NCBI GenBank assembly: GCA_028532915.1 | Contig: JAQQAI010000034.1 | Span: 1 to 64,000, forward strand | Source of the DNA: Sphaerochaetaceae bacterium | GTDB taxonomy: Bacteria; Spirochaetota; Spirochaetia; Sphaerochaetales; Sphaerochaetaceae | DNA: 64,000 bases | Reading direction: 5' to 3' | Shown here: positions 1 to 64,000 of the stretch, piece by piece | How positions within the stretch are numbered: position 1 is the first letter of the stretch | Layout of the letters: each line of letters starts with the position of its first letter | The notes under the pieces: generated by a model | Seen by the model: only the letters and a program-made list of their open reading frames with translations | What the model was told of the DNA's origin: nothing | The model's database searches: none | Translations under genes and position numbers: made by a program

Positions 1-439
1 CGTTTTCTCCTTCATTGATCTGAAGCTCTTAAGTGAGCTTGTAACCAGATAGTACTGCCGACTTGATTCGAAGTCAACATGTAAATTATTGTAATAAAAG
101 GAGTTATGATGTGACAGATGAACTAACTATTGCAGTTTTCGATCTCTTGAAGACCGTGATGGAAATCGGAAAAATGAGAGAGAATGAGAGTCATATGACA
201 TGGTATATGGCTGTTTTTATACAAATTTGGAACCATTACACGGTTTTGGAAGGTAGAGGTGTCCTAACGTGACACAAGACAAGTGGCACAATGAGAAAGA
301 AAATGTGAGAAGATGAAACGGCTGAAAAGGGGCTACTTATCACAGACATCTACCGGAAAAATGTTCAAACTTTTTAGAATTATTTTAAAAAAATATAATT
401 TCACCTGTTTTATATCTGAAAAACGGCCGCATCCGGCAG
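1..439. other. Left-edge region without a convincing gene
   Basis: I see no recognisable protein family here. The stretch is AT-rich and carries one short reading frame with a good ribosome binding site (listed separately). Just after the stop of the minus-strand gene ending at 440, a short GCCG/CGGC stem (434-437 with 426-429) followed by five T on the minus strand could be a weak terminator. The rest may be untranslated spacer or the decayed end of a gene lying outside the window. Confidence 0.4.
111..272 (+). CDS. Possible 53-residue peptide, GTG start
   Basis: This short frame starts with GTG at 111, seven bases after an AGGAG ribosome binding site at about 99-103. The peptide has a hydrophobic, possibly helical centre (WYMAVFIQIW) and no motif that I recognise. 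No clear promoter or terminator belongs to it. It could be a genuine small membrane-associated peptide, the remnant of a larger gene, or chance. The only support is the ribosome binding site. Confidence 0.25.
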   Translation: MTDELTIAVFDLLKTVMEIGKMRENESHMTWYMAVFIQIWNHYTVLEGRGVLT

Positions 440-1366
440 CTAACAGATGCGATTGTGATGAACCTGATCGATTCCCTGAAGAATCTTTCCCAGTGTATCG
501 ATGAGAGGCGTGTCGAGGTCATGTTCTTTTGCCAGCTGTGATGCTGTCATACAGAACCATCTGTTTTCACTCACACGCCCGGCTTCGATGTCCTGAAGCA
601 TCGAAGTCTTCTTGTCTTTCTCCAAAGAGGCGAATATCTTCTGGTAGTGATCGATATATTTCTCAGTGAGACCTTCGATACCTTCTTTTTCGGCCAGAGC
701 GATCACCTCTTTCTGAACGGCTATGATCAGTTCTCTGATCTCATCGATGGCGACACAGTCTCCGTAAGTGGCTCTTGTGATCGCACTGACAGTGTTGATC
801 GAGACATTGACCATGAATTTCACCCACAGTTCCCTGTGGATATCCTGTGGAATAGTGCAGGTGATACTAGCCTTTTCGAACAGTTCGGCAACAGCGAGCA
901 GTCTCTCGCTTCTGCTGTTGTCGCTTTCACCCATGTAGATGATCCCTTCTGTGGAGTAATCAACACGGTTGGCACTTCTTGTAGAATCGATGGCTGTAGC
1001 GAACGAATAGAGCAGGTGGTCGATGCCGACTATGCTTCCGATATATTTTTCACTGTCGATTCCGTTGAGAAGCGACAGGATGACGGTCTTCTCTCCGGTA
1101 CACTTTTTCAGCAGAGGAGCAACCTGTTCAAGGTGATTATTCTTTGTCGCCACGATGAGAAGATCGTACTGCGATGAGATCTCATCTTCTGTGATATATG
1201 CGAACTCGGCGTATTCTCCATTTAGATAGATACCCTCTCTCTCATACTTCTCTTTCCGCTTTTCATCGACGATGACATGAAAGTGCTCTTTCGTTAAGAG
1301 TCTGTTGAGTCTGTTCGCGTAGATTGCACCTACTGCTCCTAAACCGATTAACGCGACATTGTGCAT
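440..1366 (-). CDS. Ketopantoate reductase-like (ApbA/PanE family) dehydrogenase
   Basis: The 308-residue protein opens with a Rossmann dinucleotide motif, GLGAVGAIYA, at about residues 8-17, and has the family's later segments LWVKFMVNVSINTVSA and MLQDIEAGR, the latter matching the conserved substrate-binding region of ApbA/PanE proteins. Members reduce 2-dehydropantoate to pantoate with NADPH for coenzyme A synthesis, but the family also contains paralogues with other 2-oxoacid substrates, so I give no gene name. The length is normal for the family. It starts 6 nt after the stop of the upstream M20 peptidase gene and has an AGGGAG element before the ATG, so the two are probably cotranscribed. 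Confidence 0.8.
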   Translation of the reverse strand: MHNVALIGLGAVGAIYANRLNRLLTKEHFHVIVDEKRKEKYEREGIYLNGEYAEFAYITEDEISSQYDLLIVATKNNHLEQVAPLLKKCTGEKTVILSLLNGIDSEKYIGSIVGIDHLLYSFATAIDSTRSANRVDYSTEGIIYMGESDNSRSERLLAVAELFEKASITCTIPQDIHRELWVKFMVNVSINTVSAITRATYGDCVAIDEIRELIIAVQKEVIALAEKEGIEGLTEKYIDHYQKIFASLEKDKKTSMLQDIEAGRVSENRWFCMTASQLAKEHDLDTPLIDTLGKILQGIDQVHHNRIC

Positions 1367-1371
1367 GTTTG

Positions 1372-2469
1372 TCAGGACTCCCTCTTTGCCAGATCGAGAA
1401 TTATCTTTGTCAGATCACAGAAGGCTGAAAGGGGAATCCTTTCCTGTTCACTGTGAGCATGTGTATAGCCGCTGGAGATGGTGAGAGCGTCGATGCCGTA
1501 ATCTCTGAGGATGTTGGTATCAGATCCTCCTCCGCTCGCTATCATCTTTCCTTCGAATCCCATAGCCGAGAAGACTTTCTGGAGATGAATGATCGGTTTC
1601 TGATTCTCATCCATACTGTATCCCGGATAGCGGAGGTCACTTTCGATATCATACGAACCGCCTAGCGCTCCGACGGCCTTTATGCAGCACAGCTCGAGAT
1701 GGGCAAGATGCGCGTAACATTTTTCTTTCGTGTCGGAACGGACCTCAAGGTGTATTGTGCAGCTGTCGGGAACGATGTTCGTGACGGTCCCTCCGCTGAT
1801 TGTCCCTATATTGGCCGTCGTCGTCTCATCTATTCTCAGCAGTTTCATCTGATCGATAGCTCTGGATGCAAGACTGATAGCGCTGATGCCTTCCTCCGGA
1901 CAGAAGCCGGCATGGGCTGTTTTTCCGTGAAATGTGATAGATGCATCGAGTTTAGCCGGGGATTGGGCAATGATATTTCCGATGGGTCCGTGTGCATCGG
2001 GAATGAAAGCTTCACTGACCGGAGGCAGTAAAGACAGGTCCAATTCTCTCACTCCGTCCAATCCTGTTTCCTCGCTGACGCTGAACAGATAGACGACCGG
2101 TACGGTCGCATCTTTCATTGCTGCCAGATGGTCTACAGCATACAGCATGGAGGCGACAGCCGCCTTGTTGTCGGCTCCGAGAGCACTCTTTCCGTCGGTA
2201 TGAATCTCATCTTCAGTGCAGACAGGATTCACATCTACGGCGCTTGGAACAGTATCGATGTGGGAAGCGAAGAGGATTGCTTTCTCATCATAGCTGTCAC
2301 TCAGATACGCGAAGATGTTTCCCCTCGCATCGACAGCTGTCCTTATATTCTTCCTGTGCAGGTAGTCGACGATGAATGACCGAATCTCACCTTCATTTTT
2401 GCTCGGTGAATCGATTGAGACAAGTTTCAGAAACAGGTCTACGATACTCTTGTTATCTATCTGGTACAT
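1372..2469 (-). CDS. M20 family metallopeptidase, tripeptidase T-like
   Basis: The protein is a cytoplasmic zinc aminopeptidase of the PepT-like branch of family M20. The metal and catalytic motifs are all present: HIDT (H70, D72), GADNKA (D100), SEETG (E133, E134), an acidic DAHGP segment, and the final GGGSDTN. I place the start at the ATG at 2469 because AAGGGG lies six bases upstream; a longer frame to 2532 has no such site. The product has 365 residues, usual for this branch. Members remove N-terminal residues from short peptides, and the exact specificity cannot be read from the sequence. It precedes the reductase gene by only 5 nt. Confidence 0.85.
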   Translation of the reverse strand: MYQIDNKSIVDLFLKLVSIDSPSKNEGEIRSFIVDYLHRKNIRTAVDARGNIFAYLSDSYDEKAILFASHIDTVPSAVDVNPVCTEDEIHTDGKSALGADNKAAVASMLYAVDHLAAMKDATVPVVYLFSVSEETGLDGVRELDLSLLPPVSEAFIPDAHGPIGNIIAQSPAKLDASITFHGKTAHAGFCPEEGISAISLASRAIDQMKLLRIDETTTANIGTISGGTVTNIVPDSCTIHLEVRSDTKEKCYAHLAHLELCCIKAVGALGGSYDIESDLRYPGYSMDENQKPIIHLQKVFSAMGFEGKMIASGGGSDTNILRDYGIDALTISSGYTHAHSEQERIPLSAFCDLTKIILDLAKRES

Positions 2470-2547
2470 CTTAATCCCCTTCGTGATTACACATTTTTCA
2501 GATAATAGCATAAGTGGGCGTCTGTATTCCACCGATAGGGCCTTCTC

Positions 2548-2556
2548 TGGTATACT
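2548..2556 (+). promoter_or_regulatory. Extended -10 element of rnd, leaderless layout
   Basis: TGG-TATACT forms an extended -10 element. It ends exactly 6 nt before the ATG of the RNase D gene, and the intervening TCATCC contains no ribosome binding site. Transcription would start at or next to the A of the ATG. The -35 region is poor (TTCCAC at 18 nt spacing), as is normal for extended -10 promoters. Confidence 0.55.
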
Positions 2557-2562
2557 TCATCC

Positions 2563-3441
2563 ATGTATGAATACACACTGATCAAAAGTGATCAACAACT
2601 GCAGCAGTATCTGCAGCTGTGGAACAAAGAAGATATCACCTCTTTCGCTATAGATTTCGAAGGTGAGTTCAATCTGCACATCTATGGAGAACATCTGTGT
2701 CTCATTCAGATGTTCGATTCCAGAGCCTTCTATCTGATAGACCCGTTGAGTGTCTCGGTCTCTCTTCTCAAAGAGTTCTTTGAAGATGAACATATTGAGA
2801 AGATCATGTTCGATGCATCCAGTGATGCCTCTCTTCTGTATAAGAACTATAAGATACTGATGAAAGGGGTCTATGATGTCCACCTCATCGCAAAATGTGC
2901 CGGTATCGAGGGAAACCTCAGTTCCCTGATAGCCCGCGTCACCGGACAGGAAGCGGTGAAGGGTAAAAAGAGCAATCAGAGAGCTAACTGGCTCAAAAGA
3001 CCCATCGGAGAGAAACTTGTGGAATATGCTCTCGGTGATGTCGCTCACCTTTTTGCAGTCAAAGAATATCTGGTAAAAGAGATCGCGGGGCAAAACAAAG
3101 AGGTTGAAGCACAGAAGATCATAGACGGGGGAGTGAAAGTGAGAAAACACTCGGTTCCCGGATGGACGAAGCTTCCCGGTTACCGCAAGATGAACCGGGA
3201 TCAGAAGATCTATCTCAGGTGGCTGTTCGAATCGAGAGACATGCTGGCGCAAGAAAAGAATCTTCCACCGTACAGGATCCTGGATAAAAGACTGCTCACC
3301 GATCTGGCGAAGAATCCTCCGATAAGTCCCGAAGAGCTGTTCGAAAAGGTTACCCATCCGAACCGATCGATCGAGTCGACCCTCCGTTCGCTTCTGGTGG
3401 TAGCTCTCGAAGGGGCGAAAAAAGAGATTTCTCAGCGCTAG
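2563..3441 (+). CDS. rnd: Ribonuclease D
   Basis: This 292-residue protein has the DEDDy 3'-5' exonuclease domain: DFEGE (D31, E33) as motif I, the FDASSD segment as motif II, and YALGD (Y-x3-D) as motif III. An HRDC-type domain follows (about residues 205-290, with the typical LPPYRILDKRLL segment). RNase D trims the 3' ends of tRNA precursors and other small RNAs in the cytoplasm. It is shorter than the roughly 375-residue E. coli enzyme because it has one HRDC domain instead of two. The gene converges on the molybdenum hydroxylase gene, with one base between the stop codons and no terminator visible. The leader is probably absent. Confidence 0.88.
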   Translation: MYEYTLIKSDQQLQQYLQLWNKEDITSFAIDFEGEFNLHIYGEHLCLIQMFDSRAFYLIDPLSVSVSLLKEFFEDEHIEKIMFDASSDASLLYKNYKILMKGVYDVHLIAKCAGIEGNLSSLIARVTGQEAVKGKKSNQRANWLKRPIGEKLVEYALGDVAHLFAVKEYLVKEIAGQNKEVEAQKIIDGGVKVRKHSVPGWTKLPGYRKMNRDQKIYLRWLFESRDMLAQEKNLPPYRILDKRLLTDLAKNPPISPEELFEKVTHPNRSIESTLRSLLVVALEGAKKEISQR

Positions 3442-3442
3442 A

Positions 3443-6007
3443 TCATTTTTTCTTCTTCTTGTAGGGAGTTTCCTGCAGCGGCAGCGAGGTCCTGAACTTC
3501 CCGTCAAATACGTAGAAGGCGTTCTGAGCTGCCGGGGCGGTCGCTATCGTAGACAATTCTCCGATACCTTTTGCCCCGTAGGCTTCAGCTGCAAGGTGGT
3601 CGCTTTGTACCATGAACGTCTCTACAGGCGGAGCCTGAGTCGCACGAAGAAGACCGAGTGTTCCGTATTTCACCTTCGGACGGCCGTTTTCGAGAGGGTA
3701 GTCTTCAGTGAGACCGTATCCGAGTCCCATGATGACCCCTCCTTCCACCTGACCTTCGACCGCAGTGGGATTCACAACCTTCCCCACATCGACGCTCGCA
3801 ACCACTTTTTCCACTTTTCCGTTCTCGTCGAGAAGAACTACCTGAGTAGAGTAGCTGTAGGCTATATGGCTTTTCGGGTGGGGTTTTTTCGATCCCATGG
3901 GATCGGTGATGGATGTGAACTCGTCGTAGTATTCCTTTCCTTCCAGTTCTTTCAGAGACAGGCCCTTATCGAGGTCCTCTTTGAGCTGGCAGGAGACTTT
4001 CCGTATCGCCTCCCCTGTGATCACCGTCTGCCGTGATGCGGTAGAGGTTCCCGAATCGGGAGTCCTGCGTGTATCGGCTCCTTCGCAGATGACCTGCTTC
4101 GGAGAGAGATCGGTGGTCTCTATCAGAATCTGGGTCGCCATCGTCGCGATCCCCTGTCCCATACATGCAGCCGAGGTTCTGATGTGAACCTTACCTTTCT
4201 CGATCGAGAGTCTGCACCGACCGATATCGGGCACTCCCACACCGAATCCGCTGTTTTTAAAAGCACATGCTATACCGGCACGGGGATGCTTCTCGTACTG
4301 CTCCTTTACTGCGAGCAGCGTCTTATCGAGGGCGGTATTCGGATCTGCGATCTGTCCGTTAGGCAGTTCGTCTCCGGCTCTGATCGCATTGAGATAACGG
4401 ATCTCCCACGGGGAGATTCCCACTTTCTCGGCAAGAAGGTTCAGATTACTTTCCATTGCGAAGCAGCTCTGGGTCACACCGAATCCTCTGAAAGCTCCTC
4501 CGGGAACGTTATTGGTATACACCGCCTTTCCGACGATATCGATATTCTGGTAATTGTAGGGGCCAGAGGCATGGGTACACGCCCTCTGCAGAACCGGTCC
4601 GCCAAGCGATGCATATGCTCCAGTATCGGCGATCAGGGTGGCCTTCAGCGCGAGGAGTTTCCCGTTTTTATCACAGGCACTGGTGAATTCCATCTCCATC
4701 GCATGCCGCTTGGGGTGGATGTTGATGCTCTCCTGACGGGAAAGACGTACTTTGACGACCTGCTTCGTGTGCCAGGCCATCAGTGCGGCATGGTGCTGGA
4801 CGCTCATGTCCTCTTTTCCGCCGAAACCGCCTCCGACCAGTTTCGCCTGGCAGTTGACCCGGCTCTTATCGAGATTGAGCATATTGGCGATCTCACGCTG
4901 CTCGTCGAATATCGACTGACTGGAAGTATACAGAAGAAGATCGTCATTATCATCGATCATTGCGATCGCAGCTTCGGTCTCCATGAACGCATGTTCGGTG
5001 AAGGGGGTGCTGTAATGGCGGGTGACCACGAAGGCCGCCTCTTTCAAAGCCTTTTCTGTATCACCTCTTTTGAGAACTTCCGTCGTCAGGACATTCCCCT
5101 GAGAATGGATCAGCGGGGCCCCTTCGGCCATAGCCTCCAGAGGGGAAGTTACAGGATCGAGGACCGTGTATGTGACATCTATCAGCGAGATCACCTCATC
5201 GAGAGCCTCCTGAGTCTTTGTCGCCACAAGAACGATGGCATCTCCGATATACCGTGTGGTTCCACCCACCGGTATGAGTACATCCCAGTCACTGACGATA
5301 TGGCCGATCTTATTGTTTGGTACATCCTCGCTTGTAAGGATCTTCACCGTCTGAGGATGGGCAAGAGCTTTTTCAAGATCGATTGATTCGACGATGGCTC
5401 TCGGGTGGGCGCTGCGGAGAGCCTTTGCATAGATCATTCCGTCGATTCTCACATCATCGACATAGACTCCTAATCCCAGAGCCTTCTCGACGGCATCGAC
5501 TCTCATGAAAGGTTCACTGAGGTGTCCATCCTGTTGAGGATGGGGAACTTCAAGATTCTCTCTGAAGAATTTTGCCGCCAGAAGTACCGCCTTCTCTATC
5601 TTCACATACCCGGTACAACGGCAGATATTTCCCTGCAGGGCTTTCTTTACCTGCTCGAGGGTCGGGTCATTGTTCACATCGAGGAGAGCTTTTGCGCTCA
5701 TGATCATTCCGGGAATGCAGAACCCGCACTGGACGGCACCGCAGATGGCAAATGAGTAGGAATAGACCTCCTGTTCCCTTTCGGTCAGTCCTTCGATCGT
5801 ATAGATGCTTTTTCCCTCGAGTCTCTCGAGAGGAATGAGACAGGATTTTGTCGCCTTACCGTCGATTATGACCGTGCAGGTGCCGCAGGCTCCTTCGCTG
5901 CATCCATCCTTGGTTCCCACCAGGTTCATATCTTCCCGTAAAAAATGTAACAGTTTTTTGTTTGAATCGGTAGAGATCTGTTTCCCGTTCAATGTGAATG
6001 TATACAA
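3443..6007 (-). CDS. Xanthine dehydrogenase-type molybdenum hydroxylase, fused Fe-S and Mo subunits
   Basis: The 854-residue protein joins two parts of the xanthine oxidase family. Residues 1-160 carry two [2Fe-2S] clusters: the plant-ferredoxin motif CSEGACGTC and the helical-domain motifs CGFC and CRCTG. From about residue 170 to the end is the molybdopterin subunit, with GGGFGGKE and GAFRGFG. The usual FAD domain is missing, so electrons must leave by another carrier. This fusion without FAD resembles the selenium-dependent purine/xanthine hydroxylases of anaerobes, which fits the nucleoside transporter genes just upstream, but the substrate is inferred. The start is TTG, with AGGAGG five bases before it. 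The gene has its own promoter in the gap to the permease gene. Confidence 0.82.
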   Translation of the reverse strand: MYTFTLNGKQISTDSNKKLLHFLREDMNLVGTKDGCSEGACGTCTVIIDGKATKSCLIPLERLEGKSIYTIEGLTEREQEVYSYSFAICGAVQCGFCIPGMIMSAKALLDVNNDPTLEQVKKALQGNICRCTGYVKIEKAVLLAAKFFRENLEVPHPQQDGHLSEPFMRVDAVEKALGLGVYVDDVRIDGMIYAKALRSAHPRAIVESIDLEKALAHPQTVKILTSEDVPNNKIGHIVSDWDVLIPVGGTTRYIGDAIVLVATKTQEALDEVISLIDVTYTVLDPVTSPLEAMAEGAPLIHSQGNVLTTEVLKRGDTEKALKEAAFVVTRHYSTPFTEHAFMETEAAIAMIDDNDDLLLYTSSQSIFDEQREIANMLNLDKSRVNCQAKLVGGGFGGKEDMSVQHHAALMAWHTKQVVKVRLSRQESINIHPKRHAMEMEFTSACDKNGKLLALKATLIADTGAYASLGGPVLQRACTHASGPYNYQNIDIVGKAVYTNNVPGGAFRGFGVTQSCFAMESNLNLLAEKVGISPWEIRYLNAIRAGDELPNGQIADPNTALDKTLLAVKEQYEKHPRAGIACAFKNSGFGVGVPDIGRCRLSIEKGKVHIRTSAACMGQGIATMATQILIETTDLSPKQVICEGADTRRTPDSGTSTASRQTVITGEAIRKVSCQLKEDLDKGLSLKELEGKEYYDEFTSITDPMGSKKPHPKSHIAYSYSTQVVLLDENGKVEKVVASVDVGKVVNPTAVEGQVEGGVIMGLGYGLTEDYPLENGRPKVKYGTLGLLRATQAPPVETFMVQSDHLAAEAYGAKGIGELSTIATAPAAQNAFYVFDGKFRTSLPLQETPYKKKKK

Positions 6008-6023
6008 AAGGGCCTCCTACACT

Positions 6024-6049
6024 CATATCTTCTTCATACTTAAGATATG
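6024..6049 (-). other. Hairpin just upstream of the xdh ribosome binding site
   Basis: CATATCTT at 6024-6031 and AAGATATG at 6042-6049 form a perfect 8-bp stem with a 10-nt loop. On the mRNA it ends five bases before the AGGAGG ribosome binding site of the molybdenum hydroxylase. It could tune translation or mRNA stability. No riboswitch family that I know matches it. Confidence 0.45.
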
Positions 6050-6088
6050 CAGTTTTCGATCATATGTTGATGATTAGCCGCTTAGTAT

Positions 6089-6104
6089 TTGCAATAGATT
6101 GCAA
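6089..6104. promoter_or_regulatory. 16-bp palindrome, candidate operator of xdh
   Basis: TTGCAAT-AG-ATTGCAA has 7-bp perfect arms around a 2-bp centre. It sits about 18-33 bases downstream of the predicted xdh transcription start, a typical place for a repressor that blocks elongation or open-complex escape. The regulator is unknown. The palindrome is exact; its function is inferred. Confidence 0.45.
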
Positions 6105-6128
6105 CTGACTGTGATACTTATCGTGTTA

Positions 6129-6156
6129 ATTCTACCGTAGTGAACACATTTGTCAA
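6129..6156 (-). promoter_or_regulatory. Promoter of the molybdenum hydroxylase gene
   Basis: On the minus strand TTGACA (6156-6151) and TAGAAT (6134-6129) are separated by 16 nt. The predicted transcription start near 6122 leaves a leader of about 115 nt containing the palindrome at 6089-6104 and the hairpin at 6024-6049. Confidence 0.6.
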
Positions 6157-6204
6157 TGGTTTTCGCCTTAAGTGTTGCGTTTTGGTGCAACGATGTGGTA
6201 CTGC

Positions 6205-6224
6205 CGGGGAGAAGGATCTCCCCG
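6205..6224 (-). other. GC-rich hairpin after the nucleoside transporter operon
   Basis: CGGGGAGA and TCTCCCCG form an 8-bp stem with a 4-nt loop just beyond the stop of the last permease gene. There is no T-run after it on the minus strand, so it is not a standard intrinsic terminator. It may be a 3'-end stabilising structure or a partial terminator before the xdh promoter. Confidence 0.45.
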
Positions 6225-6232
6225 TTTCTGTG

Positions 6233-7177
6233 TTACGCTCTGATCTCTCTGTTGAACGGTTTGCCAAGGGCCGCAGGTCCTGTGATCTGTGATTTGCGGC
6301 TGAATGCGAGGACGATGATGACCATAACATACGGCAGCATGACCAAAAACTCGTAAGGGAAATCGATTCCCAATCCCTGAATGGCGAGCTGGAGAGCCTG
6401 AGCCAGAGTGAACAGAAGAGCTCCTCCCATGATCTTCACCGGGTGCCAGTGTCCGAAGTAGACGAGTGCTACAGCAATGAAACCCCGTCCTGCGATGATG
6501 CCGTCACTGAACATCTTCGCCTGACACAGTGAAAGGTATGCTCCGGCCAGTCCAGCGAGAGCTCCTCCCACCATCAGCGCCTGAAACCGTACCTTGTTTA
6601 CATCGATACCTATCGAGTCTGCAGCTCTCGGATGTGTCCCGACCGCTCGTACCTTGAGTCCCCAGGGTGTCTTGAACAACAGATACCATGCTGATGGGAC
6701 CATGAGGAAGGCGACGTAGACCAGCGGATTGTGGTTGAAAAAGAGAACGCCGAGGACGGGGATGTCGGACAGCAGAGGGATCGGAGCAACGTTGATTCCC
6801 GGAACGCTCTGTGTTCCGCCGATGAAATGGCGGAAAAGGGTTCCTGCTGTTCCGACTCCGAACATCTGCATACCTATTCCGGCAATACCCTGCGGAGCTC
6901 TGAATGTGACGACGACTACACCGAATACCAGTCCGAGCAGAGCGCCGACGGCAAGGGCCAGAAGAAGCCCCAGATAATTATAGTAGCCTGGAACATAGCT
7001 TCCCTGACCGACGAGGTAGGGAACAAGCATGCCGAGGAAGGCTCCCATGGCCATCATCCCTTCACATCCGAGGTTGAATATTCCGGCGCGCTGGTTGAAC
7101 ATCTCTCCTAAAGAGGCGATGAGCAATGCTACGGAGAAAGGAATCCCGAGAGATAAGATGTTTATAACGAATGTCAT
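6233..7177 (-). CDS. Nucleoside ABC transporter permease (second subunit)
   Basis: This 314-residue, strongly hydrophobic protein belongs to the BPD_transp_2 permease family, with about eight to ten membrane helices and the family segment FNQRAGIFNLGCEGMMAMGA near the N-terminus. In BMP-type nucleoside importers two different permeases of this family pair up, and this is the shorter partner. Its start overlaps the end of the other permease gene by 4 nt. Gene order (binding protein, ATPase, long permease, short permease) is the usual one for guanosine/purine nucleoside uptake systems. Substrate is inferred from family and neighbours. Confidence 0.85.
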   Translation of the reverse strand: MTFVINILSLGIPFSVALLIASLGEMFNQRAGIFNLGCEGMMAMGAFLGMLVPYLVGQGSYVPGYYNYLGLLLALAVGALLGLVFGVVVVTFRAPQGIAGIGMQMFGVGTAGTLFRHFIGGTQSVPGINVAPIPLLSDIPVLGVLFFNHNPLVYVAFLMVPSAWYLLFKTPWGLKVRAVGTHPRAADSIGIDVNKVRFQALMVGGALAGLAGAYLSLCQAKMFSDGIIAGRGFIAVALVYFGHWHPVKIMGGALLFTLAQALQLAIQGLGIDFPYEFLVMLPYVMVIIVLAFSRKSQITGPAALGKPFNREIRA

Positions 7178-8289
7178 ACTGTTTCCTCCTGTGCTGAACC
7201 TTTCTTTCTGAAACTGTTGATTCTGCTCTCGACTTTCTGCATCAGATACGGGTTATTGATGATCATCTTCGTAGAGACGATCACCAGAATGATGATCCCC
7301 TGGAGAACCTGAACCATGTTTGCAGGAACGCCGACTATTCTCTGGGTCATATCGGCTCCGTAGATGAGCAGTCCGAAGAAGAATGCTGCAGGAACGATTC
7401 CTGCAGGATGGAGACCTCCGAAGAGGGCTACGACGATTCCGCTGAATCCGTAACCGCTTGTTACCCCTTCGATCGCTCTGCGGTGTACGCCGGCTATCTC
7501 GATGGATCCCGCCATTCCCGCGAAGGCCCCTGAGATCATCATCGCGATGATCAGATATTTCGGAACGTTGATACCACCGTAGCGGGCGGCTTTGCTGCTT
7601 GCCCCCGCAGCTCTCAGTTTGAAGCCGAACGAGGTCTTCCAGAGAAGAAAATAGATGATCACCGCAAGAGCGAGAGCGATGAACAATCCTGTATGTATTC
7701 TCGTCCCTTTGATGAAACGGGTGAGATCAAGGTTCTTCGATAGTCTCATCGACTGCGGTGTCCCGCTTCCCATCGTCATCTCAGCCGGATCGAGCATCGG
7801 CCCGCGCAGGAGAAATGTATATAACTGAGCCGCGATATAGTTGAGCATAACCGTCGATAGAAGTTCGCTTACCTGAAGTTTAGCCTTCAAAAATCCGGGG
7901 ATGAACCCCCATGCAGCACCTCCTATCGCCCCTGCGAGAATCGCGAACGGTATGAGCACATAGCCGGGAAGGTTCGGAAAAAGGAGGGCGATAGCTGTCG
8001 TGGACAGTACCCCGATCGCCATCTGTCCTTCCGCTCCGATATTGATGATGCCGCTGCGGTAGGCGACTGTGATACCGATAGCGATGATCGAGAGGGGTAC
8101 CATTCTCAGAAGAACTTCGGTCACCCCGATCTTGTTCATCAGCGGACGGGTCAGAATAACTATATATGTTTTGAATACATCCGCACCGATAGCGAGCAAT
8201 ATAACAGCGCCGAGCGCCATTGCCGTGATGATCGCGAGGATGATCACTCCAATCTTATAGCCTGTCTTAAATCTGTTCGTCATCTTCAA
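7174..8289 (-). CDS. Nucleoside ABC transporter permease (first subunit)
   Basis: A 371-residue inner-membrane protein of the BPD_transp_2 family, with a positively charged N-terminus followed by repeated hydrophobic segments and the motif IINIGAEGQMAIG, matching the same place in its partner. It starts 23 nt inside the end of the ATPase gene, a sign of translational coupling. The C-terminus is hydrophilic and basic (SRINSFRKKGSA). With the downstream permease it would form the heterodimeric channel of a nucleoside importer. Confidence 0.85.
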   Translation of the reverse strand: MKMTNRFKTGYKIGVIILAIITAMALGAVILLAIGADVFKTYIVILTRPLMNKIGVTEVLLRMVPLSIIAIGITVAYRSGIINIGAEGQMAIGVLSTTAIALLFPNLPGYVLIPFAILAGAIGGAAWGFIPGFLKAKLQVSELLSTVMLNYIAAQLYTFLLRGPMLDPAEMTMGSGTPQSMRLSKNLDLTRFIKGTRIHTGLFIALALAVIIYFLLWKTSFGFKLRAAGASSKAARYGGINVPKYLIIAMMISGAFAGMAGSIEIAGVHRRAIEGVTSGYGFSGIVVALFGGLHPAGIVPAAFFFGLLIYGADMTQRIVGVPANMVQVLQGIIILVIVSTKMIINNPYLMQKVESRINSFRKKGSAQEETV

Positions 8290-9805
8290 CTCCTGCCATG
8301 AGAATTCCTAAACGTCTTCTGCTTGCTTCACTTGCCGGGATCACTTTCTGGATCTTTCCTTTGAATATTACGGCGACCTGATCCGACAGATTCGTGATCT
8401 CTTCGAGTTCCTCACTTATCAGAAGGATGCCGACTCCCTCATTCCGTTTCTGAAGCAGCTGTTTATGGATGAACTCGGCTGCCCCCATGTCGAGGCCCCG
8501 GGTAGGGTAGACTGCTACAAGGAATTTCGGATTCCGGCTGATCTCTCTGGCCAGAATGACTTTCTGGATGTTTCCTCCCGACAGAGACCCTGCCGCGATA
8601 TCGATGTTCGGACTTCTGATGTCGAACTGTGTTCTCAGATCTTCTCCGTTTTTCTGAATCACACTGTTTTTCAGAAAGGTCCGGTTCGAGAATTTTTCGC
8701 TTTCGACATCTTTGAGAACAAGGTTCTCCTTGATCGAGAACGAAGGAACGATCCCTTCGGTATTTCTTTCTTCGGGGACATATCCCATACCGCAGTCGAT
8801 CACCTGTTTCGGGGTGAAGTTGGCGATATCGACACCATCGAAGACGATCTCTCCGCTTTCGACCTTGCGAAGGCCGTTGATCGCCTCTGCAAGTTCCTTC
8901 TGTCCGTTTCCCGAGACTCCTGCGAGACCGACGATCTCGCCTTTGCATACATACAAAGAAAGATCATCAAGGGCGAGAAAGCCTCTGTCGCTTTTTACCT
9001 TCAGATTTCTTATCTGAAGCATAGGTCCCAATGTGCATGCAGGTGCATCATTCTGCGGGAGATTGACTTCATGACCGGTCATCAGCGCGGCGATATCCGA
9101 AGATGAGTGATCTATCGTATTGCCCTGGAACACGACCTTTCCGTGGCGGAGGATCGCGACCCTGCTCGAGAGGTCTTTGACCTCCTGCAGTTTATGGCTG
9201 ATGAAGATGATAGACAGTTCACTGCTCATCTTCTTGAGCAGCGCGATAAGTTCATCGGTCTCCTGAGGAGTCAATGCACTGGTAGGTTCGTCAAGGATAA
9301 GGAATTCGGCTCCGAGACAGAGAGTCTTGACCAGTTCCACACGCTGTTGTTCACCGACCGATAACTGCCAGATATAGGCATCCGGATCGACTGATAAACC
9401 ATAATGCGCAGAAATCTCATCTATCCTGTCTCTCACCATCTGCAGATTTAATTTGAGAGGGTTCCATGCCTTTTTGTACCCTAAAGCGATATTCTCAAGA
9501 ACGGTCAAGTTCGGAACGAGCATATACTGCTGGTGAACCATTCCGATACCATATGCAAAAGCATCGTTAGGACTTCTGAAATGTACCTTTTCACCGTTTA
9601 TGAACATAGATCCTTCATCGGGATGGTACAGTCCCATCAGAATATTCATCAATGTCGTTTTTCCTGCACCATTCTCACCGACAAGGGCCAGAACTTCCCC
9701 CTTCTTGATCTCCAAAGAGATATCATCACATGCAAGAACTCCAGGAAAGCGCTTAGTTATATGTTCGATACGCAAACTATCTATCGCTTTTCTCGTAATT
9801 TCCAT
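8267..9805 (-). CDS. Nucleoside ABC transporter ATP-binding protein, two nucleotide-binding domains
   Basis: The 512-residue protein has two fused ABC domains. The first has an intact Walker A, GENGAGKT (residues 43-50), signature LSVGEQQRVE and Walker B FLILDEPTSAL. The second has the degenerate P-loop GVSGNGQK and signature LSGGNIQKV, as is normal in the sugar/nucleoside (RbsA/MglA-like) ATPases, where only one site hydrolyses efficiently. It powers the two permeases encoded downstream. A terminator lies between it and the binding-protein gene, so it is probably expressed at a lower level than the binding protein. Confidence 0.88.
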   Translation of the reverse strand: MEITRKAIDSLRIEHITKRFPGVLACDDISLEIKKGEVLALVGENGAGKTTLMNILMGLYHPDEGSMFINGEKVHFRSPNDAFAYGIGMVHQQYMLVPNLTVLENIALGYKKAWNPLKLNLQMVRDRIDEISAHYGLSVDPDAYIWQLSVGEQQRVELVKTLCLGAEFLILDEPTSALTPQETDELIALLKKMSSELSIIFISHKLQEVKDLSSRVAILRHGKVVFQGNTIDHSSSDIAALMTGHEVNLPQNDAPACTLGPMLQIRNLKVKSDRGFLALDDLSLYVCKGEIVGLAGVSGNGQKELAEAINGLRKVESGEIVFDGVDIANFTPKQVIDCGMGYVPEERNTEGIVPSFSIKENLVLKDVESEKFSNRTFLKNSVIQKNGEDLRTQFDIRSPNIDIAAGSLSGGNIQKVILAREISRNPKFLVAVYPTRGLDMGAAEFIHKQLLQKRNEGVGILLISEELEEITNLSDQVAVIFKGKIQKVIPASEASRRRLGILMAGVEDDEQI

Positions 9806-9836
9806 CAGCTTTTACCCCGCTGCAATACAGATTTAC

Positions 9837-9876
9837 AAAAAATCCTGCATGGAAACATAGAGTCTACATGCAGGAT
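9837..9876 (-). terminator. Intrinsic terminator between bmpA and the ABC ATPase gene
   Basis: On the minus strand a perfect 10-bp stem (ATCCTGCATG at 9876-9867 with CATGCAGGAT at 9851-9842) and 15-nt loop is followed by six T. It lies inside the transporter operon directly after the binding-protein gene. Partial read-through would give more binding protein than membrane components. Confidence 0.8.
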
Positions 9877-9905
9877 CGTCTTATACGTTAAACTTTCGCA
9901 AACTC

Positions 9906-10937
9906 CTAGTTGTTGTATTCAACCGAGCTCCAGGAAGCAACCGTGGGATGGCTTGCCTGACCTTTGAAGTTTTCGAGGGCTTCTTCCACTTCAGAAGCGA
10001 TTTCCGATGTGATCATATCCTTTGTTGTCTCATTGAATTCGAAGATGAAACCGTCGTTATTGAAATTCATCGGTACGTTCTTACCCCCGAGAACTCCTTC
10101 ATTGACGTAATCAACGATCGTGTTGATGACAGCAGCGTAGTTGTAGGAGGAAGCCGAGAGTACCTTGTAGCCTTCAGGGATTCCGAGCTGGGCCAGATCC
10201 TGTCCTACCCACCAGATATCTTCATCAGGATAATCGGCTACAGCACGAAGTGCTCCGAGAGCCTGCTGTGATGAACCGGTAAGGACGTCTGCACCGCTTT
10301 TGATCTGTGTCTGGGCGACTTCTGCAGCTTTGACGAAGTCCGAGAAGCTTCCTGTATGAGCAACATGGACTTCTGCATCCGGATTTACTTTCTCGACACC
10401 GAGAACGAAACCGCGGTTATACCGTGCTGCGTCTCCGCCGTCAACAGGACCGACCAGACCGATGTTGTTATTCTTTGTGATCAGACCTGCGATCAGACCG
10501 TTGAGGTAACCGGTCTCTTCGCTCTGAGGCATGTAGGAGAACACATTGTCTGCAACGATGTCCGAGCTTGTACCGAAAGCAAAGGAGATTTCAGGATACT
10601 GTTCCGACATCTCGGTGATCAGGTTCTTATACTGTGCACCGTGAGCAATGATTACATCGTATCCCTCGGCAGCATACTGAAGAACGGCTGAACCTGCATC
10701 GACAGGTTTCATTTTCTCCGAGTAGGAGTATTCGATCTCGCCGGGATTCTGCTCCTGTGCAAGAAGAATTCCGTCATGCATTGCCTGACACCACCCTTTG
10801 TCATCAATGGTATTTTCGATGATCAATGCGATTTTCACAACATCGTCATCTCCGGTTTCAGTCTCTTGGCTACCTTGAGCAAATGTCATCGACATGGCAA
10901 GAGAGATCAGCAAAACAGTGATAAAAAACTTTTTCAT
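9906..10937 (-). CDS. bmpA: BMP family nucleoside-binding protein
   Basis: This is the substrate-binding protein of the ABC importer encoded downstream. Residues 1-20 form a Sec signal peptide ending FA, followed by QGSQE as in many spirochaete binding proteins. There is no lipobox cysteine, so it may be periplasmic or membrane-anchored rather than a lipoprotein. The mature part has the BMP/PnrA fold segments DKGWCQAMHDG, VIIAHGAQY and FAFGTSS, and the late segment WWVGQDLAQLG. Known relatives bind purine nucleosides. The gene has a strong own promoter, an AAAGGAG ribosome binding site and a terminator after it. Confidence 0.87.
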   Translation of the reverse strand: MKKFFITVLLISLAMSMTFAQGSQETETGDDDVVKIALIIENTIDDKGWCQAMHDGILLAQEQNPGEIEYSYSEKMKPVDAGSAVLQYAAEGYDVIIAHGAQYKNLITEMSEQYPEISFAFGTSSDIVADNVFSYMPQSEETGYLNGLIAGLITKNNNIGLVGPVDGGDAARYNRGFVLGVEKVNPDAEVHVAHTGSFSDFVKAAEVAQTQIKSGADVLTGSSQQALGALRAVADYPDEDIWWVGQDLAQLGIPEGYKVLSASSYNYAAVINTIVDYVNEGVLGGKNVPMNFNNDGFIFEFNETTKDMITSEIASEVEEALENFKGQASHPTVASWSSVEYNN

Positions 10938-10965
10938 CCTTATGTTCTCCTTTGTGATGTGTTTC

Positions 10966-11002
10966 CATGTATGATCCGATTGTTATGGATTGATCATACA
11001 TG
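10966..11002 (-). other. Perfect 11-bp hairpin at the predicted 5' end of the bmpA mRNA
   Basis: CATGTATGATC at 10966-10976 is the exact reverse complement of GATCATACATG at 10992-11002, with a 15-nt loop. The promoter at 11009-11038 predicts transcription to begin at about 11002, so the mRNA would begin with this stem. A 5'-terminal stem can protect an mRNA from 5'-end-dependent decay. An operator overlapping the start site is the alternative. Confidence 0.65.
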
Positions 11003-11008
11003 CGGGCC

Positions 11009-11038
11009 AGTATACTCGGGAAAATCCTGTTATGTCAA
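11009..11038 (-). promoter_or_regulatory. Strong promoter of the nucleoside transporter operon
   Basis: TTGACA (11038-11033) and TATACT (11014-11009) are separated by 18 nt on the minus strand. The consensus -35 and five-of-six -10 suggest high basal expression. In the 302-nt gap between bmpA and the kinase gene I see nothing else convincing; the part from 11040 to 11239 is AT-rich. Confidence 0.75.
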
Positions 11039-11239
11039 AGACTTAGAGTAAAAATGAATTGATTCCGATTCAGATAAAATGAGTTTTATCTAACTATTGA
11101 ATCAATAAATCTCCCGAAAAGTAAATCCGTTTCATCAAATTCGATTATATCGTATAAGAAACAAATTGCAACAAAAAAATACCAGTTACCGGGTGTGATA
11201 TATTACATAGAGGAAATAATGGCTGTTTCAGTGCCGCAG

Positions 11240-12163
11240 TCAGTCGTGAAGAGATCCGGGAGTAAGCATCTGAGCATTCCGCGCAGCGTATCTGATACCC
11301 TTCTTCAATGATTCAAGGATACTTTCATTCTGCTGTGTATGATAGGCCAGACCGGCTGTAAGAGAATCTCCGCATCCTATTGTGTTCACGGCTTCTGCTC
11401 CGATCGTCTCGACCTCATCAAAACCCTCAGCCGTATAGATCCAGACAGGGAATTTCCCCCGGGTGATGATACAGTTGGTATGATAGGTCTCATACAGCTC
11501 TTTCATCTTTTCTTTCACAACCTCTTTCAGATTCTCGTTGTCCTCACTCTCTTTGACGGTATATCCGGGCAGGTAGGTCGATACGAACTCGCTCAGATTC
11601 GGTTTGATGATATCGGGGCCGTACTGAAGTGAACTGTCGAGATCTTTCCCTTTGATATCGAGGATCACATACTTTCCGAGTTCCTTGGCCTCCTTCACAA
11701 AATCACTGTAAAGACTGTCACTGTAGCCCGGAGCACGTGTTCCGCTGATGACGAGGGTCGTGCATTCTCTGATGATCTGTGAGAAGAGGACTCTGATATA
11801 GGTATCGGTACTGTCGTTCACCTTTGAAGGTTCTTCAACCAGCTCGGTTGTCGTGTTGTGTTCTTTGTTGATGATGGTGGTACATGTGCGTATTGCACTG
11901 CCGCTGTCGGCATAAAAGAGGTCTATATCATCATTTTCGATGAGATCTATCATCTCATCCATTCTTGGGCCTCCAAGATGGGTAAGATGTTTTGCATGCC
12001 CGCCGATCTGGCTGATGATCCGCGCGACATTCATCCCTTTTCCGGATGCATCGAGACGGTAAAGCGAACATCTGTTCACCTCATTTTCGTCGAAACGGTC
12101 GAAGACCATAGTCTTCTGGAAGGTCGGGTTGAGGCAGACTACCAAAATAGATTCTTTGTTCAT
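11240..12163 (-). CDS. PfkB family sugar (phosphate) kinase, 1-phosphofructokinase-like
   Basis: The 307-residue protein is a ribokinase-fold kinase of the branch that contains 1-phosphofructokinase and tagatose-6-phosphate kinase. The N-terminal LNPTFQKTM and GKGMNVAR segments bind the sugar phosphate. The C-terminal anion-hole motif reads NTIGCGDS, where most relatives have GAGDS; the catalytic Asp is kept. The substrate is not determined, and no phosphotransferase genes are nearby to suggest fructose. Its ATG overlaps the dCMP deaminase stop (ATGA). Confidence 0.75.
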
Positions 12164-12651
12164 AGATTTTCCTTAAAGCTGATAGTGATCGAATCGAGAG
12201 GGATTTTCAGACAGCGCAGGGTCACACCCGCACTGTTGAGCATCCGTTTTGAAGCTTTCACGATATCGCTGTCGCTGTATTTGTCGCTGAGGTAGACCAC
12301 TTCGGTGATTCCCGACTGGATGATCGCCTTGGCGCATTCGTTGCAGGGAAATAAAGCCACGTAGATCGAGCATCCTTTCAGATCCCGGGAGATGCTGTTG
12401 AGGATGGCATTGAGTTCAGCATGACACACATATGGGTATTTTGTCTCGAGAAATTCCCCTTCTCGTTCCCAAGGGAACTTATCATCATCGATTCCCATCG
12501 GAAAGCCGTTGTAGCCGACTCCGACGATCTTTTTGTCACTGTTGACGATACATGCTCCGACTTGAGTATTCGGGTCTTTGCTTCTTTTTGCCGACAGAAG
12601 AGCGACTCCCATGAAATACTGATCCCAATCGATATACTGTTCTCTTTTCAT
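12160..12651 (-). CDS. Deoxycytidylate (dCMP) deaminase
   Basis: The 163-residue protein has the zinc-binding signature of cytidine/dCMP deaminases: CHAELNAIL (His ligand and catalytic Glu) and PCNECAKAI (two Cys ligands), plus the N-terminal segment [13 protein letters not shown] that is typical for the dCMP branch. It converts dCMP to dUMP, the substrate of thymidylate synthase; a flavin-dependent thymidylate synthase is encoded at 52708. It lies between the hydrolase and kinase genes, overlapping the latter by 4 nt, and AAGG precedes the start by eight bases. Confidence 0.88.
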
Positions 12652-12671
12652 CTTGTGTACCTTATGCCCCG

Positions 12672-13589
12672 TTAATGGTTTTCGAAAAAGGAGAGGATCT
12701 TCTCAAGAAGCTGCTGCTGTACACTTTTGTACATGAGAAGGACATGCCTGTTGTGATCCTTGTCCATATGAGTGATCTCGTATTCCTTTTCAGTTGAACT
12801 GATATGTTTATAGATATATTCGAGGTTGACCGAAGGGACGGTCCTGTCGTTATGATCATGAAGCATAAAGATCGGAACGTTGATGGAAGAGAGATTCCTT
12901 TTGATCTTTTTCAGCGCCGAGAGGAAGGATACTCCCACTCTCACGAATACTCCCTTGTATCCGATCCAGAGTTCATCGCCGTCGTTCTCTTCCTCTTTGC
13001 CGTAGTGGATCCCGGTTTTGATGGACGCTGTGAACAAAGCGACAGTTCTGGCGAAGTAGTAGAGCCAGTTCTTTACCACACCTTCAGATATGTTGTTGAG
13101 AAAGACAGGGGCTGCGATGGTGCACACGGCATCGGGACGCTGCGCTTCTTTTGTGAACGTTTCAGCCAGGTGCAGGGTCATCGCTCCGCCCATCGAGGTC
13201 CCTATCACATACAGTTTCTCATACTGGCTCCGTTTATCGAGATAGTACTCTTTCATGTAGGCAAACCACTGACTGTAGGTCGTATTTTCCAGATGCTCCG
13301 GCTTCGTTCCGAACCCGGGAAGAAGAGGAACGAAGATATCGTAGCCTTCCTCGAAAGCCTTCTTTGCCGCATAGTCGTATGCATAAGGAGTGCTGGGAAG
13401 ACCGTGGATCATGATGATCGCCTTATTGCTTTTCTCATCATGTTCCAATATGACAGGCAGACATCTCGGATCGAATACTTCGTCTACCTGTGGAACTGCA
13501 GTCTGACGGGGTTTGTCCCTGTATCCGATGAGGGTGACATTCCAGATCATCCAGATCACAATCAGTGAAATTATTATTAGCGGTACCAT
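12672..13589 (-). CDS. Membrane-anchored alpha/beta hydrolase (lipase/carboxylesterase-like)
   Basis: A hydrophobic N-terminal helix (about residues 1-18, [15 protein letters not shown]) anchors an alpha/beta hydrolase domain. [12 protein letters not shown] is the oxyanion region, GTSMGG the nucleophile elbow with the catalytic Ser, and HDHNDRTVP near the end holds the acid. The last His is probably in MDKDHNRH. The substrate is unknown. Two starts are possible. I prefer the ATG at 13589, because a promoter-like pair ends seven bases before it and no ribosome binding site precedes either start; the alternative ATG at 13601 adds four residues. It heads the hydrolase/dCMP deaminase/kinase operon. 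Confidence 0.78.
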
Positions 13590-13596
13590 AGGCAAT

Positions 13597-13625
13597 AGCA
13601 TAAACGATATGACTCAGAGAGACAA
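13597..13625 (-). promoter_or_regulatory. Candidate promoter of the hydrolase gene, leaderless layout
   Basis: On the minus strand TTGTCT (13625-13620), 17 nt, TATGCT (13602-13597), then 7 nt to the ATG at 13589. No ribosome binding site lies in the 7 nt. Each hexamer matches the consensus at four of six positions. Confidence 0.4.
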
Positions 13626-13650
13626 GAAGCGAAATCTTACCTGTTTTCAT

Positions 13651-13678
13651 AAAAAAACGGCTCCCGAAAGGAGAGCCG
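13651..13678 (-). terminator. Terminator of the oadGAB operon
   Basis: On the minus strand CGGCTC and GAGCCG (13678-13673 with 13663-13658) pair around a short loop and are followed by seven T. It lies 25 bases after the oadB stop. Confidence 0.85.
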
Positions 13679-13702
13679 CTTTGATAGAAATTTTATGTTT
13701 TC

Positions 13703-14929
13703 CTACATGAGGAACTGCAGAGCAGGACGCAGGCCGTCGACAAGTTCTTCCATATACGGAACAACTGCAAGCAGAACACCGGCCGCGACTGCCGAACCGA
13801 GAACACCTGCTACATTCGGGCCCATGGCGTGCATGAGAAGGAAGTTCTGAGGATTGCTCTCCTGTCCGACTTTGCTCGATACCCTCGCTGCCATCGGCAC
13901 AGCTGAAACACCGGCAGATCCGATAAGAGGATTCACTGGATGTTTCGGATCGATCTTGTTCATCAGCTTGGCGATGAGAACACCCGTAGCTGTTCCCAGA
14001 CCGAATGCGATGAGTCCAAGAGAGAGGATTCCGAGAGTGTTGAGGTTCAAGAACTTCTCAGCTTCCATCTTCGAGCCGACCGAAAGTCCCAGGAAGATGG
14101 TGACGATGTTCATCAGAGAATTCTGCATCGTATCACTGAGTCTGTTGACGACTCCGCATTCTTTTGCAAGATTCCCGAACATCAGAGCCCCTACGAGGGG
14201 AGTCGCCGACGGAAGGAGAATAGCACAGACTGTAAGAACCGAGATAGGAAAGAGGATCTTCTCCAGTTTCGAAACCGGTCTGAGCTGTTCCATCTTGATC
14301 AGCCGTTCTTTCTTAGTTGTCAGAGCTCTCATGATAGGCGGCTGGATGATAGGGACTAGAGCCATGTATGAGTAAGCGGCAACGGCGATGGATCCCAGAA
14401 GGTCGGGAGCCAGACGGCTTGTCACATAGATTGCAGTAGGTCCGTCAGCACCTCCGATGATTCCGATCGATGCTGCGGCATGAAGATCGAAGTTGATTCC
14501 GGGGATGAATGAGAGACCAAGGGCTCCCAGAAGAGCCGCGAAGATACCGACCTGAGCAGCCGCACCGAGAAGAAGTGTCTTCGGGTTGGCGATCAGCGGG
14601 CCGAAATCGGTCATTGCTCCTACACCCATGAAAATGAGAATCGGGAACAGGCCTGTTTCGATCCCCATATCGTAGAGCAGCTTGATGAAACCTTCACCGC
14701 CGTGAGTGCTCGTGGGGTCGATCCCTGCGATATAGGCGAACGGGATGTTCGCCAGAATACAACCGAAGCCGATGGTAACCAGCAGCAGCGGTTCAAAACC
14801 TTTTGCAATGGCAAGGTAGAGAAGCAGGAATCCTACGAGGATCATTACAACGTTTCCCCAGCCTCCGGCAGCAAGGAATCCCATGAGCCCTGTTGTCTGC
14901 CATAATTGTTGAAATGCTTGTCCAATCAT
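13703..14929 (-). CDS. oadB: Sodium-pumping oxaloacetate decarboxylase, beta subunit
   Basis: A 408-residue polytopic membrane protein of the OadB/MmdB/GcdB family. It has the family's conserved segments [49 protein letters not shown] (the Asp within GGADGPT is the key sodium site) and [10 protein letters not shown]. The beta subunit removes CO2 from carboxybiotin on the alpha subunit and moves sodium ions outward. It follows oadG and oadA on the same strand, with GGGAG before the ATG, and is closed by a strong terminator. Confidence 0.93.
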
Positions 14930-14941
14930 GTATCAGCTCCC

Positions 14942-17044
14942 TTACTCGATTACAGCGAGAACATCGTCTGCCATCAATTGATCACCTTGCTTAACGAGGA
15001 TTTTCTTGATGACACCGCTGACCGGTGCAAAAATCTCATTTTCCATTTTCATTGCTTCCATTACCAGAATCAGACCGTTCTGCTCGACTGTGTCGCCTTC
15101 TTTGGCATCGATTCTGAGCACCAGACCGGGCATCGGAGCTTTCACTTCCGTTGCGCCTGCTGCGGGCGCTGCACTCGGTGCAGCACTGGGTGTGGCAGCC
15201 GGGGCTGAAGAAGCGGGTGCGGCTGCGGCAGAGGAGATCACAAGAAGGACCTCGTCAGCAGATTTCTGATCACCCTGTTTCACTTTGATTTCGCTTACTG
15301 TACCGCTGACGGGAGCGAAGATCTCATTTTCCATCTTCATAGCTTCCATCACCATCAGAACATCATTTTCTTTGACTGTATCGCCGACAGAGACATTTGT
15401 TCTGAGAATCAGGCCGGGCATCGGAGCTTTCACTTCGACCGCAGCTGTTGCTGCTGCAGGTGCCGGTGCAGCTGCTGCAGGTGATGCAATCCCGTCTGTG
15501 ACGGAAATATCGTATGAAACACCGTTGACGATCGCCTTGTCACCTTTGAGCTGTACAGCATAGGATGAGTTGTTGACCTTGACAGTGTAGTCTGTCTTGT
15601 TGGATGAAGCGGCTGCAGCTTTCGGAGCTTCTTTGGCGACAGCACTTTTGAGTCTGACACCGTTGACCTTTGCCTTGCCTGTGAGGAAAAGGATACCTTT
15701 TTCTTTACAGCTTGCCGCAATGAAGATGTTTTCTTCGGTGATCTCGAGGTTCTCTTTCTTGAGCATCTCGATTGCTGCATCTCTTCCTTTCTTGGGATCT
15801 TTGTCGTTGAGATCGACAGCGACCTCTTTGGTTGTAGGAAGTTTGAGCTGTTCGCTGGAGATCTTGATGACTTCAGCATCGGGTTCGACCGGGGTCTTTC
15901 CGAAATATCCGAGGACCATCTTTCCGTATCCTTCTGCTATCTTCTTCCAGGGTCCGAACATCACGTTGTTGAATGCCTGCTGGAAATAGAACTGGCTAAC
16001 AGGAGTAACACTTGTTGCGTATCCGCCTTTCGCCACAACTTCAGCCATAGCATGAGTGATTTCAGGGAAGCGGTCCATCAGACCGTTGTCACGAAGCATC
16101 TGAGTGTTTGCTGTAAGAGCTCCGCCGGGAAGCGGGCTGAAGGGGATGATCGGGTTGACTGTTGTAGCTTCAGGTGGAAGGAAGTAGTCGCTCATGCACT
16201 CTTCGAAGACTCTTTCGGCTTCCATGACTTTCTCGATATCGATATCGAGAGAGTACTCGGTTCCTCTGAGAGCATGCCACATGGTGATGACATCGGGCTG
16301 GCAGGTTCCGCCCGATACGGGAACCAGTGAAAGGTCGACCTGGGAGGCACCGGCTTCGATGGCACTCATGTACTGCTGGATCGATACCCCTGCTGTCTCG
16401 TGAGAGTGGAATACGATGTTCATATCCTTTCCGAGAAGCTTTCTGGCTCTCTTGATTGTTTCATAGACGATCTTTGGTGTTGATGTTCCCGAAGCATCTT
16501 TGAAACAGACTGAATCGTAAGGGATCCCCGCATCGAGAATTCCTTTCAGGGTCTTCTCATAGAAATCGGGATCGTGAGCTCCTGTCGCCCCTGGGGGGAG
16601 AGCCATCATGGTCACACACACTTCGTGACGTAAACCTGCTTCATGGATAGCCTTTCCGCTGTCGATGAGGTTGTTCACATCATTGAGTGCATCAAAGTTT
16701 CTGATAGTCGAGATACCGTGTTTCTTGAACAGCTCGGCGTGCAGTTTGATGATGTCTCTCGGCTGAGAATCGAGACCTACGACATTGATACCTCTGGCAA
16801 GGGTCTGCAGGTTTGCATCGGGTCCGGCAACTTTTCTGAACTCGTCCATCATGGCGAATGCATCTTCATTTGTATAGAAATACAATGACTGGAAACGGGC
16901 TCCGCCGCCGGCTTCAAAATGGTTGATACCTGCTTCTTTTGCTGCTGCTACAGCCGGCATGAAATCTTTTGTAAATACTCTAGCTCCGTAGACAGACTGG
17001 AATCCGTCACGGAAAGCTGTACACATGAAATTGACCTTTTTCAT
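14942..17044 (-). CDS. oadA: Oxaloacetate decarboxylase alpha subunit with two biotinyl domains
   Basis: The 700-residue protein has an N-terminal carboxyltransferase TIM barrel (about residues 1-470) with FRDGFQ (D13), KDASG (K182) and HSHET (H213, H215). A short linker then leads to two biotinyl domains, residues 537-605 and 633-700, each with the biotin site EAMKMEN (K570 and K666), separated by an Ala/Pro/Ser linker. Most OadA proteins carry one biotinyl domain, and most read RDAHQS where this one reads RDGFQS. It transfers CO2 from oxaloacetate to biotin, for decarboxylation by OadB. The operon is G-A-B. A ribosome binding site AAGGAG precedes the ATG. Confidence 0.92.
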   Translation of the reverse strand: MKKVNFMCTAFRDGFQSVYGARVFTKDFMPAVAAAKEAGINHFEAGGGARFQSLYFYTNEDAFAMMDEFRKVAGPDANLQTLARGINVVGLDSQPRDIIKLHAELFKKHGISTIRNFDALNDVNNLIDSGKAIHEAGLRHEVCVTMMALPPGATGAHDPDFYEKTLKGILDAGIPYDSVCFKDASGTSTPKIVYETIKRARKLLGKDMNIVFHSHETAGVSIQQYMSAIEAGASQVDLSLVPVSGGTCQPDVITMWHALRGTEYSLDIDIEKVMEAERVFEECMSDYFLPPEATTVNPIIPFSPLPGGALTANTQMLRDNGLMDRFPEITHAMAEVVAKGGYATSVTPVSQFYFQQAFNNVMFGPWKKIAEGYGKMVLGYFGKTPVEPDAEVIKISSEQLKLPTTKEVAVDLNDKDPKKGRDAAIEMLKKENLEITEENIFIAASCKEKGILFLTGKAKVNGVRLKSAVAKEAPKAAAASSNKTDYTVKVNNSSYAVQLKGDKAIVNGVSYDISVTDGIASPAAAAPAPAAATAAVEVKAPMPGLILRTNVSVGDTVKENDVLMVMEAMKMENEIFAPVSGTVSEIKVKQGDQKSADEVLLVISSAAAAPASSAPAATPSAAPSAAPAAGATEVKAPMPGLVLRIDAKEGDTVEQNGLILVMEAMKMENEIFAPVSGVIKKILVKQGDQLMADDVLAVIE
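14945..15436 (-). repeat. Tandem duplication of the biotinyl domain in oadA
   Basis: Two copies of a roughly 205-bp coding segment (15230-15436 and 14945-15148) encode closely similar biotinyl domains, both with APMPGL, EAMKMENEIFAPVSG and VKQGDQ. The DNA of the copies is clearly alike but not identical, especially around the biotin site. An 81-nt Ala/Pro-rich linker separates them. Confidence 0.9.
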
Positions 17045-17066
17045 TAAAACTCCTTGAAATGTGTTC

Positions 17067-17339
17067 TTAACGTTTTGAAAGTGAAAGGGCTGCTGCTATC
17101 GCGGCTGCAACCTCTGCACCCTTGCCTTCAGTACTCGAAGCGACTGGGGAAGAAGCGCGTTTCACAGGGGCTGTAGAAACTTTTTGGGGAAAGTATCTAT
17201 TGACGATGAATGACAGTAATTTTGTGGTGAATACAAGCAATGTCAGGAAAAGGAAAACTACACCCATTCCTATCACTAACAGTATTAACCCATTGTTCAC
17301 CTGCTGCAACAGCAGTTCTTTAGGTAATTGGTTTAGCAT
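17067..17339 (-). CDS. oadG: Oxaloacetate decarboxylase gamma subunit
   Basis: A 90-residue protein with one membrane helix (about residues 18-44) and a flexible C-terminal tail rich in Ala, Ser and Lys. This matches OadG, the small subunit that holds the alpha and beta subunits together and, in studied members, binds zinc at its C-terminus; the His-rich end of those members is not obvious here. The assignment leans on its position 22 nt upstream of oadA. AAGGAG precedes the ATG, and a clear promoter lies 50-80 nt upstream. Confidence 0.8.
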   Translation of the reverse strand: MLNQLPKELLLQQVNNGLILLVIGMGVVFLFLTLLVFTTKLLSFIVNRYFPQKVSTAPVKRASSPVASSTEGKGAEVAAAIAAALSLSKR

Positions 17340-17389
17340 GATTAATGCTCCTTACGATATTGTGTGTTGAATCAGAATACACTCAGGTT

Positions 17390-17418
17390 ACTATAACGTG
17401 AATAGAAACCCATTTCAA
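17390..17418 (-). promoter_or_regulatory. Promoter of oadGAB
   Basis: TTGAAA (17418-17413), 17 nt, TATAGT (17395-17390) on the minus strand. The predicted transcription start near 17383 gives a leader of about 44 nt containing an AAGGAG ribosome binding site. Confidence 0.7.
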
Positions 17419-17530
17419 GGTGCGAAATGTATCTAAAAGAGGCTATTTACAGACTTTTTGCAGCCATGTAATTCACACGGGATTATCGAAAACCTGACAG
17501 AATCCCAAAGCCGGGATGGAATGCTCTCGC

Positions 17531-17559
17531 TTGCCTAAATGAGGAACTTTCTTTACTCT
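17531..17559 (+). promoter_or_regulatory. Candidate promoter of the 157-residue protein, leaderless layout
   Basis: TTGCCT (17531-17536), 17 nt, TACTCT (17554-17559), then 7 nt to the ATG at 17567. A GGAG sits only one base from the ATG, too close for a normal ribosome binding site. The -10 is weak (three of six). Confidence 0.3.
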
Positions 17560-17566
17560 GTGGAGT

Positions 17567-18040
17567 ATGAACATAACGAAAGAGACATCCCATAAGGTAC
17601 TGCTCGTGACAAAGCAGGACGAGCGGTCGGTCGAAAGGATGTTTGCTCCTCTCGATGCTTCCGGTATGAAATACACTATCATATCTTCCGATGCGCTGGA
17701 AAACGATGAGAAGATAGTGAGAACTCCTCTGCTGTTCATCCGCACTTCCTCTTTGAATCAACAGAAGATCTCAAAAGTTCTCACCGTTTTTCCGGAACTT
17801 ACAGGTGTTATGTTCATCTTCGATACCGGTTCTTCCTCCATCGAAATGATGAGGGAGATCGCCGTGGCCAGAACGAACTTCATCGCAGTAGTGGGAGCTC
17901 TTTTTACGGGAGGACAGGAAAGTCGGGGAATACAGCTGTGCAGACAGGTGGGGATTCCCTATCTGTCTCACATGAAAAGAGAAGAAGACCGGCTTCCTGA
18001 CCCGACGGTCACAATTTTTGATAATATGATTAATAGATAA
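17567..18040 (+). CDS. Conserved-looking hypothetical protein, unknown function
   Basis: I do not recognise a family in this 157-residue soluble protein. It alternates hydrophobic strand-like stretches (KVLLVTK, TPLLFIRT, GVMFIFDTG, NFIAVVGAL) with polar helices, which suggests a small alpha/beta Rossmann-like fold. There is no signal peptide and no obvious catalytic motif; the GALFTGGQESRG loop could be a binding loop. It is followed after 55 nt by the Nudix gene on the same strand. Codon use looks like that of the neighbours, so I take it as a real gene. Confidence 0.65.
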   Translation: MNITKETSHKVLLVTKQDERSVERMFAPLDASGMKYTIISSDALENDEKIVRTPLLFIRTSSLNQQKISKVLTVFPELTGVMFIFDTGSSSIEMMREIAVARTNFIAVVGALFTGGQESRGIQLCRQVGIPYLSHMKREEDRLPDPTVTIFDNMINR

Positions 18041-18095
18041 AGTGGTGTAACATATAGCTGATGAATATGTTTATCACATTGACAGGAGATAATCG

Positions 18096-18677
18096 ATGAC
18101 AGATTCAAAACATCTTCTCTGGAAAACCGAAGAAGTAAGGCGGGTGTATGACGGTGCGATTTTCAATCTGGATGAAGTGAGAAGAAAATCTACCGACGGG
18201 AGAGAAGGAGTTTTCGTTTCGCTTGATGCTCCCAGATGGGTGACGATGGTTCCGTGGTTTCTTGATGAAAAAGGTGTTCCCCATTTCAAGATGGTGCGCC
18301 AGTACCGTCACGGATCGGGAACTGTCACCATCGAGTTTCCTGCAGGAACTGTCGATGACCATGAGGATGTCCTTGAGGCAGGGAAACGGGAGCTTCTTGA
18401 AGAGACCGGGTGTGTAGGACTGAAAGAGCCTGTCCTTCTCGGGACCGTTTCTCCGAATCCCGCATTCATGAACAACCGGGTATGGATCTACTTCGTCGAG
18501 GGGCTCACCCGAATTGCCGGACAATCTCTTGACGAGAATGAGCAGGTCGATATTCTCGATATTCCTGTAAAGACGGTGATCGACTCTATGGGAACCGGAG
18601 AATACGATAACGGAATTATGATGATCGCTCAGGCCTTTTTCCTGCGATATGCTTCAAAACATGGAGGACTTTTATGA
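18096..18677 (+). CDS. Nudix hydrolase, ADP-ribose pyrophosphatase-like
   Basis: The 193-residue protein contains a complete Nudix box from G84 to C106 (G-x5-E-x7-RELLEETGC), the magnesium-binding site of enzymes that split nucleoside diphosphates linked to another moiety. The preceding strands with VRQYRHG and EFPAGTV are typical for ADP-ribose pyrophosphatases, which is the likeliest activity. AGGAG precedes the ATG by seven bases. The end overlaps the start of the SIMPL-domain lipoprotein by 4 nt (ATGA). Confidence 0.85.
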   Translation: MTDSKHLLWKTEEVRRVYDGAIFNLDEVRRKSTDGREGVFVSLDAPRWVTMVPWFLDEKGVPHFKMVRQYRHGSGTVTIEFPAGTVDDHEDVLEAGKRELLEETGCVGLKEPVLLGTVSPNPAFMNNRVWIYFVEGLTRIAGQSLDENEQVDILDIPVKTVIDSMGTGEYDNGIMMIAQAFFLRYASKHGGLL

Positions 18678-19399
18678 AACGATACGTGCAAATGACAGCC
18701 CTTGCGGCTGCGGTCTTTATTCTTCTCTTCTCCTGCAGCACGGTCTCTGTAGTTGAAAAGAACAAGACTGTCAGTGTGACAGGTAACGCCACACTTATGA
18801 TAACCCCCGACAGTGCTTCGTTCACTGTACGGTCAAGCGAACTGGCAAAGACCACCAAAGAAGCCCAGCATCTTGTGAACTCCAAGATCAATACGATCCT
18901 GGACAAACTGGAAGCCCTTGGAGTCGATAAGAAGAATATTCAGACCAATACTTACGATTTTTCTCCCGAATACCAGTACATCGAGAATAAGAGAGAACTG
19001 GTCGGACAGAGAGTCAGTCAGTCGATCTCGGTCATTCTGCACGACATAGACACCGACGGTCAGCTTCTTCCTTCCATTCTGGATTCGCTTGGAGAGGTGA
19101 CGAATATATCGCTCTCATCGATCGAATTCTTCAAGGAGGATATGAGCGGTATCTACGATGAAGCCCGTATCAAAGCCTTCGAGGATGCTCTGAAAAAAGG
19201 GTCCATGTATGCCGAAGCTGCAGATCTCACTTTATCCGATGCACTTGTGATCAGTGATTACTCTTCCGCAGGCTATGTGGGAACGGCACGTGCCGAGATG
19301 GCAAAGAGTATGATGATGGCTGACAGCGCCCCGACTCAGCTTCCGGTTTCGACCATCTCCGTCTCCCATTCTGTGAATGTGACGTTCGCGCTCAAGTAG
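18674..19399 (+). CDS. SIMPL-domain (DUF541) lipoprotein
   Basis: Residues 1-21 form a lipoprotein signal with lipobox LFSC (C21), so the protein should be lipid-anchored outside the inner membrane. The rest (about residues 30-240) matches the SIMPL/DUF541 family: SVTGNATLMITPDSASF at the start, the NIQTNTYDFSPEY segment and a PVSTISVSHSVNVTF end. Members occur in many bacterial envelopes and have no established enzymatic role. It is translationally coupled to the Nudix gene and overlaps the convergent acetyltransferase gene by 8 nt. Confidence 0.82.
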   Translation: MKRYVQMTALAAAVFILLFSCSTVSVVEKNKTVSVTGNATLMITPDSASFTVRSSELAKTTKEAQHLVNSKINTILDKLEALGVDKKNIQTNTYDFSPEYQYIENKRELVGQRVSQSISVILHDIDTDGQLLPSILDSLGEVTNISLSSIEFFKEDMSGIYDEARIKAFEDALKKGSMYAEAADLTLSDALVISDYSSAGYVGTARAEMAKSMMMADSAPTQLPVSTISVSHSVNVTFALK

Positions 19400-19817
19400 T
19401 GTAAATCATCGTGATATGGGCAATCCCCGCTTCGACGGTTCTCTCCTCGGTGGGGAGGAAACCTAGAGACCGGTAGAATCCTACGGCATGTTCCTGTGCA
19501 TGCAGGTAGATCATCGTTTCGGGAAAGAGCTTGAGAGCCTCTTTCACGATATAAGAACCTATCCCCTGAGACCGCCGTTGTCTGACAACGGCGATTCTTC
19601 CGAATTTGATTTTATTCTCTTTCGGCTGAGCTCTCATCGTCGCGATGAATCCGCTTTCGTCCTCTACGAGCAGATGGTAGGAATCCCTGTCCAGTCCATC
19701 CTGTTCGATCTCATAGGCGACATTCTGCTCCTCGATGAAGATCTTTCTTCTCAGTTCGATGCAGCGGGCTAACAGGGGACTCTCTTCGCGTGGTCTGATC
19801 ACATGAACTTTCATCAT
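19392..19817 (-). CDS. GNAT family N-acetyltransferase
   Basis: A single-domain acetyltransferase of about 141 residues. The acetyl-CoA-binding motif A is visible as RIAVVRQRRSQGIGSYIVKE, and the C-terminal FYRSLGFLP is typical for GNAT proteins of the ElaA/YjcF-like type. The N-terminal LRRKIFIEEQNV also fits that group. The substrate is unknown. The gene follows the alpha-galactosidase gene. A TTG at 19823 would overlap the galactosidase stop, but I favour the ATG at 19817; no strong ribosome binding site decides between them. Confidence 0.78.
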   Translation of the reverse strand: MMKVHVIRPREESPLLARCIELRRKIFIEEQNVAYEIEQDGLDRDSYHLLVEDESGFIATMRAQPKENKIKFGRIAVVRQRRSQGIGSYIVKEALKLFPETMIYLHAQEHAVGFYRSLGFLPTEERTVEAGIAHITMIYTT

Positions 19818-19819
19818 AT

Positions 19820-22177
19820 TCAATTCTCGACGGCCTCAAGATGGTATATCCTCGAACCGAAATCGCCGAGGACACGGGTTTCCTTGTCGTATCCTGTTCC
19901 GCTGAACTGCTGATTGAGACTTATTCCCCTGTAGGCGATGATATCACCGGGGGTGACGTAGTATTCTATCTCGCTGTCGAGATGAACATTCTCACGTACC
20001 AGCTTCTCGATACTCCCGCCTCCTTTGATATGGATAGGACTGATCATATTGATCAGCGAACCGAAGGCCGCCACATCGATCTGATGGGGGCGGGGAGTCA
20101 CCCTGTAGGTCATCGAGGTATCTACTATTGGAATTCTCAGCGTCGTAGATGCACAGTTCGCCTGTGCGAGAATCTGGAAATGGAAGACTAAAATCTCGCT
20201 GCGGTCGAAATTTGAAAGAGCCCAGACGATCTGGTCTGAATTGCATTCTGTGCTCTCTATTCTGTAGAACTGTCCGTACTGCAGTAATGTTCTGTGCTGT
20301 TTGTAGAAGGCGATATGGTCGGAGATCTGTTTCTTTTCCCTGTTCGAAAGGGCGTTAAGGTCAAGTTCATATCCCAGAACGCCGAAACATGCGACATTGA
20401 ACCGGGTGTCCAGAGATGTTGTCCTGAGTGTCTGATGATTGGGGACGCTGCTCACGTGATTCGATATCGTCGAAAGAGGATAGCCGCAGCTTGTTCCCTC
20501 CTGAATGAAGACTCTGGAGAACGCATCGGTATTGTCGCTTGTCCAAATCTGGCTCATGTAGTGGAGCATGCCCAGGTCGAACCGGTTTCCGCCGCTGGCA
20601 CACGCTTCGAACAGTATGTGGGGGAATGCCCGGGTGAAACGTTCGAGAAGCTCATACAGCCCCAGCATGTAGCGATGGGTGAACTCATCCTGTCTGAATG
20701 GAACCTGATGAGAGAACAGATCGGAGAATGTCCGGTTCATATCCCATTTTACATAATCGACCTCGGCGACCTTCCAGATATCGCTGAGAGTGTCGAACAG
20801 GTACTCTCTTACATCCTCTCTGGTCAGATCGAGGAGGAACTGGTTTCTTCCGGGTGAAGGTTTGCGCGAAGGATGCTGAACCAGAAAGTCCGGATGGTTC
20901 TCATAGAGAAGACTCTTTTTACTGATCATCTCCGGTTCACACCACAGTCCGAACATCATTCCCAGCGAGTGTACCCGCCTGGACAGCGAAGTCAGTCCGT
21001 TCGGGAACTTCTTGGAATTGACCATCCAGTCTCCGAGAGACGTGGTGTCATCTTCCCTTGATCCGAACCATCCGTCATCAAGGACGAACAGCTCCATACC
21101 CATCTTCGCAGCTTCTTTCGCGAGGGAGACGAGCATCGTCTCATTGAAATTGAAGTAGGTCGCTTCCCAGTTATTGAATGCTATCGGGCGCTGATGATAC
21201 CGCCATTTCCCTCTTACTATATGGCTGTTGATGAAACGGTGGAAATTCGAAGAGATTCCGTTGGTCCCTTCGAAACTGAATGTCATAACAGCCTCGGGGG
21301 AATGGAATTTCTGAGTAGAATGGAGATGCCACCGGAATGTTGCCGGATTGAGTCCCGCAAGGATTCTCACCTTTTCCCACTGGTTTTTCTCCACGATCTC
21401 GCTGTGGTCCCCGCTGTAGATCAGGTTGAAACCGTATACTTCGCCGCAGTTCTCGCTGCAGTTGGAGTCTTCCACCATGATGAACGGATTATGTTTGGAT
21501 GAGCTCACACCGCTTTTGCTGTCATTGATGTGAATCCCTTCGGTGATATCTCTGGTATGTCTGTAACGTTCTCTTCCCCAGGCTCCGTCGAAGGTTGTCA
21601 GCTTCAGATTCCGTCTGTCGAGGTCAAGCTGAAGACTCATCAGCCGTTCGATGATTATCTTCTGGCTGCTGTTGTTCACCACAGCAGTCTTTCGGACGAT
21701 GACATCCGACAGGTCGAAGGTCGTATAAAAATGCTCGAGACGGACACCGGTGGCCGCATCTTCGGTGACGACGACCAGAGTCATCGCTGAATCGCCTTTG
21801 TCGGTATAGCTTTCGGGAAGACCTGAGAACGACCGGGGTTTTCCTTTGATGATCCGGTGTTCCCTGTAGGTGAAATCGCTGATGATCTCACCGCTTTCCA
21901 GCCGGATTATGACCGACGGTTCTCTGTAATCACCTTTTCCCAAAGTCGATGTTTCCAGACAGATATTGTCGAGAGAATAAGATGGGTGTTCGATATCGTA
22001 GCTGATCGTGTTTCCCATCGGAATCGTATGCTTGTCATAGGTAGCATGAAGGTCTTCGGTAGCTCCGATCTTTCTTCCGTAATAGAGATGTTCAAGATGA
22101 TTTGTTTCATCCACTCTGAAAAGATAGGTGGTTGAAGCTGTCTGCAGTGTAAAATGGAGTCTTTTTTCACTTATCAT
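19820..22177 (-). CDS. Alpha-galactosidase, glycoside hydrolase family 36
   Basis: The 785-residue protein has the GH36 layout: an N-terminal beta-sandwich (about 1-330), a catalytic TIM barrel with VKWDMNR (nucleophile Asp) and CASGGNRFD (acid/base Asp), and a C-terminal beta domain. It removes terminal alpha-1,6-galactose from raffinose-family sugars. There is no signal peptide, so the substrate must be imported first. I choose the second of two ATGs (22177), because AAGGAG directly touches the first one (22183) and is six bases from the second. It is followed by the acetyltransferase gene and is divergent from a mutarotase-like gene. Confidence 0.92.
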   Translation of the reverse strand: MISEKRLHFTLQTASTTYLFRVDETNHLEHLYYGRKIGATEDLHATYDKHTIPMGNTISYDIEHPSYSLDNICLETSTLGKGDYREPSVIIRLESGEIISDFTYREHRIIKGKPRSFSGLPESYTDKGDSAMTLVVVTEDAATGVRLEHFYTTFDLSDVIVRKTAVVNNSSQKIIIERLMSLQLDLDRRNLKLTTFDGAWGRERYRHTRDITEGIHINDSKSGVSSSKHNPFIMVEDSNCSENCGEVYGFNLIYSGDHSEIVEKNQWEKVRILAGLNPATFRWHLHSTQKFHSPEAVMTFSFEGTNGISSNFHRFINSHIVRGKWRYHQRPIAFNNWEATYFNFNETMLVSLAKEAAKMGMELFVLDDGWFGSREDDTTSLGDWMVNSKKFPNGLTSLSRRVHSLGMMFGLWCEPEMISKKSLLYENHPDFLVQHPSRKPSPGRNQFLLDLTREDVREYLFDTLSDIWKVAEVDYVKWDMNRTFSDLFSHQVPFRQDEFTHRYMLGLYELLERFTRAFPHILFEACASGGNRFDLGMLHYMSQIWTSDNTDAFSRVFIQEGTSCGYPLSTISNHVSSVPNHQTLRTTSLDTRFNVACFGVLGYELDLNALSNREKKQISDHIAFYKQHRTLLQYGQFYRIESTECNSDQIVWALSNFDRSEILVFHFQILAQANCASTTLRIPIVDTSMTYRVTPRPHQIDVAAFGSLINMISPIHIKGGGSIEKLVRENVHLDSEIEYYVTPGDIIAYRGISLNQQFSGTGYDKETRVLGDFGSRIYHLEAVEN

Positions 22178-22200
22178 GAGCATCTCCTTGCCGGTGAAAG

Positions 22201-22229
22201 TTGTTCATACGTAACTATCATGGTACAAT
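22201..22229 (+). promoter_or_regulatory. Promoter of the mutarotase-like gene
   Basis: TTGTTC (22201-22206), 17 nt, TACAAT (22224-22229) with TGG directly before the -10 (extended -10). Predicted leader about 90 nt. It lies in the 150-nt gap shared with the divergent alpha-galactosidase gene. Confidence 0.65.
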
Positions 22230-22327
22230 AATGGTTAGATACAGTATAGCCTGCTTTATATTTTTTTTCACTAGGAACGGGATAGATGAGCACCGGCTGA
22301 TTTTATATGGGAAGGGGCACAAAAGAA

Positions 22328-23566
22328 ATGGACGTAAAAAGGATTCGACTGTGGAAGGACCGCGATGCGACGATGGTTTCTAACGATCTGATCAAGGCTG
22401 TGATCGAAGACCACGGGTCTATGGTCAGAGAACTGAGCAATACGAATAAATACGGAGGAAGGGTGAATGCCCATCCCATGTACTATTTCCTCGGTAAGGG
22501 ACCTTCAGTCATGGAAGATGAGAATCACGAATTCTACGGAGATACCGAGCTGATGTATCAGCTGGGAGGGAATTTCTTCTGCTTCCCGAACTTCGGTCCT
22601 CCCAATACGTTTGACGGAGTAGAACTCCCGGCTCACGGGTTCACTACCGCTGGTGTATGGAACGTGGTCAAATACGGCACCGATGCCGAAACCGGAGCAA
22701 CATGGTTTTTATCTTCCATGAACGGTCCCGAAGAGTATCCGTTCACTGCGAAGAAGATCGAGATGCTTCTTCCCGGACATCCGGTTCTCTACAGCAGCAC
22801 GACGATCGAGAACAGAAGCGAAAAGCCCATGGAAGTGAATGCCGCATGGCACAATACCGTAGGTTCACCATTTCTCGAATCGGGCTGCGTCATCAACATG
22901 AGTGCGAAAGAGTACTGCACCGCACCGAAAGGTACCGAATTCGATACTACCGGTCGCCTGGCGATGGGCGTAAACTTCGACGATCTGGGTAAGACCCCTC
23001 TCCGTTCGGGCGGTACCTGTGATCTGTCAGTGGTTCCGGGAATGATCGGTTTTACCGATTTCATCACAGGGAAAGTCCCGGATGATTCGAAACTCGGCTG
23101 GTCCAGCGTGATCAATCCGAATCAGCAGATGGTCTACTTCTCCTTCTTCTCAGGTCCTGCGGCAGTTCAGGAAGATGAGATTCCGTTCAGATTCAACAAC
23201 CTGTGGATGCAGTACGGCGGAAGGCCGTTCAATCCGTGGGCCATGTACGAAGGCGGTACAGATCAGACCTTCTGTCTCGGAGTGGAGAATTCGATCGGCC
23301 ATTTCGCGAATGGGTTAAGTGAAGCTGCAGCTCAGAAAGAGGTTCTCGGATCACCGTGCACCTATGTGATCCCTCCTCATTCGAAGAGAGTCCAGCGGTA
23401 CGGAACAGCATTCACAAGTTATGAACAGGCGAAGATGGGCGCAGGAGTTCAGAGCGTCGAGCAGGTCGTGGAAGGAATCGTCCTTAAGAGAGGAAAATCG
23501 TGGGCCTTCATCGAAAGTGATTCCACCTTCCATTTCCTGAAGGTCATGGAAGACAAACTTCTCTAA
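22328..23566 (+). CDS. Galactose mutarotase-like (aldose 1-epimerase superfamily) protein
   Basis: This 412-residue protein looks like a member of the galactose-mutarotase-like beta-sandwich superfamily. It has the typical TTIENRSEKPMEVNAAWHN segment, where mutarotases carry a conserved ENRS..W.H, and further strand-rich sequence without signal peptide. Catalytic residues cannot be confirmed by eye, and it may bind or isomerise a sugar other than galactose. Its position divergent from an alpha-galactosidase supports a role in sugar use. I place the start at the ATG at 22328, with GGAAGGGG ten bases before it, instead of 22307, which has no ribosome binding site. A terminator follows. Confidence 0.55.
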   Translation: MDVKRIRLWKDRDATMVSNDLIKAVIEDHGSMVRELSNTNKYGGRVNAHPMYYFLGKGPSVMEDENHEFYGDTELMYQLGGNFFCFPNFGPPNTFDGVELPAHGFTTAGVWNVVKYGTDAETGATWFLSSMNGPEEYPFTAKKIEMLLPGHPVLYSSTTIENRSEKPMEVNAAWHNTVGSPFLESGCVINMSAKEYCTAPKGTEFDTTGRLAMGVNFDDLGKTPLRSGGTCDLSVVPGMIGFTDFITGKVPDDSKLGWSSVINPNQQMVYFSFFSGPAAVQEDEIPFRFNNLWMQYGGRPFNPWAMYEGGTDQTFCLGVENSIGHFANGLSEAAAQKEVLGSPCTYVIPPHSKRVQRYGTAFTSYEQAKMGAGVQSVEQVVEGIVLKRGKSWAFIESDSTFHFLKVMEDKLL

Positions 23567-23589
23567 TAGAGTTGATTTCAGAACATATG

Positions 23590-23624
23590 AAAAAGGCAGC
23601 TACCATCGAAGTAGCTGCCTTTTT
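23590..23624. terminator. Bidirectional terminator between the mutarotase-like gene and tRNA-Cys
   Basis: AAAAAGGCAGCTAC (23590-23603) and GTAGCTGCCTTTTT (23611-23624) pair perfectly over 14 positions around a 7-nt loop. T-runs on both strands serve the plus-strand gene and the minus-strand tRNA. Confidence 0.88.
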
Positions 23625-23625
23625 A

Positions 23626-23697
23626 AGGTGCCGATCGGATTCGAACCGATGCATGGAGGTTTTGCAGACCTGTCCCTTACCACTTGGGTACGGCACC
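23626..23697 (-). tRNA. tRNA-Cys (GCA)
   Basis: On the minus strand the acceptor stem GGTGCCG (23697-23691) pairs with CGGCACC (23633-23627), followed by the discriminator T at 23626. The anticodon GCA is at 23665-23663 in the loop CTGCAAA, and the T-loop GGTTCGAATCC is canonical. CCA is not encoded. The first anticodon-stem pair is a C-C mismatch. A TTGAAC/TATCTT promoter is upstream and a strong terminator directly downstream, so it is a single-gene unit. Confidence 0.95.
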
Positions 23698-23709
23698 ATT
23701 GCAATAGCG

Positions 23710-23738
23710 AAGATACCAGAAAAGAGGATTCAGTTCAA
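23710..23738 (-). promoter_or_regulatory. Promoter of tRNA-Cys
   Basis: TTGAAC (23738-23733), 17 nt, TATCTT (23715-23710) on the minus strand, with TGG before the -10. The tRNA 5' end lies 13 bases downstream of the -10. Confidence 0.65.
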
Positions 23739-23808
23739 CCCCATGTCAATCAGGTAAATTGAAAAGATGTGTATCAATTCCTCTCTTTAAGGAAGACCGA
23801 CCGGTGCG

Positions 23809-24795
23809 TTATAGATATACCTCTTTTCCTTCATCGCTCGATTCAAGCATCTTTTCTATTATCATCACATCATTGATCACCATATCCTGGGGTATCGGGG
23901 ATCCTGTTTTTGCCGTATATGCGTTATAGAATTCAAGCCATTCCAGATAGAATGTGTTTTCATCCTGCACCGAAATAACCTCAACGTCCCCTTCAGGAGA
24001 GATTACCTTTATCTCATCATCTTTCACAATCAAAGAGCCCTTTGTCCCGAAGAGTTTAATACCTTCTGCCGGCGCTTCATGCTGCATGGCCATATTGTAG
24101 GAGGTGAGAATTCCCCCCGTGTGTTTCAGGATGGCAAAGCCCGTATCATGTGTTCCCAATCTGGGGTTAACCGACAGCGTTTTTGCCATAACACTTTCAA
24201 CGGGACCGGCAAACTGCTGTATAGTATGCACATTGTGGACACCTCCATCCATCAGATAGCCTCCCGGATACCTATTATTACTTCTCCACAGAGTCTTGTT
24301 GTATTTGTTATCATCAAACATAAATTTGAACACATTCATCTGAATTGAATGCAAAGTCCCTATCCTACCGCTTTCGATGATCTTCAATGCCTTCATCGTA
24401 GCTCTCTTGAAGTGAAAATTCTCACCTGTCATATAGAGAGGATACTTCTCAGATGCCCAGGTGCGCGTCTTGTGCGCTTCTGTTGTATCTGCTCCAACCG
24501 GTTTCTCGCACAAGACAGCCACACCCGCATCCAAACATCCTTTGCTCACCTCATAACTCAATTTGATGGGCAAAGCGATCAGAACGGCATCCAGACCCTT
24601 CTCTTTTTCGATCATTTCTTTCCAATTGGAGTAGATGGGAAGAGATTCATCATTCAGTAGATTCCGGACGATCTTTCCCTTCTCTTCACTGTGGTTGCAT
24701 AAGGCTCTTACCTTGATCTTATCCTGTAATCGCAGCAGGGCTGGTATATGAGCTTCCTGTGTGATAATTCCACATCCGATTATTCCAATATTCAT
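23809..24795 (-). CDS. Gfo/Idh/MocA family NAD(P)-dependent oxidoreductase
   Basis: The 328-residue protein has the N-terminal Rossmann motif GIIGCGIITQEAH (residues 3-15) and the family signature CEKPV after the fold, and a C-terminal alpha/beta domain with GGYLMDGGVHNVH (catalytic Lys and His region). Members oxidise or reduce hydroxyl groups on sugars, inositols or related compounds; the substrate is unknown here. It is transcribed divergently from the DeoR-type regulator at 24995 and could be one of its targets. GGAGGAG precedes the ATG. Confidence 0.85.
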   Translation of the reverse strand: MNIGIIGCGIITQEAHIPALLRLQDKIKVRALCNHSEEKGKIVRNLLNDESLPIYSNWKEMIEKEKGLDAVLIALPIKLSYEVSKGCLDAGVAVLCEKPVGADTTEAHKTRTWASEKYPLYMTGENFHFKRATMKALKIIESGRIGTLHSIQMNVFKFMFDDNKYNKTLWRSNNRYPGGYLMDGGVHNVHTIQQFAGPVESVMAKTLSVNPRLGTHDTGFAILKHTGGILTSYNMAMQHEAPAEGIKLFGTKGSLIVKDDEIKVISPEGDVEVISVQDENTFYLEWLEFYNAYTAKTGSPIPQDMVINDVMIIEKMLESSDEGKEVYL

Positions 24796-24926
24796 AGTAT
24801 CTCCTCCAGAATGATTCTATTTTACCATTATCTTCATCAATAGTGAAAAATATCTTATGATCCAGAGAAACGGTCATTTTATATTGTAATAAAAACCGAA
24901 TACATTTTTTACAAAACACAAATAAA

Positions 24927-24944
24927 CGTTCATTGACTTGAACG
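24927..24944. promoter_or_regulatory. Inverted repeat over the deoR-type promoter -35
   Basis: CGTTCA and TGAACG form a 6-bp inverted repeat whose 6-nt centre is the -35 hexamer TTGACT itself. A protein bound here would cover the -35 of the regulator gene. Autoregulation by the DeoR-type protein is the simplest reading, and this is inference. Confidence 0.45.
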
Positions 24945-24961
24945 AAAACAAACAATATAAT
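24933..24961 (+). promoter_or_regulatory. Promoter of the DeoR-type regulator gene
   Basis: TTGACT (24933-24938), 17 nt, TATAAT (24956-24961), close to the ideal housekeeping promoter. Transcription should start near 24968, with an AGGAG ribosome binding site before the ATG at 24995. Confidence 0.75.
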
Positions 24962-24994
24962 ACAAAAAGGTACAAAAAAGATAGGAGATCCTGT

Positions 24995-25765
24995 ATGCCA
25001 GTGATACCTGCCGACAGGCAGCGACAGATAATCGAGATCATCAACCGCGATACTGTCGTCAATGTAAATGAGTTGAGTGCTCTTTTCCAAGTAAGTGAGC
25101 TCACCATCCGCAGAGATCTTGATGCACTGGCGAAAAGGGGATTGGTTGAAAGAACTCATGGTGGTGCTTTACAACGCCGCGTATTACCGGTAGAACCTGC
25201 ATATAGCGAAAAATCGCAAAAACAGAGAGAGCAGAAAATCTCGATAGCGAAACGGGCCGTCGAATTCATAGAAGATGGTGATACCGTCTTCATTAACAGC
25301 GGGTCTACAACTTTCGAGGTCATACGGGCGCTGAAAGGAAAACGGATCACGATCGTGACCAACAATATCGATGCGGTGAGGGTCGTTGATGAGAGTTCAC
25401 AATTCTCTCTGATCCTCCTCGGCGGAGTGTACCGGATGAGAAGTCACTCTGTCTCTGGAGGCATGAGTGAACCTGTACTCTCTCAGGTCTATGCGAATAA
25501 AGCGGTCATCGGAGTTGACGGATGCAGTATTTCCGAGGGACTGACCACCCCGATCATCGAGGAAGCTCAGACGACCAGAGAGATGATCGAGCGAACGGTC
25601 GGTCCTGTGATCGTCGTGGCTGCCGGAAACAAAATCGGTGTTGTCTCGAACTATGTGACAGTCGGCATCGATGAGATAGATGTGCTTATAACGGATGAAA
25701 GCGGCAGGAAGATGCTTTCACCGAAGGATTTCGTTCAAAGGAAGATAGAATTAGTGATAGCCTGA
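24995..25765 (+). CDS. DeoR/GlpR family transcriptional regulator
   Basis: The 256-residue protein has an N-terminal DeoR helix-turn-helix (about residues 20-55, with VNVNELSALFQVSELTIRRD and THGGA) and a C-terminal DeoRC sensor domain related to ribose-5-phosphate isomerase, with NSGSTTFEVIRAL and TNNIDAV as phosphosugar-binding segments. Such proteins repress sugar or polyol genes until a phosphorylated metabolite binds. It heads a plus-strand cluster with a dehydrogenase and malic enzyme and is divergent from an oxidoreductase gene. The ATG at 24995 is preceded by AGGAGA at seven bases. Confidence 0.88.
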   Translation: MPVIPADRQRQIIEIINRDTVVNVNELSALFQVSELTIRRDLDALAKRGLVERTHGGALQRRVLPVEPAYSEKSQKQREQKISIAKRAVEFIEDGDTVFINSGSTTFEVIRALKGKRITIVTNNIDAVRVVDESSQFSLILLGGVYRMRSHSVSGGMSEPVLSQVYANKAVIGVDGCSISEGLTTPIIEEAQTTREMIERTVGPVIVVAAGNKIGVVSNYVTVGIDEIDVLITDESGRKMLSPKDFVQRKIELVIA

Positions 25766-25791
25766 TACAAAGACGGCTTCAGGAGGATGAT

Positions 25792-26922
25792 ATGGATTAT
25801 GGTGATGCGTATAAAGATTGCGCCTGGATGGATTTTGACACCTTGGAGAACTTCATGGAAGACGCCCTCAAAGCTGTCGGGATCAGAGAAGAGGATGCGA
25901 AGATCATAGGGGAGGTCCTTATAGAATCCGATAAGAGAGGGATAGACTCTCACGGAATCGGCCGCTTGAAGCCGATCTATATAGACCGCATCAATAAAGG
26001 GATACTGAATCCGGTGACCGAGATCGAGGTCCTCAAGGATGATATGACTGCGGCAGTACTCGACGGACATAACGGGATGGGACACGTCATTGCGAAAAAA
26101 GCGATGACTATGGCCATCGAGAAGGCAAAAGAGTATGGAATGGGAATGGTTGCTGTAAGAAATTCGACCCACTACGGAATTGCAGGCTACTATGCGACGA
26201 TGGCTACCGATGCGGATATGATCGGAATCACAGGAACGAACGCACGTCCTTCCATAGCTCCGACTTTTGGAGTGGAGAATATGATGGGGACCAATCCTCT
26301 CACCTTCGGTATTCCTACCGATGAACCGTTTCCCTTCGTTCTCGATTGTGCCACCAGTGTCTCACAGAGGGGCAAGATCGAAGTCTACGGCAGGGCGGGA
26401 AAGGATCTGCCTCCCGGCTGGGTCATCGGCAGAGACGGGAAGACCAGAACCGACACTCAGCAGGTTCTCAAAGATCTGACCACAGGCAATGCCGCTCTCA
26501 CTCCTCTTGGCGGAATCGGCGATCAAACAGGTGGCTACAAAGGATTCGGCTATGCAATGATTGTCGAAATTCTCTCAGCAGCATTACAAGATGGATCGTT
26601 CATGAAGGAATTGAACGGTTTTGATGAGAACCACAATCCTATCCCTTATCCGTTAGGCCATTTCTTTATTGCAATTGATCCTGAACGTTTCATGGGAATA
26701 GAGATCTTCAAGAAGATTGCAGGAAATATCTGCCGGCAGATCAGGGCAAGTGAGAAAGCTCCCGGCGAACAGAGAATCTACACCGCCGGAGAAAAAGAAT
26801 GGGAAGCCTATCTGTATAGAAAAGAGCATGGATGTCCGGTTCCTCCGTCACTTCAGAAGGTGATGATCGAGCTGAATGATACCTATGAATTACACTATGA
26901 CCTCGATTTTGAGAAAGAGTAA
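25792..26922 (+). CDS. Malate/L-lactate/ureidoglycolate dehydrogenase family (Ldh2) oxidoreductase
   Basis: This 376-residue protein belongs to the Ldh2/MDH2 family of NAD(P)-dependent dehydrogenases with a fold unlike classical malate dehydrogenase. Diagnostic segments are [14 protein letters not shown] (catalytic His), [27 protein letters not shown] and [13 protein letters not shown]. Substrates in the family include malate, lactate, ureidoglycolate and sulfolactate. The adjacent malic enzyme gene makes malate plausible. It starts 26 nt after the regulator, and its stop codon lies within the AAGGAG of the next gene. Confidence 0.83.
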
Positions 26923-26932
26923 GGAGAACACA

Positions 26933-28222
26933 ATGGATGTGCTGAAAGAGAAGGCGCTTCGATATCACCAGCTGGACGGAAAACCCGGAAAGGTTTCCGT
27001 AGTACCGACTAAGCCGTGTACCACGAGTGAAGAACTGTCACTTGCCTATACGCCGGGTGTGGCAAAACCCGTACTGGAAATAGAAAAGGATCCTGAAAAT
27101 GCCTACCGCTACACATCGAAAGGTAATCTCGTTGCGGTCATCTCGAACGGAACTGCGATATTGGGACTGGGTGACAGAGGAGCGCTCGCTTCCAAGCCGG
27201 TGATGGAAGGGAAGGGTGTCCTGTTCAAACGATTTGCCGACATCGATGTGTTTGACATTGAGCTGGACGAGAAGGACCCGAAGAAGATCATCGAGATGGT
27301 GAAAGCGATGGAGCCTACATTCGGCGGAGTCAATCTGGAGGATATCAAAGGCCCCGAGTGTTTCGAGATCGAACAGGAGCTCATCAGACAGTGTAATATC
27401 CCGATATTCCACGATGATCAGCACGGGACTGCGATCATAAGCACTGCAGGATTGATGAATGCCTGCGAGATCGTGAAAAAACGGCTTGATGAGATCCATG
27501 TGGTCGTCAACGGGGCGGGTGCTGCAGGAATCTCCTGTGCGAAGATGTTCATAGCCGCCGGGGTGAAAAAAGAGAACATAACGATGCTTGACAGTAAAGG
27601 TGTTATCTACAAAGGTAGAGAAGAAGCGATCTCGAAAGAGAAGATGGAATTTGCCAAAGAGACAGAGTTGAGGACTCTCAGCGATGCGATGGTCAATGCC
27701 GACGTCTTCATGGGACTTTCGGTTGCCGACTGTGTTACTCCCGATATGCTCCGCTCCATGGCCAAAGATCCGATCGTATTCGCGATGAGCAATCCCAACC
27801 CCGAGATCTCCTACGATCTGGCAGTTGCAACACGAAGTGATGTGATCATGGCTACCGGAAGAAGCGATTATCCTAATCAGATCAACAATGTTCTCGGATT
27901 TCCCTTTATTTTCAGAGGAGCTCTCGATGTGCGTGCTACAACGATTACCGAAGGGATGAAGATGGCGGCAGCCAGGGCTCTTGCCGCACTGGCAAAAGAA
28001 GATGTTCCGCCGGTTGTGGCAAAGGCGTACGGCGGAAGGAACTTCTCGTTCGGAAGAGATTATATCGTTCCAAAGCCCTTCGATCCGAGAGTGATCACCT
28101 TTGAAGCTGTGGCTGTTGCTAAAGCTGCCTGTGAAGAGGGAGTTGCCGCATCTGTGATAACAGATTGGGATGCATACGAGAAACAGCTTGCCGACCGTAT
28201 GGCCCCCTACTGGGTAGATTAA
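26933..28222 (+). CDS. NAD(P)-dependent malic enzyme (short bacterial type)
   Basis: The 429-residue protein has the malic enzyme N-terminal domain with [10 protein letters not shown] and [11 protein letters not shown], the metal site in HDDQHGTAI, and the C-terminal dinucleotide motif [11 protein letters not shown]. It lacks the C-terminal phosphotransacetylase-like extension of the long MaeB type. It converts malate to pyruvate and CO2. Together with the Ldh2-type enzyme and the oxaloacetate decarboxylase pump at 13.7-17.3 kb it suggests C4-acid/pyruvate conversion. The ATG is preceded by AAGGAG at six bases. A strong terminator follows. Confidence 0.9.
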
Positions 28223-28230
28223 GAGAGAAG

Positions 28231-28259
28231 GGGGCAATGATCTTCATTGCCCCGGTTTT
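28231..28259 (+). terminator. Terminator after malic enzyme
   Basis: GGGGCAATGA (28231-28240) and TCATTGCCCC (28244-28253) form a perfect 10-bp stem with a 3-nt loop, followed by GGTTTTC. It directly precedes the end of the convergent gene at 28260. Confidence 0.8.
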
Positions 28260-28859
28260 CTACTCGAGATTCCATTTCTCTTTGAGCTGATCTTTCGCCC
28301 CGTCCAGTGTCTGCTGATACTGGTCTGCCAGCTGATTGTAGTTCTTCTGTATGAACTGAATGAACTCGGGATCCTGTTCCATCGAAGAATAGGTCGAACG
28401 GCCGTACTGACTCATCATCTGCTGCTTCTTCTGTTCGAACATCGGCTTGTACTGCGCGCGGGCACGTTCAAGCAGGGTCTCTTTCGCTTCCAGATACTTT
28501 TCCATGAAGGAGGCGATCTGACCGAGAAGCTCAACCGAATCTCCTTCTTCTCCGTCGATGACCGATGCGATACGCTGCATCCTCTCGATACGCTCTTTGA
28601 ACTCATCGTTCTGAGGCAGAGCGACATTCGCCAGAAGCGTCATTGAAAGTCCTTGAATGACGAACGGTCTGTCTTCTTCACAATGTTCCTTCACATTCGA
28701 TTCGAGCTGTTCGAAGGTAGCTTCGATATCGCTCAGATATGTTCCGGCGATCCGCTTTCCCTTGTCGATGAGACCATCCTTTCTGATCTTATCGGAATCT
28801 GCCTCGATTCCTTCAGTCCTTTCCAATGCAATTTCCCATGCTGATTTTAATAAAGACAT
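28260..28859 (-). CDS. Hypothetical helical protein, unknown function
   Basis: A 199-residue, highly charged protein that is almost entirely predicted helix, probably with coiled-coil stretches (about residues 40-60 and 110-150). There is no signal peptide, membrane segment or enzyme motif. The C-terminal third is rich in Gln, Met and Tyr. I do not recognise the family with confidence; it may be a spirochaete-conserved protein. It is transcribed from its own promoter, with AGGAG before the ATG, and stands alone between two convergent/divergent neighbours. Confidence 0.75.
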   Translation of the reverse strand: MSLLKSAWEIALERTEGIEADSDKIRKDGLIDKGKRIAGTYLSDIEATFEQLESNVKEHCEEDRPFVIQGLSMTLLANVALPQNDEFKERIERMQRIASVIDGEEGDSVELLGQIASFMEKYLEAKETLLERARAQYKPMFEQKKQQMMSQYGRSTYSSMEQDPEFIQFIQKNYNQLADQYQQTLDGAKDQLKEKWNLE

Positions 28860-28885
28860 CGTTTTCTCGCTCCTATTATGTGATT

Positions 28886-28914
28886 AAGATACCAACACAG
28901 GCTCTCTGCGACAA
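28886..28914 (-). promoter_or_regulatory. Promoter of the helical hypothetical gene
   Basis: TTGTCG (28914-28909), 17 nt, TATCTT (28891-28886) on the minus strand. It leaves a leader of about 20 nt with AGGAG. Confidence 0.6.
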
Positions 28915-28922
28915 GAGCAATA

Positions 28923-28951
28923 TGGACGCTGAAGAAAAAAAACAGTAGTGT
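28923..28951 (+). promoter_or_regulatory. Weak candidate promoter of the AlaX-type gene, leaderless layout
   Basis: TGGACG (28923-28928), 17 nt, TAGTGT (28946-28951), then 6 nt to the ATG at 28958. No ribosome binding site precedes the ATG. The -10 matches only three of six positions, so this is a weak call that gains support from the same spacing at other genes. Confidence 0.3.
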
Positions 28952-28957
28952 GTAGCT

Positions 28958-30184
28958 ATGATTGAAACAGAGAAATTGTACCTGAAAAAAGGCTATGAAA
29001 AAGAGATTGCGGTCACAATCGCAGATATAGTCCCATATAAGAAGCAATACGGTATCATCCTCGACCAGACGATATTCTATCCCGAAGGAGGGGGACCACC
29101 CGGAGACCGGGGGACGATCGGCGATGTAAAGATCCTCGACACGCGATACAACGAAAATAAAGAGATCCTCCACATCGTCAGCGATGCCGGATCGCTGACG
29201 AGAGGAGAAAGCTACATCCTTTCTCTTGATTGGGATCACAGGTATCATTATATGAGAGAACATACCTGCCAGCATCTGATCAGCGGAATACTCTATAACA
29301 GCTTCTCAATAGATACCGTCAGTGTTCATCTCGGAGAGGAGGTGCTCTCCATCGAGACCGGTGAAGATGAGATCCCTCTTTCTGTGATCTATGAGATCGA
29401 AGATGAAGTGAACAGGGCCATCCTTTCCGGTTCTTTGATATCTACAAAAGTCGTCTGTGAAAGTGAAGCTGCGCGGATGGAGTTAAGACGTCCAGCGAAA
29501 GTAAGCGGTGACATACGGATCGTTACTATAGAGGGATACGACGATATCGCCTGCGGAGGGATCCATCTTGATTCTGTCGCCGAGATCGAAACGGTATTGT
29601 TTCATTCCAAAGAATACATCAGAAATCATGTGAGATTATTTTTCGCGGTCGCAGACGATGCCCGAAAGATCATCCGTTCACGCGGGCGGATCATCGAAGA
29701 TCTGAAAACTCAGCTCAGTACCCCTGAACAGAAGATCACTTCCCGTATCGACGAGATGAAATCACAGATCGCGGATCTTAAAAGGACTGTGCATGAGAGT
29801 GAGCAGTATGCAATAGAGTATATGCTTCAGTCGGCTATGAAAGAAAGAGGATATGAAGGAGTTCCTGTCGTAACATTGGATCTTTCCTCTTTTTCCGATG
29901 ACGCATTGTCTTCTGCTGCTAATCTCGTGTTCACATTTGACAATATCGCCATGGCAGCTGTGAAAGTGAAAGAAAATGGAAGAGCGAACTATCTAATCGC
30001 ACTCAAAGGGATCGGTGACGAATCTGCCGTGTTTGCAAGCTTGAAAGAGCAGCTGCTGGACCTCTTCGGCGCTAAAGGCGGAGGTAAGGCTCCTGTGTTC
30101 AGAGGCTCTCTCTCATTGACAGGTGAATCACTGCAGAACTTCTTCGACCAGTTTGAAGCGGTCATCACAAAGAGAGTATTATGA
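28958..30184 (+). CDS. Alanyl-tRNA editing protein, AlaX-L type with DHHA1 domain
   Basis: The 408-residue protein matches the stand-alone editing domain of alanyl-tRNA synthetase. FYPEGGGPPGDRG is the typical N-terminal segment, HTCQH and CGGIH supply the zinc ligands, and about residues 260-400 form a DHHA1 domain with the glycine-rich GAKGGGKAPVFRG. Such proteins hydrolyse Ser-tRNA(Ala) or Gly-tRNA(Ala) to prevent mistranslation. No aminoacylation domain is present. The stop overlaps the next start by 4 nt (ATGA). The start has no ribosome binding site. Confidence 0.88.
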   Translation: MIETEKLYLKKGYEKEIAVTIADIVPYKKQYGIILDQTIFYPEGGGPPGDRGTIGDVKILDTRYNENKEILHIVSDAGSLTRGESYILSLDWDHRYHYMREHTCQHLISGILYNSFSIDTVSVHLGEEVLSIETGEDEIPLSVIYEIEDEVNRAILSGSLISTKVVCESEAARMELRRPAKVSGDIRIVTIEGYDDIACGGIHLDSVAEIETVLFHSKEYIRNHVRLFFAVADDARKIIRSRGRIIEDLKTQLSTPEQKITSRIDEMKSQIADLKRTVHESEQYAIEYMLQSAMKERGYEGVPVVTLDLSSFSDDALSSAANLVFTFDNIAMAAVKVKENGRANYLIALKGIGDESAVFASLKEQLLDLFGAKGGGKAPVFRGSLSLTGESLQNFFDQFEAVITKRVL

Positions 30185-30798
30185 TCGCAAAAGGAAACAG
30201 AAAGAAATTAGTCTTCAAAAAATCATATTTCACGGAAGAAGGAGAACTCGACTGGTCGGTGATCGTAAGGAGGACGGTGGTCTTTCTGTCGATATTCGTT
30301 GCCCTTTTTCTTACGGTCTTCGCCTTTCTGCGGCCTCAGATGGAAAGTATTGCCAGAACAGTGACTGTTGATCTCGGCTATCCGGGATTGTTCCTCTTCA
30401 CTCTGTTTGTCGATATGTTCATCGTCCCTTTTTCGGTCGATGTCGTATTCCCGTTCGCTTTCGAATTCGATCCCGTCATTTTCCTGGCGGTGATCTCATT
30501 CGCCTCTGCGATCGCAGGGATCGGAGGATACTGGATCGGGCGGCTGCTCGGACATCTTTCGATCGTCAGGACGATAACCGGCGGGTTTTCAGAAGACGGA
30601 GAGAGGCTGATAAAAAAATACGGAACGTGGGCTATTGTCATAGCAGGGCTCACTCCGATTCCGTTTTCGACAGTCTGCTGGATCAGCGGAATGGTACATG
30701 TCGACTTCTCGAAGGTGCCTCTTGCCTGTCTGTCCAGGATTCCGAGGATGATCCTCTATTATTATGCGCTGAAAGGTGGACTCAGATTACTTTTCTGA
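30181..30798 (+). CDS. VTT/DedA-like membrane protein (YqaA type)
   Basis: A 205-residue membrane protein with a basic N-terminal tail, a hydrophobic helix at about residues 30-52 and further membrane segments typical of VTT (SNARE-associated) domains. The family's conserved GGYWIGRLLG and the segment GLTPIPFSTVCWISGM (reentrant region) are visible. DedA-superfamily proteins take part in lipid flipping and envelope homeostasis; the precise role here is unknown. It is translationally coupled to the AlaX-type gene and overlaps the convergent purB by 17 nt. Confidence 0.8.
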   Translation: MIAKGNRKKLVFKKSYFTEEGELDWSVIVRRTVVFLSIFVALFLTVFAFLRPQMESIARTVTVDLGYPGLFLFTLFVDMFIVPFSVDVVFPFAFEFDPVIFLAVISFASAIAGIGGYWIGRLLGHLSIVRTITGGFSEDGERLIKKYGTWAIVIAGLTPIPFSTVCWISGMVHVDFSKVPLACLSRIPRMILYYYALKGGLRLLF

Positions 30799-32182
30799 TC
30801 TCATCGGCAATCCGCTGTGCTCTCAGCGGGGCATCTCCCACATAGTCCGAGGCATCGAGCAGTGAAGCGATCTCGTCTTTATCAAGGTAGGCGAGAATCC
30901 TGTCGTCACCGCTGAGAAGTGAGAGCAGAGGGTTGCTTTGACCGTTTTGAACAGCAGGCCATGCCTTAAGTGAGTGTTCACGGATGACCTCATGCATCTT
31001 CTGTCTGTCAGCTCCTTTTCTTCCCAGTGCCATCAGTACTTTCTCTGTTGCGGCAAAAGGGCCGTAAAGAGCCAGATTCTTCTCTATTGCAGGATAATGG
31101 AAGTTCATATTCCTCACCAACCTGACGGTGGTGTTGAGCACTTCATCACAGGTGAGAAAGAGCTGCGGAAGAACGATTCTTCTGTTAGCCGAATCATCCA
31201 GAGTTCTCTCCAGTATCATGTTCGCGCTGTTATGCCACAGTACATCCACCTGGGATGCGGCGAACCTGCACAGTGAATCGATCTTTTCGCTGTTGATCGG
31301 ATTGCGCTTGAAGGGCATCGCCGATGAACCGACCTGCCTGGCTCCGAACGGCTCGCTCCATTCTCCGACAGGAGGGCTCTGCATCAGTCTGAGATCGAGG
31401 GCGAATTTGTTCAAAGAAGCACACAGACCCGACAGAATCGTTCCTATGCGGTAATCCTGTTTTCTCGGATATACCTGCGTGGCTCCCTCAAAGGCCTCTA
31501 TGTTAAGCTGGTCCATGACTTCTTTTTCGAATTCGAACGAACTGAGACCTGTTCCTTCAAGCAGGGCCATATACGAAGCACTGGTTCCCACGGCTCCTTT
31601 AATCCCTTTCCCTCTGATCCTTGCGATCATCCGGTCCAGATCTTCCAGATCTGCGATGAGATCCTGAGCAGTCTGTGCAAGGCGGTAGCCTATTGTGGTC
31701 GGTTCGGCAGGCTGAATGTGGGTGAAAGCCATACAGGGACGATCTTTTTCCTCTTCGATCCTCTTTAAAAGAGCTTCGAGCAGCTGAATAGTGAGCCTGC
31801 GGATCTCGATCAGAGCCTCTTTCTGTCTCATCACGTCCATGTTGTCCAGTACATCCATGCTCGTTGAACCAAGATGGATGATCGGACCTCCTGTCGGACA
31901 CTTTTCGGCATAGGTTTTGATCTCTGCCATGAGATCATGGTGGATCTCTTTTTCAATCTCGCTTGCCCGGTCGATATCGATCTCATCCTTGTGAGCGATG
32001 AGATCCTCGACCTGCTCTGTCTTCACAAGTCCCGCCTTCATCTGGACGCTGGCAATGGCTATCCAGATGGTGCGCAGCAGCGATCTCTTGTGAGTCTCGC
32101 TGTAGATACTTCTCATTCTCTCACTGCCGTATCGCCATGTGAAAGGGGAGATGAACGTATTGTGATCGAAAGAGCTGCTCAT
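30782..32182 (-). CDS. purB: Adenylosuccinate lyase
   Basis: The 466-residue protein is a fumarase/aspartase-superfamily lyase. The signature SSAMPFKRNPINSE carries the catalytic Ser loop, with THIQPAEPTT and LGSTSMD upstream. It splits SAICAR to AICAR and adenylosuccinate to AMP, both with release of fumarate. It ends the purine operon hpt, phosphoribosyltransferase, purA, purB and starts 12 nt after purA. AAGGA precedes the ATG. Its 3' end overlaps the convergent DedA-like gene. Confidence 0.93.
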   Translation of the reverse strand: MSSSFDHNTFISPFTWRYGSERMRSIYSETHKRSLLRTIWIAIASVQMKAGLVKTEQVEDLIAHKDEIDIDRASEIEKEIHHDLMAEIKTYAEKCPTGGPIIHLGSTSMDVLDNMDVMRQKEALIEIRRLTIQLLEALLKRIEEEKDRPCMAFTHIQPAEPTTIGYRLAQTAQDLIADLEDLDRMIARIRGKGIKGAVGTSASYMALLEGTGLSSFEFEKEVMDQLNIEAFEGATQVYPRKQDYRIGTILSGLCASLNKFALDLRLMQSPPVGEWSEPFGARQVGSSAMPFKRNPINSEKIDSLCRFAASQVDVLWHNSANMILERTLDDSANRRIVLPQLFLTCDEVLNTTVRLVRNMNFHYPAIEKNLALYGPFAATEKVLMALGRKGADRQKMHEVIREHSLKAWPAVQNGQSNPLLSLLSGDDRILAYLDKDEIASLLDASDYVGDAPLRAQRIADEIRKVI

Positions 32183-32194
32183 GTGACGTTTCCT

Positions 32195-33463
32195 TTACAG
32201 TATGATGATCTGGTCGCGTTCGGGTCCGACCGAGATGAATTTGATAGGGGCTCCGGTGAGTTCTCCCAGTCTTGTGATGTATGCCTGAGCTTTCGGGGGG
32301 AGTTCCTCCCATGTTCTGGCCTCGGCGGTATTGGTGAGCCAACCTTCCCATTCTTCATAGACAGGAACAGCTTTTTCCTGACCGGCGGTGTCGGGAAGAT
32401 CGGTGATCAGTTCTCCGTCAAGCATGTATCCGGTACAGATCTTGATTGTTTCGAACGAGTCGAGGATATCGAGTTTTGTCACAGCCAGAGAGGTGAAACC
32501 ATTGACCCAGCAGCTGAATGAAGCTGCAACAGCATCAAACCAGCCGCACCGTCTCGGTCTGCCGGTGGTCGCACCGAATTCGGAACCGACAGTCCGCAGC
32601 CTTTCACCGTCGGCATCAAGAAGCTCTGTCGGAAACGGTCCGCCGCCGACGCTTGTGGAATAGACTTTCAAGACTCCGATGATCTCATTGATATGTTTCG
32701 GTGAGATGCCGGCGCCGTTGGTCGCTCCGCCTGCGGTTGGATTGCTGCTGGTCGTATAGGGATAGATTCCCCAGTCGAGGTCTCTCATGATTCCCAGCTG
32801 ACCTTCGAGGACGATATCCTTATCGTTCTGGATGGCTTTTTTCACTACCGGAACTGTATCTATGATCTTTTTCCCGTAACGGTCCTTCCATTTTCTGCAC
32901 AGAGCCATCAGGTCTTCGATATCGACCAGAGGAAGACCATAATATTCAAGTTCTCTGTTCTTCTGAGGGAGCATCATCTCCAACCGTACCCTGAGACGTT
33001 CTTCATCAAGGATGTCCGAGGCTCTGATGCCGACTCTGTTCGCCTTGTCGCTGTAACAGGGACCGATACCCCTCTTTGTCGTACCGACGGCCCATCCGCT
33101 TTTCTTACTTGCCTCTTCGGCTCCGTCGAGCAGACAGTGGAAAGGCATGATCAGGTGAGCTCTCCGGTCGATGAAGAGATTGTCTATCGAGACGCCTGAA
33201 GAGGCGACCGTATCAAGCTCTACGCTCATCGTGTCGAAGTTGACGACAGTGCCTGCTCCTACGATGCAGACGGTTTCCGGATTGAAAATACCGGAAGGGA
33301 CTATATGCAGGGCGAACTTACCTTTGTCATTGATGACTGTATGGCCGGCATTGTCTCCGCCCTGAAAGCGGATGACAACATCGGCTTTCTGTGCCAGATA
33401 ATCGACTACGCGCCCTTTACCTTCATCACCCCATTGGGCTCCTACTATTGCAGTTACGCTCAT
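32195..33463 (-). CDS. purA: Adenylosuccinate synthetase
   Basis: The 422-residue enzyme joins IMP and aspartate with GTP to form adenylosuccinate, the first step to AMP. GAQWGDEGKG at the N-terminus is the phosphate-binding loop, and GGDNAGHT and TSVGGGPFPTE are also characteristic. I place the start at 33463, where AAGGAG lies seven bases upstream; a longer frame to 33496 overlaps the preceding gene without need. It begins one base after the stop of the phosphoribosyltransferase gene. Confidence 0.95.
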   Translation of the reverse strand: MSVTAIVGAQWGDEGKGRVVDYLAQKADVVIRFQGGDNAGHTVINDKGKFALHIVPSGIFNPETVCIVGAGTVVNFDTMSVELDTVASSGVSIDNLFIDRRAHLIMPFHCLLDGAEEASKKSGWAVGTTKRGIGPCYSDKANRVGIRASDILDEERLRVRLEMMLPQKNRELEYYGLPLVDIEDLMALCRKWKDRYGKKIIDTVPVVKKAIQNDKDIVLEGQLGIMRDLDWGIYPYTTSSNPTAGGATNGAGISPKHINEIIGVLKVYSTSVGGGPFPTELLDADGERLRTVGSEFGATTGRPRRCGWFDAVAASFSCWVNGFTSLAVTKLDILDSFETIKICTGYMLDGELITDLPDTAGQEKAVPVYEEWEGWLTNTAEARTWEELPPKAQAYITRLGELTGAPIKFISVGPERDQIIIL

Positions 33464-33464
33464 G

Positions 33465-34016
33465 TTATTGCTCCTTGCTGCTTTGTGTACCACCACTCAG
33501 CATTAATTGTTCGTTTCTATCATGTGCATCAATATCGTCTGCATCCCATGGATATTTGATCCACAGATCTTCGATGTCCAATCCTGCGAAGTAACGGGTG
33601 ATCTGAGGGGGGAAATCTGCATCTTTCTTCTTCTTCTTATTATGGAGCACCAATACAGCAATATCCTTCGGATTGTTCGACAACAGTTCTCTCACACAAT
33701 AGCTCAGTGTCATTCTCGTATCATCAACCTCATCGATAAGCAGCACCTTCTTTCCTTCAAGCTGTTTCTCGGTTTCATCGATCCACTGTATCTTCTGGGG
33801 ATGAGTCATGTGTTTATGGTCCAAATTATAATAGGAAATACCGACAGCCAGAATCGGCCGGTTGATGAATGTCTTCATGATTCTTGCAGGGATGAATCCT
33901 CCCGATCCGATCGCGACGATCACATCGGGATCGAAACCTGATTCCATCAGACGATGAGCGAGTGATTTCACCAACTTGTGAATTGAAGAGTAACCTACGT
34001 AAAATTTGTTGTCCAT
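33465..34016 (-). CDS. Purine phosphoribosyltransferase-like protein (second copy)
   Basis: A 183-residue phosphoribosyltransferase-fold protein. The PRPP-binding loop reads VLLIDEVDDTRMT, and the segment VIVAIGSGGFIPAR fits the PPi loop of xanthine/hypoxanthine-type enzymes. The C-terminus (about residues 128-183) has the DFPPQITRYFAGLDIEDLWIKYPW part that is typical of a group annotated as hypoxanthine/xanthine or guanine phosphoribosyltransferases in diverse bacteria. It is clearly different from the Hpt encoded just upstream, so the two may recognise different bases. Confidence 0.78.
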   Translation of the reverse strand: MDNKFYVGYSSIHKLVKSLAHRLMESGFDPDVIVAIGSGGFIPARIMKTFINRPILAVGISYYNLDHKHMTHPQKIQWIDETEKQLEGKKVLLIDEVDDTRMTLSYCVRELLSNNPKDIAVLVLHNKKKKKDADFPPQITRYFAGLDIEDLWIKYPWDADDIDAHDRNEQLMLSGGTQSSKEQ

Positions 34017-34044
34017 GAACTAATAATCCTTGTGTAACTGATAC

Positions 34045-34608
34045 TTATTTGATAACAGGAATCATCTCCGCTATATATGGAAGTGTCCTGTAACGCTCCG
34101 CGTAATCGAGACCGTAGCCTACCACCCAGACATCGGGGATCTCGAACCCGATATAATCAAGAGTCACATCGACTTTTCTTCTGTCCGGTTTGTCCAGCAG
34201 CACAGCGGTCTTCAGCGATGCGACGTTCCTGCTGGTGAAGTTCCTGCACAGATAATCGAGAGTATAGCCGCTGTCGAGAATATCTTCGATGATGAGCACA
34301 TGCTTGCCGTCCAGATTCTCCCGGGTATCCATGATCATCCGGACATTACCTGTCGACTGGTCCGAGTTTCCGTAACTGGAAAGGCTGATGAAATCAACTT
34401 CATGAGAAATGTCGAGTTTGCGGCACAGATCAGCCAGAAAGATGAAAGAACCTTTGAGGACTCCCACGATAATGAGCTTGTCGTTGATACCGGCATAATC
34501 GGTGTTGATCTTTATTGCCAGTTCATTCACTCGGCGGGCGATCGTGTCTGCATCTATGAGAACACGCTTAAGATCTTTGGTGAGGGCAGGAATTGCAATC
34601 GATGACAT
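34045..34608 (-). CDS. hpt: Hypoxanthine phosphoribosyltransferase
   Basis: The 187-residue enzyme has the PRPP motif VLIIEDILDSGYT, the LKGSFIFLADL loop and the late LDYIGFEIPDVWVVGYGLDYAE segment diagnostic for bacterial hypoxanthine/guanine phosphoribosyltransferase. It salvages hypoxanthine or guanine to IMP or GMP. The start at 34608 has AGGAG upstream, while a longer frame to 34698 would run across the promoter. It heads the purine operon and would supply IMP directly to PurA. Confidence 0.92.
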   Translation of the reverse strand: MSSIAIPALTKDLKRVLIDADTIARRVNELAIKINTDYAGINDKLIIVGVLKGSFIFLADLCRKLDISHEVDFISLSSYGNSDQSTGNVRMIMDTRENLDGKHVLIIEDILDSGYTLDYLCRNFTSRNVASLKTAVLLDKPDRRKVDVTLDYIGFEIPDVWVVGYGLDYAERYRTLPYIAEMIPVIK

Positions 34609-34647
34609 AGCATCTCCTTTAACGAAATGAGACCGTTGATAGCTACT

Positions 34648-34677
34648 TGGATACCAGAAAAAAGGGTTACCTGTCAA
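34648..34677 (-). promoter_or_regulatory. Promoter of the hpt-purA-purB operon
   Basis: TTGACA (34677-34672), 18 nt, TATCCA (34653-34648) on the minus strand, with TGG before the -10. Confidence 0.65.
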
Positions 34678-34823
34678 GCAGAGGGAAAATAAAGGCATGC
34701 TTGGCGGGTGAAGTGTAAATGATTGTAATGAAGGTAAATAGACAGTCTTTCACAGGTGAAATCCGGGCAAAACAGAGATGGTAAAATATATAATGTTCCC
34801 GAATTCTCATTATTATGGTCATG

Positions 34824-34852
34824 TTGACTTTACATATCGGCAGCTATATAAT
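34824..34852 (+). promoter_or_regulatory. Strong promoter of the flavin reductase-like/E1 operon
   Basis: TTGACT (34824-34829), 17 nt, TATAAT (34847-34852), a near-consensus promoter. The predicted start near 34859 gives a leader of about 80 nt. Confidence 0.75.
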
Positions 34853-34940
34853 TACAGCTACGGTTAGTCATGACTTCCTTCCATGCCGTCTGTTGCGGTA
34901 AAGTCCTGGCATCTATTCTCAGATGATTCGGAGGGAAGGC

Positions 34941-35444
34941 ATGTTTACGCAAATATCGGCAGCATCATTCGAAAGCAGGATTTTCTCATTGATCAAGAAT
35001 CAATGGTTCTGTATCACGGCAACAGACAACGAACACATCAATCCTATGACAGCCGCATGGGGTTCTCTCGGTGTGATGTGGAACAGGCCTGTTTTCACAG
35101 TCGTTGTGAGAAATACCAGACACACATTTTCCCTTCTTGAGAAATCAGATTCGTTCTCCTGCTCATTTTTCCCGAAGGAGTATCGTGATGTACTCACCTA
35201 CTGCGGAAGGCATTCGGGCCGTGATGTGGACAAGATCAAAGAGACCGGGTTGACCGTTCATCACTTCGACTCCTTTATCGGCTATGAAGAGGCCGATCTT
35301 GTATTCTGCTGCCGTAAGGCGAGCAGGACACTCCTTTCTCCCGATCAATTCATAGACGATACCATCATACATCATTACGAGCATGAAGATTATCATATTC
35401 AGTATATGGGTTATATAGAAAAGATCTATCGTAAAGAAGTGTAG
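34941..35444 (+). CDS. Flavin reductase-like domain protein (FMN-binding)
   Basis: The 167-residue protein resembles the flavin reductase/FMN-binding split-barrel family, with NPMTAAWGSLGVMWNRPVFTV and VRNTRHTFSLLEKSDSFSCSFF as typical segments. In anaerobes such single-domain proteins often act as small NAD(P)H:flavin reductases or FMN carriers; activity cannot be settled from sequence. I choose the ATG at 34941, with GGAGG six bases upstream, and not the ATG at 34923. It lies 9 nt before the E1 alpha gene and is probably cotranscribed with it. Confidence 0.75.
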   Translation: MFTQISAASFESRIFSLIKNQWFCITATDNEHINPMTAAWGSLGVMWNRPVFTVVVRNTRHTFSLLEKSDSFSCSFFPKEYRDVLTYCGRHSGRDVDKIKETGLTVHHFDSFIGYEEADLVFCCRKASRTLLSPDQFIDDTIIHHYEHEDYHIQYMGYIEKIYRKEV

Positions 35445-35453
35445 GAGGATACC

Positions 35454-36425
35454 TTGGAAAGCACATCACCGGTAGCTATTCTTACCTTGATGATCCGGTC
35501 AAGGACATTCGAGCGAAAGATTGAGCAGTTGTTCAGAACTCATAAGATGCATGGCACGACCCATCTTGCGATAGGGCAGGAGGCTGTTCATGCCGGAGTC
35601 GCCCTCGGGATCGACAGCTCGGACTGGATCGTGACGACCCACCGTTGTCACGGACACACACTTGCGAAAGGCTCTTCCGTTGAAGCCATGATAGGAGAGT
35701 TCTTCGGCGACAAAAGAGGATTGTCAAAAGGTCTCGGCGGTTCGATGCACCTGATCGATCTGAAGCATCACAATGCCGGATCATCGGCAGTAGTCGGCAG
35801 TTCGGTAGCCCTTGCAACCGGAATGGCGCTTCAGCTTCAGCGTTCCGGTTCTGACAATCTTGTCGTCGCATTCTTCGGAGACGGGGCGAGCAACAGGGGA
35901 GTGGTTCATGAATCGATGAATATGGCCTCGATATGGTCTCTTCCCGTCCTCTTTCTCGCTGAACACAACGAGTACGGAATGAGCAGCAGCGCGAAGAAGA
36001 TGGTCTCTGTCGATTCGATCGCCGACAGAGGATCTTCCTACTCGATAAAGAGCGAAAGTATCGACGGAAACGATGTTGAGCTGGTCCTCTCGAAAGTCAG
36101 AGACGCAGCCCGTTACATCAGGGAAGAAAAGCGGCCTTTCCTTCTGGAGACGAGAACCTACCGCTTCAGCGGTCACTCAAAAAGCGACAAGCTGTTGTAC
36201 AGAAGCCGGGAGGAAGAGGCCGAGTGGGCCAAAAAAGACCCCATCGGACGGTATTCTCAGATACTCGTCGACCGCGGAGAGATCACATATGATCAGATAG
36301 CCGAAATCGAACAGAGCGAATCCGAGAACATCGACACTATTGTCGCCTCATACCTTGAGGATCATCAGGAACTCACTCTCGAAGAGAGTATGGAGTATGT
36401 CTACCATGATGAGGTCAGTCTATGA
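35454..36425 (+). CDS. 2-oxoacid dehydrogenase E1 component, alpha subunit (thiamine diphosphate)
   Basis: The 323-residue protein is the alpha subunit of a heterotetrameric pyruvate/acetoin-type dehydrogenase E1. It has the HLAIGQEAVHAG and THRCHGH segments of the active site and the thiamine diphosphate/magnesium motif starting GDGASNRG. It starts with TTG at 35454, five bases after AGGAGG. The short form (323 residues) resembles acetoin dehydrogenase AcoA as well as PdhA, so the substrate is open. Genes for E2 and E3 do not follow. The stop overlaps the beta-subunit start by 4 nt. Confidence 0.88.
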   Translation: MESTSPVAILTLMIRSRTFERKIEQLFRTHKMHGTTHLAIGQEAVHAGVALGIDSSDWIVTTHRCHGHTLAKGSSVEAMIGEFFGDKRGLSKGLGGSMHLIDLKHHNAGSSAVVGSSVALATGMALQLQRSGSDNLVVAFFGDGASNRGVVHESMNMASIWSLPVLFLAEHNEYGMSSSAKKMVSVDSIADRGSSYSIKSESIDGNDVELVLSKVRDAARYIREEKRPFLLETRTYRFSGHSKSDKLLYRSREEEAEWAKKDPIGRYSQILVDRGEITYDQIAEIEQSESENIDTIVASYLEDHQELTLEESMEYVYHDEVSL

Positions 36426-37399
36426 AAATGATGAGTTATAGAGAAGCTATCAGAGAAGCGATGATGGAGGAGATGGCCCGGGATGAGAATGTGGTTCTCA
36501 TCGGTGAGGATGTCGGCTGCTACGGAGGCTGTTTCACGGTTTCAAGCGGTCTCATAGACCGCTTCGGTACCCGTCAGGTCATCGAGACGCCCGTTTCCGA
36601 AGAGGGGCTCGTGGGAGTTGCCGTAGGAGCTGCGATCATGGGGATGAGACCTGTTGTCGAGGTGATGTACGGAGATTTCTCCACCCTCGCGAGTGACCCT
36701 CTGCTCAATCATGCCGCAAAGACCCATTTCATGTCGGCGGGAGCCCAGAGCGTCCCTCTCGTCTACCGCACTCCGATGGGTTCCGGTACCGGGGCCGCAG
36801 CACAGCATACGCAGAGTCTCGAGACGCTGTTTACCAATACGCCGGGACTGCACGTAGTATTTCCTTCAACCCCCTGTGATGCCAAAGGGCTGATGAAATG
36901 TGCCATCAGATCGAACAATCCCGTGGTCTTTCTCGAACACAAGAATTACGGACAGATGGGACTTGTTCCCGATGATGAATATCTCATCGAAATCGGAAAG
37001 GCCGACATCAAGCGCATCGGAGAAGATGTGACGATCATCACCTACGGGAGAATGCTCGATACTGTGACTCAGGCGGCCCGGGTGCTGGAAGATGATGAAG
37101 TCTCGGTCGAGATCGTGGATCTGCGTTCATTGCGTCCTCTTGATACGCGGACTATCCTCGATTCGGTGATCAAGACAAAAAGAGCGCTCATCGTTCATGA
37201 GGCGCCCCTTTTCGGCGGATTTTCGGGAGAGATTGCCGCAACGATCGCGTCCGACAGCAAGGCCTTCTCCTCTCTTATGAAACCGGTGGTGAGACTCGGG
37301 GGCAGGGAGATGCCCATCCCCTTTAACAAGCATCTGGAAGCCGCCATGATTCCTCAGGTCGAGGATATCGTCAAAGCGGCGACTTCCCTGTTCGGTTAA
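36422..37399 (+). CDS. 2-oxoacid dehydrogenase E1 component, beta subunit
   Basis: A 325-residue transketolase-like protein with the beta-subunit segments VLIGEDVGCYGGCFTVSSGL, ETPVSEEGLVGVAVGAA, and the C-terminal domain motif VEIVDLRSLRPLDTRTI. It completes the E1 tetramer with the alpha subunit encoded immediately upstream (ATGA overlap). No lipoyl E2 or dihydrolipoamide dehydrogenase gene is present nearby, but a lipoate-protein ligase (50880-51890) and an E2-like protein (53539-54480) are in the window. It converges with purH and overlaps it by 4 nt. Confidence 0.9.
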   Translation: MKMMSYREAIREAMMEEMARDENVVLIGEDVGCYGGCFTVSSGLIDRFGTRQVIETPVSEEGLVGVAVGAAIMGMRPVVEVMYGDFSTLASDPLLNHAAKTHFMSAGAQSVPLVYRTPMGSGTGAAAQHTQSLETLFTNTPGLHVVFPSTPCDAKGLMKCAIRSNNPVVFLEHKNYGQMGLVPDDEYLIEIGKADIKRIGEDVTIITYGRMLDTVTQAARVLEDDEVSVEIVDLRSLRPLDTRTILDSVIKTKRALIVHEAPLFGGFSGEIAATIASDSKAFSSLMKPVVRLGGREMPIPFNKHLEAAMIPQVEDIVKAATSLFG

Positions 37400-38952
37400 G
37401 CGTGCAGGAATGATCTCGTATGGGTGAAATACATTGCGATTCCCGCCTCGTTGCATGCATCTATGACTTCCTGATCTCTTATTGATCCTCCCGGCTGGAC
37501 GATCGCTTTCACATCGTATCCTGCGAGGGCCTCGATACTGTCTTTGAACGGGAAGAAGGCATCGGATGCGAGATACAGAGGAGCGTCCTTCGGACTTTTT
37601 CTCAGAGCGATCTTCGTCGCATCAACACGGGATACCTGACCTCCGCCGATTCCGCAGGTGCAGTTTCCGCTTGTGGTAAGAATCGCATTCGATTTCACAT
37701 GCTTGACGATCTTCCATGCGAACAGAAGCTCTTTCTTTCCCTCTGCAGAGACTTCCTTCTCTGTCACACATTCCAGATCATCCAGAGTGACCTCTTTCGC
37801 ATCTTTGGTCTGAACGAGCAGATCGCTTCCGATGAATCGTCCGCTGAGAACCTCTTTCGGTCTGGTGATGTTCTCAAGGCGGAGAATGCGGAGGTTTTTC
37901 TTCTTCTTGAGAATCTTCAGAGCTTCTTCGGTGAAATCCAAAGCGACAAGGACTTCGATGAACAGCGAAGAGAGGTAAGAGGCCATTTTCTCATCGAACG
38001 TGCCGTTGACCGCGATGATCGAACCGAAAGCGCTGAGAGAGTCGGCTTCGAAGCCGTTTTTCAGTGCCGTATACAGATCTTCATTGGAACAGACACCGCA
38101 GGGGGTTCCGTGTTTCACCACCACGCAGGCGGGTTCACTGAATTCTCTGAGCGTTTCGATCGCACCCCAGGTATCACCGAGGTTGTTGAACGAGAGTTTT
38201 TTACCCTGAAGCTGGGGGGCATCGAGAAGACTCATGTCATCGACCTTCCCGTTCACCCTGTTCGCCTTGTAGGCAGCGGCTTTCTGATGGGGATTCTCTC
38301 CGTAGCGCAGCGAGGTATTATCCCAGAGGGTGAACCCCAATGAAAGTTCACCGGGAAACATCTCGTCACCGAGATAGCTCTGGATCATCGCATCGTAGCG
38401 TGCCGTGTGAGCAAAGGCCTTCGCCGCCGATTCCTTCCTCGTTTCATATGAGATGACTCCGGTTTCTTCGATTTCCCCGATCAGTGCCTGATAATCGGCA
38501 GGATCGGTCACTGTCATCACATAAGAGAAATTCTTCGCTCCGCTGCGGATCATCGACGGACCGCCGATGTCGATATTCTCGATCGCCTCATCAAGAGAAA
38601 CAGATTCCTTTCGGATAGTCTGCTCGAACGGATAGAGATTACAGACAACCAGGTCGATCCAGCCGATGTGGTGGAATGCAGCCTCCTGATCATCGATTCC
38701 CCGCCTTCCCAGGATTCCTCCCATCATCAGCGGATGAAGTGTTTTTACTCTGCCGTTCATGATCTCCGGAAAACCGGTGACCTCACTTACCTGAGTAACC
38801 GCTATCCCCTCTTTCTTCAGAAGAGAACAGGTGCCACCGGTCGAGATGATCTCGACACCATTCGAAGTGAGAAATCTTCCCAGTTCGACCACGCCTGTTT
38901 TGTCTGAAACTGAAATCAGGGCCCGTTTCAATTTGATGTGTTCTCTATTCAT
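37396..38952 (-). CDS. purH: Bifunctional AICAR transformylase/IMP cyclohydrolase
   Basis: The 518-residue protein catalyses the last two steps of IMP synthesis. The N-terminal methylglyoxal-synthase-like domain (about 1-195) begins KRALISVSDKTG and includes STGGT and GRVKTLHP. The C-terminal transformylase domain contains RYGENPHQKA, KHGTPCGV and the end FKDSIEALAGYDVKAIVQPGG. The ATG at 38952 has AGAGG only one base before it, so the ribosome binding site is unusually close. It converges with the E1 beta gene and is divergent from pheS. Confidence 0.95.
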   Translation of the reverse strand: MNREHIKLKRALISVSDKTGVVELGRFLTSNGVEIISTGGTCSLLKKEGIAVTQVSEVTGFPEIMNGRVKTLHPLMMGGILGRRGIDDQEAAFHHIGWIDLVVCNLYPFEQTIRKESVSLDEAIENIDIGGPSMIRSGAKNFSYVMTVTDPADYQALIGEIEETGVISYETRKESAAKAFAHTARYDAMIQSYLGDEMFPGELSLGFTLWDNTSLRYGENPHQKAAAYKANRVNGKVDDMSLLDAPQLQGKKLSFNNLGDTWGAIETLREFSEPACVVVKHGTPCGVCSNEDLYTALKNGFEADSLSAFGSIIAVNGTFDEKMASYLSSLFIEVLVALDFTEEALKILKKKKNLRILRLENITRPKEVLSGRFIGSDLLVQTKDAKEVTLDDLECVTEKEVSAEGKKELLFAWKIVKHVKSNAILTTSGNCTCGIGGGQVSRVDATKIALRKSPKDAPLYLASDAFFPFKDSIEALAGYDVKAIVQPGGSIRDQEVIDACNEAGIAMYFTHTRSFLHA

Positions 38953-39084
38953 ACCTCTTGTGTACCATATTTTACGGGAAAAACTCCATAGTCGTTTCCC
39001 CTTTTATTTTTTTGTACTTATCGTTACAATAATGAGACCTTATTCACGTAAGGTGATACTGTAACAAATGAGAGGCGTCAGCAT

Positions 39085-40623
39085 ATGGAACTAGATGTAC
39101 ACAGCCTACATCCTTTAGAGATTAGGGTGCTGCGACACGTGTCACTGGGAGAAGATATCACGAATACCCGGTTGATGGAAGAATTGGATTACCAGACAGG
39201 GCACTGTAATCAGGCCTTCAGCTGGCTGTCAGCGAAATCCTTTATAGAAGAGACGAAAAGAGAAGTCTCCACCTGGTATGAGATAACAGACTTCGGAAAG
39301 AAACAAAGCGAGATAGGCACTCCTGCCGAAAGGATCTTTGCTCTTCTGAAAGAAGATGGACCGAAGACTCTTCCTCAGCTCTCCGAGCTCCTTTCCCTGG
39401 AAAAGAGTGAGACCGGCAGCGCCTTCGGGCAGCTCAGCAAAGCCAAAGTATGCGCTATGCAGGAAGGGAATAAGGCAGCCGTAGTGAGCGACTCTCTTCC
39501 ACAGCAGTTTCTCATCGGATCCGGGGTTCTGAAAAAAGGTCTGTCGGGACTGTTGAGTGAACAGGATCTGAGCGGTGAAGAACTCGCCTACATGAAAAAG
39601 AACTCGAAAAAGCGGGGAGCTGCGAATTCTCCGTTCAAGGTAATCGAAAGAGAAGATATCACCTACAGGCTCACAGAGCTTGGAAATCAGGCGAAAAAGG
39701 CCCTTTTGGAGAAACACATCACAGGAGAAGAACTCGGTTCAGTCACTCCCGCGATGCTCTCATCGGGTTCATGGAAGAGCGGCAGTTTCCGTCCGTATTC
39801 TCTCAACACCCCGTCGGCACGACTGATACCGGGGAGGAGAAATCCCTACGGTGCATATCTTCAGTGGGTGAAAGACAAACTCATTTCTCTCGGTTTCGAA
39901 GAATTCGACGGACCCCTCGTGGAAAATGAATTCTGGAACGGTGACGCTCTGTTCATGCCTCAATTCCACAGTGCACGCGATATCCACGATGTCTATTATA
40001 TAAAGAATCCCTCTCATGCCAGAAAGATCGAAGAGCCGTATCTGTCTCAGGTGGCAAAGACTCACGAGAACGGCTGGAACACGGGTTCCAGAGGATGGCG
40101 CTATTCGTTCGACCATGAATTCACCCGGCGCCAGGTGATGAGGAGCCAGGGAACCGTCCTTTCGGCAAAGACCCTTCCGAAGGCGAAGATCCCGGGCAAA
40201 TACTTCGGTGTGGCCCGCTGTTTCAGATATGATCAGGTGGATGCGACCCACGGCGCGGACTTCTATCAGACTGAAGGGATCGTCCTCGGCGAAGATGTCA
40301 ATCTCAAGACTCTGCTCGGACTTCTCAAGATGTTCGCGGAAGAAGTTGCGGGAGCCGAAGAAGTGAAGTACGTTCCCGGGTATTTCCCGTTCACCGAACC
40401 TTCGATCGAGGTTCACATCAAACACCCTGTTCTCGGCTGGTTCGAACTCGGAGGCAGCGGTATTTTCCGTCCGGAAGTGACCAAGGCGATGGGAGTAGAT
40501 GTTCCCGTTCTCGCCTGGGGATTGGGAATCGACAGAATGGCCCTGATGCATTTGGGGTTGAATGACCTACGGGAACTGTTCAGTCCCGATATCGAGAGTG
40601 TCCGTCTCAGGAGAAGTAAATAA
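39085..40623 (+). CDS. pheS: Phenylalanyl-tRNA synthetase alpha subunit, archaeal/eukaryotic type
   Basis: The 512-residue subunit is far longer than the roughly 340 residues of the usual bacterial PheS. Its N-terminal part (about 1-170) consists of winged-helix-like repeats such as those in archaeal and eukaryotic cytosolic enzymes. The catalytic class II domain has HSARDIHDVYYI, FRYDQVDATHGADFYQTEG and GWFELGGSGIFRPEV with the final GLGIDRMALM motif 3. It attaches phenylalanine to tRNA together with PheT. Archaeal-type PheRS is known from spirochaetes. GAGAGG lies nine bases before the ATG. Confidence 0.95.
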   Translation: MELDVHSLHPLEIRVLRHVSLGEDITNTRLMEELDYQTGHCNQAFSWLSAKSFIEETKREVSTWYEITDFGKKQSEIGTPAERIFALLKEDGPKTLPQLSELLSLEKSETGSAFGQLSKAKVCAMQEGNKAAVVSDSLPQQFLIGSGVLKKGLSGLLSEQDLSGEELAYMKKNSKKRGAANSPFKVIEREDITYRLTELGNQAKKALLEKHITGEELGSVTPAMLSSGSWKSGSFRPYSLNTPSARLIPGRRNPYGAYLQWVKDKLISLGFEEFDGPLVENEFWNGDALFMPQFHSARDIHDVYYIKNPSHARKIEEPYLSQVAKTHENGWNTGSRGWRYSFDHEFTRRQVMRSQGTVLSAKTLPKAKIPGKYFGVARCFRYDQVDATHGADFYQTEGIVLGEDVNLKTLLGLLKMFAEEVAGAEEVKYVPGYFPFTEPSIEVHIKHPVLGWFELGGSGIFRPEVTKAMGVDVPVLAWGLGIDRMALMHLGLNDLRELFSPDIESVRLRRSK

Positions 40624-40624
40624 G

Positions 40625-42307
40625 ATGCCAAAGATTGAAGTACATGAAAAATTATTCAATTCATTGTTGAACAGACAATACAGCGATGAACAGCTGGAAG
40701 AGATCTTTCCCGTCGCTAAAGCGGAGCTTGATGATCACGATACACAGGAGAGCCTCTACAAGATCGAGCTGAACGACACCAACCGTCCTGATTTGTGGTC
40801 GGCTTCAGGTGTCGCAAGAGCTTTGAACACCTATGAGACGAAGAAGATTCCCCACTATGATTTTTTCTCAACAGCCGATGAAACGAAAGACAGCAGGGGA
40901 AGGGAGCTGATCATTGACGAATCGGTCGCAAAGGTCAGACCTTACTCCATTGGGTTCTGTGCAACCGGTGTCGTAGTCGATGACAAGATTCTCGAGAACC
41001 TTATACAGACACAGGAGAAACTGTGCAGTAATTTCGGAAGAAAGAGAAAGAGCATCGCGATGGGAGTCTACAGAAGTGATCTGATCACATTCCCGGTTCA
41101 TTACAAAGGTGTCGATCCTGATAAAGTCTCGTTCATCCCTCTGGGTATGGAGGAGAACCTCACTCTCAGAGAGATCATCGCGAAACATCCGAAAGGGATC
41201 GAATACGGCCATATAGTGGCCGATTCTCCGGTATTCCCTCTTTTGACCGATGATAACGGAGATGTCCTCTCGTTTCCTCCGGTCATCAACAGTGCCAGAA
41301 TCGGAGCTGTAGAAGAGGGTGATGAGCATCTCTTCTTCGAATTCAGCGGCCCGGGTCTCGAAGATCTGCTTCTTGCAGCATCGATCGTAGCCTGTGACTG
41401 TGCCGATCTGGGGTATACGATAGAACCTGTGAAATGCGTGATTCCCAAAGAAGAACCGGTGACTGTTCCGTACTATTTCCAGCAGAAGGCGACCTGCGAG
41501 GTATCCTATCTGACCAAGACTCTCGGAGAACAGCTGTCCGAACAGCAGATCGTCGACTCTCTTGCACGCATGGGTGTCGAAGGAAGAGTGTCAGGCGGTG
41601 TCATCGAGATCGATCCTCCCCGCTACCGGAATGACTTCCTTCATGCCGTAGATATCGTCGAAGATGTGATGATAGGACGTTCTCTTGCATCCTTCGAACC
41701 GGAACTTCCGAGAGATTCGACAGTCGGAAGACTCACGTTGGGCGAAGAATTCTCCCGTCAGGTGAAGGATATCTGTATCGGTATGGGATTTCAGGAGATG
41801 ATGTACAATTATCTCGGTTCGAAGAAAGAGTATATCGACAACATGCACGTGAGCGGAGATGACTACATCCAGATTGCCAATCCGATGAGCGAAAACTATG
41901 AGTATGTCCGCCCTTCTATCATTCCTTCCCTTCTGGAAAGCGAGAGTGTCAGTGCTCATGCCGTCTATCCTCACAATATCTTCGAAGTGGGAAAAGTCGC
42001 ATATCTCGACGACAGAGATAACTCGGGGACCGTGACGAAGAACCATCTGGGATTTCTTGCAGCATCGACCGACATGGGATTCAATCAGCTCAACAGCTAT
42101 ATATCCACTCTCATGTACTTCCTCAATAAAGAGTTCGTGATGAAGGAGCTGTCGGACCCCCGCTTCATCGAAGGCCGGTGCGGTATCATAAGCACGGACG
42201 GAAAGGATGTGGGGATCTTCGGAGAAGTCCATCCCGCTGTCCTGGAGTCGTGGAACATCGCGATGCCAACTGTGGCCTGCGAGATAGATCTCGATTCTCT
42301 TCTGTAG
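40625..42307 (+). CDS. pheT: Phenylalanyl-tRNA synthetase beta subunit, archaeal/eukaryotic type
   Basis: The 561-residue beta subunit lacks the N-terminal tRNA-binding domain and the C-terminal anticodon-binding FDX domain of the 800-residue bacterial form, as expected for the archaeal/eukaryotic type. It has B5-domain-like and B3/4-type sequence with NDTNRPDLWS near residue 51, PPYRNDF-like PPRYRNDFLHAVDIVEDV, and the class II-like C-terminal core. It starts one base after the pheS stop, with AGGAG about ten bases upstream. No terminator is seen before the convergent gene 8 nt further on. Confidence 0.94.
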   Translation: MPKIEVHEKLFNSLLNRQYSDEQLEEIFPVAKAELDDHDTQESLYKIELNDTNRPDLWSASGVARALNTYETKKIPHYDFFSTADETKDSRGRELIIDESVAKVRPYSIGFCATGVVVDDKILENLIQTQEKLCSNFGRKRKSIAMGVYRSDLITFPVHYKGVDPDKVSFIPLGMEENLTLREIIAKHPKGIEYGHIVADSPVFPLLTDDNGDVLSFPPVINSARIGAVEEGDEHLFFEFSGPGLEDLLLAASIVACDCADLGYTIEPVKCVIPKEEPVTVPYYFQQKATCEVSYLTKTLGEQLSEQQIVDSLARMGVEGRVSGGVIEIDPPRYRNDFLHAVDIVEDVMIGRSLASFEPELPRDSTVGRLTLGEEFSRQVKDICIGMGFQEMMYNYLGSKKEYIDNMHVSGDDYIQIANPMSENYEYVRPSIIPSLLESESVSAHAVYPHNIFEVGKVAYLDDRDNSGTVTKNHLGFLAASTDMGFNQLNSYISTLMYFLNKEFVMKELSDPRFIEGRCGIISTDGKDVGIFGEVHPAVLESWNIAMPTVACEIDLDSLL

Positions 42308-42315
42308 AAGACAGC

Positions 42316-43008
42316 TCAGTCGACAGTGATGAAGGTTCCGCGGATAAGTTTGAACGGCGTATCCGACGGGACCTTTTCCATATTCAGCGCTATCAGACGA
42401 AAGAAGTACACCCTGAATTGTTCATTTTCGAGGCCGAACAGGTCGAATGCCTCGATATAGCTAAGCTGAAGATCGGGTGAAAGACTCTGGTCTTCTTTGA
42501 CCGGTACGAACAGCAGGTTTACCTCTTTATTTGTATCCGGTTCTTCAAAGGCGAACGAGAGTTCAGGCTCCTGCATCAGGTAGATGCCCCCTTGCGATGT
42601 CACGACCGAATCAGATATCGCAAGAAACGATTTGTCATCTATTGCATTGGAAAAAGAGAGCATATTTTTGACCGACTCGGAAGGTATGTTCTCTTTCATG
42701 ATGATCACAAGAGAATCTTTGCTCTCTTTTATCAGGTCGGCGAGCTGCTGAAGCTCTGAGGCGTCGATCGAAGAGGGCAGTGTGACAAACAGAGTACTTA
42801 CGGTCTGAAAAGTGCTTTCGCCCGTCGACCTTGCGGGAACTGTCGGTACCGGTTTGGAAAGATCGGAGGGGATCGCAGGAATGATCTCTTTTGCATCCTC
42901 GTAGGTGTATGTCATACACGAACAGAGCAGCAGTGTCGTGATGATGATGAGAGAGGCTGTGATCTGTCTATGAGAGAGTCTGTAAGAATGCTGCAACATC
43001 TTCTCCAT
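42316..43008 (-). CDS. Putative lipoprotein, unknown function
   Basis: The 230-residue protein has a basic N-terminus, a hydrophobic stretch (about residues 17-28) and a lipobox-like LLCSC ending at C31, so it is probably a lipoprotein. A Pro/Ser/Thr-rich linker (about residues 45-65) is followed by an alpha/beta-like domain (about 70-225) with no recognised motif. The start is uncertain: the ATG at 43008 lies 41 nt inside bcp, and an internal ATG at 42999 is equally possible. It is probably cotranscribed with bcp. Confidence 0.65.
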   Translation of the reverse strand: MEKMLQHSYRLSHRQITASLIIITTLLLCSCMTYTYEDAKEIIPAIPSDLSKPVPTVPARSTGESTFQTVSTLFVTLPSSIDASELQQLADLIKESKDSLVIIMKENIPSESVKNMLSFSNAIDDKSFLAISDSVVTSQGGIYLMQEPELSFAFEEPDTNKEVNLLFVPVKEDQSLSPDLQLSYIEAFDLFGLENEQFRVYFFRLIALNMEKVPSDTPFKLIRGTFITVD

Positions 43009-43432
43009 GCGTCTTCACTTTTACCTTCGGCCAGACTTTGATGAGAATCCCCTCCCGGTCGAATACGAAGGTGCTCCTGATTACCCCGAAATACTTTCTT
43101 CCGTACATTGATTTCTCTCCCCATGCTCCCAGAGCTTCCAGGAGATGGTGGTCGCTGTCACTGAGAAGGGGGAAGTTGAGCCGATTGTTCTCTATGAACT
43201 TGAGGTGCGATGATGGAGGGTCGCAGCTTATGCCGAACAGCAGCGTATCATCCTGTGTTATCGGCTGGTAATTATCTCTCATGGAACATGCCTCTGTGGT
43301 ACACCCGCTGGTGTTGTCTTTCGGGTAGGCATACAGAACGATCATCTTCCCTCTGAAGGATGTAAGATTGACCTTGTTTCCGTCCTGATCGAGAACGTCG
43401 ATGTCGGGAATGTGAGAACCGGTTTCCAGCAT
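42968..43432 (-). CDS. bcp: Thioredoxin-dependent peroxiredoxin, Bcp/PrxQ type
   Basis: The 154-residue protein has the PrxQ active site YPKDNTSGCTTEAC, with the peroxidatic Cys and the resolving Cys five residues apart, and the late WGEKSMYGRKYFGVIRSTFV segment of Bcp proteins. It reduces hydroperoxides with thioredoxin in the cytoplasm, which suits an anaerobe exposed to traces of oxygen. AAGGAG precedes the ATG. It starts 16 nt after the zinc-ribbon gene and overlaps the following lipoprotein gene by 41 nt. Confidence 0.92.
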   Translation of the reverse strand: MLETGSHIPDIDVLDQDGNKVNLTSFRGKMIVLYAYPKDNTSGCTTEACSMRDNYQPITQDDTLLFGISCDPPSSHLKFIENNRLNFPLLSDSDHHLLEALGAWGEKSMYGRKYFGVIRSTFVFDREGILIKVWPKVKVKTHGEDVAAFLQTLS

Positions 43433-43448
43433 ATCGCTATCTCCTTCT

Positions 43449-43742
43449 TCAATCTTCGTTGAACAGTGCCTTGAGCCGTCTGATCGCCTCTTCCTTGCCT
43501 CTGTTTCCCGGAGAGATGCCCGGAGGATTGGTGTTGATCATGAAATCGGGGCAGAAGTTGGCTCTGTCCTTGTCTCTGATGAGTTCCTGTGCACTTTCTT
43601 TGCACTGATGATAGGCACTTTCATCATAGAACCGGCAGTTCAGACAGGTCTTCAGCGGCCTGCCGCAGTGGGGGCACGCGGTCGAGTGACCTATGATCAT
43701 CGATTCATCGATCTCTTTTCTGCAGGAATAACAACTACTCAT
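43449..43742 (-). CDS. Small zinc-ribbon-like protein, unknown function
   Basis: The 97-residue protein contains several CxxC pairs (CYSC at 4-7, CPHC at 23-26, CLNC at 33-36), later Cys residues and a basic C-terminus, fitting a small zinc-ribbon protein. The function is unknown. In-frame ATGs exist at 43748 and 43742. Neither has a ribosome binding site. I prefer 43742 because a promoter-like pair ends seven bases before it, as in several other genes of this window. It lies upstream of bcp and may be in one operon with it. Confidence 0.6.
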   Translation of the reverse strand: MSSCYSCRKEIDESMIIGHSTACPHCGRPLKTCLNCRFYDESAYHQCKESAQELIRDKDRANFCPDFMINTNPPGISPGNRGKEEAIRRLKALFNED

Positions 43743-43749
43743 ACTCATG

Positions 43750-43778
43750 AGCTTACCAACACGGGGAACAAACGGCAA
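43750..43778 (-). promoter_or_regulatory. Candidate promoter of the zinc-ribbon gene, leaderless layout
   Basis: On the minus strand TTGCCG (43778-43773), 17 nt, TAAGCT (43755-43750) with TGG before it, then 7 nt to the ATG at 43742. Confidence 0.4.
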
Positions 43779-43864
43779 GGATTATGTGAAAAAATATTGG
43801 ATTCTCCCTTATGGAAACTGAAGTGGAAAACTGATACAATTTATACAGTTTATAGGAGATGAAC

Positions 43865-44281
43865 ATGAGCACGGTATTCACAAAGATCATCAACAAAGAG
43901 ATCCCCGCAACGATACTGTACGAGGATGAACTTTCGATTGCGATACTCGATATCGCTCCGGTCAATAAAGGACACTCTCTGGTGATAGCAAAAGAGGAGA
44001 TACCCACGACAGATCAATGTCCGGATGAACTGCTTGCCCATCTGATGAGAGTCGTCAGAAGACTTGATATGAGAATGAGAGAACGATTCAATATCGAAGC
44101 GACGAATATCATCATCAATAACGGAAAGGCTGCAGGACAGGAAGTCCCTCATCTTCATATCCACATCATCCCCCGTGCGGCCGATGACGGAAAGACTATA
44201 ACGATGCCCAAATGCAGATATGGCGAAGGAGAACTGGAGCATTACAGAAATGAGCTTTCCCTTGACAATCTCGCCGATTGA
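43865..44281 (+). CDS. HIT family hydrolase
   Basis: The 138-residue protein has the histidine-triad motif HLHIH near its end, with the usual ILYEDELSIAILDIAPVNKGH N-terminal region of the Hint/PKC-interacting branch. These proteins hydrolyse nucleotide phosphoramidates such as AMP-lysine; the true substrate is unknown. Two ATGs are close together; AGGAG abuts the first (43859) and is six bases from the second (43865), so I choose the second. Confidence 0.85.
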   Translation: MSTVFTKIINKEIPATILYEDELSIAILDIAPVNKGHSLVIAKEEIPTTDQCPDELLAHLMRVVRRLDMRMRERFNIEATNIIINNGKAAGQEVPHLHIHIIPRAADDGKTITMPKCRYGEGELEHYRNELSLDNLAD

Positions 44282-44532
44282 CCCGATAAACTTTTTCACT
44301 CGCAATATTCTCACAATTATTTAGCGTGAAAAGGATTGAACAAATATTGATAATATACTAAAATCCGTCCGGTACGCTGAAAAAAAGCGTGCTTTCGCCA
44401 TTTGCCTCTTAACAACATCTGCAATATGACGTGGTGTGTACGTAAATGGTAACCAAGATATCTACGCCCTGTGATTTTTCGTTTGCTCAGGCAAGGATAA
44501 GATGATAGGCGACTAAAGAAGAGGAAATATGT
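44282..44532 (+). other. Long leader region of the EF-G gene
   Basis: This 251-nt gap contains a possible -10 (TATACT at 44354-44359 or TAATAT at 44351-44356) without a clear -35. It also holds a hairpin at 44372-44392 (7-bp stem with one G-T pair, 7-nt loop) followed by TTTCG. If transcription begins near 44365 the leader is about 170 nt, long for this genome, and could be regulatory. No known leader element is recognisable. Confidence 0.4.
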
Positions 44533-46638
44533 ATGTCTGAACTTAGTAAAATGAGAAACATCGGAATCAGTGCTCACATTGACTCTGGTAAAACAACTCT
44601 ATCCGAGCGTATTCTCTTTTATGCAAACAGGATCCATGCAATTCACGAGGTTCGTGGAAAAGATGGTGTCGGCGCAACGATGGATTCTATGGAGCTCGAA
44701 AAAGAACGCGGAATCACCATTGCATCGGCCGCAACCAACGTTACATGGAAAGATCACCCGATCAATATCATTGATACTCCGGGACACGTTGACTTTACAA
44801 TCGAGGTAGAGCGTTCTCTGCGCGTTCTCGACGGAGCAATTCTGGTATTGTGTTCTGTTGCTGGTGTTCAAAGCCAATCCATAACAGTTGACCGCCAGAT
44901 GAAACGATACAATGTTCCTCGAATCGCTTTTATCAATAAGTGCGACCGAACCGGGGCAAATCCGCTGAGAGTCAAACAGCAGCTCGTCGACAAGCTCGGT
45001 TTGAACGCTGTTCTCCTTCAGATACCTATCGGACTCGAAGACCGTCTCGAAGGTGTCGTCGACCTGATTACCATGAAGGCTATCTACTTCGACGGTCCTG
45101 CCGGCGATCAACTGCGCTATGAAGAGATCCCTGCAGAACTCGTTGACCAGGCCAATGAGAAAAGAGAGGAGATGCTCGACAGTATCTCTCTGTGCTCCGA
45201 TGAGCTTATGGAAGCGATGCTCGAAGAGAATGTTACAGAAGAGCTGATCTACAAAGCCATAAGAAAAGGTACGATCGCACTGGAACTCGTTCCCGTTCTC
45301 ATGGGATCAGCTTACAAGAACAAGGGAATCCAGCCGCTGCTTGATGCCGTCATCGGTTATCTTCCGAATCCTACCGAAGTCACCAACACCGCACTTGACC
45401 TCGACAACGACGAGCAGAGTGTTGTTCTCAAATCTGACGAGAATCTTCCCCCTGTCATTCTGGGCTTCAAACTTGAAGACGGACAGTATGGACAGCTCAC
45501 CTATATCAGAATCTATCAGGGAAAGATCAAAAAAGGTGATGAACTGATAAACACCAGAAGCCGCAAGAAATTCAAGATCGGACGTCTGGTTAAGATGCAT
45601 GCGAGCAGCATGGAGGATATCAACGAAGCAGGATGCGGAGATATCGCAGCACTGTTCGGTATCGACTGTGCTTCCGGTGACACATTCTGTCATCCTTCGC
45701 TCAACTATTCTATGACATCAATGTTCGTTCCGACTCCGGTTATCTCGCTATCAATCAACCCCGTCGATAAGAAATCTGCCGACAACATGGCAAAGGCTCT
45801 CAACAGATTCACCAAAGAAGACCCGACGTTCAACACCTATGTCGATCCTGAATCGAATCAGACCATCATTCAGGGAATGGGAGAACTTCACCTGGAAGTC
45901 TACGTCGAGAGAATGAGAAGAGAGTATAAGGCCGAAGTCGTCACCGACAGACCTGAAGTAGCCTACAGAGAAGCTATCAGTCAGAGAGCCGAGTTCAACT
46001 ACACTCACAAGAAGCAGACCGGTGGTTCCGGACAGTATGCACGTGTTGCAGGATACATCGAGCCGATCATGGAGACTGATGACGAGGACGCAAAGGATTA
46101 TGAATTCGTCGATCAGATCAAAGGTGGTGTCATCCCTACCGAATATATCCCTTCATGTGATAAAGGTTTCCAGTTGGCACTGAAGAAAGGGACCCAGCTG
46201 GGCTTCCCGATCGTCGGAGTGAGAGCAGTCATCAACGATGGAGCCTATCACCCGGTCGACTCTTCGGACCAGGCATTCCAGACTGCCGCACTGAGCGCAT
46301 TCAGAGATGTCTACGAGAAAGCGAAACCCGTCATTCTCGAACCTGTCATGAAAGTGAGCGTCGAAGGACCTACCGAATTCCAGGGGAACATCTTCGGATC
46401 GATCAACCAGAGAAGAGGTATCATCATCAGCAGTACTGAAGATGGTGCAAGCTGTACAGTGGATGCCGAAGTACCTCTTTCAGAGATGTTCGGATACTCT
46501 ACGGTCCTGCGTTCTCTGACTCAGGGAAAAGCTGAATTCACCATGGAACTTGCAAAATATGCGAAGGTTCCTCAGTCGGTGAGTGAAGAACTGAAGAAAG
46601 CATATGAAGAGAAAAAGAAGAAGGAACAGTCAAAATAG
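44533..46638 (+). CDS. fusA: Elongation factor G, spirochaete/mitochondrial type (spdEFG1-like)
   Basis: The 701-residue GTPase has all EF-G domains. The G1 motif AHIDSGKT (Ser where standard EF-G has Ala), DTPGHVDFT and NKCD are in domain I, and the translocation tip region of domain IV reads [18 protein letters not shown]. The sequence [18 protein letters not shown] followed by [15 protein letters not shown] is like mitochondrial EF-G1 and the spdEFG1 group of spirochaetes, where a second EF-G (spdEFG2) handles ribosome recycling. That pairing is known from relatives and not visible here. GAGG precedes the ATG. A terminator follows. Confidence 0.93.
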
Positions 46639-46656
46639 TCTGTGATTCTACTGTAT

Positions 46657-46682
46657 AAACCGGCCGGAAGGCCGGTTTTTTT
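46657..46682 (+). terminator. Terminator of the EF-G gene
   Basis: AAACCGGCC and GGCCGGTTT pair around a 4-nt loop (46657-46665 with 46670-46678) and run into a T-tract up to 46682. Confidence 0.9.
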
Positions 46683-46772
46683 ATCAGAAAGAAAGATTGT
46701 CATCATGGTGTCGATATAAGAAAAACCATGTTATACTTGGGATAGACTAAACATCTTGGAGGATGCGTAGAT

Positions 46773-47480
46773 ATGGAAATTCAAGAGTTGAACGAGTTAA
46801 GCCCTTTACGGGCGTTTGATAAATCACTTGGCGGTGGTTTAGGAAAAGGGAATCTGGGAGTGCTTGTTTCCCGTCACGGTGTGGGAAAGACCGCTTGTCT
46901 GGTACATTTGGCAACAGACAAACTTTTTAGAAATGAACATATCATCCATGTTTCATTTTCCGGAAATGTAGAGCACGTCATCGGATGGTATAAAGAGGTG
47001 TTTAGACAGATCAGCGAGAACAGGGATCTGGAGGATGCTTCCGAAGTCTACAACGAGATTCTTGCGAATCGCGTCGTAATGAATTTCTCTCAGGAAAACG
47101 TCTCGGTCGAGAAGGTTCTGAATTCTTTGGAGACTCTGATCAGACAGGGCTCTTTCAATGCGGATGCCGTTATGTTTGACGGGTATCATCTTACAGAGAT
47201 GAGTGAAGAAGATGTGCGGAAGATCAAACAGTTCGCACTCGATATGAGACTTGAAGTATGGTTCAGTGTCTCTCCTGTGAAGATGAATGTGAACTATGAT
47301 GAGTACGGTGTCCCCGATACAATGCTGAAATATGAGCAGCTCATCGATGTGCTTATCGGGCTCAAATACAACGAACGGATGGATAAGGTTATCATGACTC
47401 TGGTAAAAGATGGTGCTACGATCGATCCCAAGCCCATGCAGGTGACTCTCGATCCGAAAACGATGCTTATTGTAGATTAG
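46773..47480 (+). CDS. Small RecA/KaiC-like P-loop protein, unknown function
   Basis: The 235-residue protein has a Walker A-like motif SRHGVGKT at residues 33-40, with Ser where Ala or Gly is usual, preceded by the GGGLGKGNLGVLV strand/loop as in KaiC/RecA-type ATPases. The strand ADAVMFDGYHL at about residues 130-140 could be Walker B. No DNA-binding or protease domain is attached. I do not recognise a named family; the likely biochemical property is nucleotide binding. AGGAGG lies ten bases before the ATG, and the gene stands alone between two terminators. Confidence 0.7.
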   Translation: MEIQELNELSPLRAFDKSLGGGLGKGNLGVLVSRHGVGKTACLVHLATDKLFRNEHIIHVSFSGNVEHVIGWYKEVFRQISENRDLEDASEVYNEILANRVVMNFSQENVSVEKVLNSLETLIRQGSFNADAVMFDGYHLTEMSEEDVRKIKQFALDMRLEVWFSVSPVKMNVNYDEYGVPDTMLKYEQLIDVLIGLKYNERMDKVIMTLVKDGATIDPKPMQVTLDPKTMLIVD

Positions 47481-47503
47481 TCGCAGTAAGTCATATATCA
47501 ATC

Positions 47504-47548
47504 AGCCTATCTACCGCTTCTGATGAAGGGGTAGGTAGGCTCAATTTT
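47504..47548. terminator. Terminator between the P-loop gene and ispF
   Basis: AGCCTATCTACC (47504-47515) and GGTAGGTAGGCT (47530-47541) form a 12-bp stem with one G-T pair, followed by CAATTTT. It suits the plus-strand gene; on the minus strand the T-run is poor, so ispF may use it less well. Confidence 0.65.
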
Positions 47549-47550
47549 CC

Positions 47551-48048
47551 TCAGACCCAGTACAGATCCTCCTTGGAATCTTTCTCTTCGATAAGGACTG
47601 CCGCCTGAGCGATCAGTGCATCTCCTGTTCCCACTTCCATCATCATCATCTCGGCGCTTTTGGCTTTCACCGAGACTGAACTGATATCAAGGGAGAGAAG
47701 AGATGCGATCGACTCTCTGATACGGTCGATATAGGGGGCAAGGCGGATCTTTTCCAGAATAACCGTACAGTCTATGTTCACGATCTCATAACCCTCAAGA
47801 AGAGGAAGAACTCTGTTCAGCAGTATCGTGCTGTCGATACCTTTGAGATTCTCATCATCAGGGGGGAAATGCTTTCCTATGTCACCGAGAGCACAGGCGC
47901 CGAGAAGAGCGTCTATGAGTGCATGAAGCAGCACATCGCCGTCCGAATGTCCCAGTGCGCCTTTGTCGCTTTCGATCGTCACCCCACCGATACGCAGAGG
48001 TCTGCCTTCTACCAGCCTGTGAATATCCCATCCGGTTCCAACTCTCAT
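47551..48048 (-). CDS. ispF: 2-C-methyl-D-erythritol 2,4-cyclodiphosphate synthase
   Basis: The 165-residue enzyme has the metal site GTGWDIHRL near the N-terminus, the LGHSDGDVLLHALIDALLGA core and the SVKAKSAEMMM region seen in IspF. It forms the cyclic diphosphate in the methylerythritol phosphate (MEP) route to isoprenoids. It starts one base after the ispD stop; carD, ispD and ispF form one transcription unit. Confidence 0.93.
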   Translation of the reverse strand: MRVGTGWDIHRLVEGRPLRIGGVTIESDKGALGHSDGDVLLHALIDALLGACALGDIGKHFPPDDENLKGIDSTILLNRVLPLLEGYEIVNIDCTVILEKIRLAPYIDRIRESIASLLSLDISSVSVKAKSAEMMMMEVGTGDALIAQAAVLIEEKDSKEDLYWV

Positions 48049-48049
48049 C

Positions 48050-48760
48050 CTATGATTCCTTTATCCGTACGATATCGTCGTATGTCGTTATCTTGATATT
48101 TTCGGCATCACCTCTCACTGTGGCGACATGGTAGCCTCCGTCAGTGTAGATCTCGCTGTCGTCCACATATACTTTTGAACTCTCTTTCGCTTTCTGGTGA
48201 GACAGGAGGATCTCGGGATATCTGAACACCTGGGGAGTCTGGATAGTGACGATGTTCGTCCTGTCCAGATGGCCGACAAGAAGGCCGTGTTCATCCACCT
48301 TCTTGATCGCATCGGTCACATTGACGGCAGGGACGGTTCCTCCCGCGACAGAGGCTGTCGCAAGCAGTTCGATGATCATTTTCTGGGTTATGAAAGGGCG
48401 GGCACCGTCATGTATCGCAACAAGCGAGATATCAGAATCGAGCTGATAAAGATACTCCAGGGCTCTATACACCGACTCCTGCCGGGTCTTTCCTCCCGGT
48501 ACGAGTGAGATCGGCGTATCGTAGGCGAACAGAAGGTTATCCAAAGCACTCTCACATTCGTCGCGGTAGAGTTCGGGGTAGGTGACTATGACATGGCGCA
48601 GATTCGGAATCGTCATAAACGGTTCGACAGCATGATAGAGAACAGTCCGGTCATCCAGCAGGACGAACTCCTTTTTGGGGCTCTGCTCGGGATGTGATGA
48701 GATGAATCGCTCGCTGCTGCCTGCCGCCGTTATCACGACAGCATGAGGAGGGAAGGACAC
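48050..48760 (-). CDS. ispD: 2-C-methyl-D-erythritol 4-phosphate cytidylyltransferase
   Basis: The 236-residue protein has the nucleotidyltransferase motif ITAAGSSER and PKKEF, and the IHDGARPF segment of IspD. It couples CTP to methylerythritol phosphate. The start codon is GTG at 48760, overlapping the carD stop by one base, with AAGGA before it. The pairing with ispF and a CarD-type gene recurs in many bacteria. Confidence 0.92.
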   Translation of the reverse strand: MSFPPHAVVITAAGSSERFISSHPEQSPKKEFVLLDDRTVLYHAVEPFMTIPNLRHVIVTYPELYRDECESALDNLLFAYDTPISLVPGGKTRQESVYRALEYLYQLDSDISLVAIHDGARPFITQKMIIELLATASVAGGTVPAVNVTDAIKKVDEHGLLVGHLDRTNIVTIQTPQVFRYPEILLSHQKAKESSKVYVDDSEIYTDGGYHVATVRGDAENIKITTYDDIVRIKES

Positions 48761-49275
48761 TATGATTCCTTTTTGGCTTCTAGTTTGCTGAAGATGAGAG
48801 CTTCCAGCTCTTCGCGGGGTCTGTCGAGGGCCAGCGAAGATTCGTCGATCAGGATCCTCAGTGCGCTGTCGTAGAGTTTCCTTTCCTGAACGGGAAGTTC
48901 TTTGATCTTCGAACGATGATAGAGAATCTGAACGACTCTGGCTATCGACCCGATGGAACCTTCCATCAGAAGATCGACGTTCATCTGATAACGGGCCTTC
49001 CAGTCGATAGGCACCTGTTCGAGTTTATGAGTGATTGATGAAATAGCCGACATCGCCTCGGAAGGTTCGACGATCGCTCGTATCCCCAGTTCATTGATCT
49101 TGGCTACAGGAACCATGACGGTCATATCTGAAATATCAAGATAGATCTCATAATACAGATTTGTATTTCCTCGAAGGGTTTTCTCTTCTATTTTTCGAAT
49201 TACACCGACTCCCTGAAGCGGGTAGACTACATGATCCCCGAGAGAAAAGGATGGGCTGATTTCATTTGATTTCAT
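48760..49275 (-). CDS. carD: CarD family transcriptional regulator
   Basis: The 171-residue protein has the CarD/TRCF RNA-polymerase-interaction domain (residues 10-70, FSLGDHVVYPLQGVGVIRKIEE) and a helical C-terminal half that in relatives contacts promoter DNA and stabilises the open complex. It heads the carD-ispD-ispF operon. The ATG at 49275 lies exactly six bases after a TATAAT -10 element and lacks a ribosome binding site, so the mRNA is probably leaderless. A frame to 49326 would run through the promoter and is rejected. Confidence 0.9.
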   Translation of the reverse strand: MKSNEISPSFSLGDHVVYPLQGVGVIRKIEEKTLRGNTNLYYEIYLDISDMTVMVPVAKINELGIRAIVEPSEAMSAISSITHKLEQVPIDWKARYQMNVDLLMEGSIGSIARVVQILYHRSKIKELPVQERKLYDSALRILIDESSLALDRPREELEALIFSKLEAKKES

Positions 49276-49281
49276 GCCGTC

Positions 49282-49310
49282 ATTATAGCCGATAATCGCC
49301 GAAACAACAA
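49282..49310 (-). promoter_or_regulatory. carD promoter, leaderless layout
   Basis: On the minus strand TTGTTG (49310-49305), 17 nt, TATAAT (49287-49282), then 6 nt (GACGGC) and the ATG at 49275. The consensus -10 and the spacing make this the clearest leaderless case in the window. Confidence 0.7.
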
Positions 49311-49336
49311 GTATGGTATATTTCAACGATATGCGA

Positions 49337-49342
49337 TATATT
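49337..49342 (+). promoter_or_regulatory. malQ -10 element, leaderless layout
   Basis: TATATT ends 6 nt (GTGCCG) before the ATG at 49349. No good -35 is visible at 16-18 nt. None of the three in-frame ATGs (49313, 49331, 49349) has a ribosome binding site. Confidence 0.4.
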
Positions 49343-49348
49343 GTGCCG

Positions 49349-50899
49349 ATGGAAAAGAAATTACGATTCAGCGGCGTCCTGCTTCATCCGACGAGTCTCC
49401 CCGGAGGGCACGGTATCGGAGATTTAGGACCGAAGGCGATGGAGTTTGTGAAACTCCTTTCCGATTCTTCTGTCTCCATGTGGCAGATACTTCCCCTTTC
49501 ACCTGTGGGATACGGAAACTCTCCGTATGCCGCCCAGTCGGCTTTCGCAGGAAACGAACTTCTTATCAGTCTGGAACTGCTATACAGGCAGGGGCTGCTT
49601 GCTAAAGAAGACCTGTTTTCATCTACCGGTTTTGAAACGCGCTTTGTCGATTACCCGAACGTGCAGAAGTTCAAGCTTCCTCTCCTCAGAAAGGCTGTCG
49701 ATACCTTCCTCGAAAAATCTTCGGCAGCGATGAAGAGAGAATATGAAGAATTTCAGCAGGACAGTGCATACTGGCTTGACGATTATGCTCTCTACAAAGT
49801 GATGTGCGACCATTACAACGACAGCAGGTGGTTCAGCGTATGGGACAGAGATCTTGCAGAGAGAGAAAGCGATGCCGTCAGAACATGGACCGAAAAGAAG
49901 CGGGCCGGGATAGAACGGTATAAGGTTCTCCAGTTCTTTTTCCACCAGATGTGGGATGATCTTCACGAGTATGCAACAGAACACAATGTGGCGATAGTGG
50001 GCGACCTTCCGATCTTCGTCGCTCATGACAGTGTCGATGCCTGGTGCCACCGGTCGTTTCTCAAGATGGACAGTGAAGGTCATCTTGAGAAAGTTGCCGG
50101 GGTCCCGCCCGATGCATTCAGTCCCACAGGCCAGCTGTGGGGGAATCCCGTCTACGATTGGGATGCCCTCAGAGAAGACGGCTACTCATGGTGGGTACGC
50201 AGGATGACCCATCAGCTGAAGATGACCGATATGGTCAGGATAGATCATTTCAGAGGGTTCGACGCCGCCTGGGAAGTTCCCGCAGAAGATACCACTGCTG
50301 AAAACGGTTCCTGGGTGAAAGGGCCGGGACAGGATTTCTTCTCCGCTCTGAAAAGGGAGCTGAAGGTCCTTCCCGTGATCGCAGAGGACCTCGGCGTGAT
50401 AACACCGAGCGTAGAGAAGCTGCGTGATGATAACGGTTTTCCTGGTATGAGGATATTGCAGTTCGGATTCAACTATGACGAAAAAGGTGACCTCGACGCA
50501 TCACATTTCTATCTTCCTCACAATTATGACGAGATGTGTGTGGCCTATACAGGCACCCACGATAACAATACAAGTCGCGGCTGGTACGATGAACTTCCCG
50601 AGGGTCACAAGGATCTGGTCAGGCGCTATCTCAGCTGTGATGACCGCTCTGTCGTATGGTACATGATCAGATCTGTCATGGCCTCTGGAGCAAGATGGGC
50701 GATCGTTCCCTTTCAGGATCTCGTTGAAGCCGGCGCTAACGGCAGAATGAACTTTCCGGGAACCTGCTCCCCTGAAAACTGGGCCTACAGAATTCCCGAA
50801 AACAGCTGTGACGAGAACATGAGAAAAAAGCTGGAGGCCATCGTGAAACCCTTCGGAAGGACAGGCAATTATCTCAAATTTATGAACACTCTTTCGTAA
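49349..50899 (+). CDS. malQ: 4-alpha-glucanotransferase (amylomaltase), GH77
   Basis: The 516-residue enzyme moves glucan chains between maltodextrins in the cytoplasm. The GH77 motifs are all present: SGVLLHPTSLPGGHGIGDLG at the N-terminus, MVRIDHFRGF (nucleophile Asp), VIAEDLG (acid/base Glu) and GTHDNNT (stabilising Asp). I choose the ATG at 49349, where the protein begins MEKKLRFSG as in relatives and a -10 element ends six bases upstream. No glycogen genes are adjacent. The end overlaps the convergent lplA by 20 nt. Confidence 0.93.
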   Translation: MEKKLRFSGVLLHPTSLPGGHGIGDLGPKAMEFVKLLSDSSVSMWQILPLSPVGYGNSPYAAQSAFAGNELLISLELLYRQGLLAKEDLFSSTGFETRFVDYPNVQKFKLPLLRKAVDTFLEKSSAAMKREYEEFQQDSAYWLDDYALYKVMCDHYNDSRWFSVWDRDLAERESDAVRTWTEKKRAGIERYKVLQFFFHQMWDDLHEYATEHNVAIVGDLPIFVAHDSVDAWCHRSFLKMDSEGHLEKVAGVPPDAFSPTGQLWGNPVYDWDALREDGYSWWVRRMTHQLKMTDMVRIDHFRGFDAAWEVPAEDTTAENGSWVKGPGQDFFSALKRELKVLPVIAEDLGVITPSVEKLRDDNGFPGMRILQFGFNYDEKGDLDASHFYLPHNYDEMCVAYTGTHDNNTSRGWYDELPEGHKDLVRRYLSCDDRSVVWYMIRSVMASGARWAIVPFQDLVEAGANGRMNFPGTCSPENWAYRIPENSCDENMRKKLEAIVKPFGRTGNYLKFMNTLS

Positions 50900-51890
50900 T
50901 GAGAGCGGCGACATCGTCAGCCATCGCATGGAGTGAAGGTTCAAGCTTCTTCTCACCTTCGGTGACCAGACTGTGGTAGACAGCCTCGGGCGTGTAGGGG
51001 GTCGAAGGAAGAGCCTCCTGAAGGAACCGGATGAATTCGAGCGAGAGTGTATCGCTGGAGATCTCCACATCAGTGATCACTCCTTTGATGACTTCAAGAT
51101 CGAGAGTGATTCTTCCCCAGTCGAACCTGCTGCTGATAGGGTGGGAGAAATGAGGCGATGATCCGTAGAGCCAGGACCAGCTGCTGTAATGTTCATACGT
51201 CTCATGCAGGTCTGGATGACTTGAGAGAAATTCGGTCTGCAGATCGACCACTTCCACTTCATCCTCGTAGATGCTGTAGAACTGCTCTATGATTGCACTG
51301 CACAGATTCTCATGGGTGATCTCTCCGTTGAGGGCTTTGAGATTCGTCACTCTGGAAGAGACCGAACGGATCCCCTTTGACTGAAGTTTCTCCTTGTCGG
51401 GAGTAAGATAGAGAGGAAGAGCCGTCATGTCTGCATCGATGAGAAGCGTGCCGTGATGGAATGCTTTTTTACTGTTCTTTTTGAATGCACTGCCCGAGAA
51501 CTTTTTCCCGTCTGCAATGAGGTCGTTCCTCCCGGAAGTCTCACCTTTGATATCGAACCTCTTGAGCGCATCCAATATGATACTGAAATTTCTCTGGATA
51601 TCGTAATCGTCGATCGGGGACATGAAGGTGAAGTTCGTATTGCCCAGATCATGGTAGACCGCTCCTCCTCCGCTTTGACGTCTTGCAAGAGTGACCGAAT
51701 CGCGTTCCATTGCCGGAAGGTCGCATTCGATCCACGGATTCTGAAAACGTCCGATGACGACACACGGTTTGTTTCTCCAGAGAAACAGAATATGCTGCCT
51801 GTCACTCTGCTGTTTGAACAACCAATCTTCCGTGGCAAGATTGAACCACGGATTATGATGCTCTGCCGTATAGACCTTGATTTTCTTCAT
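50880..51890 (-). CDS. lplA: Lipoate-protein ligase A
   Basis: The 336-residue protein activates lipoate with ATP and attaches it to lipoyl domains. The family motif RRQSGGGAVYHDLGN and the later GRNDLIADGKKFSGSA with the conserved catalytic Lys region are present, followed by the accessory C-terminal domain. It would lipoylate the E2 partner of the E1 encoded at 35.5-37.4 kb or a glycine-cleavage H protein, none of which is in the window. GGGAG lies upstream of the ATG. Confidence 0.92.
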   Translation of the reverse strand: MKKIKVYTAEHHNPWFNLATEDWLFKQQSDRQHILFLWRNKPCVVIGRFQNPWIECDLPAMERDSVTLARRQSGGGAVYHDLGNTNFTFMSPIDDYDIQRNFSIILDALKRFDIKGETSGRNDLIADGKKFSGSAFKKNSKKAFHHGTLLIDADMTALPLYLTPDKEKLQSKGIRSVSSRVTNLKALNGEITHENLCSAIIEQFYSIYEDEVEVVDLQTEFLSSHPDLHETYEHYSSWSWLYGSSPHFSHPISSRFDWGRITLDLEVIKGVITDVEISSDTLSLEFIRFLQEALPSTPYTPEAVYHSLVTEGEKKLEPSLHAMADDVAALITKECS

Positions 51891-51954
51891 ACGCTTTCTC
51901 TCCCTTGATACAGTAGACCCATTTTAATGCTTTACATCCTCAGAGTAAACAACT

Positions 51955-51960
51955 TATACT
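51955..51960 (+). promoter_or_regulatory. rsmE -10 element, leaderless layout
   Basis: TATACT ends 8 nt (CTGTGGCT) before the ATG at 51969. No ribosome binding site lies in the interval, and the -35 at 17 nt is poor. Confidence 0.4.
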
Positions 51961-51968
51961 CTGTGGCT

Positions 51969-52676
51969 ATGAACATAGTCCTGTTAGAGAATGTCTATAG
52001 AGAAGGTCTCATCGAAAGAAGAGATGAGAGAGCTTCCCATATTCTGAAGGTCCTGAAGCTGAAAGTTTCCGACAGCTTCAAACTCGGTCAGATAAACGGG
52101 CACAGCGGAACGGCCACCATAGAACGGATAGACGATGAAGGAATTCATTACACCTACGTGAAAGAGAAGGAGAAAGAGCCTCTCTATCCTGTCACACTCT
52201 TTGTCGGTCAGGTCCGTCCCATCTGTATGAAAAGGATACTGCGTGAGGCTGTGATGCTCGGTGTCGAGAAGGTGATCGTGGGAAGAACCGATCTCGGCGA
52301 GAAAAGCTACGAGAATGCGAAGATATGGAGCAGCAGGGAATACAGAAAATTTCTCATAGACGGAGCGATGCAGGGAGGCTCCACCTCGATCTGCGATGTA
52401 GATCTGATCACCTCGCTCGAGGAACTTCCTCTCCACCTCTTCGATAATCTGCTGCTGCTCGATAACATTCTCGAATCGACACCGTTATCGAAAGCCTCTC
52501 TTACAGGGTCGATTCTCCTTGCCGTGGGAAGTGAACGGGGATTTTCCAGCAGAGAGAGACAGTTCTTCGTCGATCACGATTTCAGTGTTCATTCGCTCGG
52601 GAAACGGATATTGAGAACCGAGACAGCGTGCGCTGTAGCAGTCTCCCTTTCCCTTGCGGCCATTGATGCGTTATAA
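51969..52676 (+). CDS. rsmE: 16S rRNA (uridine1498-N3)-methyltransferase
   Basis: The 235-residue protein has the N-terminal PUA-like domain (HILKVLKLKVSD) and the C-terminal SPOUT knot with LLAVGSERGFSSRE and RILRTETACAVAVSL of RsmE. It methylates a conserved uridine of 16S rRNA. The start at 51969 gives the usual N-terminus MNIVLL; the upstream extension would cover the -10 element. It is followed after 31 nt by thyX, which has its own AGGAG. Confidence 0.9.
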   Translation: MNIVLLENVYREGLIERRDERASHILKVLKLKVSDSFKLGQINGHSGTATIERIDDEGIHYTYVKEKEKEPLYPVTLFVGQVRPICMKRILREAVMLGVEKVIVGRTDLGEKSYENAKIWSSREYRKFLIDGAMQGGSTSICDVDLITSLEELPLHLFDNLLLLDNILESTPLSKASLTGSILLAVGSERGFSSRERQFFVDHDFSVHSLGKRILRTETACAVAVSLSLAAIDAL

Positions 52677-52707
52677 TCACATGATATTACAGGTAGGAGA
52701 AATTTAG

Positions 52708-53529
52708 ATGGGACATTGTATAGTTGAGGCGGCTGAAGCATTGCTTGATAAAGAGATCCCCGTTCTGGACAAGGGTTTCGTCCGGCTGGTCGATTATCTG
52801 GGAAGCGACGAGAGGATAGTGCAGTCTGCCCGGGTGAGTTATGCCGGGGGGACCAAGACATATAGAGAAGACAAGGGGCTGATCAATTATCTGCTGAGAA
52901 ATGATCATACCTCACCGTTCGAGCAGGTGAACTTCACCTTTCACATAAAGATGCCGATCTTCGTAGCCAGACAGTGGATCAGACACCGGACAGGAAGGGT
53001 GAACGAGGTGAGCGGACGCTATTCGGTCATGGCGGATGAAGCCTATCTGCCCGATGAAGAACACCTGAACTTCCAGAGTGCCGACAACAAACAGGGCAGA
53101 AGCGAACAGACCCTTCCCGACGGTCTTTCGCAGCAGATGCTCGATCTGCTCAAAGAAGATCAGAGACGCTCCTTCGAAACTTATCACACACTTCTTGAAA
53201 ACGATGTGGCCCGGGAGATAGCAAGGATCAATCTGCCTCTCTCACTGTACACGCAATGGTACTGGCAGATGGATCTCCACAATCTCCTCCATTTTCTGGC
53301 TCTCCGTCTCGACTCACATGCCCAGTGGGAGATTCGCGCGTATGCCGAAGAGATCTTCAAGATCGTCAAAGCCGTCACTCCCATAGCAGCCGAAGCCTTC
53401 GAAAATCACAAGCTGAACGGTAGATCTTTCTCAAAAAGAGAACTTGAAGCGATCAAAGAGATGCTGGAGGGAAAAGAATGCCCTCTCAAAGGAAGAGAGA
53501 GGGCACTGTTCAACGATAAGCTGAAATAA
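52708..53529 (+). CDS. thyX: Flavin-dependent thymidylate synthase
   Basis: The 273-residue enzyme has the ThyX signature RHR-x7-S (R92 to S102, within RHRTGRVNEVSGRYS) for FAD and dUMP binding. It makes dTMP from dUMP with methylenetetrahydrofolate and reduced flavin; dUMP could come from the dCMP deaminase at 12160-12651. AGGAG is about eight bases before the ATG. It probably shares a transcript with rsmE, and no terminator is visible before the convergent E2-like gene 9 nt further on. Confidence 0.95.
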   Translation: MGHCIVEAAEALLDKEIPVLDKGFVRLVDYLGSDERIVQSARVSYAGGTKTYREDKGLINYLLRNDHTSPFEQVNFTFHIKMPIFVARQWIRHRTGRVNEVSGRYSVMADEAYLPDEEHLNFQSADNKQGRSEQTLPDGLSQQMLDLLKEDQRRSFETYHTLLENDVAREIARINLPLSLYTQWYWQMDLHNLLHFLALRLDSHAQWEIRAYAEEIFKIVKAVTPIAAEAFENHKLNGRSFSKRELEAIKEMLEGKECPLKGRERALFNDKLK

Positions 53530-53538
53530 GGGAGGAAT

Positions 53539-54480
53539 CTAGGCGATCTTCTGTTTCGCCTTTTTCCTTCTGTTTCTTTTTTCGGCTCTCTTCTGTTTTT
53601 TCAACTCCTTCAGAGGAGTGAAATCGGTGACTGGTGTGATTCTCTCCATCATCTTTTCGGGGTGGTTCAGAATGTCCTGCAGAACCTGAATCGACCTGAT
53701 GAAATAGAATCCGTCGGCGATTCTTTCATCGAGAGTGACACCTATATCCATCTTGTCGACGAATGAACGGTTTCCTTCGGCATCGATGGTTCTCTTACGC
53801 TGAAGCATGCCCATGGTGATGAAGATGCTCGTGGTTCCCCATTCGTACAGATGATGGTGGGGACTGCCGAGCAGATTGATCGAGCCGAGGTTCGCGACGA
53901 AAGCCGTAGCGTGAAGGCCGTCGGCATCCCGGAGAGCCTTCGGAGCTATCCCCCTCACATCAAGGAATCTGATGATACCCACAATGGCTCTCAGAATGAA
54001 CTTCGGGAAGTGCAGAAAGAAGTTGATTGCCGCATCGGTATCGTTGTCATTTCCACCCTTTCTGGAATCCTCGATCGTATTGTTTATGATCGTCGCCATC
54101 TCGGGAAAGGTCATTGTGGGTTCAAAATAGAGAATTGCCGAATGCTCGGGAGCCTCATCCGTGTAATCTTCCTTCACGACGAAATTGAGACTGAGCTCAT
54201 TTCTCTGCCAGCAGTCATAGTTCATGATGAACCGGTTGAGCTGGGGACGGAGGGCGATCGTTCTCATCACGGCACTGAGGAAGAATTCGAAGACACGGTA
54301 CTGATGGTCTTTGTTGTTATCTGTCCTGTTGAGCTCTTTAATGAACTGCAGTGTCTTTGTGAGATCGATGCTGAACTTGTGATACACAAGCGACTCGGTC
54401 CTTTTGGGCATGATATATGGAAATATCCTCTTGTAGGGGATCAGATTGGTTACGAATGTAGCGTCATTTCTTCTTTTCAT
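53539..54480 (-). CDS. Lipoyl-free 2-oxoacid dehydrogenase E2-like acyltransferase with altered catalytic motif
   Basis: The 313-residue protein resembles the catalytic domain of 2-oxoacid dehydrogenase E2 (chloramphenicol-acetyltransferase fold), with SINLLGSPHHHLYEWGTTSIFITMG and the late active-site segment. It has no lipoyl domain and no peripheral-subunit-binding domain. The active-site motif, normally DHRxxDG, reads DERIADG at about residues 251-257, so the catalytic His is replaced by Glu. The last 25 residues are strongly basic (KKQKRAEKRNRRKKAKQK). The role is unknown. The ATG at 54480 has AAGG nine bases upstream. Confidence 0.72.
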   Translation of the reverse strand: MKRRNDATFVTNLIPYKRIFPYIMPKRTESLVYHKFSIDLTKTLQFIKELNRTDNNKDHQYRVFEFFLSAVMRTIALRPQLNRFIMNYDCWQRNELSLNFVVKEDYTDEAPEHSAILYFEPTMTFPEMATIINNTIEDSRKGGNDNDTDAAINFFLHFPKFILRAIVGIIRFLDVRGIAPKALRDADGLHATAFVANLGSINLLGSPHHHLYEWGTTSIFITMGMLQRKRTIDAEGNRSFVDKMDIGVTLDERIADGFYFIRSIQVLQDILNHPEKMMERITPVTDFTPLKELKKQKRAEKRNRRKKAKQKIA

Positions 54481-54515
54481 CAATAGTTACCTTAAATTTC
54501 GATTTGTTAGCTTTA

Positions 54516-54543
54516 TTATTACAATACAATAGTATGCTGTCAA
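54516..54543 (-). promoter_or_regulatory. Promoter of the E2-like gene
   Basis: TTGACA (54543-54538), 16 nt, TAATAA (54521-54516) on the minus strand. The spacer contains ATACTATTGT, which recurs in the palindrome at the uvrC promoter. Confidence 0.5.
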
Positions 54544-54618
54544 CTATCAACGAAAGGATGCCGAATGATAACCTCTTTTTCAGATATTTTTCTGGACAAT
54601 TTCATCAAAATGTCAATA

Positions 54619-54647
54619 TTGCAATTTTAGATAGACAATAGTATTGT
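54619..54647 (+). promoter_or_regulatory. Candidate uvrC promoter, leaderless layout
   Basis: TTGCAA (54619-54624), 17 nt, TATTGT (54642-54647), then 8 nt to the ATG at 54656, with no ribosome binding site. Confidence 0.45.
54635..54647. promoter_or_regulatory. 13-bp palindrome over the uvrC -10, candidate operator
   Basis: ACAATA-G-TATTGT is a perfect palindrome with a single central base and covers the -10 hexamer. Its first ten bases are repeated at 54526-54535 in the promoter of the divergent gene. A DNA-damage repressor such as LexA (encoded at 57457) is one possible ligand; this is speculation. Confidence 0.4.
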
Positions 54648-54655
54648 TCTTTCAT

Positions 54656-56434
54656 ATGGAAGTCTCAGCAAAGCAGCAGGCCAGAAATCTCCCCCATCTG
54701 CCGGGTGTCTACATCATGAAGGATGCCGGAGGCAAGGTCATCTATGTCGGAAAGGCGAAGGACCTCAGAAACAGGGTGACTTCCTATTTTCTAAGCGGAA
54801 AGGATGTGAAGACGACCTTTCTCGTGAGTAAGATCGTGACTATCGATTTCATCATCACAGGCAATGAATATGAAGCTCTGGTGGTGGAAAACAATCTGAT
54901 CAAGAAATATCGTCCCCACTATAACATCTCGCTGAAGGACGGAAAGAGCTATCCTCTCATCCGCATCACGAACGAGCCGTTCCCCAAGGTGTTCAAGACC
55001 AGGAGAGTCATCGATGACGGTTCTCTCTACTTCGGACCCTATCCCGATGTGAAGAGCCTGAACGGTTATCTTGAGCTCATAGACAAGATGTTTCCTCTCA
55101 GAAAATGTCAAATACCGTTGCGTAAGAGGGTCTCGCCCTGTCTCTACTACCATATCGGCCGGTGCAGCGGACCCTGCGCCGGATTGGTGAGCAAAGAGGA
55201 TTACAACAAAGATATCGAGAAAGTGAAGCGTTTTTTGTCAGGAAATGATGATGAACTGATCAAAGGTGTGCGAAAAGAGATGGAGAATGCCTCCAAACGT
55301 CTCGATTTCGAGACAGCGGCCAGAAAGAGAGACCTTCTCCAGTCCCTCCAATCCGTTTCCTTTTCACAGCAGGTGGAGGACTTCTCCTATGAGAGCCGCG
55401 ATTATGCTGCCTGTGAGATGCGAATGCATCTGGCCACGGTATCGATGCTGCAGATACGTGACGGAAAACTTATGGGGAAGGCTCTATACAGAGCCGAGAC
55501 TCTCGGCGACGAGACTGACACACTCCTTCACTTTCTTACCCAGTATTACAAAGAGGGGGGGAACGTTCCTCAGAAACTGTTTCTCTCCCACGATGTGGAC
55601 AGCAGCCTGATAAAAACCTTTCTGAAAGAGGAGATGCATTACGATATCGAAGTGACAGTCCCGACCGAAGGAAAACATTACCGCGTGCTGCGCATGTCTA
55701 GGGAGAATGCCTCCCGTGATGTCGAAAAAAGGCTGAAAGGGAAGGAGAACCCCGAAGCTCTCGAAGAGCTGATGAATGTGTTGGACCTCGAAGATCTTCC
55801 TGTCAGGATCGAAGGGTTCGATATCGCACAGCTGAGCGGAAAGTATACGGTGGCGTCACTGATATCGTTCGTCGACGGTCATCCGGATAAGAAGAACTAC
55901 CGCAGGTTCAACATCCGCTCTCTCAACGGAAAGATCGACGACTTCGCCTCGATCAGAGAGGCCGTGACACGCCGCTATTCACGGCAGTTGAAGGAGAACA
56001 GAAAACTGCCCGATCTGATCATGGTCGACGGAGGTCAGGGGCAGGTGAACTCAGCCAAATCGGCACTGATAGCATTGGGGCTCGATTCGATCCCTCTCAT
56101 AGGGCTGGCAGAGAAGCTTGAGGAGATCTATTTTCCTGATGAACGGGAAGTATTGCGTCTTCCCGAGGATTCTCCCGCGCTGCACGTTCTTATCGCGGTG
56201 CGGGATGAGACTCACCGGTTCGCCACCAGTCTTAATCAGCTGCAGCGGTCAAAAGATGCGACATTCTCTCTTCTGGAATCGATACCCGGTGTCGGTCCCG
56301 CACGGTCGAAACGGCTGATGAAAAGCTATTCCACACTTGACGAGATTCTCAATTCGAACCCGCAGGAAGTAGCCGGTAATACCCATATTCCGCTGGAAGT
56401 GATCGAAAGGATCATCAAAACTTTGAATCTGTAG
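54656..56434 (+). CDS. uvrC: Excinuclease ABC subunit C
   Basis: The 592-residue protein cuts DNA on both sides of a lesion in nucleotide excision repair with UvrAB. Domains in order are GIY-YIG nuclease (about 10-95, with GVYIMKD and VIYVGKAKDLRNRV), a Cys-rich region (PCLYYHIGRCSGPC), a UVR motif (near 200-235), an RNase H-like nuclease with MVDGGQGQV, and a C-terminal HhH tandem (IPGVGPARSKRLMKSY). I choose the ATG at 54656; a TTG at 54644 also lies in frame. The end overlaps holA by 20 nt. Confidence 0.94.
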   Translation: MEVSAKQQARNLPHLPGVYIMKDAGGKVIYVGKAKDLRNRVTSYFLSGKDVKTTFLVSKIVTIDFIITGNEYEALVVENNLIKKYRPHYNISLKDGKSYPLIRITNEPFPKVFKTRRVIDDGSLYFGPYPDVKSLNGYLELIDKMFPLRKCQIPLRKRVSPCLYYHIGRCSGPCAGLVSKEDYNKDIEKVKRFLSGNDDELIKGVRKEMENASKRLDFETAARKRDLLQSLQSVSFSQQVEDFSYESRDYAACEMRMHLATVSMLQIRDGKLMGKALYRAETLGDETDTLLHFLTQYYKEGGNVPQKLFLSHDVDSSLIKTFLKEEMHYDIEVTVPTEGKHYRVLRMSRENASRDVEKRLKGKENPEALEELMNVLDLEDLPVRIEGFDIAQLSGKYTVASLISFVDGHPDKKNYRRFNIRSLNGKIDDFASIREAVTRRYSRQLKENRKLPDLIMVDGGQGQVNSAKSALIALGLDSIPLIGLAEKLEEIYFPDEREVLRLPEDSPALHVLIAVRDETHRFATSLNQLQRSKDATFSLLESIPGVGPARSKRLMKSYSTLDEILNSNPQEVAGNTHIPLEVIERIIKTLNL

Positions 56435-57467
56435 CCATTGAGAGATACGAAAGAGGTCTGCTTTCAACTCCTCTGTTGATGAAGATCGTGCTGATCATCT
56501 GTTCCATCAGAAGAAGTTCCAGTTCTTTCGGATACTCTCTTACCGTTATATCATACCGGCCCAGAAGGGCAATGATCCTACGGGTATCCTCTATCGGATA
56601 GCGGCGGGATGCCTCCCTGTAGATCTGATGATCCTTCTTTCGTCTCAAAGGAGTCTTCTTTCCCATCACCATAGCCGCAGAGGCGCTGGCCTCCCAGTCG
56701 TTGTTCTCCTCAAGCATCTCCTCGATAGAAAGAAGTCTTCTGAAGGTCCACAACAGGCCCGAGATCAGCGCGATCGCACCTCCCGTCTGGTCTCTCATGA
56801 GCGCGTGGAATACCTGAAGGGTCATCTCATAGCTGTTCATTGACAGATATTCGAAGAGGCTGAAGACGCTTTCGACCCTGGTATGCTGGATATACCGTTC
56901 GATATCATCTTCGGTAACATGTGCCGTACCCGAGGGAATGATGAACTGTATCAGCTGCTGAACACTCGATCTGATCTCGGCGGTATCATGTTCCACCAGC
57001 TCAAGAAGCAGAGAGACTGCCGCATCGTCTATGGAAAGATGATATGAAGAGAACAGATTTTTCACCCAGCGGGGTTTCTGATTGTCGTACATCTCATAGA
57101 ATATCTTCTTCCCTTCTTTGCTCACCGCAGAATCAAGTTTTCCCTTGAGTCTGAAATCCTCGCTGATTAAAACGAGGGTCGCACTTTCGACCGGATCTTT
57201 CATATATTCAAGGAGCGGACCTGTAAGCTGCTGGGGAATATTCTCCGCCTGTGAAAGGATGACCAGACGGTGATCGCTGAAAAGAGAGTTGTTCTGGAGT
57301 ATCTCGAAGATCTCGCCGTTGAGAGTCTCAAACGGATAGAAACGGTGGATCTCTATCTCCTGGTCAAACTGTTTTTTCAGATTGGCTCTGATCTCTTTGA
57401 GAAAGGCGCTCTTATCTCCGGATTCCGGTCCTAACAGGGCATAGACCCTCACTGATTCAGTTATCAT
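56415..57467 (-). CDS. holA: DNA polymerase III subunit delta
   Basis: The 350-residue protein is the clamp-loader delta subunit, which opens the beta sliding clamp. The delta N-terminal AAA-like domain lacks a true P-loop, as normal for delta (GPESGDKS at about 13-20 stands in its place), and the segments NSLFSDHRLVILSQAE and WVKNLFSSYHLSID fit the family. It starts 11 nt inside the lexA gene end. It closes the long minus-strand cluster. Confidence 0.85.
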   Translation of the reverse strand: MITESVRVYALLGPESGDKSAFLKEIRANLKKQFDQEIEIHRFYPFETLNGEIFEILQNNSLFSDHRLVILSQAENIPQQLTGPLLEYMKDPVESATLVLISEDFRLKGKLDSAVSKEGKKIFYEMYDNQKPRWVKNLFSSYHLSIDDAAVSLLLELVEHDTAEIRSSVQQLIQFIIPSGTAHVTEDDIERYIQHTRVESVFSLFEYLSMNSYEMTLQVFHALMRDQTGGAIALISGLLWTFRRLLSIEEMLEENNDWEASASAAMVMGKKTPLRRKKDHQIYREASRRYPIEDTRRIIALLGRYDITVREYPKELELLLMEQMISTIFINRGVESRPLSYLSMATDSKF

Positions 57468-58074
57468 AATCGCGGATGATCAGCTGCAGTTTTCCGAGGA
57501 TGGTCACATCCTGGCTGAAGATAGACCCGTATTTCGGGTTCTCGGGCCTCAGTTCGATCGAATTCGAGGTGATATAGTAACGTTTGAGAGTCACTCTGTT
57601 ATCCTCTCCCACACGGGCGACGACGATCTCCCCGTTGTTTGCACTCTGGGTCTGTCTGATGATGGCGACATCCCCGTCGAGAATGCCTGCCTCCACCATG
57701 CTGTCGCCTTCGACATGAAGAGCGAAGAAGTTTCCGCTCGATGAGAGCATTTTGGAAGGAATCTGAAGATCGTACTCTTTGTTCTCTTCTGCAAGGATCG
57801 GGATACCGGCTGCCGTCGTCCCGATCAGCGGGACGCTGATCGTCTCGACAGAGGCCGAGGTGCTGAATCCGACGACTCCTGTAGACCTGGAGATTCCGCT
57901 GGCCGAATGGATCGCACCCTTTTTCTCAAGAGCCTTGAGATGGTCGTGGGCGGCCTTCACAGTGATCTCGAACCGCCTTGCGATATCTCTCACCGAAGGT
58001 GCGTACGAATTCATCTCAATATATTCTTTGATGAAATTTAGTACCTCGGTCTGTCGATTCGTAAGAGCCTTCAT
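57457..58074 (-). CDS. lexA: LexA repressor
   Basis: The 205-residue SOS repressor has an N-terminal winged helix-turn-helix (about 1-65, APSVRDIARRFEIT) and a C-terminal S24 peptidase domain. The self-cleavage site A89-G90, the catalytic Ser125 in GDSM and Lys164 in VTLKRY are all present. It should repress DNA-repair genes until RecA activation. It sits between HPr and holA, with AGGAGGAG before the ATG. No typical LexA box is recognisable in front of it, in line with spirochaetes using diverged operators. Confidence 0.93.
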   Translation of the reverse strand: MKALTNRQTEVLNFIKEYIEMNSYAPSVRDIARRFEITVKAAHDHLKALEKKGAIHSASGISRSTGVVGFSTSASVETISVPLIGTTAAGIPILAEENKEYDLQIPSKMLSSSGNFFALHVEGDSMVEAGILDGDVAIIRQTQSANNGEIVVARVGEDNRVTLKRYYITSNSIELRPENPKYGSIFSQDVTILGKLQLIIRDYDN

Positions 58075-58082
58075 TTCTCCTC

Positions 58083-58346
58083 CTATTCTTCAAATCGGTT
58101 AAGAAAGAGCTGCTCTATGGCATCTGCAGCTTCTACCTCATCACTTCCTTCAGTCGTGATGGTGATCTTCGATTTATACGCAGCTCCCAAAGTGATGATA
58201 CCCATGATCGATTTGCCGTTGATCTTCATCCTGTCCTTCTCCATGAAAAGCTGTGATGAAAAGTTGTTGGCCACTTTGACGATAAGAGCTGCAGGGCGGG
58301 CATGGATGCCTGCTCTGTTCAATACTTCCACTGTTCTTTCTACCAT
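58083..58346 (-). CDS. ptsH: HPr phosphocarrier protein
   Basis: The 87-residue protein has the phosphorylation sites of HPr: His15 in GIHARPAA and the regulatory Ser46 in NGKSIMG, which is the target of the HPr kinase encoded immediately upstream. It lies 2 nt after hprK. No PTS enzyme I or sugar-specific component is in the window, and some spirochaetes keep HPr and HprK for regulation only. Confidence 0.93.
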   Translation of the reverse strand: MVERTVEVLNRAGIHARPAALIVKVANNFSSQLFMEKDRMKINGKSIMGIITLGAAYKSKITITTEGSDEVEAADAIEQLFLNRFEE

Positions 58347-58348
58347 AC

Positions 58349-59329
58349 CTAGAAAGTCTCCTCGTTATTATAATACAAATTTCTGGCTGATTCACTTTCC
58401 AGCCATTTCAGAACGCTCTGGTCAAACTCCTTGGCAGAATAGTAGCCCAGCTTCTTCAGTCTTTCATTTCTTGCCGCCGTCTCGATGATTATCGGGACGT
58501 TCCTTCCCGGTTTTACGGGGATTATCAGTTTGGGTACCTCTATTCCCAGAATATTTTCGTGCATCTCTTCCCCGATCCTCTCGTAGCTTTTCGAAGAATC
58601 CCATTCCTCGAGGTGAACCATGAGCTGCACCTGTTTCTTGTCTCTGATCGACCCGACTCCGAAGAGGTTGGCGAGATTGAGAATTCCCAATCCTCTCACT
58701 TCCATGTGGTGTGCGAGGGAAGGATTCTCTCCGCTTCCTATCAGGTAGGTATCGCTGATGTTACGCAACTTTACCGTATCGTCGCTGATAAGTCGATGCC
58801 CCCGGTCGATCAGTTCCAGAGCCGTCTCGCTTTTTCCCACGCCGCTGTCTCCGATGATCAGCACTCCGATTCCGTATACTTCCACAAGGACGCCGTGAAT
58901 GGTCTTCGTGTCGGCGAAGATCTCATCGAGCATCTGAAGAAGACCTCTGGTAAAGTCGGCCGAATCCAGATCCGTCTGCAGAATCGAGCAGCCTGAACGT
59001 TCGGCTATCTCAATGAATCGCAGTGAAGGATTGCCCCCGTCACAGAAGATACATGTAGGAATCGGATAGGAGAAGAGTTTTTCGAGACTCTTGAGATTGT
59101 TCTCGGTCTCAAGTTTTTTCAGGTACTGCTGTTCTCCTCTGCCGAACAGCTGGATGCTCTCATAGCTGAACTCGTCGAAAAAACCGCTGAGAGGAAGTCC
59201 CGGCCTGCTGATCTTGCTCGTCGTGAGAGAACGTGAAAGACCACTTCGTCCCGCAATACAGTTCAGCTGCAGATGATTATGCTCTTTGAGGTCCAGATCC
59301 AATAGATCGAGAATTGAAAATGATGGCAT
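58349..59329 (-). CDS. hprK: HPr kinase/phosphorylase
   Basis: The 326-residue protein has the P-loop GDSGVGKS at 160-167, the preceding catalytic His145 region (IHGVLVEVYG) and the HprK signature LEVRGLGILNL-like EVRGLGILNLANLFG. It phosphorylates HPr at Ser46 with ATP and can reverse the reaction with phosphate. It has its own promoter and a GGGGG-containing ribosome binding site, and heads hprK, HPr, lexA, holA. Confidence 0.94.
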   Translation of the reverse strand: MPSFSILDLLDLDLKEHNHLQLNCIAGRSGLSRSLTTSKISRPGLPLSGFFDEFSYESIQLFGRGEQQYLKKLETENNLKSLEKLFSYPIPTCIFCDGGNPSLRFIEIAERSGCSILQTDLDSADFTRGLLQMLDEIFADTKTIHGVLVEVYGIGVLIIGDSGVGKSETALELIDRGHRLISDDTVKLRNISDTYLIGSGENPSLAHHMEVRGLGILNLANLFGVGSIRDKKQVQLMVHLEEWDSSKSYERIGEEMHENILGIEVPKLIIPVKPGRNVPIIIETAARNERLKKLGYYSAKEFDQSVLKWLESESARNLYYNNEETF

Positions 59330-59352
59330 ACATCCCCCTTCGTTATGAGTCT

Positions 59353-59382
59353 ATCATACGCATATAGGCTAGCGTTTGTTAA
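59353..59382 (-). promoter_or_regulatory. Promoter of the hprK-HPr-lexA-holA unit
   Basis: TTAACA (59382-59377), 18 nt, TATGAT (59358-59353) on the minus strand, directly after the terminator of hpf. Confidence 0.55.
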
Positions 59383-59404
59383 GTAGTTTTTCTCTTTCAA
59401 TACG

Positions 59405-59431
59405 AAAAAACCCCGGAATGACCGGGGTTTT
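59405..59431 (-). terminator. Terminator after hpf
   Basis: CCCCGG (59411-59416) and CCGGGG (59422-59427) pair around a 5-nt loop. On the minus strand six T follow (59410-59405). On the plus strand only four T follow. Confidence 0.88.
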
Positions 59432-59450
59432 CGCAGTTACTATGAAGTTT

Positions 59451-59747
59451 TCAGTGATCCTGAATCTTCCCTTTCTCTTTTCTTGCCAATGCTTCGATCT
59501 TATCGACTAGCAGTTCTATTCCTTCATATAGCTCATAACACTCGGTGCTGACCATCTTGACGAGCCCCCATGAAAAATGAACTTTGCCTTCAAGATGATA
59601 CCCCTGTCCAACATGCTCCTTATTCACTGTGATTGTCAAATCGTGGATGAACTTCTCTGCGAAAGCTAACTTTTGTAGCTTCTTGTCAAAAAACTCTCGT
59701 GTTGTGTCGCTCACATTGTAGTGGACGCCTTTGATTTCTAAGTTCAT
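59451..59747 (-). CDS. hpf: Ribosome hibernation promoting factor, short form
   Basis: The 98-residue protein is a short HPF/YfiA-type factor that binds the 30S subunit when growth stops. The family core EIKGVHYNVSDTTREFFDKKLQKL and the GYHLEGKVHF strand are visible; the C-terminal dimerisation domain of long HPF is absent. Its own promoter (59777-59805), GGAGG ribosome binding site and terminator make it a separate unit following rpoN. Confidence 0.9.
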   Translation of the reverse strand: MNLEIKGVHYNVSDTTREFFDKKLQKLAFAEKFIHDLTITVNKEHVGQGYHLEGKVHFSWGLVKMVSTECYELYEGIELLVDKIEALARKEKGKIQDH

Positions 59748-59776
59748 AGGTCCTCCTTGATACGAATCATACCTTA

Positions 59777-59805
59777 AAGATAAAAGAGAGGAGGGTAAAA
59801 GTCAA
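59777..59805 (-). promoter_or_regulatory. Promoter of hpf
   Basis: TTGACT (59805-59800), 17 nt, TATCTT (59782-59777) on the minus strand. Leader about 20 nt. Confidence 0.65.
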
Positions 59806-59826
59806 ATTATTTGCCATCACGCCCGA

Positions 59827-61242
59827 TCAGCGTTCATAAGAGGATTCGATCTTCAGTTCCTTGCGGTATTTGCTCACGGTCCTTCTGGCGATCTTGATAC
59901 CCTGTTCCTGAAGTATATCGGATATCTTCTGGTCACTGAGAGGTTTCGGTCCTTTGTGGTTTCTGATCAGATTCTCCACCATTTCCTTGACCGCACGTTT
60001 GGAGACTTCTCCGGACTCGCTCGTGCGGCTCGACAACGCCGAGCTGAACAGCTCTTTGATGGGAATGATTCCCCAGTCGGTGTCGATATACTTTCCCATC
60101 ACCGCGCGGCTTATGGTAGTTTCATGAAGATTCAGTCTCGTTGAGATGTTTCTGTAGGTCAGCGGCTTGAGAGCCTTCGGTCCGTGAAGAAAGAACTCGT
60201 ACTGTTCTTCAAGAAGGATCAGCCCGATCTTCCTGACCGTCTCGTTTCTCATACTGACGCTCGAGATGAGCAGAGAAGCCGACTTGATCGCCTCTTTGAT
60301 ATAATGATTCGCCTCTTTCGTCTCAGGGCTCTTATGTTCTTTATCAGTCAGGTGAGTAAACTGTTCGTCGATGATCAGTTCGGGAATGTTTCCCGTGTTG
60401 AGCTGCAGAGTAAGATGACCGTTCTTGTTCTTCACCGTAAGATCGGGGATGATGTATTGGGTCTCTCTGTCATCGAATCCGCTTGCCGGATACGGGTTGA
60501 GAGTCTTGAGATAATTATAGAGAAGCTCTACCTTGTGCTCTTGTGTACCGATTTTTTTCGCAGTCTCTTTGAACTTATGGCCTTTGAGCAGTTCGAGGTG
60601 CTCGTATACCATGGCCGAGAATATTTCGAGGTCCTCTCCTTCGAGCCCTTCTCCGGATGCCTGCAGTACCAGCGACTCTCTGATGTCCTTCGCCGCGATC
60701 CCTATCGGGTCGAACTTCTGGATGATCGAGAGGACTTTAAGGAGTTTCTTTATCTTCTGCGGCGGGGCGAGCGAGGTTACCTCGTTCCGGTGGAACCCGT
60801 TATGGTCAAGATTACTGATAATGAGATTTCCGAGTTCTTTTTCCTCGTCGGTGAGGCGCGTGCATCCGAGCTGCTCGAGAAGATGGTCCTGGAGTGATTC
60901 TCCCTTTGCCAGGGCGCTTTCTATGAACATCTGGTTGTTGTCCGATTTCTCCTGATCATAGAAACTTGATTCGCGGATGTTCGAATAGCGGTCGCTTCCG
61001 TAACTGCTTTTATCCGAATAGTCGTCGACTATGGACCCGCTGTTCACTTTCTGATTCATCTGCTCGATAGAGATGTTCTTCTCCGAAGGAATCTCCAAAG
61101 CTGGGTTCTGTTCAATCTCACTGCGGATTCTTTCCTGTAGTTCCACCGTAGACATAGCGAGGACTTCGAACGTCTGAATGAGCTGAGGAGACAATGTGAG
61201 CTGTTGTTTTAATGACTGTTGAAGTGATAATGAGTTGTTCAC
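59827..61242 (-). CDS. rpoN: RNA polymerase sigma-54 factor
   Basis: The 471-residue protein has the sigma-54 domains: the Gln/Leu-rich region I (LQQSLKQQLTLSPQLIQ), an acidic region II, the core-binding region and the C-terminal RpoN box ARRTVSKYRKEL for -24 recognition. It needs an AAA activator to open promoters; none is encoded in the window. The start is GTG at 61242, which overlaps the lptB stop, with GGAG seven bases upstream. Confidence 0.95.
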   Translation of the reverse strand: MNNSLSLQQSLKQQLTLSPQLIQTFEVLAMSTVELQERIRSEIEQNPALEIPSEKNISIEQMNQKVNSGSIVDDYSDKSSYGSDRYSNIRESSFYDQEKSDNNQMFIESALAKGESLQDHLLEQLGCTRLTDEEKELGNLIISNLDHNGFHRNEVTSLAPPQKIKKLLKVLSIIQKFDPIGIAAKDIRESLVLQASGEGLEGEDLEIFSAMVYEHLELLKGHKFKETAKKIGTQEHKVELLYNYLKTLNPYPASGFDDRETQYIIPDLTVKNKNGHLTLQLNTGNIPELIIDEQFTHLTDKEHKSPETKEANHYIKEAIKSASLLISSVSMRNETVRKIGLILLEEQYEFFLHGPKALKPLTYRNISTRLNLHETTISRAVMGKYIDTDWGIIPIKELFSSALSSRTSESGEVSKRAVKEMVENLIRNHKGPKPLSDQKISDILQEQGIKIARRTVSKYRKELKIESSYER

Positions 61243-61991
61243 CTTTCATCTCCATTCGAAAAATCTTCACCGAAGTAGAGTCTGATCGCTTCCCGGTTCG
61301 CGAGAAGGTCCTGTCTGCTTCCCGAGGCAAGCAGCTCTCCCTGATGAATGATATACCCTTTGGTCGTTATAGCCAATGTGTCACGCACATTATGATCGGT
61401 GATGAGAATCCCTATTCCTCTGGATGCGAGAGAGGAGATGAGGATCTTGATCTCATAGACCGCTTTCGGATCTATTCCGGCGAACGGTTCGTCGAGAAGA
61501 AGAAAACGGGGATTGTTCGCCAGAGCTCTGGCAATCTCGGTTCTCCTGCGTTCCCCTCCGCTCAATGTATAGCCCATCTGATTTTGTACCGGAGCAATAC
61601 CGAACTCCTCAAGGAGGCGGTCGACGAGTTTCTTTTTCTCAATTTTTGTGAGATCGTCACGGGTGTCGGCGACAAGAGCTATATTGTCTCTGACAGAGAG
61701 CTTTCTGAATATGGAGGGTTCCTGCGGCAGATAGGAGATCCCTTTGCGGGCCCGCCGGTGCATCGGATGTGATGTGATATCATTTCCATCCAGAAGAATC
61801 GAACCACCGTTGACCTTGATGAATCCTACTATCATATAGAAGATCGTCGTCTTGCCGGCACCGTTGGGGCCGAGGAGTCCTATGATCTCGTTCGAGGACA
61901 TCGTGAGAGAAACCTCTTTGACAACCTTCTTTTTACCGTAGTGTTTGCTCAGATTGACGATCGAAAGCTGGGAGATGGTCTGGTCACTCAT
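61239..61991 (-). CDS. lptB: LPS-export-type ABC ATPase LptB
   Basis: The 250-residue ATPase has Walker A GPNGAGKT, signature LSGGERRRTEIAR, Walker B FLLLDEPFAGID, and the LptB-typical ITDHNVRDTL. It powers lipid transport from the inner membrane with LptFG. The ATG at 61991 has GAGGG at eight bases; a TTG at 62006 in the same frame is less likely. It overlaps the lptA end by 8 nt and the rpoN start by 4 nt. Confidence 0.92.
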   Translation of the reverse strand: MSDQTISQLSIVNLSKHYGKKKVVKEVSLTMSSNEIIGLLGPNGAGKTTIFYMIVGFIKVNGGSILLDGNDITSHPMHRRARKGISYLPQEPSIFRKLSVRDNIALVADTRDDLTKIEKKKLVDRLLEEFGIAPVQNQMGYTLSGGERRRTEIARALANNPRFLLLDEPFAGIDPKAVYEIKILISSLASRGIGILITDHNVRDTLAITTKGYIIHQGELLASGSRQDLLANREAIRLYFGEDFSNGDER

Positions 61992-62619
61992 AGATTGTTC
62001 CCTCAATCTCTCCGCTCATGGTGATCTCGTTGCTGTCGAGGTTTACCGTAGTCACCTGTGAACGGTAGACACTTCCTTTGAATTGTATCTCACACGATCC
62101 GGCGACCTTCAGAAGCCGGCTGTCCCGGTCGTACTCTATACTGTCGCCGCTGATTCTCATGATTCCCTCATCGCTGGTTCTGATCAGTGAAGAAGAGACC
62201 TGCAATAACATGTTGGAGCTTTTTGTATCGTACAGAAGATAACCGCCAGACGCGATCATCTCATTGGCAAAATCCTCGATCTCAACCCATCCGTCGACAG
62301 TCAGCGATCCTTCGAGGCGGTCGTAACTGAGAGCGTTGCTTCTGATCTCGATCTGTTTCTCACTGTCTTTGATCACAACATTCTTCGAGGCTGTGATCTG
62401 TGAAGCCTGTGATCCGATCAGCTGTATCGAATCAGCTTCGACTGTGAGAGACCCGACAGTGATGACAGCTCCCTGAGAAAGCGATACCGATTCCTTTCCT
62501 TCGATCATGACAGCCCTGGTGTAGCCGCCTTTGAAACTGATCTGCTCTTCTGCAGTGAGTGCAGACATGAACAATACGCTCAATATGATGATCACAGAGA
62601 CTCTTGCGCCGCTATTCAT
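61984..62619 (-). CDS. lptA: LptA/OstA-like periplasmic protein
   Basis: The 211-residue protein has a signal peptide (about residues 1-23, ending LTA) followed by beta-jellyroll-like OstA repeats, seen as alternating hydrophobic strands such as GAVITVGSLTVEADSIQL and NALSYDRLEGSLTVDGWVEI. In the LPS system LptA bridges the two membranes. The assignment rests on the fold-type repeats and on its position between lptC and lptB. Confidence 0.75.
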   Translation of the reverse strand: MNSGARVSVIIILSVLFMSALTAEEQISFKGGYTRAVMIEGKESVSLSQGAVITVGSLTVEADSIQLIGSQASQITASKNVVIKDSEKQIEIRSNALSYDRLEGSLTVDGWVEIEDFANEMIASGGYLLYDTKSSNMLLQVSSSLIRTSDEGIMRISGDSIEYDRDSRLLKVAGSCEIQFKGSVYRSQVTTVNLDSNEITMSGEIEGTIYE

Positions 62620-63157
62620 ATGTGAACACCCCCTCTTGAAGCTGTTCGAACTCGAAGGTCCACCTGGAAAGGTCTCCTGTAAATCCTGTTCCTCTCAGAC
62701 TTTTTTCCCCCTCGATCGTCAATGTTATAGAGCTGTCTCCATCAGATCGTACGATCCGGTCTTCACTCTCAAATGAAAGCGATTCTCCTGTGATGGAAAG
62801 GAGAGAAGGGTACATCGTCAGATGGACCGAATCTTCCATCCTGACATCGTTGGTGATGGTGTCGACCTCCGCTTTTTTGAACGAGCCTTCCATCGTGAGC
62901 CTGCTGTCATCATCTTTTTGAGTGAAGGATGCTTCTTCGATGACAGCCTTCTGTTCTTCCTTGTAGATCTCGATTCTGTCTCCATTGATGACGATAGGAT
63001 TACCCTCTTCAAGACTGATGATATAGGTGCTCTTTTCCAGTAGTATTTCGGGGAAGGTCCCGGACTCCTGCAGACCGGTGATCCCATCCTCTTCAAGAGA
63101 ACAGGAAAAGAGAAAAAGTGAGATGCTGCAGATGAGACAGAACCTGCCGATATTCAC
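62612..63157 (-). CDS. lptC: LptC-like lipoprotein
   Basis: The 181-residue protein has a signal with lipobox LFSC (C19) and a strand-rich OstA/LptC-like domain. E. coli LptC is anchored by a transmembrane helix, so the lipid anchor is a difference. The start is GTG at 63157 with AAGGAG seven bases upstream. The end overlaps lptA by 8 nt. Identity as LptC is inferred from fold type and gene order. Confidence 0.68.
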   Translation of the reverse strand: MNIGRFCLICSISLFLFSCSLEEDGITGLQESGTFPEILLEKSTYIISLEEGNPIVINGDRIEIYKEEQKAVIEEASFTQKDDDSRLTMEGSFKKAEVDTITNDVRMEDSVHLTMYPSLLSITGESLSFESEDRIVRSDGDSSITLTIEGEKSLRGTGFTGDLSRWTFEFEQLQEGVFTYE

Positions 63158-63169
63158 GGACTATCTCCT

Positions 63170-63577
63170 TTATCTGATGACCTTCGTGATCTCGGGAGTA
63201 TATTGGGATGCTCTCAATTTTGAGAATATTCCGCTGATGAGGAATCCGAGTGCGATTCCTCCGATCCCGATGAGAATCTGAACGAGTTCTCCTGCATCCG
63301 GCAGAAGTGCGACTGCAATATAGTAACCGACCGGGAACATCAGCAGAGGAACCATCAATGCGACGAATCCTGCAAGCAGAGTCTTCCCGGGGGGAAGATA
63401 GAGTTCCACGGTATCGCCTTTCTCCACACTGTTTCTGCCGGAGTTTCTCGCGGTGAATGTTTTTCCTTTCGTTGAACAAAGGGCTCCTGCTGCACAGCTT
63501 TCGCATGCGGATGAGTTGCAGGCAACCGTTATATGATCGTTATTCTTTATACTGACTACTGTAGCCATTTCATACAT
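63170..63577 (-). CDS. rseC: RseC/MucC family membrane protein
   Basis: The 135-residue protein has an N-terminal Cys cluster (C20, C25, C28, C34, pattern C-x4-C-x2-C-x5-C) and two membrane helices (about residues 68-90 and 97-115), the layout of RseC/MucC proteins that are linked to envelope stress control or Rnf/redox complexes in other bacteria. The cysteines may bind an Fe-S cluster. GAGAGG lies eight bases before the ATG. Confidence 0.82.
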   Translation of the reverse strand: MYEMATVVSIKNNDHITVACNSSACESCAAGALCSTKGKTFTARNSGRNSVEKGDTVELYLPPGKTLLAGFVALMVPLLMFPVGYYIAVALLPDAGELVQILIGIGGIALGFLISGIFSKLRASQYTPEITKVIR

Positions 63578-63595
63578 AAAAGTACCTCTCTTTGA

Positions 63596-64000
63596 TCAGT
63601 CGTTTTCAGTCTGAGGTCCCTTGACCTTGTATCTGACGGTATCGATAGAAACTGCTTTTCCTTTATCATCGATCTCTACCACCACTCCCTGTGCTTCCAG
63701 CGCACCGAAGTACTGCATTGACCGTGAAGGAATCTGGGTAAGAAACCGTTTGATCTCGGTTTCTGCTTCGAACCCGCCCACTCCATCTATAGTACCACAG
63801 ATTCCGTTGTCGGTAATCATTGCGGTCTGTAAAGGTAGGATGCGTGCGTCGCTGGTAAGAACTTTCGTATGGGTCCCGATCATGGCACTGACACGACCGT
63901 CTACGTGAAATGCCATCGTGTTCTTCTCGGCCGTCGTCGAGGCATGGAACTGGAGGATGATCGCGTTGCAATCACCGCTGAGTCTTTCGATCAGGCTGTT
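63596..64000 (-). CDS. YmdB-type metallophosphoesterase, C-terminal part (cut by window edge)
   Basis: The reading frame is open from the right edge to a stop at 63596, giving 134 residues of the C-terminal part. FHASTTAEKNTMAFHVDGRVSAMIGTHTKV matches the family of YmdB/TIGR00282 metal-dependent phosphodiesterases, which typically read DFHAEATSEK and GTHTHV. Here the Asp, Glu and last His of these motifs are Gln, Ser and Lys, so one metal ligand may be changed. Members hydrolyse cyclic nucleotides and act on RNA-decay pathways. The N-terminus lies outside the window. Confidence 0.8.
   Translation of the reverse strand, partial: NSLIERLSGDCNAIILQFHASTTAEKNTMAFHVDGRVSAMIGTHTKVLTSDARILPLQTAMITDNGICGTIDGVGGFEAETEIKRFLTQIPSRSMQYFGALEAQGVVVEIDDKGKAVSIDTVRYKVKGPQTEND

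Follow-up and report, generated by a model that had tools for sequence, protein, structure and literature searches.

The window analysed here, a stretch of 64,000 nucleotides from the genome of a Sphaerochaetaceae bacterium, contains a minus-strand operon with the gene order OadG-OadA-OadB, and all operon features described below are located on that strand. The first gene encodes an OadG-like gamma subunit of 90 amino acids (17067..17339; PF04277, 4.6e-19), which also passed the TIGR01195 model with 53.6 bits against a cut-off of 36.05. It is followed by the gene for an OadA-type alpha subunit of 700 amino acids (14942..17044), consisting of a carboxyltransferase, an association segment and two biotinyl domains, and by the gene for an OadB-type membrane beta subunit of 408 amino acids (13703..14929; PF03977, 2.8e-159). 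The OadB-type and OadG-type partners, together with a PYC_OADA domain (PF02436, 2.5e-31) and Asp, Lys and His-x-His residues that align with those of 5S and PycB, place the alpha subunit with the oxaloacetate decarboxylases (OAD). It does not qualify as subunit B of a pyruvate carboxylase, since its operon partners are OadB and OadG and not a biotin carboxylase. The one biotin carboxylase identified in the stretches read from the same genome is located on another contig (C79), beside another EAMKM protein. Elsewhere in the window, a match to the lipoate/biotin ligase domain PF03099 was recorded (29 bits; 51429-51719, minus strand).

The set of alpha, beta and gamma genes, the OadA-type carboxyltransferase, the PYC_OADA domain and the biotinyl domain are shared with OadABG, the Na+-translocating oxaloacetate decarboxylase of Klebsiella, Salmonella and Vibrio. 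However, the window OadA has two biotinyl arms instead of one, and it scored 373.1 bits with the oadA equivalog model TIGR01108, for which the cut-off is 756.5; the protein was therefore filed as OAD-like. Oxaloacetate is the most likely candidate for the substrate. The residues Asp13, Lys182, His213 and His215 are invariant in the OadA sets compared. Lys182 belongs to an FKD motif (16499..16501) and aligns with the Lys of 5S and PycB that we take to be located in the active site, and His213-x-His215 (16400..16408) aligns with the HxH of the same proteins, presumably the metal ligands. Asp13 is part of an RDGFQ motif (residues 12-16; 16997..17011) and aligns with the Asp of RDAHQ and RDGHQ. 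Whereas the 5S-type relatives have RDAHQ and WGGAT or WGGATF, the window OadA has RDGFQ and GGGARF. The preliminary description considered RDGFQ to be unusual, but the motif is a trait of the subfamily: it is present in 117 of the 125 ORFs examined (of the other eight, five lack a motif of this kind within the part searched and three have another one), and it also occurs in the OadA of Desulfoluna. Since the PycB chain 5ks8 has RDGHQ, the odd letter of the motif is the Phe in place of His.

Both biotinyl domains match PF00364, the first with 71.1 bits (15236..15436) and the second with 70.5 bits (14948..15148), and each contains the Lys of an xMKM motif, here EAMKMEN, as the predicted biotin acceptor (Lys570 at 15335..15337 and Lys666 at 15047..15049). 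They are joined by an Ala/Pro/Ser linker of 24 amino acids, 75% of which are Ala or Pro (15161..15232). In a predicted structure of the whole chain, both arms consist largely of beta structure, and the linker that separates them is of low confidence (pLDDT below 50 at residues 607-629); the carboxyltransferase part of this model is poor (mean pLDDT 65, from an alignment of 12 rows), and the two arms and the segment preceding them are readable. At the protein level the arms share 65% identity, and the underlying DNA repeat is 71% identical over 206 nucleotides at a spacing of 288. The tandem domains, their acceptor residues, the linker and the likeness of the copies thus agree with what had been described from the DNA letters, and the sequence supports two biotinylatable arms on this OadA. 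Could the second arm have been created by an error in sequencing or assembly? We see virtually no chance of this and have discarded the explanation, because the copies are 71% identical in nucleotides and the two-arm architecture is shared by the other nine members of the window's clade. The synonymous divergence between the arms (pS of 0.63) and their protein identity likewise point to an old duplication rather than an artefact of assembly.

Arm number and arm history within the family

A carboxyltransferase search recovered OadA from 130 of the 139 genomes of the GTDB family to which the window belongs. Among the 117 proteins that were read, 59 have two arms, 33 one, 14 three and four none, and seven are cut by contig ends; the fragmentary matches L124-L127 and L131 are outside this census. 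Many of the genomes are drafts of many contigs, and the three-arm counts are lower bounds because arms as similar as 94-99% may be merged into one during assembly. Three of the armless proteins come from the genus g22. The fourth (L097, genome G082) is a frameshifted ORF, which is included in the census but was not used for counting arm changes or for the association tests. In this genome (L097 and L332), the OadA frame is interrupted within the linker that precedes the biotinyl domain, by either an assembly error or a real break, and the domain is read in another frame.

The two-arm OadA is not unique; it is common in its own family. The preliminary description had proposed a survey of spirochaete OadAs for domain number, with commonness of the double domain as a finding that would speak against its claim, and with 59 two-arm and 14 three-arm proteins among 117 the double domain is indeed common. 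The accompanying statement that a single domain is present in most OadA proteins is correct for the proteins of the RDGFQ subfamily examined outside the family (24 of 29), but does not apply inside it.

The history of the arms can be read from comparisons within and between species. In the window's clade, arms at the same position are 77.7% (arm 1) and 77.0% (arm 2) identical across species, as compared to 64.6% for the two arms of one protein, which indicates that both arms were already present, and have been retained, from before the separation of these species, the doubling being older than the ten-genome clade. The median pN/pS ratios, estimated from 45 pairs each, were 0.190 for arm 1, 0.178 for arm 2 and 0.115 for the carboxyltransferase, indicating that purifying selection is equal on the two arms. 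We conclude that the doubled arm is a real and conserved feature and is probably functional.

One alternative hypothesis is that the repetitive Ala/Pro linkers recombine, so that domains are gained and lost in a near-neutral manner and the number of arms drifts without much consequence. In agreement with this, a quick tree of 146 carboxyltransferases, in which many forks are weak, requires a minimum of 24 changes in arm number, or 18 when the family alone is considered, and one-, two- and three-arm forms all persist. Near-identical arm pairs also occur: each of the 14 three-arm proteins has first and second arms that share 94-99% identity and must have been copied recently, and a third arm with 71-81% identity to these two. 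However, none of the 160 arms of the complete two- and three-arm family proteins (59x2 + 14x3) has lost the Lys motif, selection acts equally on both arms and two arms have been retained in all 10 genomes of the window's clade. We consider drift possible, but doubtful as the main explanation.

The segment before the arms

Between the carboxyltransferase and the first arm of the window OadA lies a segment with four predicted strands (residues ~485-519; 15488..15592), which we propose may serve as a tether to OadG or OadB. Its absence from some relatives is informative. In the OadA-like proteins of g22 (L323 5518-7209, plus strand, in G136; L324 7431-9140, minus strand, in G138; L325 7714-9420, minus strand, in G137), the last domain has no Lys and the segment before it has been lost, leaving 14-18 residues between the carboxyltransferase and the domain, as compared to 60-86 in the 106 complete family proteins that carry the Lys. 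No OadB was found beside these genes in the 14-15 kb read. In the g22 genomes, MmdA, OadB and a one-arm carrier are encoded together in another operon, where OadG was seen in two of the three genomes. Outside the family, L307 (G483) has also lost both the biotin Lys and the segment, and its OadB is encoded on a different contig, where MmdA and a carrier are neighbours. According to a passage in PMC7145394, an OadA peptide of about 30 amino acids is bound by the small membrane subunit. Taken together with this peptide, the joint loss of Lys and segment suggests a role of the segment in anchoring the alpha subunit to the pump, and carboxyltransferases of the armless type could use a carrier in trans.

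The arrangement in g22 may represent such a use of a carrier in trans, or a transcarboxylase-like set-up. A transcarboxylase-like gene content was also observed in one other spirochaete family (f24), where one-arm OadAs of the RDGFQ clade are encoded beside MmdA with OadB absent from the stretch read (L297, L316 and L317).

Tandem carriers in other lineages

The 29 OadA proteins read outside the family comprise 28 from spirochaetes, identified in a search of 392 genomes of the phylum, and one from Desulfoluna limicola, identified in the tandem pattern scan described below. Apart from the 24 one-arm proteins, three have two arms (G387, G165 and Desulfoluna) and two have none by the motif used. 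One of the latter, L314, has EVMKLE, and its biotinyl domain is probably intact as judged from this variant. A further two-arm OadA outside the family was found in G509. Two other spirochaete OadAs (L319 and L320) have ESMKEE at the biotinyl motif where others have EAMKME.

Public genomes were scanned with a DNA pattern of two MKM motifs at a set spacing, which sees arm spacings of about 94-104 residues and specifies nothing about the neighbouring genes. The scan returned at least 118 stretches with at least 100 in-frame ORFs, of which at least 83 have two or more arms. Among the matches listed, OadB was present within the stretch read (at most 8 kb) for 78 of the 83 tandem-arm ORFs, and a biotin carboxylase for none of them. 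Those lacking OadB, again among the matches listed, are L173, L202, L226, L262 and L267; the stretch for L267 is 718 bases long, and L226 and L262 are fused tandem OadAs with no OadB in the stretch read. The 83 ORFs, as far as they are among the matches listed, derive from the Bacteroidota (41), Spirochaetota (16, some of them located on contigs already counted in the family census), Cloacimonadota (15), Bacillota (9), Pseudomonadota (1) and Thermodesulfobacteriota (1), and they take the form of fused OadAs, carriers beside MmdA or carriers beside a separate carboxyltransferase.

As a control, 30 spirochaete loci were collected at EAMKM sites, yielding 25 one-arm loci, two two-arm loci and three without an ORF with the motif. 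OadB was found at seven of the one-arm loci, biotin carboxylase at 10 and neither at eight, with the limitation that these loci span at most about 3 kb and are shorter than the tandem stretches, which disfavours the detection of neighbours; both two-arm loci have OadB. A Fisher test of 78/0 for the tandem ORFs among the matches listed against 7/10 for the one-arm control gave a value of 1.9e-9, with no correction for kinship among the species. The 17 one-motif ORFs among the matches listed of the pattern scan itself had OadB in nine cases and biotin carboxylase in two, so that carriers that can be found with this pattern are biased towards pumps anyway. Hence, the association of tandem arms with OadB depends on the control chosen.

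The stand-alone tandem carriers, located beside MmdA-OadB in the Bacteroidota and Cloacimonadota and beside carboxyltransferase-OadB in the Bacillota, resemble the window protein in having two arms near OadB, but differ from it in being separate subunits of about 240 amino acids. In a tree of the arms based on 72 columns, the sequences group by lineage (12 label changes, the minimum possible being 11), and the deeper order is weak. This grouping fits separate duplications, but does not prove them; we think that the tandem arms were probably duplicated separately in different lineages. Doubled carriers thus recur near the genes for Na+-pump decarboxylases in several phyla.

Possible functions of additional arms

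We hypothesize that the alpha subunit is part of a biotin-dependent, Na+-pumping decarboxylase (OadG-OadA-OadB), in which the TIM-barrel carboxyltransferase would move a carboxyl group from a substrate of the 2-oxo-acid type onto biotin, and OadB would decarboxylate the carboxybiotin and export Na+. The similar biotinyl domains, each with an acceptor Lys of its own and hung serially on Ala/Pro linkers, might be interchangeable, raising the carrier concentration and spanning a greater distance from the soluble active site to the membrane subunit. Our preferred reading, which we consider about as likely to be right as wrong, is that the tandem arms are redundant and that, as with the lipoyl repeats of PDH E2, the extra arm would extend the reach from the carboxyltransferase to OadB or make the carrier denser there. 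It is plausible that the second arm adds transfer capacity or reach. The sequences themselves show the domain number, the retention of Lys, the purifying selection on both arms, the operon and the repeated occurrence near OadB; the low-confidence linker and the predicted beta structure of both arms also speak for this reading.

Known systems provide partial parallels. In PDH E2, a variable number of similar swinging-arm domains are placed serially on flexible linkers, according to a section of PMC8421416, although the domains carry lipoyl and not biotin, the complex is a dehydrogenase and the protein has no whole-length homology with OadA. The glutaconyl-CoA decarboxylase (Gcd) of Clostridium symbiosum has two biotin carriers with Ala/Pro linkers per Na+-pump complex, as stated in a portion of PMC7145394, but these are separate subunits (GcdC1 and GcdC2) and the carboxyltransferase is another one. 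In excerpts from the open-licence literature, we found no dedicated study of tandem biotinyl OadAs, and the earlier printed remark on a two-domain OadA is one sentence, on two biotin attachment domains in Gbem_1454 of Geobacter bemidjiensis (PMC2996986). This gene adjoins gcdA, and homologues of both pump subunits were not found there, as reported in that excerpt. Gbem_1454 is similar to the window OadA in having two domains, but without the pump genes that in the window are represented by OadB and OadG.

Two biotin domains without pump genes in Gbem_1454 argue against redundant arms that serve a pump, as do the fused tandem OadAs without OadB in L226 and L262. So do 16 one-arm genomes of the g16 clade with two OadB genes, which manage with one arm and indicate that a second is not essential. 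Close relatives with one, two or three arms and the doubled carriers beside Na+-pump genes in several groups make the doubling look useful, as a variation on a known machine. Biotin carriers are usually taken as single-arm parts, and here one to three arms are found in one enzyme within one family. Such natural variants could be used to test whether reach, carrier concentration or the choice of partner sets the rate of a swinging-arm enzyme.

We also considered the possibility that the arms are specialised, one serving the OadB of the operon and the other a different partner, either a solo second OadB or an orphan MmdA-like carboxyltransferase. Candidates for both are present in the window's genome: a second OadB (L385 1432-2595, plus strand; G000:C2:20447-21520) which has neither a carrier nor a carboxyltransferase closer than 1.5 kb, and an MmdA-like gene on contig C52, for which no carrier was seen in the 15 kb read. 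Two OadB genes are present in most family genomes, and their frequency increases with arm number, from 17 of the 33 family genomes with one arm to 48 of the 59 with two and all 14 with three (raw Fisher test, p=0.00055). However, the tree provides just three well-supported independent pairs, for which a sign test is not significant, and only one OadB accompanies the two-arm OadA of 11 family genomes and of three lineages outside the family (G387, G165 and G509). The presence of MmdA-like genes, identified in 26 of the 139 family genomes, bears no relation to arm number: they occur in 5 of the 33 genomes with one arm and in 12 of the 73 with more than one (Fisher test, p=1.0). Moreover, the near-copy arms of the three-arm proteins favour interchangeability. 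Neither partner is thus generally supported, contrary to the earlier suggestion that one arm could serve a different one, and we regard specialised arms as unlikely.

A related hypothesis, to which we assign a slightly lower probability still, is that arm number is tuned, with a two- or three-arm alpha subunit feeding both the OadB of the operon and a solo OadB that lacks a nearby carrier; if so, the number of arms per alpha subunit would follow the number of pumps in the cell.

The mutase of the methylmalonyl-CoA pathway was not found in the window's genome. The orphan MmdA-like carboxyltransferase (L340 7319-8866, minus strand; G000:C52) adjoins genes resembling those for an aldehyde dehydrogenase and a transaldolase, and neighbours that resemble these by their first residues recur in genome G124 (L344).
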